Assembly (NCBI GenBank): GCA_029238785.1
Contig: JAQWFN010000104.1
Span: forward strand, 1 to 38,035
Reading direction: 5' to 3'
DNA: 38,035 nt
DNA from: Flavobacteriales bacterium
GTDB taxonomy: Bacteria; Bacteroidota; Bacteroidia; Flavobacteriales_D; Sanyastnellaceae
Each line of letters begins with the position of its first letter. The stretch's first letter is position 1. This document shows positions 1-38,035 of this stretch, piece after piece. The notes under the pieces are model-generated. The model did no database searches. It saw nothing but the letters and a program-made list of their open reading frames with translations, and was not told the DNA's origin. The position numbers and the translations under genes are program-made.

Positions 1-329
1 TCGCCACTCACCACCCAAACTTCACCTTTATACTCTAATCGTACTTGAGCAGCACCAGGAATATGGCCAGAAGGATGCATTGATAAATTTACGCCATTCA
101 AGTTAATTGTTTCGCCATAGTGAAGTCCTTGAACCTTAATATTGGACCCAAGGCGGTGCTTCATCACAGGAATGCTCAAGTGCTGTGCGAGGTAAGTTTT
201 CATACCTGGGCGAGCATGATCTGCATGAGCATGAGTAATCACTGCCTTTTGAACGGGTTTCCATGGATCGATGTAAACACCCGCTTGCGCGCAATAGAGT
301 CCGTCTGAAGTAAAATCAATAAGCGCCAT
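1..329 (-). CDS. Ligase-associated DNA exonuclease, partial (N-terminal part)
   Basis: The reverse strand reads from an ATG at 329 without a stop to the window edge, giving about 109 residues. The N-terminus has the metallo-beta-lactamase signature THAHADHARPG, matching the HxHxDH zinc-binding motif. A later stretch, MHPSGHIPGAAQVRLEY, resembles the SGHxxGSAQ segment of mRNA 3'-end processing (CPSF/YSH1-like) nucleases. This combination, with the short N-terminus starting MALIDFTSDGLYC, fits the bacterial ligase-associated DNA exonuclease family, which is usually encoded beside an ATP-dependent DNA ligase and a DEXH helicase. Those partners would lie to the left of this window and cannot be checked here. 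The gene is divergent from dnaK across a 184-bp intergenic region. The alternative is another beta-CASP-type hydrolase. Confidence 0.85.
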   Translation of the reverse strand, partial: MALIDFTSDGLYCAQAGVYIDPWKPVQKAVITHAHADHARPGMKTYLAQHLSIPVMKHRLGSNIKVQGLHYGETINLNGVNLSMHPSGHIPGAAQVRLEYKGEVWVVSG

Positions 330-360
330 GATCAATTAACCAATGAGCCCGCGTGGAGTT

Positions 361-427
361 CTGACAATTCGACAAAATGTCAGTAAAAATGTACAGAATA
401 ACTATGATTGTCAGTAATTCAATGTCA
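361..427. promoter_or_regulatory. TGTCA-rich inverted/direct repeats upstream of dnaK
   Basis: In the exonuclease-dnaK divergent spacer, CTGACA (361-366) and TGTCAG (378-383) form a 6-bp inverted repeat. GACAAAATGTC (371-381) forms a smaller nested one. TGTCA recurs at 409-413 and 423-427. No good TAnnTTTG element is visible in the 184-bp spacer. The repeats could be an operator or alternative sigma site for the chaperone gene, but that is inference. Confidence 0.35.
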
Positions 428-513
428 ATTTTACGTGAAAAGAAGCTAAGGCTGCAATGGCACATGAATTGACAACGAAGGGGAAATTAGAAATTCACGC
501 AAAAGCAATAATA

Positions 514-2421
514 ATGAGTAAGATAATCGGAATCGACCTCGGAACAACCAATTCTTGTGTATCAGTGATGGAGGGTAACGAGCCAGTTGTAATCACCAAC
601 AGCGAAGGCCGTCGTACCACACCGTCAATCGTAGCATTTGTTGATGGAGGCGAGCGCAAAGTGGGTGACCCGGCGAAACGTCAGGCCATCACCAACCCTG
701 AGAAAACCATTTTCTCTATCAAACGTTTCATGGGATCTACATTTAGTGAGACCCAGAAAGAAGCTGCAAGAGTACCTTACAAGGTGGTTAAAGGCGATAA
801 CGACACGCCACGTGTTCAGATCGATGACCGCATGTACTCACCACAAGAGATTTCAGCCATGATTCTTCAGAAAATGAAGAAAACAGCTGAAGACTACCTT
901 GGTCAGGACGTTACAGAAGCTGTTATTACAGTGCCTGCTTACTTCAATGATGCACAGCGTCAGGCGACCAAGGAAGCTGGAGAAATTGCAGGACTTAAAG
1001 TTAAGCGAATCATTAATGAGCCAACCGCTGCGGCCTTGGCTTATGGAATGGATAAAAAATCAATCGATCAAAAAATTGTTGTATTTGACTTAGGTGGTGG
1101 AACACATGATGTTTCTATCCTCGAGTTGGGAGACGGTGTTTTCGAAGTGCTTTCTACAGACGGAGACACGCACCTTGGAGGTGATGATTTTGACCAATTG
1201 ATTATTGAGTGGTTGGTTGATGAATTCAAAAGCGAAAACGGTGGACTGGATTTAAGTAGAGATCCAATGGCACTTCAGCGTTTGAAAGAAGCCGCTGAGA
1301 AAGCGAAGATTGAGCTTTCAAGCACCACTTCTACAGAAATCAACTTGCCTTACATCATGCCAGTTGACGGTATTCCTAAACACCTTGTGCGCTCATTGAG
1401 CCGTGCTAAATTTGAGCAATTGGCTGATGAATTGATCAAGCGTTCAATTGAGCCATGCGAAACAGCAATGAAAGCTGCAGGTTTATCTAAATCAGACATC
1501 GACGAAGTGATTTTGGTTGGTGGATCTACAAGAATTCCTGCTGTTCAAGATGCCGTTAAAGCGTACTTTGGTAAAGAGCCTTCAAAAGGGGTGAATCCAG
1601 ATGAGGTGGTTGCCATTGGTGCAGCGATTCAAGGAGGTGTATTAACAGGAGAAGTAAAAGATGTACTTCTTTTGGATGTTACTCCTCTGTCATTGGGTAT
1701 TGAAACAATGGGAGGTGTATTCACCAAGTTGATTGATGCGAATACCACTATTCCAACGAAGAAGTCTGAGACCTTCTCTACTGCTTCAGACAATCAGCCT
1801 TCTGTTGAAATCCACGTCCTTCAAGGAGAGCGTTCGATGGCTGCGGATAATCGATCAATTGGAAGATTCCACTTGGACTCCATTCCACCAGCTCCAAGAG
1901 GGGTTCCACAGATTGAGGTGATTTTTGATATTGATGCGAATGGTATTATTAACGTTACCGCAAAAGACAAAGCCACCAACAAGGAGCAGTCGATTCGTAT
2001 TGAAGCATCTTCTGGTTTGAGCGATGCGGAGATCGAAAAAATGAAGAAAGAAGCTGAAGCTAACGCTGAAAAAGACAAAGAAGCGAAGGCAGCAGTAGAC
2101 ACCATCAATCAGGCAGACAGTTTGATTTTCCAAACGGAGAAGAACTTGAAAGAGTTTGGTGAAAAACTTCCTGCAGATAAAAAGCAACCGATCGAAGAAG
2201 CTCTTGAAGCTTTGAAAAAATCGCACGAAGCGAAAGATTTGGAAGCCATCAAGGTAGATATGGAAAAGTTGAACACCGCATTCCAGGCTGCTAGCCAAGA
2301 AATGTACAACGCTCAACAAGGAGATGCTGCTGAAGGTGCTGCTCAAGAAGGTGCTGCCGGACAAACAGCTGATGAAGAAGTAACTGATGTTGACTTTGAA
2401 GAAGTAAAAGACGAGAAGTAA
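514..2421 (+). CDS. dnaK: Molecular chaperone DnaK (Hsp70)
   Basis: This is a full-length Hsp70 of 635 residues. It is an ATP-driven cytoplasmic chaperone that works with DnaJ and GrpE. The nucleotide-binding domain shows [14 protein letters not shown] at the N-terminus, the phosphate-2 loop as [10 protein letters not shown] (around residue 195), and the adenosine motif [14 protein letters not shown]. The substrate-binding domain begins after the linker [20 protein letters not shown] helical lid and a tail ending [14 protein letters not shown], close to the conserved EEVKD terminus, complete it. I chose the ATG at 514 because Hsp70 homology starts there ([10 protein letters not shown]). An upstream in-frame ATG at 457 would add 19 unrelated residues. 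His198 replaces the Phe of E. coli GGGTFDIS, which I recall as usual in Bacteroidota. dnaJ and grpE are not adjacent. A strong hairpin follows. Confidence 0.97.
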
Positions 2422-2445
2422 TGCTCTCATTAATATGACTAGAAA

Positions 2446-2478
2446 AGCCGCTTTTCCAAATATGGAAAGCGGCTTTTT
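2446..2478 (+). terminator. Rho-independent terminator after dnaK
   Basis: The stem GCCGCTTT(T)CCA / TGGAAAGCGGC has a loop of about 4 nt, a single bulged T, and a following run of five T. It lies 24 nt after the dnaK stop. Confidence 0.85.
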
Positions 2479-2615
2479 GTTTCTTGTGAACTGAAATCCA
2501 GCGTATGATGTTCAATAATTTGTTTTGAGATGAAAAGATATGTGACCAATCTTGTTACTTTGCGTCTGAATAAACTAAAAACAACAGAGCTTAGCTCACT
2601 AACAAAACTCAAATC

Positions 2616-3026
2616 ATGTTAAAAGAATTCAAATCATTTATTTCGAAAGGTAATGTCCTCGATCTTGCAGTAGGGGTTATTTTAGCTACCTATTTTGGTG
2701 CTATCATCAAATCTTTGGTAGACAACATCTTAATGCCGCCCATTGGTGTTGCTCTAGGTGGGGTTGATTTTTCAAAGTTGGGTATGGAACTTCAACCTGC
2801 CGTAATGAACGCGGCCGGTGAAGTTGAAAAAGCAGCGGTAGTTATTGGCTATGGAGTTTTCATCAACACCATCATCACTTTCATCATTGTTGCATTTTGT
2901 ATTTTCCTTGTTGTGAAAGGTTATAACAACATGAAAAAGAAAGAAGAAGCGGCACCAGCTGCACCTCCTGCCCCTTCAAAAGAAGAAGTTTTGTTAGGAG
3001 AGATTCGCGATTTATTGAAGAAATAA
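2616..3026 (+). CDS. mscL: Large-conductance mechanosensitive channel MscL
   Basis: This 136-residue protein is a normal-length MscL, the inner-membrane channel that opens under high membrane tension during osmotic downshock. The N-terminal amphipathic helix and TM1 read FKSFISKGNVLDLAVGVIL, the family signature. It continues through NILMPPIGVALGGVDF into a short periplasmic loop. TM2 is at about residues 75-105 (GVFINTIITFIIVAFCIFLV), followed by a charged cytoplasmic helix with an Ala/Pro-rich linker and the C-terminal bundle helix EEVLLGEIRDLLKK. The gene is monocistronic, with a terminator on each side. A weak -7-like TTACTTTG at 2555-2562 lies about 54 nt before the ATG. Confidence 0.96.
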   Translation: MLKEFKSFISKGNVLDLAVGVILATYFGAIIKSLVDNILMPPIGVALGGVDFSKLGMELQPAVMNAAGEVEKAAVVIGYGVFINTIITFIIVAFCIFLVVKGYNNMKKKEEAAPAAPPAPSKEEVLLGEIRDLLKK

Positions 3027-3043
3027 TCAATCAAAGTATTTAT

Positions 3044-3075
3044 AAAAAAGGCGCTATCTCTAGCGCCTTTTTTTT
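3044..3075 (+). terminator. Rho-independent terminator after mscL
   Basis: The perfect stem AAAAAGGCGCTA / TAGCGCCTTTTT has a TCTC loop and a T-tract of about nine. It starts 18 nt after the mscL stop. Confidence 0.92.
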
Positions 3076-3192
3076 TGTTTCTGCGCGTCTATTTTAATGG
3101 TGACACAAAAAAACTCCACACCTTTAGTGATGTTCTTTGTTTTCCTTCTTCAATCTCAATGTTTTCGGGATAATTTTCTCAATGGCTAAACT

Positions 3193-3200
3193 TACCTTTG
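3193..3200 (+). promoter_or_regulatory. Bacteroidota -7 promoter element for the RND exporter
   Basis: TACCTTTG matches the TAnnTTTG consensus exactly and ends 19 nt before the GTG start at 3220. No clear TTG/TTTG -33 box is seen at the expected distance. The predicted 5' UTR is only about 12-15 nt. Confidence 0.55.
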
Positions 3201-3219
3201 CGAAGCTTGTTAATAGCAC

Positions 3220-5550
3220 GTGGATTTGAAGGAAAAAAAGTACAATCGTGGAGCGAAAATAGTGCTCACCGCCATTGCTGTTTTTACAGCATTCTGTTTT
3301 GTTCTCATAAGCGACCTTGGTTTCGACTATAATTTTGAGAACTTCTTCCCACAGAATGATCCCGATACCGAGTTTTTCAAATCGTTTCGCCATGAATTTG
3401 AAACCGACAACGACTTCATTATCGTTGGCTTGGTGAATGAAGAAGGCGTATTTAAATCAGATTTCCTTCAGCGTGTGGATCTCCTCACCGACTCCATAGC
3501 CAAACTTCCCAACGTACTTCAAGTTGTTGGTCCAACCAAGTTCAAAGACATCTTAATCGACCCCTTCTCTGGGCAGCCCTTTGAAATTGATTTATTGCGG
3601 ATGGATGACGAGGCTTTGCTTCAGCGAGATTCTGCAAAAATTTATGGACGCGGTGAAATGGTAGGAACTTTCTTTTCTGAAGATGGAAAAGCCTTGGCCA
3701 TTCAAATCAACCACAAGCAGTACTTGTCGAAACAAGCTTGCGACACCTTAAGCTTTGCCCTTCAAGACATCGTTTATCCGGCTGATTTTGATGAAAAACA
3801 CATCGTAGGACGGGCTTTAGGTCAGACCTATTATGTGTCCATGATGCAGCGAGAGCTCATCGTATTTGTTTCGCTTTCTATTGTCCTCATTGTACTTTTC
3901 CTCTTTATCGCCTTTCGTTCGTGGTGGGGAATATGGGTACCCATTACCGTGATTCTTCTTAGTGTGGTTTGGATTTTGGGAATTATGCAGCTCTTCGGAA
4001 AGGAAATTGACTTGATGTTGATGGTGCTGCCAACCATCATTTTTGTGGTGGGGATGAGTGATGTGGTGCATGTTTTGGCGAAATACTTTGAAGAACTCCG
4101 GGCTGGAAAAGCGAAGCTTGATGCCATAAAGGTGGCCTTTAAGGAAATTGGTCTCGCCACCTTCCTCACGAGTTTAACAACGTCTATAGGTTTTCTCACC
4201 CTTTTAACCTCCTCCATTCAGCCCATTTCCGACTTTGGCATTTACACTGCAATTGGTGTTTTTGTTGCCTACATTCTCGCTTATAGCCTATTACCTGCAG
4301 TTTTGATTTTGAGTAAGGTCCCCAGCTTTGACCCCAAGTCGAGCATTCAAGGGTTTTGGAACCGTATTTTACGCAACTTATTTTTATGGGTGATTAAGTT
4401 CCGAAAAGGCATCTTGCTTGGTTCGCTCGTAGTTCTGGTGCTCAGCGTTATTGGAATTTCTCGAGTTGAGGTGAATAATTATTTGTTGGAAGACCTCAAA
4501 GACAGCGACCCTTTAAAACAAGAGTTCTTGTTTTTTGAAAACGAATTTGCTGGTGCTCGTCCTTTTGAGATGGCCATTATGCTCAAAGAAGGCGTTGATC
4601 TTTTTGATCGTGATGTCTTGCTTGAGATTGACCTCATTGATCAGCACCTCATCGAAGAATATGAAGTTGGCGCATTGATCTCACCTGCGCGTATCATTAA
4701 ACTTGCCCATCGAACGAGCAAAGGAAAAGACAAGTACTTCACCATTCCTAAAACGCAAAAAGAGATTGACCGATTGGTAAAAATGATTGAGCGGCAGAAT
4801 CAAGGAGAGCTTTTGGCCTTGTTCGTCAATCAAGAAAAAGGAATTGCACGTATTAATGGAAAAACAGGCGATTTAGGAGCGAAGAAGTTTGCTGAGCTCA
4901 ACGCTAACTTAGCTGCTTTCACAGAAGAAACCTCTTTTTCAAAATACGCAGACTACCGCATTACCGGCACCGCCACCTTGATTGATAACAACAACAGTTA
5001 TTTGGCTACAGACATGACTTTGGGGCTATTTATTGCCTTTTTCATTGTCGCCATCGTGGTAGGTTTGATGTTCAAAAACCTTAAAATGGTACTCATTTGT
5101 TTGATCCCAAACATCTTCCCCCTTCTGCTCATTGGCGCACTTATGGGCTATACGGGCATCGATTTGAAAGTAAGCACCTCGATTATTTTTACCATCGCTT
5201 TTGGTATTGCCGTAGACGACACCATTCACTTCATGACCAAATTACGTTTGCAATTGAGCAAAGGCTACAGCATGTTGTATGCCTTAAAACGAACGTTTAT
5301 CTCAACCGGGAAGGCCATTATTGTTACTTCCATCATTCTTTGTGGTGGATTTCTCACCTTAATCATGAGCGACTTTCTGGGCACCTTTTATATTGGCCTT
5401 TTGATCAGCCTTACCCTTCTGTTTGCCGTACTGGCTGATTTGCTCTTACTACCAGTTCTACTCATCATTTTTTTCAAACCCGATTCCTTGAAGTCGGTTC
5501 AAAAAACACTTGCCCCAAGAACTGACGGTGTTTTGAGTCCGCAAGCATAG
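3220..5550 (+). CDS. RND superfamily exporter (MMPL/HAE3-type)
   Basis: This 776-residue polytopic inner-membrane protein has the duplicated architecture of RND/MMPL transporters: TM1, an extracytoplasmic domain of about 170 residues, a block of five or six TM segments, and then a repeat of the pattern. In the first block TM4 carries GMSDVVHVLAKYFEEL. In the second, the equivalent helix has FGIAVDDTIHFMTKLRLQL, with the paired acidic residues expected for proton coupling. The closest group appears to be the predicted RND exporters of COG1033, which move lipids or other hydrophobic compounds. The substrate cannot be told from sequence. Translation starts at a GTG, supported by a TAnnTTTG element just upstream and by the cytoplasmic, basic N-terminus before TM1. 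No periplasmic adaptor or TolC gene is adjacent, which suits an HAE3/MMPL-type protein. Confidence 0.88.
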   Translation: MDLKEKKYNRGAKIVLTAIAVFTAFCFVLISDLGFDYNFENFFPQNDPDTEFFKSFRHEFETDNDFIIVGLVNEEGVFKSDFLQRVDLLTDSIAKLPNVLQVVGPTKFKDILIDPFSGQPFEIDLLRMDDEALLQRDSAKIYGRGEMVGTFFSEDGKALAIQINHKQYLSKQACDTLSFALQDIVYPADFDEKHIVGRALGQTYYVSMMQRELIVFVSLSIVLIVLFLFIAFRSWWGIWVPITVILLSVVWILGIMQLFGKEIDLMLMVLPTIIFVVGMSDVVHVLAKYFEELRAGKAKLDAIKVAFKEIGLATFLTSLTTSIGFLTLLTSSIQPISDFGIYTAIGVFVAYILAYSLLPAVLILSKVPSFDPKSSIQGFWNRILRNLFLWVIKFRKGILLGSLVVLVLSVIGISRVEVNNYLLEDLKDSDPLKQEFLFFENEFAGARPFEMAIMLKEGVDLFDRDVLLEIDLIDQHLIEEYEVGALISPARIIKLAHRTSKGKDKYFTIPKTQKEIDRLVKMIERQNQGELLALFVNQEKGIARINGKTGDLGAKKFAELNANLAAFTEETSFSKYADYRITGTATLIDNNNSYLATDMTLGLFIAFFIVAIVVGLMFKNLKMVLICLIPNIFPLLLIGALMGYTGIDLKVSTSIIFTIAFGIAVDDTIHFMTKLRLQLSKGYSMLYALKRTFISTGKAIIVTSIILCGGFLTLIMSDFLGTFYIGLLISLTLLFAVLADLLLLPVLLIIFFKPDSLKSVQKTLAPRTDGVLSPQA

Positions 5551-5603
5551 GCCCTATCATATATTTCAAAGATTGCTTACTTTTCTGCCTTTAATCGAGT
5601 AGC

Positions 5604-6575
5604 ATGAGCAACAGAAGATCTTTTTTAAGCCAATTGGGCTTGAGCATAATAGGAATTGGTGCCGCAGGAGCTGGGCGCGTTTTACTTAAAACAAAAAACC
5701 AAGCGCCTTACAAAAAAGGATTAGTGCTTTCCACTTGGAGTCATGGTATTCCTGCCAACGCAGAAGCCATGCGCATCATCGAACAAGGTGGAACAGCTGT
5801 TGATGCTGCCGAAATGGGCGTTCGCGTTGTGGAGGCCGATCCTGAGGGACAAAGTGTTGGAATTGGAGGTTTACCCGATAGAGACGGTAAAGTAACGCTG
5901 GACGCTTGCATTATGGACAGCAATGGCAATGCTGGGAGCGTTTGTTTTCTACAAGACATTCTTCATCCTGTTTCCGTGGCGAGAAAGGTCATGGATGAAA
6001 CACCTCATGTGATGCTTTCTGGTGAAGGAGCCAAGCGCTTTGCTTTAGATCAAGGTTTTGAATTAACTGACTTGCTCACTGAGAGAAGTAAAAAGGCTTG
6101 GGAAGATTGGCTGAAAGAAGCCCAATACAAACCCATCATCAATATTGAGAATCACGACACCATAGGTTTGCTGACATTAGACAAAGCCGGGAACATTGCA
6201 GGGGCTTGCACTACAAGTGGTTTAGCATTTAAAATGCACGGGAGAGTTGGCGATAGTCCGGTTATTGGAGCAGGCTTGTTTGTTGACAATGAAATTGGGG
6301 GTGCAACCGCCACCGGAATGGGAGAAGCCGTATTGAAAACCCTAGGCTCTTTTCTAATTGTAGAGTTAATGCGACAAGGCTATTCTCCCCAAGAGGCTTG
6401 CGAAGAGGGTGTGAGAAGAATTGTTGCTCAAGGGAACTACAAGGACATTCAAATTGGTTACCTGGCAATGAATAAGCAAGGAGAAGTTGGTGCTTACGCT
6501 TTACATCCAGGCTTTAACTATGCTGAGGCAAGACCTGGAATGAATCGAATGGTTGATTCACCATCATTTTTGTAG
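5604..6575 (+). CDS. Glycosylasparaginase (N4-(beta-N-acetylglucosaminyl)-L-asparaginase), Tat-exported
   Basis: This 323-residue Ntn-hydrolase closely resembles lysosomal aspartylglucosaminidase, which cleaves the GlcNAc-Asn bond of N-glycoproteins and self-cleaves into alpha and beta chains. The nucleophile motif HDTIG places the catalytic Thr at residue 186, the predicted new N-terminus of the beta chain. It is followed by FKMHGRVGDSPVIGAG and GGATATGMGE, which bind substrate. Upstream, GGLPDRDGKVTLDACIMD matches the conserved alpha-chain segment. The N-terminus, SNRRSFLSQLGLSIIGIG, is a good twin-arginine signal (RRxFL then a hydrophobic stretch), so the enzyme should be periplasmic. It is 53 nt downstream of the exporter and may be co-transcribed with it. 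Its 3' end overlaps the convergent receiver-like gene by 12 bp. A general isoaspartyl peptidase is less likely given the HGRVGDSP match. Confidence 0.9.
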   Translation: MSNRRSFLSQLGLSIIGIGAAGAGRVLLKTKNQAPYKKGLVLSTWSHGIPANAEAMRIIEQGGTAVDAAEMGVRVVEADPEGQSVGIGGLPDRDGKVTLDACIMDSNGNAGSVCFLQDILHPVSVARKVMDETPHVMLSGEGAKRFALDQGFELTDLLTERSKKAWEDWLKEAQYKPIINIENHDTIGLLTLDKAGNIAGACTTSGLAFKMHGRVGDSPVIGAGLFVDNEIGGATATGMGEAVLKTLGSFLIVELMRQGYSPQEACEEGVRRIVAQGNYKDIQIGYLAMNKQGEVGAYALHPGFNYAEARPGMNRMVDSPSFL

Positions 6576-6881
6576 TAAGGCCGCTTGAACTTCTGCCAGT
6601 ATCGTTGCTGGTCCACCGAAGTGTTCAATCATTTTGGTACTTGGACTGTACTCCTCGATGAACTCTGCAAAGTCTCTTTTGGAATTTGGCTCAACAGAAC
6701 CGCCAAGGAAAAGTACGTCGATGGTTTTCGATTTCAAAGTGTCGAATACATCACTATCGCTCATTGCCGCAAGCACTTCAAAACCTTTAGGTGCGAGGAT
6801 TTTTCTAACGTTATCAATGATATAATCTCTTCTCCCTACTACCAGTACGTGGTAATTTTTTACTTCTTCAACGGTGTCCAT
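6564..6881 (-). CDS. Degenerate response-regulator receiver-like protein
   Basis: This small protein of 105 residues begins at ATG 6881; a TTG three codons earlier is possible. The pattern HVLVVGRRDYIIDNVRKIL ... IDVLFLGGSVEP ... STKMIEHFGGP has the beta1-alpha1, beta3 and beta4 spacing of a CheY-like receiver. However, the phosphoacceptor Asp expected after IDVLFL is Gly, and the acidic pair after beta1 is replaced by GRRD. It therefore cannot use the usual aspartyl phosphorylation and would be a pseudo-receiver, perhaps a protein-binding regulator. There is no output domain. The gene is convergent with and overlaps the glycosylasparaginase 3' end by 12 bp. The fold assignment rests on pattern only. 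Confidence 0.65.
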   Translation of the reverse strand: MDTVEEVKNYHVLVVGRRDYIIDNVRKILAPKGFEVLAAMSDSDVFDTLKSKTIDVLFLGGSVEPNSKRDFAEFIEEYSPSTKMIEHFGGPATILAEVQAALLQK

Positions 6882-6947
6882 TTCCTTCAAAATTAAGCGA
6901 GGATAAATTTAGGTTCTTTTTTAAGTGCACATTAAAAGCGAGGTAAA

Positions 6948-6980
6948 TTGTTATTCACATTCGGCTATTTATTAGGTTTG
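6948..6980 (+). promoter_or_regulatory. Bacteroidota promoter (-33 TTG, -7 TAGGTTTG) for the prenyltransferase
   Basis: TTG at 6948-6950 and TAGGTTTG at 6973-6980 are separated by 22 nt. This is a good fit to the sigma-ABfr consensus in both sequence and spacing. The predicted start point falls at about 6983-6987, practically on the GTG start codon at 6985, which implies a leaderless or near-leaderless mRNA. Confidence 0.65.
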
Positions 6981-6984
6981 ATCT

Positions 6985-7959
6985 GTGAAAACTATCTTCG
7001 GCTTTATTCGACTTGTTCGCCCAGTAAATTTGCTCATCATTGCCTTTACGATGTACGCCATGCGCTGGGGAGTTTTGCTTACCATTGTGAAAACCGTTGA
7101 TGAAGGAGGTACCTTATTATGCCCTGAATGGAAATTTGCTCTAGCCACCTCAGTGATGGTTTTACTGGCTGCTGCAGGGAACATCATTAATGATTACTTT
7201 GATCTACGTGTAGACAGAATCAACAAGCCAGATCGTGTGGTTGTTGGTAAAACTGTAAAGCGCCGAGTTGCTATGGCTGCACATCATTTTTGCAATGCCT
7301 TAGCCACTTTAATTGGACTTTACCTTGCTTATACTTATGACAGTATTTTGATGGCCTTGCTTCCCATTTTCATGGGCGGAATGCTGTGGTTTTATTCTCT
7401 TCAATTCAAGAAGCAGGCTTGGATAGGAAACTTTGTGGTTGCATTAATGGTAGGTATTGTACCAATTTGGGCCGGTTTGTTTGAAATCAAAGACCAATAC
7501 CACTTGATGAGTGTAAGTGGGAAAAATGCAGCACTCTTTTTAAACAATGCCTGGTCTTGGATTAGTGCATATGCTTTGTTTGCTTTTTGGTTGACTTTGC
7601 TTCGCGAAGCATTAAAAGATTTGGAAGATCTGAAAGGCGACAAGAAAGTTGGTTTTAAAACCTTGCCTATTGTTTGGGGCATTCTTGGTGCGAAGCGTTA
7701 CCTGCACTTTCTGTTCTTCTTCTTTTTTGTGCTTTTAGCTTTTGGTTTGTTTCGATTCTATGGCAATTTACTGGATGCCAAACTTTCAACTGCATTTTGG
7801 TTTATGCTGTCTGTAGGAGTCATTATACCCGCCTTGTTTTCCTGGTATAAAGGTGCTAGCGCTGTTCACAAAGCTCATTACACTTCAGCATCCACAGCTT
7901 TAAAAATAGCAATGGCAGGTGGTATCTGCATTGGCGTATTGATGCCATTTTGGTGGTAA
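6985..7959 (+). CDS. UbiA-family prenyltransferase
   Basis: This 324-residue integral membrane enzyme has about eight or nine TM helices. Both Asp-rich motifs that bind Mg-prenyl diphosphate are present: NDYFDLRVDRINKPDR (from about residue 68) and DLEDLKGDKKVGFKTLP (from about residue 211). Homologues in flavobacteria are usually annotated as geranylgeranylglycerol-phosphate geranylgeranyltransferase-like or as menaquinone/heme-type prenyltransferases. The acceptor cannot be decided here, so no symbol is given. The start is GTG. The N-terminus MKTIFGFIRLVRPVNLLIIA aligns with the normal start of the family, leaving no room for an in-frame ATG, and the promoter ends only 4 nt before it. No quinone or isoprenoid gene is adjacent. 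Confidence 0.9.
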   Translation: MKTIFGFIRLVRPVNLLIIAFTMYAMRWGVLLTIVKTVDEGGTLLCPEWKFALATSVMVLLAAAGNIINDYFDLRVDRINKPDRVVVGKTVKRRVAMAAHHFCNALATLIGLYLAYTYDSILMALLPIFMGGMLWFYSLQFKKQAWIGNFVVALMVGIVPIWAGLFEIKDQYHLMSVSGKNAALFLNNAWSWISAYALFAFWLTLLREALKDLEDLKGDKKVGFKTLPIVWGILGAKRYLHFLFFFFFVLLAFGLFRFYGNLLDAKLSTAFWFMLSVGVIIPALFSWYKGASAVHKAHYTSASTALKIAMAGGICIGVLMPFWW

Positions 7960-8132
7960 GTAGTTTCGTCCCAGAACAAAAATGAATTGATCAATGAGCT
8001 GCTCCTTCTTCATCCCGAATAACGCTTTCTTCATGTAGCGAAATAAAAGATAACCCTGTGGTCATTATACCATAACTCACCTTTTAAGCCGCAGCAATCT
8101 TTGTTTTTCAGTTTTGCCTAAACCTAAGGCCT

Positions 8133-8945
8133 ATGCGACGCGACGCAGACATCGTAGTCATTTCAGACCTTCACCTTGGAACATATGGATGCAAAGCCAA
8201 GGAGTTGCGTCAATACTTAAATTCAATTCAACCTAAGATGTTGATTCTGAATGGCGACATCATTGATATATGGAGTTTCAAGAAACGCTATTTCCCCGAA
8301 GACCACATGCATGTTGTGAAGCAAATCATTAAATGGTCGGCAAAAATCCCTGTTTACTACATCACCGGAAATCACGATGAGGCTTTGAGAAAGTATGCTG
8401 AGTTCAACTTGGGGCATCTTCATTTGGTGAACAACTTAGAATTGGAGATCAATGGAGAGCGGTATTGGTTTTTCCATGGAGATATTTTTGATGCTTCTAT
8501 GAACTATGCCAAGTGGTTAGCTAAATTGGGTGGTGCCGGTTATGATTTACTTATCGCAACCAATAATTTGCTTAATTGGGTACTTCAAAAAATGGGGCGA
8601 AATCGAATGTCCTTTTCAAAGCGCATTAAGAATAGTGTGAAGAAAGCAGTCAAGTACATTTCTGATTTTGAAGCTACAGCTGCCAGCATCGCTATAGAAA
8701 AGAAATTTGATTATGTGGTTTGCGGCCACATTCATCAGGCTCAGCTTCGAGAAATCAAGCAAGATCATGGAAGCGTTACATACATGAATTCTGGGGATTG
8801 GGTAGAAAACTTAAGTGCTTTAGAGTTTCATCGCGAGACTTGGCAATTGTACCGGTATGAGCAGGCAAGTTTTGAAGAAAAAGAACTTATTGATCGTTGG
8901 AAAAAATCTTCCTCTCCTCAGTTTGTAGCTCAGAATGCTGTTTAA
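8133..8945 (+). CDS. UDP-2,3-diacylglucosamine diphosphatase-like metallophosphoesterase (LpxH-like)
   Basis: This 270-residue calcineurin-like phosphoesterase belongs to the LpxH-related group (COG2908), which hydrolyses UDP-2,3-diacylglucosamine to lipid X in lipid A synthesis. All metal-binding blocks are visible: SDLHLG at residues 11-16, LNGDIIDIW, ITGNHDE, WFFHGD and VCGHIHQAQ. The insert between the fourth and fifth blocks (WLAKLGGAGYDLLIATNNLL and the basic RNRMSFSKRIKNSVKKAVKY) is typical of the longer LpxH-like proteins and probably forms the membrane-facing cap. It is a single gene in its own 173-bp and 259-bp spacers. A CAGTTTTG at 8109-8116 is a one-mismatch -7 candidate. A distinct phosphodiesterase substrate remains possible. 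Confidence 0.85.
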   Translation: MRRDADIVVISDLHLGTYGCKAKELRQYLNSIQPKMLILNGDIIDIWSFKKRYFPEDHMHVVKQIIKWSAKIPVYYITGNHDEALRKYAEFNLGHLHLVNNLELEINGERYWFFHGDIFDASMNYAKWLAKLGGAGYDLLIATNNLLNWVLQKMGRNRMSFSKRIKNSVKKAVKYISDFEATAASIAIEKKFDYVVCGHIHQAQLREIKQDHGSVTYMNSGDWVENLSALEFHRETWQLYRYEQASFEEKELIDRWKKSSSPQFVAQNAV

Positions 8946-9204
8946 GAATTCGGTTTTTGTGTCATTCTAAGATACAACTCGCTTTGAGCCTTGATAAAAG
9001 CTGTAAAAGTTCATCATCATCAAAAACAAGTTAGACCATCCCTTAAACCACTAGTAGTTAGGATAAAGGAACATGCTTAACATTGAGTTAATTCTCAGGC
9101 TACATTTAGATAACCACCGGGTAAACATTCCATAATTGTGTGGTAACTCAACAGTGTCATTTGTAATAGAGATTTGCATCAATCAATCTTCAAAAACACT
9201 AATC

Positions 9205-10872
9205 ATGAAAAAAGCTTTACGCTCATTACTATTTGTTGCAGGTGCAATTGCAATATCACAAACAGCCATGGCCGCTGATATTATCGTTAGCGATGATGGT
9301 TCAGGAACAGGAACAACAACTTGGACTGCTGACAATACATACATTCTTGACGGATTTGTATTCGTTAACTCTGGTCAAGCATTGACAATCGAGGCAGGTA
9401 CAGTAGTTAAAGGAATGTCTGGAACAGGTGCTGATGCTTCTGCATTGATTGTAGCACGTGGAGGACAGATTTTCGCGAACGGTACTGCAGATGCGCCAAT
9501 CGTATTTACATTCGAAGAAGATGCTTTGGATGGCTCTACACCTTACAACGTGCGTGGTCGTTGGGGTGGTGTTATCGTTTTGGGTAGCGCACAATTGAAT
9601 TCAACTCCAGGGGAAACTCAAGTAGAAGGTATTCCTGATACAGAACCGCGTGGTTTATACGGTGGTGATGATGACATGGACAACTCTGGAGTAATTACTT
9701 ACATTTCAATTCGTCATGGCGGTACTGATATTGGTGCTGGAAACGAAATCAACGGTTTGACCCTTGGTGGAGTTGGAGCAGGCACAGTTATCGATTATGT
9801 AGAAGTTGTTTCTAACGCTGATGATGGTATTGAGTTCTTTGGTGGAACTGCTTCAGTTAAGCATGCTGCTGTTTCTTTCTGTGGTGATGATTCATTTGAT
9901 TATGATGAAGGCTGGAGAGGTTATGGACAATTCTGGTTCACCATGCAAGATGATGACGGTGACGGTTCAGGTGACCGTGGTGGTGAGCACGATGGTGGAA
10001 CTGATCCGGAAGACGGACTCCCATATGCACACCCAGTAATTTTCAACGCTACCTACTTTGGTAGAGGAATTTCTGCTGGTCGTCGTGCTTTGACCATTCG
10101 TGATAACGCTGCTGGTGAGTACCACAACTCTGTATTTTACAATTGGGGAAGAGGTGTTGATATTGAGAACTTAGCTTCAGGTGAAGATTCGTATGCTCGT
10201 TTTGAAAATAGCGAATTGGCTTTTGCTGGAAACGTATTTGATAACTGTGTCGTAGCTGGAACTGCTGCAACTGCATCTGATTTGTTCAAGATTTCTATGG
10301 GAGCTGGCTGGGCATCAGATGCTGATTCAATTGCTGCTCTTGATGCTTCATCTGCTGCTTTTGAGGCCGCTTTTGATGCTGCGGGTAACAGTGTAGCTAG
10401 TTTAAGTTTGCAGTATATGCTTGAGGAGGGTTCTGCTGGTGTAATTACTATTCCTACAACTAACACCAGTGAAGGTGCTGCACCAAGCGAAGATTGGTTC
10501 GACAATGTAGTGTACAAAGGAGCTTTTGACCCGGCACAAAACTGCACTTGGATGGCAAATTGGACATTGGTTGATCAAAGAGGATTTATTGGTTGTATCA
10601 ATTCTGTTGAAGAAAACAGCACGGCAGCTTCTATGAACGTTTATCCTAACCCGGCGAATGATCAATTCTTTGTTGTTGCTGACCAAAGCGTTTCAAATGC
10701 AGTAATTAGCATCTACAGCATCACTGGTGCTTTAGTTGCCGAGAAGAATAACATTAACTTGGTAGAAGGACAGGCATTTGAAATGAGCGCTGCTGAATTG
10801 AATGAAGGTATTTACCTCGTTCAAATTCAAGCTGGTTCTACTTTGAGAACTGCTCGTTTGATTATCAAGTAA
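9205..10872 (+). CDS. Secreted beta-helix protein with T9SS type A sorting domain
   Basis: This is a 555-residue exported protein. The signal peptide is MKKALRSLLFVAGAIAISQT, followed by AMA and cleavage. The middle contains Gly/Asn/Asp-rich turns such as GGVGAGTVIDYVEVVSNADD and GTDIGAGNEINGLTLGG, consistent with a right-handed parallel beta-helix or S-layer-like fold. There is an acidic stretch rich in DDDGDGSGDRGGEHDGG-like turns that may bind calcium. The last 80 or so residues form a T9SS type A domain, starting NVYPNPANDQFFV and ending GIYLVQIQAGSTLRTARLIIK-like, which directs export and surface attachment. I chose the ATG at 9205 over a TTG at 9136 because the signal peptide starts there. 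It lies directly upstream of a TonB receptor, an arrangement that suggests a surface ligand-binding partner, although a terminator separates them. Confidence 0.85.
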   Translation: MKKALRSLLFVAGAIAISQTAMAADIIVSDDGSGTGTTTWTADNTYILDGFVFVNSGQALTIEAGTVVKGMSGTGADASALIVARGGQIFANGTADAPIVFTFEEDALDGSTPYNVRGRWGGVIVLGSAQLNSTPGETQVEGIPDTEPRGLYGGDDDMDNSGVITYISIRHGGTDIGAGNEINGLTLGGVGAGTVIDYVEVVSNADDGIEFFGGTASVKHAAVSFCGDDSFDYDEGWRGYGQFWFTMQDDDGDGSGDRGGEHDGGTDPEDGLPYAHPVIFNATYFGRGISAGRRALTIRDNAAGEYHNSVFYNWGRGVDIENLASGEDSYARFENSELAFAGNVFDNCVVAGTAATASDLFKISMGAGWASDADSIAALDASSAAFEAAFDAAGNSVASLSLQYMLEEGSAGVITIPTTNTSEGAAPSEDWFDNVVYKGAFDPAQNCTWMANWTLVDQRGFIGCINSVEENSTAASMNVYPNPANDQFFVVADQSVSNAVISIYSITGALVAEKNNINLVEGQAFEMSAAELNEGIYLVQIQAGSTLRTARLIIK

Positions 10873-10898
10873 GTTTTAGCGAATAAAATTAAAGTTGG

Positions 10899-10929
10899 AA
10901 GGAGAGTCGGAAACGGCTCTCCTTTTTTT
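10899..10929 (+). terminator. Rho-independent terminator with GAAA tetraloop
   Basis: The stem GGAGAGTCG / CGGCTCTCC closes on a GAAA tetraloop and is followed by seven T. It isolates the beta-helix gene from the TonB receptor gene, or attenuates between them. Confidence 0.92.
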
Positions 10930-10967
10930 ATTGACTTTGGCTTAACCTTTCCCTAACATTATCCCGA

Positions 10968-10975
10968 TAGTTTTG
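10968..10975 (+). promoter_or_regulatory. -7 promoter element for the TonB receptor
   Basis: TAGTTTTG matches TAnnTTTG exactly and lies 29 nt before the ATG at 11005. A TTTG at 10936-10939 is too far upstream for a classical -33 box, so the upstream element is unclear. Confidence 0.5.
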
Positions 10976-11004
10976 CAGCGTCTTTAGACAATAAACAGAT
11001 TAAG

Positions 11005-14000
11005 ATGAAAAAACATCTCGCGATTATTTTAGCGCTTTTCCTAAGCGTAAGCGCACTAGCACAAGGAACAATACGAGGAACCGTAGCTGATGGAGTGAAT
11101 GGTGACTTGCTTATTGGAGCCAACGTATTGATTCAGGGCACCACTAAAGGGGCTATGGCTGATCTTGATGGCAACTATTCTTTAGAAGGCTTGAGCGCTG
11201 GTACTTATACGATTGCTGCAAGTTTCATTTCGTACAACAAACTCGTTGAAGAGAACATCGTTGTTAAAGACGGAGAGGTGACCATTGTGAACTTCAACCT
11301 TATGCCAGCGACCTTTATCATCGAACAAGAGGCCGTTATTGAAGTTAAGCAAGATCGTAGTAAGGATATTTTCATGGAGAACGCTAAGAAAAAAGATCCT
11401 GCGATGATTGACTACATCTCGAGTCAGCAAATTAAGAAAAGTGGAGATTCAGATGCCAGTTCGGCATTAAAGCGTGTTACCGGAGTTTCAACTGTTGGGA
11501 ATTATGTCTTTGTTCGTGGTTTGAGCGATCGTTACATCAAAACAACTTTGAACGGAGCTGAAATACCTTCACTAGATCCGAAGCGCAACTCGGTTCAAAT
11601 GGACCTCTTCCCTACTGCACTTATTGACAACCTTGTTGTGGTGAAAACCTTGAACTCTAACTTGCCAGCTGATTATTCTGGAGCCTTCATCAACATCATC
11701 ACAAAAGACTTTCCAGATAAATTCACGTTCAATTATAGTGGATCATTAGGTTATAATACCAATGCAACCTTCAACAACAACTTTCTGACAAGTGCAGGAA
11801 GTGATACTGATTGGATGGGTTGGGACAATGGCTTCAGAGATGTGCCTGAGGTAGTAAGTTCTGATTCAGAAATAAATCAACCTTCTTTATCGAATTATTA
11901 CGACGCATTGGTTCTTGCTGGATATGAGTCTGATTTGAATGCAATTGGTATTAATGGTCCTACAGACATTGGAACAGGCAGTGGTCAACAAAGCATTGGT
12001 CAAATCGTGAATCAAATTGATGGAATTCAATCTGTAAGTCAAGTAAATAACGAATTTTTGCCTGCTATTCGCGAAGCACAGAATCAAGGTTTATCAGAGC
12101 AAACAAAAGCTTTCGGAAATACATGGGAGAATCAGCGTTCTGCAGCTTTTATGGACATCTCTCAAGCGATTTCATTCGGTAATCAAACAAAACTCTTTGG
12201 TCGTCCTTTAGGTTATAACTTTGGTTTCCAGTACAAGCGTTCTAGTCAGTTCTACGAAAATGGAACTACTGGTCGTTTCACCCTCACCGGAAATGAAAAC
12301 GAGAAAGACAACTTGGACGTTCAGCGTTTATTAACAGACTCCAGAGGAACTCAATCTGTTTATACTTCAGCCTTGTTCAACTTGAGCTATAAACTGACCG
12401 ACAACAATAAGATTGGTTTCACCTATATGCCGAACATTTCTGGTGTGAATGATTCTCGTTACCAAAACGGAATCAACCCAAGTGATGCTGTTGGTTTAGG
12501 ACAAGAGCAACGTCAACAAAGATATTTGGAGCGTTCAATGAATGTTTTCCAACTTCGTGGCGAGCACTTTTTGAAAGACTTCCACAACATGAAAGTTAAT
12601 TGGATTGGTTCTTACACACGAGGAAGACAAACCACACCAGACCTTCGTGTTTTCACCAACAGTTACGAAGAGCTTCCGGCAAGAACTTTATATTTCGATG
12701 CTAGCGGAAATGATGTGACAGACAATGTAGAATTCTTACTTTCTGAAGGAGAGAGCATTGAAGAAGCTTACCCGGGGTATACTAGTGAAGAGCGCGCTGC
12801 TGGTGAATTGGAATACAGCATTGAGGACAACCTCTACCCTTCTCCAACGCGTTACTACCGTGATATGGTTGACAATACGCTTGACTTGAAGTTGAACTTT
12901 GAGATGCCTTTCCACAATGCTACAGGTTTGAAAAACACCTTATCTTTTGGAGGATCTTATGTTGGAAAGACTAGAGATTATAGTGAGTCGAGATACAGCT
13001 TTATTTCTAGTGGCTTGGCTTATGCTGGAGATCCTAACGCTTATTTTGATGCTTCGAACATGAACATTGTTCCTGGATCAAGCGAGTACTTGTATTTAAG
13101 AGACGACACTGATATTCAAAACTCTTATACCGCAAGCCAAGATGTACTTGGTGCTTATGCCATGGTAGATTGGAACGCTAGCAAGAAGTTGCGAATTAAT
13201 GGTGGATTGAGAGTTGAAACTACCGACATGTTGTTAGAGAGTGCCAAATTGTTCACTAATGATATTGACCCTAGTTTAGAAGATAATTTCAGAGGTTCTT
13301 TGGACTTGGTAGATATCTTACCAGCAATGAATTTGACTTACCAGTTGAGAAAAGTCGATTTACAGACCACTAACTTGCGTTTCTCTGCGAGTCAGTCTGT
13401 AGCTCGTCCAATGTTCCGTGAAAAAGCGCCTTACTCCGTTTTTGACTTTGAGATTCAAGAGCAGCAAACAGGAAACACTGATTTGACACGAACCTTGATT
13501 AACAACTTGGATTTACGTTTGGAGCACTACCCTAATTTAGGAGAGATTTACTCAGTTAGCTTCTTCTACAAGGATTTCAGAGATCCAATTGAGCAGGTGA
13601 TTATTGCTACTGCTGCGAATACTGAGATTACTTGGGTGAACGTAGACAGAGCTCAGGTACTTGGTGCTGAGTTTGAAGTTCGTAAAAACTTGGGTGCACT
13701 TACACCAAAGTTGAGCAACTTGAGTGCAGCTTTGAATGTAACTTTAGTTTATTCTGCTACTGACATTCAGGAAGATGAGTTAACCGAGATTCGCGGAACA
13801 GATCCTGACCACGCTGATACTCGTCCGATGTACGGACAGTCGCCATACATCATCAATTCTTTGTTGAGCTATGATAATGATTCACTTGGTTTGAACGTAA
13901 CAGCAAGTTTCAACATTTCTGGTCCGCAATTGATCTTGATCACCCCAGGTGGAACTCCTGATGTATATGATCAGCCAAGAGGCATTTTAGATTTGACTGT

Positions 14001-14160
14001 AAGTAAAGATTTGGGCGAGCATTTTGCAGTGAGCTTTAAGGCTAGAAACTTATTGGATCCTGAGTATCGTCAGACATACACCTTTAAGGGTGAAGAGTCG
14101 ACCTTCCAGAGTTTTAATAGAGGGAGAACATTTAGTTTAGGATTCTCATATCGTATTTGA
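11005..14160 (+). CDS. TonB-dependent outer-membrane receptor with carboxypeptidase-regulatory domain
   Basis: This is a 1051-residue outer-membrane transporter. After the signal peptide (MKKHLAIILALFLSVSALAQ) comes a carboxypeptidase-D-regulatory-like domain at about residues 20-110 (IRGTVADGVNGDLLIGANV ... GNYSLEGLSAGTYTI), typical of Bacteroidota receptors. The plug follows at about 130-260, with SSALKRVTGVSTVGNYVFVR and GLSDRYIKTTLNGAEIP. The rest is the beta-barrel, ending in GRTFSLGFSYRI. There is no SusD-like gene beside it, so this is not a standard glycan-uptake SusCD pair. The upstream neighbour is a T9SS-exported beta-helix protein, the likely functional partner. The substrate is unknown, and no Fur-like or other specific operator was recognised. 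Its own -7 element lies upstream and a terminator follows. Confidence 0.93.
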   Translation: MKKHLAIILALFLSVSALAQGTIRGTVADGVNGDLLIGANVLIQGTTKGAMADLDGNYSLEGLSAGTYTIAASFISYNKLVEENIVVKDGEVTIVNFNLMPATFIIEQEAVIEVKQDRSKDIFMENAKKKDPAMIDYISSQQIKKSGDSDASSALKRVTGVSTVGNYVFVRGLSDRYIKTTLNGAEIPSLDPKRNSVQMDLFPTALIDNLVVVKTLNSNLPADYSGAFINIITKDFPDKFTFNYSGSLGYNTNATFNNNFLTSAGSDTDWMGWDNGFRDVPEVVSSDSEINQPSLSNYYDALVLAGYESDLNAIGINGPTDIGTGSGQQSIGQIVNQIDGIQSVSQVNNEFLPAIREAQNQGLSEQTKAFGNTWENQRSAAFMDISQAISFGNQTKLFGRPLGYNFGFQYKRSSQFYENGTTGRFTLTGNENEKDNLDVQRLLTDSRGTQSVYTSALFNLSYKLTDNNKIGFTYMPNISGVNDSRYQNGINPSDAVGLGQEQRQQRYLERSMNVFQLRGEHFLKDFHNMKVNWIGSYTRGRQTTPDLRVFTNSYEELPARTLYFDASGNDVTDNVEFLLSEGESIEEAYPGYTSEERAAGELEYSIEDNLYPSPTRYYRDMVDNTLDLKLNFEMPFHNATGLKNTLSFGGSYVGKTRDYSESRYSFISSGLAYAGDPNAYFDASNMNIVPGSSEYLYLRDDTDIQNSYTASQDVLGAYAMVDWNASKKLRINGGLRVETTDMLLESAKLFTNDIDPSLEDNFRGSLDLVDILPAMNLTYQLRKVDLQTTNLRFSASQSVARPMFREKAPYSVFDFEIQEQQTGNTDLTRTLINNLDLRLEHYPNLGEIYSVSFFYKDFRDPIEQVIIATAANTEITWVNVDRAQVLGAEFEVRKNLGALTPKLSNLSAALNVTLVYSATDIQEDELTEIRGTDPDHADTRPMYGQSPYIINSLLSYDNDSLGLNVTASFNISGPQLILITPGGTPDVYDQPRGILDLTVSKDLGEHFAVSFKARNLLDPEYRQTYTFKGEESTFQSFNRGRTFSLGFSYRI

Positions 14161-14187
14161 TAATTAGGGATTCTAGGGATAATAATG

Positions 14188-14223
14188 ATCGGTGTTGCTT
14201 TTGGGTGGCACCGATTTTTTTTT
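14188..14223 (+). terminator. Rho-independent terminator after the TonB receptor
   Basis: The stem ATCGGTG / CACCGAT encloses a loop of about 14 nt and is followed by nine T. It lies only about 15 bp outside the left terminal-repeat copy of the neighbouring IS-like element. Confidence 0.8.
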
Positions 14224-14238
14224 GTTCGCCCATTTGGT

Positions 14239-14260
14239 ACTATATATTTAAGTCTCATTG
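14239..14260 (-). repeat. Left terminal inverted repeat (L1)
   Basis: On the minus strand it contains TGAGACTTAAATATATAG, matching the three copies at 15331, 15412 and 15475 in inverted orientation. The TAA stop of the transposase is inside it. Confidence 0.8.
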
Positions 14261-15120
14261 AAGCGTTTATAGGCCAACCAGGGGTGTTTTATCATGATTT
14301 GAATCAATAAAGGGAAGCCTTTCTGATGCTCCTGCATTTTAAAATACCGGTAGCTAAACTCACATAGATAAAAAAACATATGCCTTCGAGAAACATGAAG
14401 GTGTGTTTGCTTCACCCAGCTCAACAAAGCCTGAATAAATCCTTGAACCGATTCATCCCTTTGGTTCACAAAAGGTAAGATTCCTTTTGTCCATGCATCT
14501 CCCCTAGCTTTTCGATGAACGCTGATCTGCTTTGACTTGGGTTTGATGGCACTATATTTTTTCAGCGAAAAAGTTTGAAAACGGACCATTTCAATAAATT
14601 CTTCTCCAGTAAAAGGATTAACACGATCATAAACATCAAGACAAACACCAAGTCCATAAGCTGCTTCATCAAGAAGGATTTCTCTAAGATTCACTTTTTC
14701 TCTCAACCTTAAAACGCCATCACCTTTCCAATAAAAAGCTCTAGTATGTAAGCGAGTCATAGCTTGTTGAACCTTCCTTTTAAAAAACCAAGCTGTTGGT
14801 TGACAAATACCATGCTCTCGAGCCATTGCACAACTAGATTTCCCTTCTGGATCGCAGCACAATTGAAAAGCAATTTTGAAAGCTACATTTATAGAAAACT
14901 TCAGCTTATGGAAGAGTGTATTGGCAGTGGGTGATTCATCATACTGACATTTATTACATCTTCGATGATGCCACTTCTTTCCTTTACAGTATTGATGATG
15001 TCCACATTTTCTACAGGTATAACCTTGTGACCATTTACTTGCGATAAGGTAATTATAGCAAGCTTCCTCACTTTTAAAAGATGCTTTAAATGCAGTGATG
15101 TCTAAGTTCAAGCTACTCAT
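14248..15120 (-). CDS. IS1595-like transposase, divergent catalytic region
   Basis: This is a 290-residue protein. The N-terminal zinc ribbon is clear: C36-x2-C39-x15-C55-x2-C58 (CRKCGHHQYC ... RRCNKC). It is followed by the family-typical DESPTANTLFHKLKF and a helix-turn-helix-like stretch ending PTAWFFKRKVQQAM. The ISXO2-like DDE domain should follow. A first acidic block is present (ILLDEAAYG, D151), and the C-terminus keeps the LHVSRRHMFFYLCEFSYRY block that normally reads HxxVSrkHLxxYLxEFxFR. I cannot find the usual TDGWxGY second-Asp block; the region reads SKQISVHRKARGDAW instead. The enzyme may be inactive, domesticated or from a diverged subgroup. The reading frame is intact, which argues against simple decay. 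Confidence 0.8.
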   Translation of the reverse strand: MSSLNLDITAFKASFKSEEACYNYLIASKWSQGYTCRKCGHHQYCKGKKWHHRRCNKCQYDESPTANTLFHKLKFSINVAFKIAFQLCCDPEGKSSCAMAREHGICQPTAWFFKRKVQQAMTRLHTRAFYWKGDGVLRLREKVNLREILLDEAAYGLGVCLDVYDRVNPFTGEEFIEMVRFQTFSLKKYSAIKPKSKQISVHRKARGDAWTKGILPFVNQRDESVQGFIQALLSWVKQTHLHVSRRHMFFYLCEFSYRYFKMQEHQKGFPLLIQIMIKHPWLAYKRFNET

Positions 15121-15330
15121 GGAAAAAACAACAAATCTAACCCATCATCCTGAAAATTAAATGATTACATACAAATTAAAGGTAGTCATTCACAAATTCA
15201 TGCTATGAAGCCTCGATAAAAAACCGTTTAAAGTAAAAGTTTCACCCTTTGCTTATTCCAAGCGCCAAAGAAGCCGCTTCTTATGAATTTGAAGCTTTAT
15301 AAATTCTGTTGAAACTGGATAAAGAATGTG

Positions 15331-15352
15331 ATTTGAGACTTAACTATATAAG
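15331..15352 (+). repeat. Right terminal repeat copy R1
   Basis: It contains TGAGACTTAACTATATAAG and is in inverted orientation to L1. It is the copy nearest the transposase start. Confidence 0.8.
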
Positions 15353-15411
15353 AGCTGATGAAATGGTTTAGAACAAACCATATTTTAACCTTGGATTGTA
15401 AAAAAAGTCCC

Positions 15412-15433
15412 ATTTGAGACTTAAGTATATAGC
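15412..15433 (+). repeat. Right terminal repeat copy R2
   Basis: It contains TGAGACTTAAGTATATAGC and lies 81 bp after R1, measured between TGAGAC cores. Confidence 0.8.
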
Positions 15434-15474
15434 TCAATTTGAAATCTTCTCAACGATACCAAGGCACACCCGCA

Positions 15475-15496
15475 ATTTGAGACCTAACTATATAGC
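15475..15496 (+). repeat. Right terminal repeat copy R3
   Basis: It contains TGAGACCTAACTATATAGC and lies 63 bp after R2. It is the outermost copy, 9 bp from the end of the IMPase-like gene. Confidence 0.8.
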
Positions 15497-15505
15497 TAGA
15501 TAAAT

Positions 15506-16279
15506 TCACTCTAAGGCGAACACACCTGTCAACTGCTCCACAATCAAACGCGAAAACCGCTTATGACACAACACCACCACTTCCTTAGAATGAGCATCCT
15601 GTGACGATAAACGAACTACAGAACCATCATTGCTCAACATCATCATCTCTAAAAGCGGCAAATATGGTGAATCCAAATCGGTAAGAATAATGGCGTTCAA
15701 ATTGTTATTTAACAACAAAGCTGCACTATAAAGCAAACCGTCCGACATGGTCCAACGAATACCTGAAGATTTCAGATTACGAGCTATATTAAATTCAACT
15801 TCTCCAGCTTGATGACCTCCATGAATTATTGCGAGATAAGCATCCTTCAAGTCCAACGGCTCTATCATCTGAATCTTTGTGTTGTTGCGCTTACTCATCT
15901 TGTCTTGCTCAGAATAATACAACTCATTATCTACGGGCAGAAAAATCCCTCCACGAACAACTTCCTTATTGTGATACCAGGCTACAGCTACAGCAAATCG
16001 ACGAATTCCTTGCCAATGTTGAAAAGGTGCATCACAAGCAAAACACTTGATCTTGTGCTTTCCTAAACGCAACTCACCAGTACCTTGCTCATAAGCAATG
16101 GAACTTAAGGTCTCCTCAAAAACAGCTGCCATCTTGGCCTCTGTCGTAAGAATCATTTTATTTGAAATTTCACCCTTAAAATGCCCCTTGTACTTGTGAC
16201 GATCGAAATAGCTTAGCAAAGTCTTACCGCCAACAATGGCAGCCTTTCTGGTTAATTTCTTTGCGGTGTTTGGATTCAA
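15506..16279 (-). CDS. Inositol-monophosphatase-like pseudoenzyme
   Basis: This protein of about 257 residues follows the IMPase fold pattern. An N-terminal helix (KAAIVGGKTLLSYFDRHKYKGHFKG) leads into EISNKMILTTEAKMAAVFEE. Then come FAVAVAWYHNKEVVRGGIFLP and VDNELYYSEQDKMSKRNN, which correspond to the FxVSIAL-GxVVxGVVxxPxxxELYYA segment. However, the metal-binding DPIDGT block is replaced by CDAPFQHWQG, and the later WDIAAG block is not recognisable, so phosphatase activity is unlikely. The only start that keeps the first helix is TTG at 16279; a TAG closes the frame a few codons upstream. It sits between an IS-like element and a truncated acyltransferase gene, and may itself be decaying. 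The alternative is a highly diverged regulatory or non-catalytic homologue. Confidence 0.6.
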   Translation of the reverse strand: MNPNTAKKLTRKAAIVGGKTLLSYFDRHKYKGHFKGEISNKMILTTEAKMAAVFEETLSSIAYEQGTGELRLGKHKIKCFACDAPFQHWQGIRRFAVAVAWYHNKEVVRGGIFLPVDNELYYSEQDKMSKRNNTKIQMIEPLDLKDAYLAIIHGGHQAGEVEFNIARNLKSSGIRWTMSDGLLYSAALLLNNNLNAIILTDLDSPYLPLLEMMMLSNDGSVVRLSSQDAHSKEVVVLCHKRFSRLIVEQLTGVFALE

Positions 16280-16374
16280 GTTCTTAGCTTTTAGCTAAAA
16301 TAGATCTCAAAAACTACCTTCTCGTTACCAAGCGATTAAACCTAGATTAGCGAAAGGTAAGCCCCATCTAAAGC

Positions 16375-16728
16375 CTATGTTAAGACCTCATTGAGATCAG
16401 ATTGTAATGAAGCTATCATGGATTCTGGAATGTCTGAAAAATCCAAAAAAATCAGTCCATCTAGAGCGCCAAATGGGTGGTTGGATACGATAATGAACGG
16501 TCCGCTTTTTGGCAGCTTCTCTAAATCCTTCTCTAAACAATCGATGTTAATCTGAAGACTTTCGAAGATCTTTGGGATAAACGCGTCATGGCCAAGCTTA
16601 GCCAATTTATCGTACAATTCATTGAGGTCTTTAATTCCCGCAAACTTAATGAGCAAATCTACAAGGGGGTTAGCTTGATTTAAACGTGTAACTTTTGCCA
16701 ATTGCACTTTGGTAACTACTTCCTTCAT
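16375..16728 (-). pseudogene. Truncated lysophospholipid acyltransferase (PlsC-like), N-terminal remnant
   Basis: The reading frame codes for only 117 residues. Residues 1 to about 95 resemble the N-terminus of the Bacteroidota lysophospholipid acyltransferase family: a helical leader with LNELYDKLAKLGHDAFIPKI, then GPFIIVSNHPFGALDGLIFL, containing the catalytic HxxxxD motif as HPFGALD. Normal members continue for another 150 or more residues, with the FxEGTR-like block. Here the protein ends shortly after the active-site motif with an unrelated tail (DFSDIPESMIASLQSDLNEV). This looks like a remnant left by a deletion rather than a complete enzyme. Its location beside an IS-like element supports local rearrangement. 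Confidence 0.65.
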
Positions 16729-16873
16729 AATCGAACAACAAAGGAAAGATTAAAGCTTAACCTTCTGAAGTTAAGTCTCTTTCACTTTGACTTTGCGATG
16801 TTCATGAAGAATTGCAAGCTAATTGTTGAGCCTAAGTTAGCCTTGAGTTAAGGAGTGCTATTATGGAGATGAA

Positions 16874-19800
16874 CTAGACTGTAATTCCAACGAAAATGAT
16901 ATCATCAACCTGCTCATACTTACCTTTCCATTCAGCAAAAAAGCGCTTGGTTTCTTGAAGCTGAACACTCATGTCTTTTCCTTGCATTTGTTGAATAAGC
17001 TCTAGCATTCCTTTCTTTTTAAGCTTCTTACCGTTTGGACCTCCAAATTGATCGGGGAAACCATCTGAAAACTGGTAGAATGAATCACCCTTTTCCAATT
17101 GAATGGTGTGTAAGGTGAATTCCTTTATACGCTCATCACCTCCAAGTGCAAAGCGATCACCATTGATAACTTCCATTTCGCCATTTCTAATTAGCACCAA
17201 TGGACGTCCAGCTCCACTGTATCGAAGCGTCCTAGTTTTCAAGTCAAACTCTGTTACACTAATGTCCATTCCATCATTTACAGCGAAATCAGCATCTCCT
17301 CGAAATAATAATGATGTGAGTTTTTCATCTACCTTTTCTAACAATTCTTTGGGTGAATCAACCTCCCTGATATTAGCTTGAGCATCTAAGAGTGTAGAAC
17401 TAATCAAGGACATGAAAGCTCCAGGAACTCCATGACCAGTGCAATCTGCACAAGCAACAACAATTTTATTTTCAAACTGATCAACCCAATAAAAATCGCC
17501 ACTAACAATATCCCGAGGCTTATAAAACACAAAAGCCTGATTGAAAAACTTCTGCAACTCATTCGGATGAGGCAACATCGCCTTTTGAATACTTTTTGCA
17601 TAAATGATACTATCGGTGATGTCTTTGTTTTTTATTTCAACCAGCTCTTTTTGGTCGACAAGCTCCTTCGTAGCCAAATCAAGTGCTTTCTCGAGCTTCA
17701 ATTGGTTCTCAACCATGATCTCCTCTCGCTTTTTTACGGTGAAGAGCACAGCCAAAAATATAAGTACACTGACTCCTAAGATAAACCACCATTTCATCCA
17801 GAAAGGACCTGCGATTTTAAGTTCAATTTCTCCAGTTGTTTCGCTTTCTACACCGTCTTCGTTAAATGCTCTAAGTTTAAAAGTGTATTCTCCGGGATAT
17901 AATCTAGGGTAAATGGCCTTATTTGAACTGCTTGGTTCAGACCAGTCCAGATCATGCCCTTCAAGCATATATGAATACGTTACGGATTCTGGGTTTTTTA
18001 AGCTCAAGCCCTGAAAGTTGAATTCAATTTTATATTCATCATAAGGGAGGAAAAGCGACTTTTCGGCCATGAATAAACTATCACCAGCCTGCATGCTTGA
18101 AATAAGCACTTTTGGAGCAATCTTGTTGGGGACATCATTCAATGGATCGTAACGCAAGAGCTCAGATCCAGCTGCAAACCATAGCATATTGTACTTATCT
18201 CGTGTGAGCGCCTTGTTGGTGAAATCTAATTCCCCAAGCTGGGTATGATCAAAACTATCAACACGAGTCAAATCGCCATGGATTTTACTCAGACCTCCTC
18301 GATGGCCAACCCATGCATTTCCTTTTGAGTCTACTTTGATGCTGTAACAATAGTCAGAAAAAAGACCGTTCTCCTTTTTGAAACTCAGAGTATCCGTATC
18401 AGAAACGTACAAGACACCAAATCCATTACTTGCGATCCACACACCTTGATCATAACCTTGATCAAAACCAACCAAATCAACACCCAACAATCCTCGGTCC
18501 TGAGAAAGCATCGACTTTATCATACCGTTTTCTATATAGGTAATTCGCTGCTTGTTGGCGCCGATCCAAATTCTGCCTTTCCGGTCTAAATGCAGCGCAT
18601 TGATCACATTGTGGGGCAAGCCAGATTGAATAGACAAGTGCGATATCACACGGTCTTGCTTGATTTGATAAATCCCGAAATCTGTGGCTATATAGAGGTA
18701 AGTACCCACTTCAAGAATGTCATTAATCCGCCTATTCAACTTATCCGCTGTTAAATCAAAAGCTTTAAACACCTCATCTTCCACCCGTTTGTAAAAAAGA
18801 CCACTATTTGAAGAACCCACCCATAGTGTTCCACTCATGTCTTTCATCAAGCAACGGTACTCATCAACCGGTAAGCCATGGTCTTCGCCATAGACTTGTT
18901 TAATGTCTGTTGGCCTGAAGCCCGTATGCACAATCTCTTTATCGGTGGCCAACCACAAACCACTTTCATCAGAAATAATGTCTTTAATGTTCACTGCCCC
19001 TTGCTCCGTTTCAACGGTATAAAAAGAGAAAAAATCATCCGACATTTTCTGTAAACCTTCTCCATTTGTGGCTACCCATAGATTTCCTTCTCGATCTACA
19101 AAGGTCATTTCAATGCTCCTTGCGCCGTGTAATTCTAAATTCTTAAAACTGTAGTGCAGGTGAAGCTGTTTATTTTGGTCTATCGTTGTTTTCAAAAGCC
19201 CCCCAGAGTTAGTAGAAATCCAAAATTCATCTTCACCAGTTGCCATGATGTGCTTAACCGAATCGCTGTCAAAATCCTCACCTTGAGATTTAACTTCCCA
19301 TTTTTCGTTCACATTCTGAAGCCAAAAAACTCCAAATTCATCTGTTCCAACTAAATAAGCCTCTCCTTCGGGAATCGAGCACAATGCACTAACACTAAGC
19401 CCTTCAAAATCAGATATCTGTTGGTAGTTTGTCGGTTCCCCATCATTAAGAAGAAAAAACAATAAACCTTGATCACTTCCAACAAAACACTCATCGTTTG
19501 ATGAAATGAAAAACTCGAAATTAACAGAAGTATCTAGCTCTTTTGTGAACTGAGTGAAACTCCCATCCTTGTCAATTCGAATGAGTCCGTGCATTTGGGT
19601 CAAGGCCCATAAACGATCTTCACTATCAAATTCTAGGGCAACAACTTTTGAAGGTGCAATGGCTCGAAAATCAAAGTAGTTTATTTCAGTTCCTTTAAAG
19701 CTGGATACACCACCTTCAAAATGTCCAAAATAAGCAGTTCCATCGCTTCCAATAGCACTAGAAGTAATATACTTCCCTAGCATATTCTCCTGCTTTTGAG

Positions 19801-20008
19801 TCTCTATTGGCTCAAAGTGCTTACCATCATATCGAAAAGCCCCATCACCTGTTCCAACAATTAAATAACCTTGCTCATCCTGAATTAAGGTATAGACAAA
19901 GCGTTGGTCAAGCCTGTTCTTGTCAAGAAAGCTTTCAAATTTATGAGCTTGTCCATAAAAGGTAGTGACAAAACTCAAAAAGAAGATGGTGAATAAAATG
20001 CTTCTCAT
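16874..20008 (-). CDS. Beta-propeller / Y_Y_Y sensor with cytoplasmic SpoIIE-type PP2C phosphatase
   Basis: This 1044-residue transmembrane signalling protein opens with a signal peptide (MRSILFTIFFLSFVTTFYG). Residues from about 25 to 650 form two-component-regulator propeller repeats, recognisable as GYLIVGTGDGAFRYDG, LWVATNGEGLQKM, LWVGSSNSGLFYK and IWIGANKQRITYI. A Y_Y_Y domain follows (YSYMLEGHDLDWSEPSSSNK). One TM helix lies at about 737-758, then a coiled coil. A SpoIIE/PP2C domain spans about 800-1044, with its metal-binding Asp residues intact in VSGDFYWVD, ADCTGHGVPGAFMSLI, FSDGFPDQFGG and VDDIIFVGI. Such proteins sense an extracytoplasmic signal and dephosphorylate Ser/Thr on cytoplasmic partners such as anti-sigma antagonists. 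The start overlaps the stop of the upstream secreted-protein gene (ATGA), which implies translational coupling. Confidence 0.93.
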   Translation of the reverse strand: MRSILFTIFFLSFVTTFYGQAHKFESFLDKNRLDQRFVYTLIQDEQGYLIVGTGDGAFRYDGKHFEPIETQKQENMLGKYITSSAIGSDGTAYFGHFEGGVSSFKGTEINYFDFRAIAPSKVVALEFDSEDRLWALTQMHGLIRIDKDGSFTQFTKELDTSVNFEFFISSNDECFVGSDQGLLFFLLNDGEPTNYQQISDFEGLSVSALCSIPEGEAYLVGTDEFGVFWLQNVNEKWEVKSQGEDFDSDSVKHIMATGEDEFWISTNSGGLLKTTIDQNKQLHLHYSFKNLELHGARSIEMTFVDREGNLWVATNGEGLQKMSDDFFSFYTVETEQGAVNIKDIISDESGLWLATDKEIVHTGFRPTDIKQVYGEDHGLPVDEYRCLMKDMSGTLWVGSSNSGLFYKRVEDEVFKAFDLTADKLNRRINDILEVGTYLYIATDFGIYQIKQDRVISHLSIQSGLPHNVINALHLDRKGRIWIGANKQRITYIENGMIKSMLSQDRGLLGVDLVGFDQGYDQGVWIASNGFGVLYVSDTDTLSFKKENGLFSDYCYSIKVDSKGNAWVGHRGGLSKIHGDLTRVDSFDHTQLGELDFTNKALTRDKYNMLWFAAGSELLRYDPLNDVPNKIAPKVLISSMQAGDSLFMAEKSLFLPYDEYKIEFNFQGLSLKNPESVTYSYMLEGHDLDWSEPSSSNKAIYPRLYPGEYTFKLRAFNEDGVESETTGEIELKIAGPFWMKWWFILGVSVLIFLAVLFTVKKREEIMVENQLKLEKALDLATKELVDQKELVEIKNKDITDSIIYAKSIQKAMLPHPNELQKFFNQAFVFYKPRDIVSGDFYWVDQFENKIVVACADCTGHGVPGAFMSLISSTLLDAQANIREVDSPKELLEKVDEKLTSLLFRGDADFAVNDGMDISVTEFDLKTRTLRYSGAGRPLVLIRNGEMEVINGDRFALGGDERIKEFTLHTIQLEKGDSFYQFSDGFPDQFGGPNGKKLKKKGMLELIQQMQGKDMSVQLQETKRFFAEWKGKYEQVDDIIFVGITV

Positions 20009-20973
20009 CGCTTGATGGGCGTTGAAGTTGCTTTTCCTTTGAATTGGGGTATTCCTCCAATGGGAACAACGAAGAAAGGTAGGAGCTCACCGTATTGGTT
20101 GCGCACCGAAAAAACCACATTATTATTATTGACGTTCGTGGCCGGGGTTTTGACAAACTGAATATCAACGCTTTTTCCACGCTCTTCATCCTTCACCTTA
20201 TAGGTAGAATGTGCCCATTCATCATCTTTGGATGTCTTGACGTCTTCATTCCATGATACCACAGAAACAATTCTAATGTAACCATCATTGTCCCAGTCGA
20301 AATTCGATTGTTCCAAGGAAATCACTTCATCATCAATAAAAGGATATACATGAGATATTTGCCTGTGGTCTGCATGAAGTCTAAAAGTATACTCATATGT
20401 GAAGGCATTTCCTCCCTCAACTTCTACATTTTCTTCCGCCTGAGTGCTCATGAAATAGCGATAAAGATTTCCATCATCACCCTTCACACCTTCGCAAATA
20501 ATTTTAAAAACGTACGCATCGAACTTCTTTATGTACTCTCCAGAAGATGGGTTAAACGGACCAAAGGTGTACCAGTTTTGATCATACTTCTCTTGCTGTC
20601 CGAACGTCTTAGTAGCTAGTAAACTACCACTATCATAGCTTCCAACCGGATCGGTTTGCTGGGCATCAGGATTTGAGTAACATGCAGCACCTCCAAAAAC
20701 ACTAAAACGACTTAGTGAATTGAACGCTACATTTTTCTCGTCTAGCTCTCCTGAACAATCAGGATCAAAAACTCTGAAATAAACGGGGGCGTGGTAATCA
20801 TGAGGTACAGAGAAGAAAAACACTTGAGAGTGATCATCGTCACCCCAATCACTTTTAGCGTCCTTTCCAAAAGTCACCAAAAAAGGAATATTCTCATCGA
20901 GTGCAGGAACTTGTTGACCAAAGGTGCTACTAAAGATCAGCAGTGTCAATAAACTTGAAAAAAGATACTTCAT
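20005..20973 (-). CDS. Secreted protein of unknown function, coupled to the sensor phosphatase
   Basis: I do not recognise this family. It is a 322-residue protein with a clear signal peptide (MKYLFSSLLTLLIFSSTFGQ). The body is rich in aromatic and acidic residues and beta-strand-like segments (DDDHSQVFFFSVPHDYHAPV, YFRVFDPDCSGELDE, NWYTFGPFNPSSGEYIKKF). It has no T9SS sorting domain, so it is probably periplasmic or loosely exported. It is short of Cys and shows no known catalytic motif. The stop codon overlaps the ATG of the propeller-SpoIIE sensor gene by 4 nt, the strongest clue to function: it may be a ligand, co-receptor or reporter of envelope state for that sensor. An 85-bp gap separates it from the OmpA-domain gene upstream. 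Confidence 0.8.
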   Translation of the reverse strand: MKYLFSSLLTLLIFSSTFGQQVPALDENIPFLVTFGKDAKSDWGDDDHSQVFFFSVPHDYHAPVYFRVFDPDCSGELDEKNVAFNSLSRFSVFGGAACYSNPDAQQTDPVGSYDSGSLLATKTFGQQEKYDQNWYTFGPFNPSSGEYIKKFDAYVFKIICEGVKGDDGNLYRYFMSTQAEENVEVEGGNAFTYEYTFRLHADHRQISHVYPFIDDEVISLEQSNFDWDNDGYIRIVSVVSWNEDVKTSKDDEWAHSTYKVKDEERGKSVDIQFVKTPATNVNNNNVVFSVRNQYGELLPFFVVPIGGIPQFKGKATSTPIKR

Positions 20974-21058
20974 GATTAGAGTGGTTTATCCTATTGTAAG
21001 ATTAGACTTACTACAAGTACTCCACTTCTACGAAAAAGTTTACAAAAAGTTCCAATTC

Positions 21059-23239
21059 TCAACCCGCAGAGCGATTACCAGTGGGAAGCGTATTTTTCGC
21101 TTTCTCCATTATTTCAAAAAGTATCTCAAACTCTACTCGTCGGTTTCGAGCTCTACCTTCTTCACTCTTATTATCATCTACAGGTTGGCTATTTCCAAAG
21201 CCCAAACATTCAATCCTATTTTTTGAAATGCCTTTTGAAATAAGGAATTCTTTAACCGCTTGAGCGCGCTTTTCACTAAGCGCTTGATTGTGTGTATCTG
21301 TTCCCCTATCGTCTGTGTGTGCTTTTACCAAAAGTTGAATTTCAGGTTCAAGCATCATTACCTCTACCACCTTTTGAAGATTTTTATATGATTCCTTGGT
21401 GATCATGTGACTGTCTGTATCGAATTGAATATCGCTTAGTTTATTCATTTGGGTGTTCATCTCACTCTTCACCTCTTCAGGGAAGTACATTCCTCTTTTT
21501 ACAAAAGATCGATCGAATTCATCACTTGTTCTGTCCATTACTAAAGATTGATCATAGCCAGCATTGATCATTTGCTTATAAATGCGATACAACTGGGTAA
21601 TTTCACTTACCTCACCCACAGAATAATGGAAGCTACTGTCAGCAAACTCATAACGTTCTGTAATGGTGTAGTTTACGTTCTCAAAGTACGGATCGCTTAA
21701 TGGGATTTGTTTGAGACTCGACTTCAGCTCAACGAAGTAAACAATGGGCTTTCTTTGTCCCAAATCATTAAAAAATCGGGGAGAAGACCTTGGTTGCATG
21801 GCTGTTAATTCGGGCTCCATTCTTCTCGCCTCTATTTCCTCAAACTCAGGAGAATCTTCAACAACAACTACTTTTCTGTAGGCACAAGTTTGCTCGTAGC
21901 CTGCGGCAGTCAAATCAGAAAGTAAACCAACCTTCAGCCAATGCTCACCTACGACTGAACTCGACCATTCATAACTTTCTCCTTCACCAACCATATCTTT
22001 CTGATCAAACCAAAAACACTCCTTCACTTCCATAAAGTCAACAAAGGTTTTATTCAATTCGAGACCAATAGACTCATTAACCTTTACCGTATCTGGAACT
22101 TCGAATATGGGATAATCTGGTCGAGCTATGCTAACGTACAACTCTGAAACAGCAGCAAACTGATGTCCGCTTATTGAGTCGAAAACGTTCAATTTCACAT
22201 CATAATCGCCAAAATCAGGGAAACAATGTTCAACACTTAATCCACGTGCGCTTGTTCCATCACCAAAATCCCACTCATAAACTAAAGGAAGGGTATCGCA
22301 TTCTTTTAATTTGGTTTCCTGAATCAAGTAACAGAAACTTGGCTCTAAGGCCTCTTTACAACCGTTGAACTCAGGGTACTTGAGATTGATTTCAAAAACA
22401 TCACTTTGCGAACGATCGCGATCGCTACTTACATAGCCTTTCTTACCCCTTGGAAGTAATGTCAGAGCAAAATCATTGGCAGCACTGTTAATACCTCTTG
22501 GTGCAAAAGCTTGTCCTTTCAATTGCCCATCTTGAATAGCTATCATAAAGACGTCAAGTCCTCCTTGGCCTTCATGTCCATCTGAGCTAAAATATAAGAA
22601 GCCATTATCATCAATAAAAGGATAAAGCTCTGAGCCCGGAGTGTTCACCGCATTACTCAAATGAATTGGCTTTGACCAATTATTATTGATGAGCTCTGAA
22701 AAATAAATATCACTCCCTCCTTGACCACCTTCACGATCACTTGAATAATACAATCGTGTTCCAGTTGGGTCTAAGCAAGGATGCGCTGTATTGCAGTTTA
22801 TGTCATTCCACGGAAAATCTTGCGGAGCGGTCCATTTTTTACCATCCCACATCACTGAAAAAATGCCGAGCTTAGAAGGACTTGCTTGCCCCCTATCGTT
22901 CATTTTCGGGTCGATGTTGGCTGTGTAGTACATGGTTTTACCATCGTTACTAAAACAAGCGCTTCCTTGATTAAAACTGGTGTTGATTTGTTTGCTGAAA
23001 GGCTGAACAAGGCCGTTTTGGTATTGATACAAGGAAGATGTTGGCTTTCCTTCTTGGTCAAGCATAGCTTTAATTACGCTTTCTTTTCTGTTTGAAACGA
23101 AAACAATTCCAGAATCAAGAAGCACCGCAGCATATTCATCTGCATCGCTATTAAACTCACATGGCTTCAAGGTGAATTCCTGGGCATAAGACCATGCACA
23201 GCTCAAGATCAAGACGATATGTATAGCAACAGTTTTCAA
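21059..23239 (-). CDS. PD40/PKD/OmpA-domain outer-membrane-associated protein
   Basis: This is a 726-residue exported protein with signal peptide MKTVAIHIVLILSCAWSYA. Residues 25-300 contain WD40-like PD40 repeats (RLYYSSDREGGQGGSDIYFS, YFSSDGHEGQGGLDVFM). Then come a PKD-like domain (YEWDFGDGTSARGLSVEHCF), a variable linker, and a C-terminal OmpA peptidoglycan-binding domain (VKAHTDDRGTDTHNQALSEK ... GFGNSQPVDDNKSEEGRARN). Proteins of this build (PorE-like) tether T9SS-associated surface machinery to peptidoglycan and usually sit beside porP/sprF genes, as here. The start is TTG, placed directly after the TAA of the PorP/SprF gene with no gap. No nearby ATG preserves the signal peptide. The whole arrangement points to translational coupling in one operon. 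Confidence 0.88.
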   Translation of the reverse strand: MKTVAIHIVLILSCAWSYAQEFTLKPCEFNSDADEYAAVLLDSGIVFVSNRKESVIKAMLDQEGKPTSSLYQYQNGLVQPFSKQINTSFNQGSACFSNDGKTMYYTANIDPKMNDRGQASPSKLGIFSVMWDGKKWTAPQDFPWNDINCNTAHPCLDPTGTRLYYSSDREGGQGGSDIYFSELINNNWSKPIHLSNAVNTPGSELYPFIDDNGFLYFSSDGHEGQGGLDVFMIAIQDGQLKGQAFAPRGINSAANDFALTLLPRGKKGYVSSDRDRSQSDVFEINLKYPEFNGCKEALEPSFCYLIQETKLKECDTLPLVYEWDFGDGTSARGLSVEHCFPDFGDYDVKLNVFDSISGHQFAAVSELYVSIARPDYPIFEVPDTVKVNESIGLELNKTFVDFMEVKECFWFDQKDMVGEGESYEWSSSVVGEHWLKVGLLSDLTAAGYEQTCAYRKVVVVEDSPEFEEIEARRMEPELTAMQPRSSPRFFNDLGQRKPIVYFVELKSSLKQIPLSDPYFENVNYTITERYEFADSSFHYSVGEVSEITQLYRIYKQMINAGYDQSLVMDRTSDEFDRSFVKRGMYFPEEVKSEMNTQMNKLSDIQFDTDSHMITKESYKNLQKVVEVMMLEPEIQLLVKAHTDDRGTDTHNQALSEKRAQAVKEFLISKGISKNRIECLGFGNSQPVDDNKSEEGRARNRRVEFEILFEIMEKAKNTLPTGNRSAG

Positions 23240-24178
23240 TTAGAAAAATTTGGGTGAGGTGGAGTTGGTTTTGAAAATAAGGTCGTAGGTCAAGGTAATT
23301 TCATGTGACATTCGGAAATAGCTATTGTAGGTTCCAATCTCAATTTCATTGCTGTAGGCTAAAGCAAATTGCCCATTCAAATGATACCTCATCAAAGACA
23401 AAAAAGCATTTGACGTTCGGTAAGACACACCTATTTCAAGAATCTCATTGTAATTTGCAATTAAATTAAAGTCGAATTGTTGTGGCTGCCCTGCAAGCGA
23501 TCGAAGCAATACTGACGGCTGTAATTTCAAGTTTCTATTCAACTTTAACCGAGCTCCAATGGCTCCAAAAACGCTTGTACTGGCCATGTCAAATTGAGCA
23601 TCATAAGACTGCCCTCCAGCATATTTGTGCTGCATCAAACTTGGCGCACTTAAGCTAACAAACCACTGTTGCGTGGAATAATAAACTCCTGCTCCAAAAT
23701 CAGGTAAATTAAATCGATCGTCTCCACCAGTGAATACCTCATCAAGCTCTAAACCGGTGGTATGAACTTTACTCCATTCATTTGATTGCATGACCATCCC
23801 TCCAGAGAGTCCAAAAGCCAATTTCCCAGCACCCAACTTGACACGATAAGCCATGTTTGCCATGAAGGCGTTTTTCTTAGAAACTCCAATGGCGTCGCGG
23901 TAAACTAATAAACCAAAAGCTAACTTTTCATTTTTTGTTGGACTGTGAATTGCCAAGGTTTGAGTTACAGGTGCTCCATCTATTGCAGACCATTGGTTGC
24001 GGTAGGTAAGGGCAATACTTAATGCCTCTCGAGAACCAGAAAAAGCCGGATTCATTGGGAGTGCATTGCTCAAATACTGCGCATTCACAGGAGCGTGTTG
24101 AGCACTTAAACTTAAGCTCAAGCAAAGGCCAAGTAGCAAACTCAGCAGCTTAAATGATTTATCTGCGTATAACAACAT
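23240..24178 (-). CDS. PorP/SprF family type IX secretion outer-membrane protein
   Basis: This 312-residue beta-barrel-like protein belongs to the PorP/SprF family. After the signal peptide (KLLSLLLGLCLSLSLSAQ) it has the family hallmark QYLSNALPMNPAFSGSREAL and YRNQWSAIDGAPVTQTLAIH. Alternating strands such as GVYYSTQQWFVSLSAPSLMQ and the typical closing strand follow. PorP/SprF proteins are needed to export and anchor T9SS cargo with a type B C-terminal domain, for example SprF for the SprB adhesin. The gene immediately upstream encodes exactly such a type B cargo. I chose ATG 24178 because it gives a proper signal peptide. This start overlaps the adhesin 3' end by 20 bp. An upstream in-frame ATG would add 18 residues not seen in the family. 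Confidence 0.93.
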   Translation of the reverse strand: MLLYADKSFKLLSLLLGLCLSLSLSAQHAPVNAQYLSNALPMNPAFSGSREALSIALTYRNQWSAIDGAPVTQTLAIHSPTKNEKLAFGLLVYRDAIGVSKKNAFMANMAYRVKLGAGKLAFGLSGGMVMQSNEWSKVHTTGLELDEVFTGGDDRFNLPDFGAGVYYSTQQWFVSLSAPSLMQHKYAGGQSYDAQFDMASTSVFGAIGARLKLNRNLKLQPSVLLRSLAGQPQQFDFNLIANYNEILEIGVSYRTSNAFLSLMRYHLNGQFALAYSNEIEIGTYNSYFRMSHEITLTYDLIFKTNSTSPKFF

Positions 24179-27100
24179 AGCCTGTATATTCTTTGTTATC
24201 AAGTAATAATACGTAGAAGTACGTATCATCAATAAGCTCTACTCCATCCGTGGTTCCATCCCATGAATTATCGTAGTTTAAGTTGGTGTACACGTTCTGA
24301 CCCCAACGGTTATAGATTTGAAGCTCCCGGGACTCATAGCGGCTTAATGCGATAATTTCAAAGGTATCGTTAGCTCCATCTCCATTAGGTGAAAACCCTG
24401 ATGGAATATCGAACATGATGTTATTCACCCACACCGTGTCTTGAATTGGATCGCACACGCCGTTACTAATATTAATCAAGAATAAATTCAAACCTTCATC
24501 CATATTACTTATTTCGATAGCCAAACTATTTGGATCTGAGATGGATGATGAACTGTTTGTTGTCCAAAGCACATCTCCATTACCCGTGTAGTTAGCCTCA
24601 ATGTTAATCACTGGCTGAATGGTGGTGATGTTGTTAAGGACGCTTAATTCTCCTAGATCTTCTAAAAAGTTCAGGATAATATCGTCTCGTGAAGTACAAG
24701 TACCGTTAGTGGCAAAAAAGCTGAGTTCATAAACACCAATTTCTGAGGCAGTAACATCGCAAATAAGTCCTTCTTCAAAAAGGCTCAAGCCCTCATCACC
24801 TTCCCACCAGAACGTATTTGCGTTTGTAGCACCAACAAGCGTAGTTGATAAGCCACAAACATCGCGACTTTCACCTGCATCAATATTTGGCGGACCAATA
24901 ATATGAATGCTTTGAGTGCTATCTGCTGCACACGCCCCTTCACCTACGGTGAGCGTTATATTTAAAATTTGGCCTATATAACTGTTCAAATTTAGCACCC
25001 CTTCAAGCCCCCAATCCCAACTTGGGTCTTCACCACCGAAGTAGTAATCATTTAGATTAAGTACCCCTTCATTGGAACAAATTGTTGAAGGTAGTGCAGA
25101 CCATGCTGCGGATGAACTTTCCAAGATGTTGACCTCCCAAAAAACAGAAGTGCTATTTCCAGTCACATCTGTTGCCGAAAACTCAATAATAGTAGTTCCA
25201 GCAGGGAAAATGTCGCCTGAACTCAATTCAGGATGATTCACTTGAACTACTTCAACAAGCCCGCAATCAGCCATCACTTCTGGTAGGTAGTAGTTTACAG
25301 GACCTTGGCATAATTCCACTGAAATTGGTTCAATCAATACAGGAGCTGCAAGATCTAGAACACTTATAGTAAAAGAAATTAAGTTTGAATTTCCATTTCC
25401 GTCAGTAGCTTCAAAAACGATCAAATGCTCCCCAATTGGGAAAAAACTGCCAGAAGCTAATCCTTCAATTAAAATGAGTTCTTCATCACCACAAGAAGCA
25501 TCTAATGTGGGCAAAGGATAATTAAGGCTTGCTCCACATTCATTAGCATTACTGAGTTCAATGATGATATCTTCATAGTCTAAGAAAACCGGTGCCTGAT
25601 TGTCAATAACTTCTAAAGTTTTAGTGCAAGTTACTTCGTTTACACCGTCGCTAATAACAAAGCTAATCTCATGAATACCAACACCAACAAACTGGTTCAT
25701 TGGACTTTGGCTGATGCTCATGTTTGAGCCACAATTATCTGTAGCTAAAATTAAGGAGGTGAAATCTTCAATAAGGTACTCGCAATTTGTTTCGATTAAT
25801 GGAAGATCAAAAGCATCACAATCAACTAGAGGAAAACTTTGGTCTTCTACAATTAAATTAAATGAACACGATGAGGTGTTCCCTTCATTGTCAGAAATAC
25901 TCGCAGAAATCAAGTGAGTTCCAATACTCAAATAAGTTCCTGAACTCGGACTTAAGCTTAGTGAGAGGTTAGCACAATCAGGCAAATTAAAATCAAAGAA
26001 AGCAAGCTCTGGAAGCACGGCTCCGCAGTCCACAGCAGCAATTGTAATGTCTTCACAGCTAAGGCTTGGGAGAGCACTTGTAATTTCAAATGAGCTTGCG
26101 CATGTAGCAAAACTTCCAAAAGTACCGTTCAACTCAAAAACAACTTCAATCACTTGTTCTTCTGTGAATTCTGTTCCTGCCGCTGGAAATTGGCTGATTG
26201 AAATACCTTCAGAGCAGATTCCCGACCAAGTAATACTTGAAGTGTAATCCGGAATAATGAAGCTGCAATCATTCATCAATTGATTTGGAATTGAGGCACA
26301 ACTATCAATGGTAAGCACATTGGTAGAGATTACCTCGATTTGAGTTTCAAGTTGACTTTCGTTTCCAAATGCATCTATGGCGATAATAGTGATATTGTGA
26401 AGGCCCGCTTCAAGAATAGTACCTGCTTCCGGGCTCATACTAATGCTCAGTTCATTGCAATCGTATGCGTTGATATATTCCAGAACATCTGCCAATTCAT
26501 AGGTACAAGCTTCTGAGCTCATAAAGTTCAAGTCGGCCTCCCAAGTAATTTCAGGAGCTGTGGTATCCGTAACATTTAAAGAGCTTGAGCAAGAACTCTG
26601 GTTTCCTTGAGCATCTTCAGCTGTAAATGTGATTTGGTAAACTCCTTCACTAAGAATTGTTCCAGGAGCTATACTTTGAGTTACACTAAGCAGGCTACAA
26701 TTATCTGTCACCATTGCGGCACTTGTAAAATCTTCCATTACGTATTGGCAAGATTCGTCAAGGTTAAGGTCGGGCAGACTCACTGGGCAACTTAGAACTG
26801 GCACCAAGGTATCCTCCACAAAAAGGTCGAACTCACAGCTCGTGCTATTTCCTGCCTCATCAGTAACCACAATAGAAACCGTCTGATTTTCATTAATCGC
26901 AGATCCCGGGGCTGGCAATTGTTCGATGAGGAGGTTCTCAAAACTGGTGCAAGCATCCGAAACTAATAACAGAGATCTATAATCGGGTAATTCACTTGTG
27001 CAGAGGGTTCCTAAATCTAAGCTTTGGTTTTCTACACAGGCTATAATTTCAGGTGGAGTAAGGTCTAAAAGATTTGCATTAAAGGAGCACGAACTGTTAT

Positions 27101-30100
27101 TTGATCCATCTGTGATCTCAATATTGATAAGCAAGAAAGTGTCACTCACATAAGTAATGTCCTCCGAAGAAACACTCACAGTACAATTGTCTTCAATCGC
27201 TAATAATGGGATCCAATCAGGTAGCACAAGTTCACATGACGCAGACAATTCGATGTCGATGGGTTCATTCGGACAAAGCATACTTGGTGCCGTATTGTCT
27301 TCAACATGAATAAAGTTAGAAACCACCTCGGTATTCCCATTTGAATCTGCAATTGTAATTTCAATTTCATGAGTACCTGGGCTGAATTCAGTGCCCAAGG
27401 GTGGAGAAAAACTTCTTACAAGTGGGTTTGGATCACAATCGTCATATTGAAACAAAATTGATTCATCATCAAAAACATAAAAACACATCTCTCCTATTTC
27501 AACACTTGGCTCTGGCAAAATGCTCACTATTGGAGCCTCTAGGTCGAGAACGCTCAACATAAAACTGCATGAAGTTGATAGTCCTCCAGCATCACTCACC
27601 ACGAATGATAAAGTGTGATCGCCTATGGGCAATAAAGTTCCTGGAGCTGGTGATTGGCTAATGGAAAAATCACATTCATCCACGACCAAGATATCTGCGC
27701 TGTAATCTGGAAGTTCAAAAAGACAGTTTGGAAAAATGATTTGCGCAGTGCGGTCTTCCGGACAAACAATACTTGGAGCGAGGTTTTCAGCCAAATCAAG
27801 GGCTACCTCTATTGTACTCGTGTTGCCTCCTTGATCGCTCACAAAAACACTTGCCAACTGAGATTCAGTAATTTCAGTACCAGGAAGGGGCAGCTGAGTA
27901 ATAATTAACTCATCGGCATCAGTACAATTATCTGTTCCTACTACCAAGGGACTCAAATCTGGAACAAGACCATTGCAATTGGACAATCGTGGAATCAACT
28001 GAGCTTCAATAGGTTCAACAGCAGGAAAAATAAGGTCTAGAATATTCAAGTTAACAACACAAGAGCTTTGATTGCTTCCATCACTAATTCCTAATTGGAT
28101 TTGTTGTAGATAATCTGAAATTACCGACACATTATTCACTACTACGCTCACTCCGCAGGCATCCGTTGCATTTAATACCTCAAGCCAATTTGGATACGCA
28201 AAATTGCATACTGCGTCTCGAAAAACTGTATGGCTTGTTGGACAAGTGTAGTTAGGTGGGGTTACATCGTTAAACTCTAGAACAGAGCTGCACGTTTCCA
28301 CATTACCGTAATTATCTTGAACCTGAAAGATTAATTCAAGATCATCTGCCCCTGTTATTGTGGTGCCTGATGGAGGAAATTGCTCAATTGTATAGCTTTG
28401 TCCGCAACTTGCATTCACAGAAACCAAACTTGAAAAACTGGGCATGTTAAAAGAGCATGCCGAGTTGAGGTTAATGCTGGCACCAAAATCTGTGCAATCA
28501 AGGTCCAAACTTGGAGTTGGTGTGAAAGCAGCATTAAATGTACAAAACGCAGTATTTCCTGATTGGTCTGACACCGTAAGCACAATAGGAGTATCTTGTG
28601 TTATTTCTGCTCCGACACCAGGCCACTGACCTACATTGAATGAACAGTTTTCATCTACAATCAACTCTGGATACAGCGAAAAGTCTGGTAAAATAGCAGA
28701 GCAAGTGCCACTGAGGGTAACATCAGGAGGACAAGAAATAATTACAGGGTCCGTGTTGTCTTCAACATCAAAATCATGGCTTATAAGCGCTGTATTTCCA
28801 GAGTCATCGCTCAAAGAAAATACAATGCTGTGTGTTCCGATATTAAGAACATCTCCAACAGCTGGAGTTTGCGTAATGCTTACTGGGCTGCAATCAGCAT
28901 TAATACTGAGGTAAGAGCTTAAATCTGGAACTGTAAATTCACAATCATTGTTTAGTTCGAACACTAAAGGTAAGTTGTGCGTTGCGCTTGGAGGAGTAAT
29001 GTCTTCAATTCCAATTTCTATGCTCCACGTTCTGTTTGTGCCTTGATCGTCGCTCAGGTTGAAATTTACAATACTGGTTCCATTAATTATGGTTCCTGGC
29101 AATGGGTTTTGGGTAATCACCGCATTGCTGCAAGGTGCACTAAGCACCATTTCACTTACATAATCTGGAACAGCGGCTTCACAATTCTCATCTCCTGCTA
29201 ACAATTCATCGCTTGGTAAGTTACTCACGCTCGCAGCCACGCAACAAGTGGCGGAAGTATATGTTAGAAAATTATAATTGAGAAGGATTGCATTATTACT
29301 ACTTGTTGCCAGTTCAGTTCCAAAAATGGTTCCTCCCTGCCCTGTTTTACCAACAACAAACAATTCACCGTCCAGGCTAATATCGATTCCATATCCAATG
29401 TCATCTCCTTGACTGTTGATGCTTCCGCCAAATAGTAAGTTGCCATCATCTGAATAAACCAGCGTAAAAAGTTCTCTGTTGTAAAACTGTTCAAGAACGT
29501 ATCCATCAAAAAACAAATCTTCTGAATAGGTACCTGTGAAGAATATGGAGCCTTTGTCGTCTGTTACCAGTCCCAAGCCAATATCATCGTGGTATCCACT
29601 TGTTACAAATGCTTTGGCCCAATTTGTAAGTCCAGTTTCACGGTTCAATGCAGCAAGAAAGATATTATCGTGTGCGTTTGAACTAATGCTAATTCCTCCA
29701 GGAAACACGACCGGTTGAATGCTATTGTAATGAACAGCTCCAGTGATGTAAACTTGATTACAATCTGCATCGATACCGTAGCCATAAGAGAGGCTTCCTG
29801 TGGTTTGGTCTACTAGTTGGGTCCAGTTAACTAATCCTTCATTAGAAATGCTCATCACAATGATGTCTTGCGTTCCAAAACCAGGGAGGTCGTTAAGTGA
29901 CGTTTCATTTCCAAAAGCATCATCGAACTGAAGATTACCCAGTGGGTTAAAACCAATAAAAAAGAAGGTATCTCCATTCGATGCTAGATCGGCATACTTA
30001 TCTTCAAAATCATTAAAATCAAGGGAAGCCCTGTCAGCAGCGCTAAAGCTCCATTGAAGGTTATACTCCAAATTGTATTTGCACAAACGATAAACATGAT

Positions 30101-30734
30101 CGTCCTCCAAGTTTGATGCTGAGAAGTTTTCTGCATCCCCATCACTCATTGTGCTCACCAAAAAACCGTCTGAGGAAACCGCAAGAGCCGTAACCGTATC
30201 ATCTCCGTCACCTCCAAAAGCTTCAGCATGTAAAAAGGCTCCATCTTCATCAAACACTGCGAAGAAGGCATCAAGGCGTCCGTTCCCATCAAGATTAGGA
30301 AGTGTAGTACTTCCACTTGTACCTTGAATTTCGAAGCTCGTTTGGTGATACCCTCCTACTACAATGCTTCCATTTGGCAGGACATCTACACTAGTGAATC
30401 CGCAGTTCGTCTCGTCTGGTGATGGGGCTTCCCATAACAGATCACCATCGAAATTAAAGGCCAGAAGAATGGCTACTTTATCACCATTATCGAAACTATT
30501 TGAAGTTGCCAAGGTGGTAGGATTGGATGACGAAACAAACTGATAAGCTCCAACATTATCGCCGTTAAATGTTCCAACAACATAAACCTTTTGGTTCAGG
30601 TCATCTACAACAACATCAGAGAATACAGCATCGCCCTCCGTTGTGCTAATCAGCCAATCAAGGGATTGTGCACTTGAATTTGAAAAGACAAGTGACAAAA
30701 GAATACCTAAGAGAATTTGATGCGCCGTTTTCAT
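24159..30734 (-). CDS. Giant T9SS type B surface protein with about 17 HYR-like repeats (adhesin-like)
   Basis: This is a 2191-residue exported protein, the largest gene in the window. It has a signal peptide (MKTAHQILLGILLSLVFSNS). Residues 25-490 form a propeller-like region with recurring VYVVGTFNG / IVVGGYHQT / VYITGAVHY / IFFTGTYSE motifs. From about 500 to 1880 there are about 17 diverged HYR-like (Ig-fold) modules of roughly 80 residues each. Each shows a Cys near the start, a DxC in the middle, a PxPGT turn, a (S/T)D..GN...C strand and a linker ending P...CP. A short Ig/PKD-like stretch leads to the C-terminal gliding-motility-associated (type B) sorting domain: IPSGFSPNGDGANDTFEI, LQIYNRWGQNVY and a YTGYVVIRR end. 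The paired Cys residues suggest disulphides. The next gene is its PorP/SprF partner. The likely role is surface adhesion or gliding. Confidence 0.93.
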   Translation of the reverse strand: MKTAHQILLGILLSLVFSNSSAQSLDWLISTTEGDAVFSDVVVDDLNQKVYVVGTFNGDNVGAYQFVSSSNPTTLATSNSFDNGDKVAILLAFNFDGDLLWEAPSPDETNCGFTSVDVLPNGSIVVGGYHQTSFEIQGTSGSTTLPNLDGNGRLDAFFAVFDEDGAFLHAEAFGGDGDDTVTALAVSSDGFLVSTMSDGDAENFSASNLEDDHVYRLCKYNLEYNLQWSFSAADRASLDFNDFEDKYADLASNGDTFFFIGFNPLGNLQFDDAFGNETSLNDLPGFGTQDIIVMSISNEGLVNWTQLVDQTTGSLSYGYGIDADCNQVYITGAVHYNSIQPVVFPGGISISSNAHDNIFLAALNRETGLTNWAKAFVTSGYHDDIGLGLVTDDKGSIFFTGTYSEDLFFDGYVLEQFYNRELFTLVYSDDGNLLFGGSINSQGDDIGYGIDISLDGELFVVGKTGQGGTIFGTELATSSNNAILLNYNFLTYTSATCCVAASVSNLPSDELLAGDENCEAAVPDYVSEMVLSAPCSNAVITQNPLPGTIINGTSIVNFNLSDDQGTNRTWSIEIGIEDITPPSATHNLPLVFELNNDCEFTVPDLSSYLSINADCSPVSITQTPAVGDVLNIGTHSIVFSLSDDSGNTALISHDFDVEDNTDPVIISCPPDVTLSGTCSAILPDFSLYPELIVDENCSFNVGQWPGVGAEITQDTPIVLTVSDQSGNTAFCTFNAAFTPTPSLDLDCTDFGASINLNSACSFNMPSFSSLVSVNASCGQSYTIEQFPPSGTTITGADDLELIFQVQDNYGNVETCSSVLEFNDVTPPNYTCPTSHTVFRDAVCNFAYPNWLEVLNATDACGVSVVVNNVSVISDYLQQIQLGISDGSNQSSCVVNLNILDLIFPAVEPIEAQLIPRLSNCNGLVPDLSPLVVGTDNCTDADELIITQLPLPGTEITESQLASVFVSDQGGNTSTIEVALDLAENLAPSIVCPEDRTAQIIFPNCLFELPDYSADILVVDECDFSISQSPAPGTLLPIGDHTLSFVVSDAGGLSTSCSFMLSVLDLEAPIVSILPEPSVEIGEMCFYVFDDESILFQYDDCDPNPLVRSFSPPLGTEFSPGTHEIEITIADSNGNTEVVSNFIHVEDNTAPSMLCPNEPIDIELSASCELVLPDWIPLLAIEDNCTVSVSSEDITYVSDTFLLINIEITDGSNNSSCSFNANLLDLTPPEIIACVENQSLDLGTLCTSELPDYRSLLLVSDACTSFENLLIEQLPAPGSAINENQTVSIVVTDEAGNSTSCEFDLFVEDTLVPVLSCPVSLPDLNLDESCQYVMEDFTSAAMVTDNCSLLSVTQSIAPGTILSEGVYQITFTAEDAQGNQSSCSSSLNVTDTTAPEITWEADLNFMSSEACTYELADVLEYINAYDCNELSISMSPEAGTILEAGLHNITIIAIDAFGNESQLETQIEVISTNVLTIDSCASIPNQLMNDCSFIIPDYTSSITWSGICSEGISISQFPAAGTEFTEEQVIEVVFELNGTFGSFATCASSFEITSALPSLSCEDITIAAVDCGAVLPELAFFDFNLPDCANLSLSLSPSSGTYLSIGTHLISASISDNEGNTSSCSFNLIVEDQSFPLVDCDAFDLPLIETNCEYLIEDFTSLILATDNCGSNMSISQSPMNQFVGVGIHEISFVISDGVNEVTCTKTLEVIDNQAPVFLDYEDIIIELSNANECGASLNYPLPTLDASCGDEELILIEGLASGSFFPIGEHLIVFEATDGNGNSNLISFTISVLDLAAPVLIEPISVELCQGPVNYYLPEVMADCGLVEVVQVNHPELSSGDIFPAGTTIIEFSATDVTGNSTSVFWEVNILESSSAAWSALPSTICSNEGVLNLNDYYFGGEDPSWDWGLEGVLNLNSYIGQILNITLTVGEGACAADSTQSIHIIGPPNIDAGESRDVCGLSTTLVGATNANTFWWEGDEGLSLFEEGLICDVTASEIGVYELSFFATNGTCTSRDDIILNFLEDLGELSVLNNITTIQPVINIEANYTGNGDVLWTTNSSSSISDPNSLAIEISNMDEGLNLFLINISNGVCDPIQDTVWVNNIMFDIPSGFSPNGDGANDTFEIIALSRYESRELQIYNRWGQNVYTNLNYDNSWDGTTDGVELIDDTYFYVLLLDNKEYTGYVVIRR

Positions 30735-30778
30735 ACGCGGTTTAAGGGTGTATGAAACGTCCTACGAAAATCTGGGGG

Positions 30779-30791
30779 TAAGGTTACCTTA
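30779..30791. promoter_or_regulatory. Palindrome in the adhesin/exonuclease divergent spacer
   Basis: TAAGGT-T-ACCTTA is a perfect 6+1+6 palindrome in the 95-bp spacer between the two divergent start codons. It could be an operator for either gene. It is too short to exclude chance. Confidence 0.3.
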
Positions 30792-30829
30792 TAACAACAA
30801 TTCGGTTAGAAAATACGAACTTTGCATCC

Positions 30830-31423
30830 ATGAAAACTCACTTCATCATTTTTGACCTTGAATCAACTTGCTGGAAGCTCAAAAAGCCACCTCGTAAAGA
30901 AATCATAGAAATTGGTGCCGTGAGGATTGATGAAATGGGGCAAGAGATCAGTGTTTTCAGTTCTTTTGTTAGACCTATCATCACTCCAAAACTTTCTAAC
31001 TTTTGTAAAAAACTGACCGGCATAAGCCAAGAAGAAGTTGATCGAGCTGCCACATTTGACGAGGTGATTTTAGACTTTGAAGATTGGCTTTTTGAGCACG
31101 ATGTGAACCTTGTTCTGGCCAGTTGGGGAGATTATGATTTAAAACAATTTGCCTTAGATGCCGATTATCACGGATTAACATTCAAGTGGTTGGATCAGCA
31201 CATTTGTTTGAACGACCAACATGCTCGATTTCATGGACTTCGTCAACCACTCAGTGTAACGAATGCTTTGAATGCTGATGGCTTAAGTTTTTCAGGAGAA
31301 ACACATCGGGCAATCAATGATGCGCACAACACTGTTGAGATTTTCAGACATCATCTTGGAAATTGGAAGTTCGATAAAGCTTATTTTACTAAGGTTCCTA
31401 GCCATTCTTTGTGGCGAATTTAG
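30830..31423 (+). CDS. 3'-5' exonuclease of the DEDDh (KapD/ERI1-like) family
   Basis: This 197-residue cytoplasmic nuclease has all DEDDh residues in order: FDLEST (D and E of Exo I), ASWGDYDLKQF (Exo II Asp), and HRAINDAHNT (Exo III His and Asp). The spacing and the sequence EIIEIGAVRIDEMGQEISVF fit the KapD/ERI1-like subgroup, which trims 3' ends of RNA or short nucleic acids, better than the DnaQ proofreading subunit or oligoribonuclease. It is a single-domain protein of the usual length. It is divergent from the adhesin gene. GAACTTTG at 30817-30824 is a one-mismatch -7 element only 5 nt before the ATG, so this transcript may also have almost no leader. The 59-bp gap to the next gene allows, but does not require, co-transcription. 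Confidence 0.88.
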   Translation: MKTHFIIFDLESTCWKLKKPPRKEIIEIGAVRIDEMGQEISVFSSFVRPIITPKLSNFCKKLTGISQEEVDRAATFDEVILDFEDWLFEHDVNLVLASWGDYDLKQFALDADYHGLTFKWLDQHICLNDQHARFHGLRQPLSVTNALNADGLSFSGETHRAINDAHNTVEIFRHHLGNWKFDKAYFTKVPSHSLWRI

Positions 31424-31482
31424 CATTACAGGAATAACCCAACATTGCCATAATCTTTCGCAGAATTATCTTATTTTTGAAA

Positions 31483-33156
31483 ATGAAATGGATTTCGTTC
31501 TTGATATTTGCGCTCTTTTTCAATACAATTTGCGCTCAACAAACAGTAGGAACTCTTCTCAATACAGAAGACAGCTACCAAGGTTACACTATAATTTCTC
31601 CAAGCAATTACAAAACTAGCTATTTGATCAATAATTGTGGTGAAGTTATTAATTCATGGGAGAGCGATTTTTTTGTGGCCTTGATGGCTGAAATTGATCT
31701 GGAAGGAAATCTTTTTCGTACCATGAGGCTGCAAACGGAAGGTGGTTTTGTTGGCGGTGGAATTGGCGGTGGATTAGAAAAGTTTTCTTGGGACGGCGAA
31801 CTTCTTTGGACTGGCGATTTCGCAGATGAAATGCATCATTCCCATCATGATCTATCCATCATGCCAAATGGAAATGTTCTTCTAATTCAATGGGATAAAA
31901 TACCTGCCGAAGTAGTTTTTGCAAATGGCCGTAGTCCAATGACTTTTGGTGATGATTCTTTGTGGCCTGACAAAATTATTGAGGTTGAAATCTTAGATAA
32001 CAACCAGTATAACATTGTGTGGGAATGGCGCGCTTGGGATCATATTGTTCAAGATTATGATTCCTCCCTTCCTAATTATGGTGACATTCATGAACATCCC
32101 GAAAAAATTAACTTGAACTTGCTTCCCACACAAGGAGGTAATGACCTTTCTGATTGGATGCATACAAACGGGGTGGATTATAATGAAGAGCTCGACCTCA
32201 TTGTAATCAGTTTGCGCCACTTCTCGGAAATCATGGTCATCGATCATTCAACCACAACAGAAGAAGCAGCAGGATCAACAGGGGGCAACTTCGGAATGGG
32301 GGGAGATATCCTTTATCGTTTTGGAAATCCTGCTAATTATAATATCGGAACAGCAGATAATCAAATGTTCTTTGGACAGCACGACAGTAGATGGCATTAC
32401 AATGAAAACATCGAACAATGGCAAATTTCTGTTTTTAACAATGGAATAAACCGACCCGGAGGAGATGCGTCTACCGCAGAAATCATCACTCTACCATTAG
32501 AAGGAAACACCTTCCTTCGTGAGGAGAACCAAGCTTTTGGACCAGAAGAAATTTACTTTAGTTTTCCATCCATTCCAGATACAAATTTTTATGCGTCTAG
32601 AGTTTGCGGTGCCCAAATTTCACCCAACAACAATGTCATTTATGCGGCAGGTGCAGGTGGTACAATATGGGAAGTAACTCAAGAAAGTGAAGACCTGGTG
32701 TATAATTACCAAATGCCCATCGGAATTACTGGGCCTGTTGAATACAACACGCCAACCCCTGCTTCTAACTACTTTAAAGTTACCCGATACTCAGAAGACT
32801 ATCCGGGATTTGAAGGAAAAGACATGACTCCCGGAGATTATATCGAACTCAACAATCCAGGCAGTGATTGCATCATTTATGAGAATCAAAGCAATGATAC
32901 CACCTCCGTTTTCGAAAGATTTGAGGGACAGCGAAATTTATTGATATACCCAAACCCTGCTTCTTCCATGTGTCAAATCGATATTCCAGGGGAGGGCGTC
33001 TTGAATATATACAATGCCCTTGGTAAATTGCACGATAGTATCGTCTTAAATTACGCTCAAGTGCTTCAATTGGACCTCAGCTTTTTTGCTAAGGGTGTGT
33101 ACTATGTTAATTTTATCGGACAAGAAAGTTCAAACACTAAACTTATTATCAAATGA
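31483..33156 (+). CDS. Arylsulfotransferase (ASST)-like protein with T9SS type A sorting domain, copy 1
   Basis: This 557-residue exported protein has a signal peptide (MKWISFLIFALFFNTICAQ). The body matches bacterial aryl-sulfate sulfotransferases, six-bladed propellers that move sulfate between phenols through a His intermediate. Conserved blocks are INNCGEVINSW, HHSHHDLSIMPNGNVLLI, MHTNGVDYNEELDLIVIS, VIDHSTTTEEAAGSTGG and FFGQHDSRWHY. The last 80 residues are a T9SS type A domain (LLIYPNPASSMCQIDI ... GVYYVNFIGQESS), so it is secreted or surface-bound rather than periplasmic like the E. coli enzyme. I chose the ATG at 31483; a TTG two codons earlier is less likely. It overlaps the next gene, its paralogue, by ATGA. 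A structural, non-enzymatic propeller is the main alternative. Confidence 0.85.
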   Translation: MKWISFLIFALFFNTICAQQTVGTLLNTEDSYQGYTIISPSNYKTSYLINNCGEVINSWESDFFVALMAEIDLEGNLFRTMRLQTEGGFVGGGIGGGLEKFSWDGELLWTGDFADEMHHSHHDLSIMPNGNVLLIQWDKIPAEVVFANGRSPMTFGDDSLWPDKIIEVEILDNNQYNIVWEWRAWDHIVQDYDSSLPNYGDIHEHPEKINLNLLPTQGGNDLSDWMHTNGVDYNEELDLIVISLRHFSEIMVIDHSTTTEEAAGSTGGNFGMGGDILYRFGNPANYNIGTADNQMFFGQHDSRWHYNENIEQWQISVFNNGINRPGGDASTAEIITLPLEGNTFLREENQAFGPEEIYFSFPSIPDTNFYASRVCGAQISPNNNVIYAAGAGGTIWEVTQESEDLVYNYQMPIGITGPVEYNTPTPASNYFKVTRYSEDYPGFEGKDMTPGDYIELNNPGSDCIIYENQSNDTTSVFERFEGQRNLLIYPNPASSMCQIDIPGEGVLNIYNALGKLHDSIVLNYAQVLQLDLSFFAKGVYYVNFIGQESSNTKLIIK

Positions 33157-34805
33157 AACAATTCTACATTCTCCCCCTCTTTCTATTTATAAGCCTTATT
33201 AGCTTTGGACAAACCATTGGGACAACTCAAGCAAGTCTGGAAATGCAAGACGGTTACAACCTTATTTACCCGCACAATCAACCCCTCACCTACCTGCTGA
33301 ACAATTGTGGTGAAGTGATGAAAACTTGGGGAAGCCTTGATGATGCGACTCGTCCAGGTAACACGGCATACCTTCAAGAAAACGGCGACTTGATTCGCAC
33401 TTATCGTCCGGCTTCATTTGCAGGAGACCCCATTTGGGCCGGAGGTGGAGGCGCTTCTGTAGAAAGAAGAACTTGGAATAATGAAATCGTTTGGAGCTAC
33501 ACTTTGAATAATGCAGAAGCTCGACTTCATCACGACATTGCTGTGATGCCCAACGGGAATGTCCTTGCTATTGCTTGGGATTTGTTGGATTCTACCGAGT
33601 GCATAGCGGCTGGAAGAAACCCAGAATTGCTTCCCGATGGTGAAGTATGGAGCGAGTCTGTTCTAGAACTCGAGCCCGACGGAAATGGCGGAGCCACAGT
33701 AGTATGGGAATGGCACCTCAGAAACCAGCGTATTCAAGATTTCGACAGTGAAAAAGATAACTTTGGTGATGTGAGCGCTACTCCTGGTAAAGTGAACTTC
33801 AACTTCGACACCTCAGAAGGTGATGCTGATTGGTGCCATGCCAATGCCATCGACTACAATCCTTTTTTCGATCATATCGTTTTGAGTATCCCCACCTTTA
33901 ATGAAATCTGGATTATTGATCACTCAACAACAACGGCTCAAGCTGCTGGAAATACAGGAGGCTTTGCTGGTCAAGGAGGTCAAATCATCTACAGATGGGG
34001 AAATCCAGCGGCATACAACCAAGGCACGGCAGAGGACCAAAAGCTTTTCTATCAGCACGATGCGCATTGGATTGGATTTGGTTTGAGCCCTTCTGACCCA
34101 GACTTCGGGAAAATTGCAATTTTCAACAACCGATTGGAAGGAGACGTATCCACGGTGAATTTTATTGCTCCTATTTTTGACGAATACGAGTTGAACTATC
34201 CAATCGATGGGAATATTTATGGACCGGCTGACTTTAGTTTCACTTATTCTAGTGAAGTCCCTACAGACATGTTCAGCAGTGGACTTTCAGGGTCTCAAAA
34301 ACTCCCAAATGGGAACTTATTGGTGTGTGTTGGCAGACAAGGCCGTTCTTTCGAAGTTAAGCCTGATGGAACTGTTGTTTGGGAATACGTCACCCCACTT
34401 CAAGGAGGATCGCCTGTTGCTCAGGGAACAGAATTGTCGATAAATTCCAACCTCACTTTTAGAATGACCAGATACATGCCTGATTTTGCTGCTTTCGAAA
34501 ACAATGAATTTGAGCCTTCAGCACCCATAGAAATAAATCCTGAAATTTTGTGGTGCACAAGCTTAAGCACTGAAGAATTGGCCAATCAATCGTTTAGTGT
34601 ATTTCCAAACCCGAGTGAAGGACGAATTACCATCAAAGGAATTCAGCCCATAAATATTGTTCGTGTGAGCAATGCACTAGGACAAATCCTTGTTGAAAAA
34701 AGCATGAATAACAATGAGGAGCTTGACCTATCAATGCTCAACAATGGTGTTTATGTTATCAGCATTAACGGCACTGCAGCACAGCGAATCATTATTGAAA
34801 AGTAA
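33153..34805 (+). CDS. Arylsulfotransferase (ASST)-like protein with T9SS type A sorting domain, copy 2
   Basis: This 550-residue paralogue of the preceding gene aligns along its whole length. It has signal peptide MKQFYILPLFLFISLISFGQ, then LLNNCGEVMKTWGS, RLHHDIAVMPNGNVLAI, CHANAIDYNPFFDHIVLSI, WIIDHSTTTAQAAGNTGG and LFYQHDAHW. It ends in a type A sorting domain (FSVFPNPSEGRITI ... NGVYVISINGTAAQRIIIEK). The His residues in the HHD, HxN(A/V)(I/V)DYN, DHSTTT and QHD blocks are kept in both copies. These are the candidates for catalysis. The start overlaps the stop of copy 1 by 4 nt and the PaaG-like gene begins 1 nt after its stop, so the four genes 31483-36395 probably form one operon. The tandem arrangement indicates an old local duplication, since the copies are well diverged. 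Confidence 0.85.
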   Translation: MKQFYILPLFLFISLISFGQTIGTTQASLEMQDGYNLIYPHNQPLTYLLNNCGEVMKTWGSLDDATRPGNTAYLQENGDLIRTYRPASFAGDPIWAGGGGASVERRTWNNEIVWSYTLNNAEARLHHDIAVMPNGNVLAIAWDLLDSTECIAAGRNPELLPDGEVWSESVLELEPDGNGGATVVWEWHLRNQRIQDFDSEKDNFGDVSATPGKVNFNFDTSEGDADWCHANAIDYNPFFDHIVLSIPTFNEIWIIDHSTTTAQAAGNTGGFAGQGGQIIYRWGNPAAYNQGTAEDQKLFYQHDAHWIGFGLSPSDPDFGKIAIFNNRLEGDVSTVNFIAPIFDEYELNYPIDGNIYGPADFSFTYSSEVPTDMFSSGLSGSQKLPNGNLLVCVGRQGRSFEVKPDGTVVWEYVTPLQGGSPVAQGTELSINSNLTFRMTRYMPDFAAFENNEFEPSAPIEINPEILWCTSLSTEELANQSFSVFPNPSEGRITIKGIQPINIVRVSNALGQILVEKSMNNNEELDLSMLNNGVYVISINGTAAQRIIIEK

Positions 34806-34806
34806 T

Positions 34807-35583
34807 ATGCACTCAATACTTGTAAGCTTCGCCAATGGAGTAAAGCACATCAAACTAAATAGACCACAAGTCTTTAATAGCTTCAACAAAGAAATGGCAC
34901 TTCGTTTCCAAGAAGAGCTCTCAGAGGCGAAAGAAAATGACGATGTGCGCTGTGTGCTTATTTCTGGCGAAGGGAAAGCGTTTTGTGCCGGACAAGATTT
35001 GGCAGAGATCATGGACCCTGAAGGACCAGAGCTCAAATCAATTGTGCGCGACCATTACAACCCGATTGTTCGACAGATAACAGAACTCCCAAAACCTGTT
35101 GTTGCTGCCGTTAATGGAGTTGCCGCAGGTGCGGGTGCAAATATCGCTTTAGCTTGTGATGTTGTGCTTGCGCGAAAAAGTGCTTCTTTTATTCAAGCAT
35201 TTTCGAAAATCGGACTCATTCCTGACAGTGGTGGAACCTTCTTTCTCCCGCGTTTAGTTGGCTTCCAAAAAGCGCTTGCAATTACCATGCTTGGTGATAA
35301 AATAAGTGCCGAGGAAGCTGAAAAAATGGGCATGATTTATCGTGTTCTTGAAGATGATACTTTTGATGATGATGCTTTGAGCTTAAGCGAAAAACTTGCG
35401 AGCATGCCAACCAAGGGCTTGGCCCTAACGAAAGCGGCTTATCATAAATCATTGACTTCTGGGCTAAATGAACAGCTCGATTTAGAAGAAGAGTACCAAT
35501 GGCAAGCAGGTCAAACAGAAGATTATACAGAAGGAGTTAATGCATTCTTAGAAAAACGAAAAGCAATTTTCAAAGGAAGATAA
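34807..35583 (+). CDS. paaG: PaaG-like enoyl-CoA hydratase/isomerase
   Basis: This is a 258-residue crotonase-fold protein of normal length. The oxyanion-hole segment reads SGEGKAFCAGQDLAEIMDP, and the helix carrying the second backbone NH is NGVAAGAGANIALACD. The PaaG-type active-site Asp is in SKIGLIPDSGGTFFLPRLVG. The C-terminal LDLEEEYQWQAGQTEDYTEG and FLEKRKAIFKGR closely follow 2-(1,2-epoxy-1,2-dihydrophenyl)acetyl-CoA isomerase of phenylacetate breakdown. I chose ATG 34807, where the homology begins; a start at 34714 would overlap copy 2 by 92 bp. No other paa genes are in the window, so a role in another aromatic or fatty-acid CoA route is possible. Its placement behind the arylsulfotransferases hints at aromatic-compound metabolism, which is inference. 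Its stop overlaps the next ATG by 1 nt (TAATG). Confidence 0.85.
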   Translation: MHSILVSFANGVKHIKLNRPQVFNSFNKEMALRFQEELSEAKENDDVRCVLISGEGKAFCAGQDLAEIMDPEGPELKSIVRDHYNPIVRQITELPKPVVAAVNGVAAGAGANIALACDVVLARKSASFIQAFSKIGLIPDSGGTFFLPRLVGFQKALAITMLGDKISAEEAEKMGMIYRVLEDDTFDDDALSLSEKLASMPTKGLALTKAAYHKSLTSGLNEQLDLEEEYQWQAGQTEDYTEGVNAFLEKRKAIFKGR

Positions 35584-36395
35584 TGCGGTTCATTTTTTTG
35601 ATAAGCCTTTTTTTTATTCATTTAGTAAATCATGCCCAAGATAGTCTTGGGCATGATTTTTCAGAAGAAAGTGCCAAAAGAGCAGTTTTCAATATTGTAC
35701 GTTATTCGGGCCTCCCCCCTAACTTTGTTACCAGGGAAAACACAAGCATCAAAACGGCCATTGCATTTATTCAGAAAGACCAGCGCATTATTGAATACAA
35801 CCCTGAATTTCTCTCACGCATTAGCAATAAAAGTGAAACCGATTGGGCCGCAATTAGTATCCTAGCCCACGAAATTGGTCATCATTTAATGGGACACACC
35901 TTGAACCCAAGGAAATACGGGCCAGGAGACGAACTTGAATGCGATCGTTATAGTGGATTTATTCTAGCAAAAATGGGAGCCACATTGGACGAAGCATTAG
36001 TGGCAATCAGCATCGCTGGATTAGAACAAGCAAGTAAAACTCACCCTGAAAAAACTGCTCGTGTTCAAGCTATAACTTTAGGCTACAAAAGCGCAATGAG
36101 TTTAGACGCCTCTCCTCCTCTCGAATTGCTAGAAGATCAATTTGAGTATACGCATAAAATACGCTTTGATGGCGACCCAAACACCTATTATTTCACTTCT
36201 AATATGACCATAGTTTGGCTCGATGAATATGCCCAAGCTATTGAATTTGGACGTGTAGAAATTCATCCTAAAAGTGATTATACCTTTAAATTCCAATTTA
36301 ACGAAGCTTGGTTTCATGTTGATTTAGCAAGTGGGATTTGGAGTATCACGAACTACGGCGTTTTCATGAAAATTGGTCGTTGCGATGCACTTTAG
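35583..36395 (+). CDS. Secreted M48-family metalloprotease
   Basis: This 270-residue exported zinc protease has a short signal peptide (MRFIFLISLFFIHLVNHAQ). The zinc motif is AHEIGHHLMGH (H96, E97, H100), and a third ligand is in DELECDRYSG, the typical M48 arrangement. After the peptidase domain there is a C-terminal region of about 90 residues of unknown type (YTHKIRFDGDPNTYYFTSN, EFGRVEIHPKSDYTFKFQ). There is no TM segment after the signal peptide, unlike HtpX, and no TPR repeats, unlike BepA/LoiP-type relatives. It is the last gene of the apparent arylsulfotransferase operon, joined by TAATG to the PaaG-like gene. The codons just after the signal peptide contain a perfect 15-bp inverted repeat followed by a T-run. 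Confidence 0.87.
   Translation: MRFIFLISLFFIHLVNHAQDSLGHDFSEESAKRAVFNIVRYSGLPPNFVTRENTSIKTAIAFIQKDQRIIEYNPEFLSRISNKSETDWAAISILAHEIGHHLMGHTLNPRKYGPGDELECDRYSGFILAKMGATLDEALVAISIAGLEQASKTHPEKTARVQAITLGYKSAMSLDASPPLELLEDQFEYTHKIRFDGDPNTYYFTSNMTIVWLDEYAQAIEFGRVEIHPKSDYTFKFQFNEAWFHVDLASGIWSITNYGVFMKIGRCDAL
35627..35664 (+). other. Perfect 15-bp hairpin with T-tract inside the M48 gene
   Basis: The arms AAATCATGCCCAAGA (35627-35641) and TCTTGGGCATGATTT (35645-35659) pair perfectly around a 3-nt TAG loop, and the sequence continues TTTC. It lies 44 nt after the ATG, at the signal-peptide cleavage region. The structure resembles an intrinsic terminator/attenuator or an RNA-processing site within the operon. 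Confidence 0.6.
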
Positions 36396-36488
36396 GCTAT
36401 TCACAATACATCCTTAATAAGGAATTGCATTACGAGAGAAAGTGGAGGAATCAAGACTTACATTAGTCTTTAGCTACATTCTCTCTCT

Positions 36489-36893
36489 ATGGTATCAGAA
36501 TACAAAAACATCCTTCTCGTTGATGATGATGACTTGAACAACATGCTTAATCGTCAGTTTTTAACTTTTTGCATGCCGAAAGCCAACATTTCAGCCTATC
36601 AAGACACTTATGGCTTATTGGAAATGTTGAGGTTTGGTAAAATCGCCACACCAGACCTTATCCTTTTAGACATCAACATGCCTGAAATGGATGGTTGGGA
36701 ATTTCTTTTTTACCTCGACCGATATAAAATAGAATGCGACGTTATGATTCTTTCATCAAGTATTCATTGGGATGATATTGACAAAGCTCAAAACCATCCT
36801 CGCATTAAATGCTATATCGAGAAACCACTTACTGAAGATAAAATCGCTCATTTCATTAAAGCACAGAACTTCGAACAAATTGAATTGGATTAG
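36489..36893 (+). CDS. Stand-alone CheY-like response regulator
   Basis: This 134-residue single-domain receiver has the standard residues: the acidic pocket in NILLVDDDD, phosphoacceptor D61 in LILLDINMPEMDG, a Ser in MILSSSI in place of the conserved Ser/Thr, and K112 in IEKPLTEDK. There is no output domain, so it would act by protein contact, as CheY or phosphorelay intermediates do. No histidine kinase is nearby. The 93-bp upstream spacer has no strong promoter match. The 3' end overlaps the start of the DUF551-like gene by 14 bp, so the two are probably expressed together. Confidence 0.93.
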   Translation: MVSEYKNILLVDDDDLNNMLNRQFLTFCMPKANISAYQDTYGLLEMLRFGKIATPDLILLDINMPEMDGWEFLFYLDRYKIECDVMILSSSIHWDDIDKAQNHPRIKCYIEKPLTEDKIAHFIKAQNFEQIELD

Positions 36894-37158
36894 CATCAAC
36901 AAGCAACTCCCAGAACACAATCAACGCGTTTTGGCATTCATCCCTAAGAACAAGGTTTTTCTCCCTGGGAAAAGCTATGAATTCGAAATCCGAGAGGTCA
37001 TTGTGCTGCATTTTCAGCTCAACTTTTACAAAGATAATCCCGAGAAACAAGCTAAACACGGACTACATTTTTGGTCGGGCGAAGGAAATAGCAATCATTT
37101 TTTTGGTGATGTTACTCACTGGGCTCCCATTCCCAATGGTCCAATTATCGAACAATAA
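36880..37158 (+). CDS. DUF551-like small protein
   Basis: This 92-residue protein starts at TTG 36880, the only start that places NWISINKQLPEHNQRVLAF at the N-terminus as in the DUF551 family, whose members begin with a WI-x-x-x-x-LP pattern and end with a THW-x-P-(I/L)P signature. Here the end reads FGDVTHWAPIPNGP. The protein has no signal peptide or TM helix. DUF551 proteins are of unknown function and are often found in phages, although this neighbourhood shows no other phage genes. The start overlaps the receiver gene by 14 bp, and the 3' end overlaps the convergent GH20 gene by 14 bp. A longer frame to ATG 36772 exists but lies fully inside the receiver gene and has no homology there. 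Confidence 0.7.
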   Translation: MNWISINKQLPEHNQRVLAFIPKNKVFLPGKSYEFEIREVIVLHFQLNFYKDNPEKQAKHGLHFWSGEGNSNHFFGDVTHWAPIPNGPIIEQ

Positions 37159-38035
37159 GTTCATCACAAAACAACCATGCTTTTTCTCCTGGTGCATCGT
37201 GCCAAACAGGCGTTATTCCCCGATTATAAGCCCTCATTCTAATAAATCTAAGGGTAGTTTTAGCGAATTCTTTTTCAGCTCTAAACAGTTTCACTTCATT
37301 CTTGATTTTTTGATCCAAATCAGAAGAAATCGCCTCGCACAAGGGATTACACTCATCTCCATGCAGAGAGTAGTCAAAAGCAACACTGTCTGGTAAGAAG
37401 ATCCAAGCATTGTTATAAAACAAGAAGTTACTTGCTATATAGGTGATATCATTGTTCTCCCCCAAATCAATTTCAAAAACATAATCGTCTCCTTGCACGG
37501 CTTGCCAACGCCCATCACGAAAATCAACAGAACCCAAAAGGCCATCGATAAGCGCCCTTTCTCCACCTCCAGTGTAGTTATTGCTATAGGTAGCAAGGTA
37601 CTTGATCTCCGCCCCAATGCCTTTGTGTTGGAAAAGGTGATCGCGCAGTGTGTCTGGAAAAGTCTTCTTGCCTTGAATCAATTGCATCTCCAATTGCAAT
37701 TCACCTTTTAACGGGAATACAATGGTATCTCCATCATTACCCATTGCCAGCGTTTCATCTCCCAATATATTGATGTGGGCACCTGATATTTCTGGTTCAA
37801 TCCTCACTACGAAGTCATCTCCTTTTAATTCACCACTCACCTTAATGGGCAAACTTGGAAAACCGTAATTAACGTCCAGTGCTTCTAAACGTTTGTAATG
37901 AGTTACCATTCGTGATTCAAAGCTCTTGTAATCGATGTTCTCAGTATTGGTCCATAGTACTTCAGCCATTGCACAGAGTCTTGGAAACATCATTACTTCT
38001 AACCTTTCTTCAGGTATGTGTTCTGTCCAAAGATT
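37145..38035 (-). CDS. GH20 beta-N-acetylhexosaminidase, partial (C-terminal part)
   Basis: The reverse strand is open from the right edge to a TAA at 37145, giving about 296 residues. The first part, EHIPEERLEVMMFPRLCAMA then EVLWTNTENIDYKSFESRM, is the end of the GH20 (beta/alpha)8 domain, where family members read YPRxxALAExxW. It leads into LEALDVNYG, as usual. The remaining 230 or so residues are beta-rich accessory domains: an Ig-like chitobiase-C-type segment, then a discoidin-like segment (YNNAWIFLPDSVAFDYSLHG ... RFIRMRAYNRG). The catalytic Asp-Glu pair lies beyond the window. Such enzymes remove terminal GlcNAc or GalNAc from chitin, peptidoglycan or glycoprotein glycans. Confidence 0.88.
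   Translation of the reverse strand, partial: NLWTEHIPEERLEVMMFPRLCAMAEVLWTNTENIDYKSFESRMVTHYKRLEALDVNYGFPSLPIKVSGELKGDDFVVRIEPEISGAHINILGDETLAMGNDGDTIVFPLKGELQLEMQLIQGKKTFPDTLRDHLFQHKGIGAEIKYLATYSNNYTGGGERALIDGLLGSVDFRDGRWQAVQGDDYVFEIDLGENNDITYIASNFLFYNNAWIFLPDSVAFDYSLHGDECNPLCEAISSDLDQKIKNEVKLFRAEKEFAKTTLRFIRMRAYNRGITPVWHDAPGEKAWLFCDELIVR

Follow-up and report, generated by a model that had tools for sequence, protein, structure and literature searches.

The window, by which we mean the whole analysed stretch of 38,035 nt from a Flavobacteriales bacterium of the family Sanyastnellaceae, carries at 14248..15120 on the minus strand (stop codon included) a gene for a 290-aa protein of IS1595 type. 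What it retains of the IS1595 type is the zinc ribbon, the helix-turn-helix region and the C-terminus; the D-D-E/N core is absent. Its zinc ribbon (residues 16–60, CxxC...CxxC; 14941..15075, minus strand) contains four invariant cysteines and matches the Pfam model PF12760 with 25.5 bits against a cut-off of 25.4. The helix-turn-helix-like region (residues 77–120; 14761..14892, minus strand) bears the TAWFFKRK motif and is modelled by AF2 as three helices of good confidence, with pLDDT of 84–94 per block. The former catalytic region (residues 123–222; 14455..14754, minus strand) is degenerate and has neither the TDxW nor the LKNW motif; of the Pfam IS1595 catalytic profile only a 36-residue stretch at the profile end matches the protein, below the cut-off. 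The AF2 model as a whole is weak (mean pLDDT 70, pTM 0.64), its confidence being good for about residues 11–120 and poor between 123 and 222, and a Foldseek search of it against the PDB returned no match at E ≤ 0.001. No HUH (Y1) transposase family was found among the Pfam matches of the protein at E ≤ 10.

Short repeats border this gene. The core TGAGACYTAANTATATA has four exact matches in the window, with 0.02 expected at two mismatches or fewer (the largest count in 100 shuffles was 1). One match, inverted, lies at the end of the gene (14241..14257, minus strand) and contains its stop codon; the other three lie upstream of the gene on the plus strand, at 15334..15350 (R1), 15415..15431 (R2) and 15478..15494 (R3), R2 being 81 bp from R1 and R3 63 bp from R2. 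The initial annotation had described just this arrangement, with one inverted left copy, three direct right copies, the same spacings and the transposase stop inside the left copy, and our results bear it out. Across the genome the core has six further exact sites (10 in all, over three contigs), and it proved to be one of five related repeat classes, here called A (that of the window) to E.

The genome of the window (G000; 132 contigs, 99.57% complete, 0.18% contaminated) has five single-copy DDE-less IS1595-type genes with a mutual identity of 38–45%. Its congener G001, the sole other genome of the genus in our searches and fragmented like G000, has four of the genes in full length and, for class A, a piece of 65 aa from the C-terminus. 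All five gene loci match between the two genomes, with neighbour identities of 54–97%, the names of the neighbours being read from their translations. The class A gene adjoins a TonB-receptor-like gene (91–92% identical between G000 and G001), the class B gene adjoins genes of 56–57% identity with one of 85% farther away, and the class D gene adjoins a LolC/E-like gene (77%). Class C is flanked by tex-like (74%) and peptidylprolyl-isomerase-like (85%) genes and class E by carB-like (97%) and hydrolase-like (54%) genes. The presence of the genes at matching loci in two species argues for vertical inheritance and not for mobility. At the class A locus we also observed that the G001 remnant is fused in frame to a GNAT-domain ORF (L032:868-1692); in the window, an acyltransferase-like ORF near the element (16375-16728) has only 117 aa, and the ORF at the matching locus of G001 has a GNAT domain.

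The reading frames are open in all nine full-length genes. The four orthologous protein pairs are 40–52% identical, hardly above the other pairs (33–45%), and by region the orthologue identity is 58–72% over residues 1–122, 20–32% over residues 123–222 and 38–47% at the C-terminus. In a tree of 26 rows the nine members formed one clade (100/100), in which the orthologue pairs of classes B, C and E were supported and that of class D was not. A profile search of 114 genomes of the family gave nine genomes with a match at E ≤ 1e-20, and the DDE-less clade was seen in G000 and G001. The longer readable matches of the other genomes have the first catalytic motif, several short or broken matches being unclassable, and intact IS1595 genes are present in other genera of the family.

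Loss of the catalytic core is common to the clade. The zinc ribbon PF12760 was found at E ≤ 0.01 in 9/9 full-length members, with its four cysteines invariant, and the window protein alone was seen to pass the cut-off of that model, narrowly. The IS1595 catalytic domain reached E ≤ 0.01 in two of the nine, and where inspected the match was to the end of the profile. Alignment with three intact relatives, which possess V(E/H)VDE or IEVDE, TD(G/Q)W and LKNWLRG, showed that the second and third catalytic motifs are missing in all nine; LDE is retained in two (the window protein and the class C protein of G000) and may or may not represent the first acidic residue. Apart from A205 and W210, nothing in the replaced region, residues 123–222, suggests a new conserved triad. 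Against the NCBIfam IS1595 model (cut-off 75 bits), all four clade members tested scored 31.5–48.7, and two intact relatives scored 139 and 158. The clade proteins are apparently catalytically dead transposases. No IS1595 catalytic domain exceeded the cut-off in either G000 or G001, which leaves mobilisation in trans by a present-day relative without a candidate.

The repeats beside these genes are about 20 bp long and have the common core (G/T)G(A/C)GAC-N-TAA, the next six bases setting the class: nTATAT in A, GCCGGT in B (GCCGTT at the G001 gene), GTCAAT in C, ATGGAT in D and GCCGAT in E. Beside the genes of G000 we found one terminal and three upstream repeats for class A, one and four for class B, one and one for class C, none and four for class D, and one and one for class E, the last with four more repeats about 1.8–2.2 kb farther up. 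Upstream repeats in G001 number three for B, three for C, two for D and one for E (E by eye), and the orthologous genes of classes B, C, D and E have corresponding repeat tails in the two genomes. When gene ends were read by hand, the stop codon was the TAA of the core in six of nine full-length genes. In the class B gene of G001 the repeat lies inside the end of the gene and the stop farther on, and the class D genes of G000 and G001 have no recognisable terminal repeat. The variable base of GAC-N-TAA in classes B, C and D is mostly C/T in G000 and mostly G in G001; this difference hits several classes at once, as if the classes had shifted jointly.

All five intact IS1595 relatives carry exactly one inverted repeat per side (at six mismatches or fewer), with the stop codon inside. 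Because intact relatives have one such repeat per side with the stop in it, we conclude that the repeats described here descend from IS1595 ends. The outer part of the repeat reads GGATTA, GGTTTA or GGGTTA in the intact relatives; its GG is absent from the class consensus, which may mean that the tip used in strand transfer has been lost. Single-strand folding of the consensus repeats was no better than that of shuffles for all five classes (z −0.7 to 0.7), but folding is seen for the inverted pairs of class A (z −3.6), the inverted-pair unit beating all but 1 of 200 shuffles. The label of an IS-like element given to the locus in the initial annotation is therefore right as to descent, the gene being derived from IS1595 and the repeats from its terminal repeats, but the locus is not an IS moved by its own protein, since the second and third motifs are lost in all nine full-length members and the loci match in two species.

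Related repeats also form arrays elsewhere in the genome. For these we searched with two patterns, KGMGACYTAANNNNNT and KGMGACGTAANNNNNT, and used the reversed patterns as a control. G000 gave 84 exact sites (66+18) against 24 (13+11) with the control, and G001 gave 69 (19+50) against 20 (15+5). Sorted by tail, the G000 sites fall into B (29), D (28), A (11), C (6) and E (3), with seven unclassified, one of the 'E' sites (C26) pairing with class A sites and being A by other scoring; those of G001 fall into C (25), B (21), D (16), E (2) and A (0), with five unclassified. As several arrays lie at contig ends, these counts are probably low. Most sites are clustered, with at least two within 300 bp for 74 of 84 in G000 and 56 of 69 in G001. 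Among 20 array loci one overlaps a 123-aa frame, two further ones are entered by up to 53 bp by the stop-to-stop frames of their neighbours, and the rest are clear of frames of at least 80 aa. The initial annotation had considered a genome-wide scatter of the repeat with no link to the transposase; the scatter is indeed seen, but the classes pair with particular genes.

Most arrays consist of direct repeats. Class A also has three tandem head-to-head pairs (C26), and mixed-class arrays of G000 were found in C17 (A, B and C) and in C29, where C alternates with B. The exact class D string is present in 2 of 114 family genomes, G000 (26) and G001 (11), against 0 for the control. Class D repeat-plus-spacer units are common to unlinked arrays, so that units have moved somehow. 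C27 and C69 of G000 overlap by 481 bp and represent two versions of one locus; of their 23 mismatches one lies outside the array, which indicates that arrays turn over faster than their flanks. A CRISPR-like memory was considered and rejected: many of the spacers in one and the same array are nearly identical, and neither of two proteins matched the PADLOC anti-phage defence models at E ≤ 1.

Two of three tests favour a period near 11.1–11.25 bp for the spacings within the arrays. By array medians (n=39) none of 2000 null runs reached the observed value, by per-class spacings (n=26) 6 of 2000 did, and by globally distinct spacings (n=14) there was no significant period, with 630 of 2000 null runs reaching it. 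The helical repeat of DNA in vivo is given as 11 bp per turn in a passage of PMC8501960, and a period near 11 bp would suit an arrangement with several proteins on the same side of the helix. Such phasing is only suggestive, because the two positive tests are not independent of shared ancestry.

Pieces of the genes neighbouring ten dispersed G000 arrays, together with xseA beside an eleventh, served to locate the matching places in G001, where about 1.5 kb was read on each side (background: 3 matches in 99 kb of shuffled DNA). No neighbour gene of the C17 array was found in G001, which leaves ten testable arrays. Four of them are kept with the same class, side and orientation: C54, C73 and C131 of class D and C29 of classes C/B. 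Five (C15, C47, C90, C95 and the C26 array beside xseA) have no counterpart within about 1.5 kb on each side, and at the second C26 place G001 has three D/E-like repeats in place of class A. With five of ten absent from the congener and a sixth place holding another class, conservation of the arrays is not strict. C41/C43 (class D) and C12+C102/C76+C45 (class B) are two more conserved places, which stand outside this count because they were noticed through the presence of arrays in both genomes. In L245, after xseA in G001, the place of the class A inverted-pair units of G000 is taken by another short repeat, which is rich in G+C.

Class A has 11 sites in G000 and none among the 69 of G001, whose A gene is a remnant. 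This joint absence is one case, and the class of the remnant may simply have differed, as the adjoining repeat has a D-like tail. The matching site of the congener holds the 65-aa remnant and one terminal repeat and is free of R1–R3; the initial annotation had named R2 and R3 at orthologous empty sites as a finding that would speak against its reading. In the window the gap after an mscL-like gene (3027..3219, no strand assigned) holds no array, and the matching gap of the congener holds a D-like one; the intergenic DNA in this empty-site comparison is too diverged for any target duplication to be visible. Nor was there a young insertion that could be set against its empty site, the flanks being too diverged to show a target-site duplication.

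We consider it probable, with moderate confidence, that these genes are a domesticated, catalytically dead transposase family whose members bind their own repeat arrays, each protein with its own class. The ancestor would have been an IS1595-family transposase whose DNA-binding parts were retained and whose D-D-E/N core was lost, leaving five old single-copy descendants, and each class of ~20-bp repeats would derive from the ancestral terminal inverted repeat and be paired with one gene. Each protein would bind its own repeat class, with several molecules per array and perhaps cooperatively. Binding upstream of its own gene would serve self-control, and binding at dispersed arrays would serve local regulation or chromosome architecture. 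Host replication and recombination would lengthen, shorten and homogenise the arrays, and new ones would be seeded rarely at new places. The three apparent right ends of the window would then most likely be a gene-linked array of class A. Among the three options first offered for the extra copies, that of multiple transposase-binding sites fits best, as putative sites. We rejected an account by nested partial insertions, or by the solo ends of small derivatives, as the whole story: the repeats are specific to their class, occur in dispersed arrays and go with genes whose loci match.

The genes could instead be relics, that is, five decaying IS1595 copies accompanied by MITE-like fragments that a now-lost transposase once moved in trans, with no present function. 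We think this unlikely. The repeats are plainly IS ends, the class A pairs are MITE-like in look, the A gene is reduced to a remnant in the congener and intact IS1595 genes occur in other genera of the family; however, all nine full-length frames are open despite a divergence of orthologues to 40–52%, the DNA-binding part is the best kept, matching array places and classes persist across species, and neither genome has an intact IS1595 domain over the cut-off.

Quite improbable, in our estimate, is an active REPtron-like system in which a new catalytic activity lets the DDE-less proteins copy and spread the repeats in RAYT/TnpAREP style. The known catalytic residues are gone, the region that replaced them is the least conserved (20–32%) and has no new triad bar A205 and W210, and host recombination can account for local growth; these points weigh against the sharing of class D units by unlinked arrays, the likeness of the tandem class A head-to-head pairs to REPIN clusters, the folding of the inverted-pair unit (all but 1/200 shuffles surpassed) and the difference in array presence between the two species, all of which such a system would explain. 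A very remote alternative is that the arrays are STAR-like intergenic repeats in their own right, which resemble the repeats beside the genes by chance. Their geometry and turnover do resemble those of STAR elements as parts of PMC3532100 describe them, but each of the five classes pairs with one gene and has the same tail at the orthologue in the congener, the repeats match transposase terminal repeats including the stop codon, and the class D string is confined to the genomes with the DDE-less clade (2/114).

The domesticated family that we favour can be compared with known systems. According to passages of PMC8049555 and PMC8266576, in REP/RAYT a gene that is present once and inherited vertically goes with cognate repeats that are dispersed. 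Like REP/REPIN with RAYT (TnpAREP), the system described here has a transposase-derived gene, single-copy and vertically inherited in the two genomes of the genus, bordered by repeats that are dispersed intergenically; several gene-repeat pairs exist, and inverted pairs occur (class A here). RAYT is an HUH protein, whereas the present one is IS1595-derived without the catalytic core; REP repeats are palindromic, whereas the single repeats here are not and form mostly direct arrays; and five diverged paralogues reside here in one genome. As no HUH family was matched and the single repeats are not palindromic, the system does not belong to REP/RAYT. With the IS1595 family it shares the zinc ribbon, helix-turn-helix region, C-terminus and border repeats with the stop inside, but it differs in the absence of catalytic motifs, in having several repeats on one side (1+3 in the window, 1+1 in intact relatives), in its matching loci in two species and in the lack of the outer GG. 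Judged by sequence, it is neither a functional IS1595 element nor a REP/RAYT member, and we read its organisation as REP/RAYT-like, with an unrelated protein and repeats that are not palindromic as its basis. The STAR elements of staphylococci are direct repeats interspersed between genes, at loci that grow and shrink (in the part of PMC3532100 that treats them). The likeness is one of geometry: both kinds are interspersed, direct and of varying copy number. Here, in contrast, every class has its own gene and originates from IS ends.

DDE-less full-length IS1595-like proteins are also found elsewhere: L054, L080 (Pollutibacter soli), L101 (Ferruginibacter), L022 and L027 (G025). These too have lost the catalytic motifs, and most of their genes have a border inverted repeat. 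The Pollutibacter and Ferruginibacter rows form a clade separate from that of the window (100/99), so the catalytic core was lost more than once. In the one Pollutibacter soli genome searched no arrays were seen (5 sites, control 1). We also noticed ORFs of ~630–660 aa in Echinicola, Belliella, Lunatibacter and Cytophagaceae with an IS1595-like zinc-ribbon/helix-turn-helix stretch near the C-terminus (L105:1492-3408 and L110:1432-3408; similar ones in L102, L106, L111, L112, L114, L115, L116 and L118). Two that were tested also match 7TMR-DISM sensor domains, and it seems that a membrane sensor captured a transposase DNA-binding domain.

In the literature searched, with subscription journals and preprints mostly outside, no title or abstract described this pairing of dead transposases and repeats. 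It is to us an evenly balanced question whether it constitutes a second, independently evolved domesticated-transposase/repeat system of bacteria, one of five fast-diverging DNA-binding proteins without catalysis that have their own helically phased intergenic arrays, lost with the gene. RAYTs confound two ideas, namely that hosts keep such genes for spreading repeats or for binding them, and the two could be told apart in a parallel system whose founding transposase is unrelated and, as it seems, catalytically dead. On sequence grounds, repeat spreading by a DDE-less protein is unlikely; genes and arrays nonetheless persist and diverge together. The five gene-class pairs in two genomes also offer a natural experiment on the joint divergence of a DNA-binding protein and its site.
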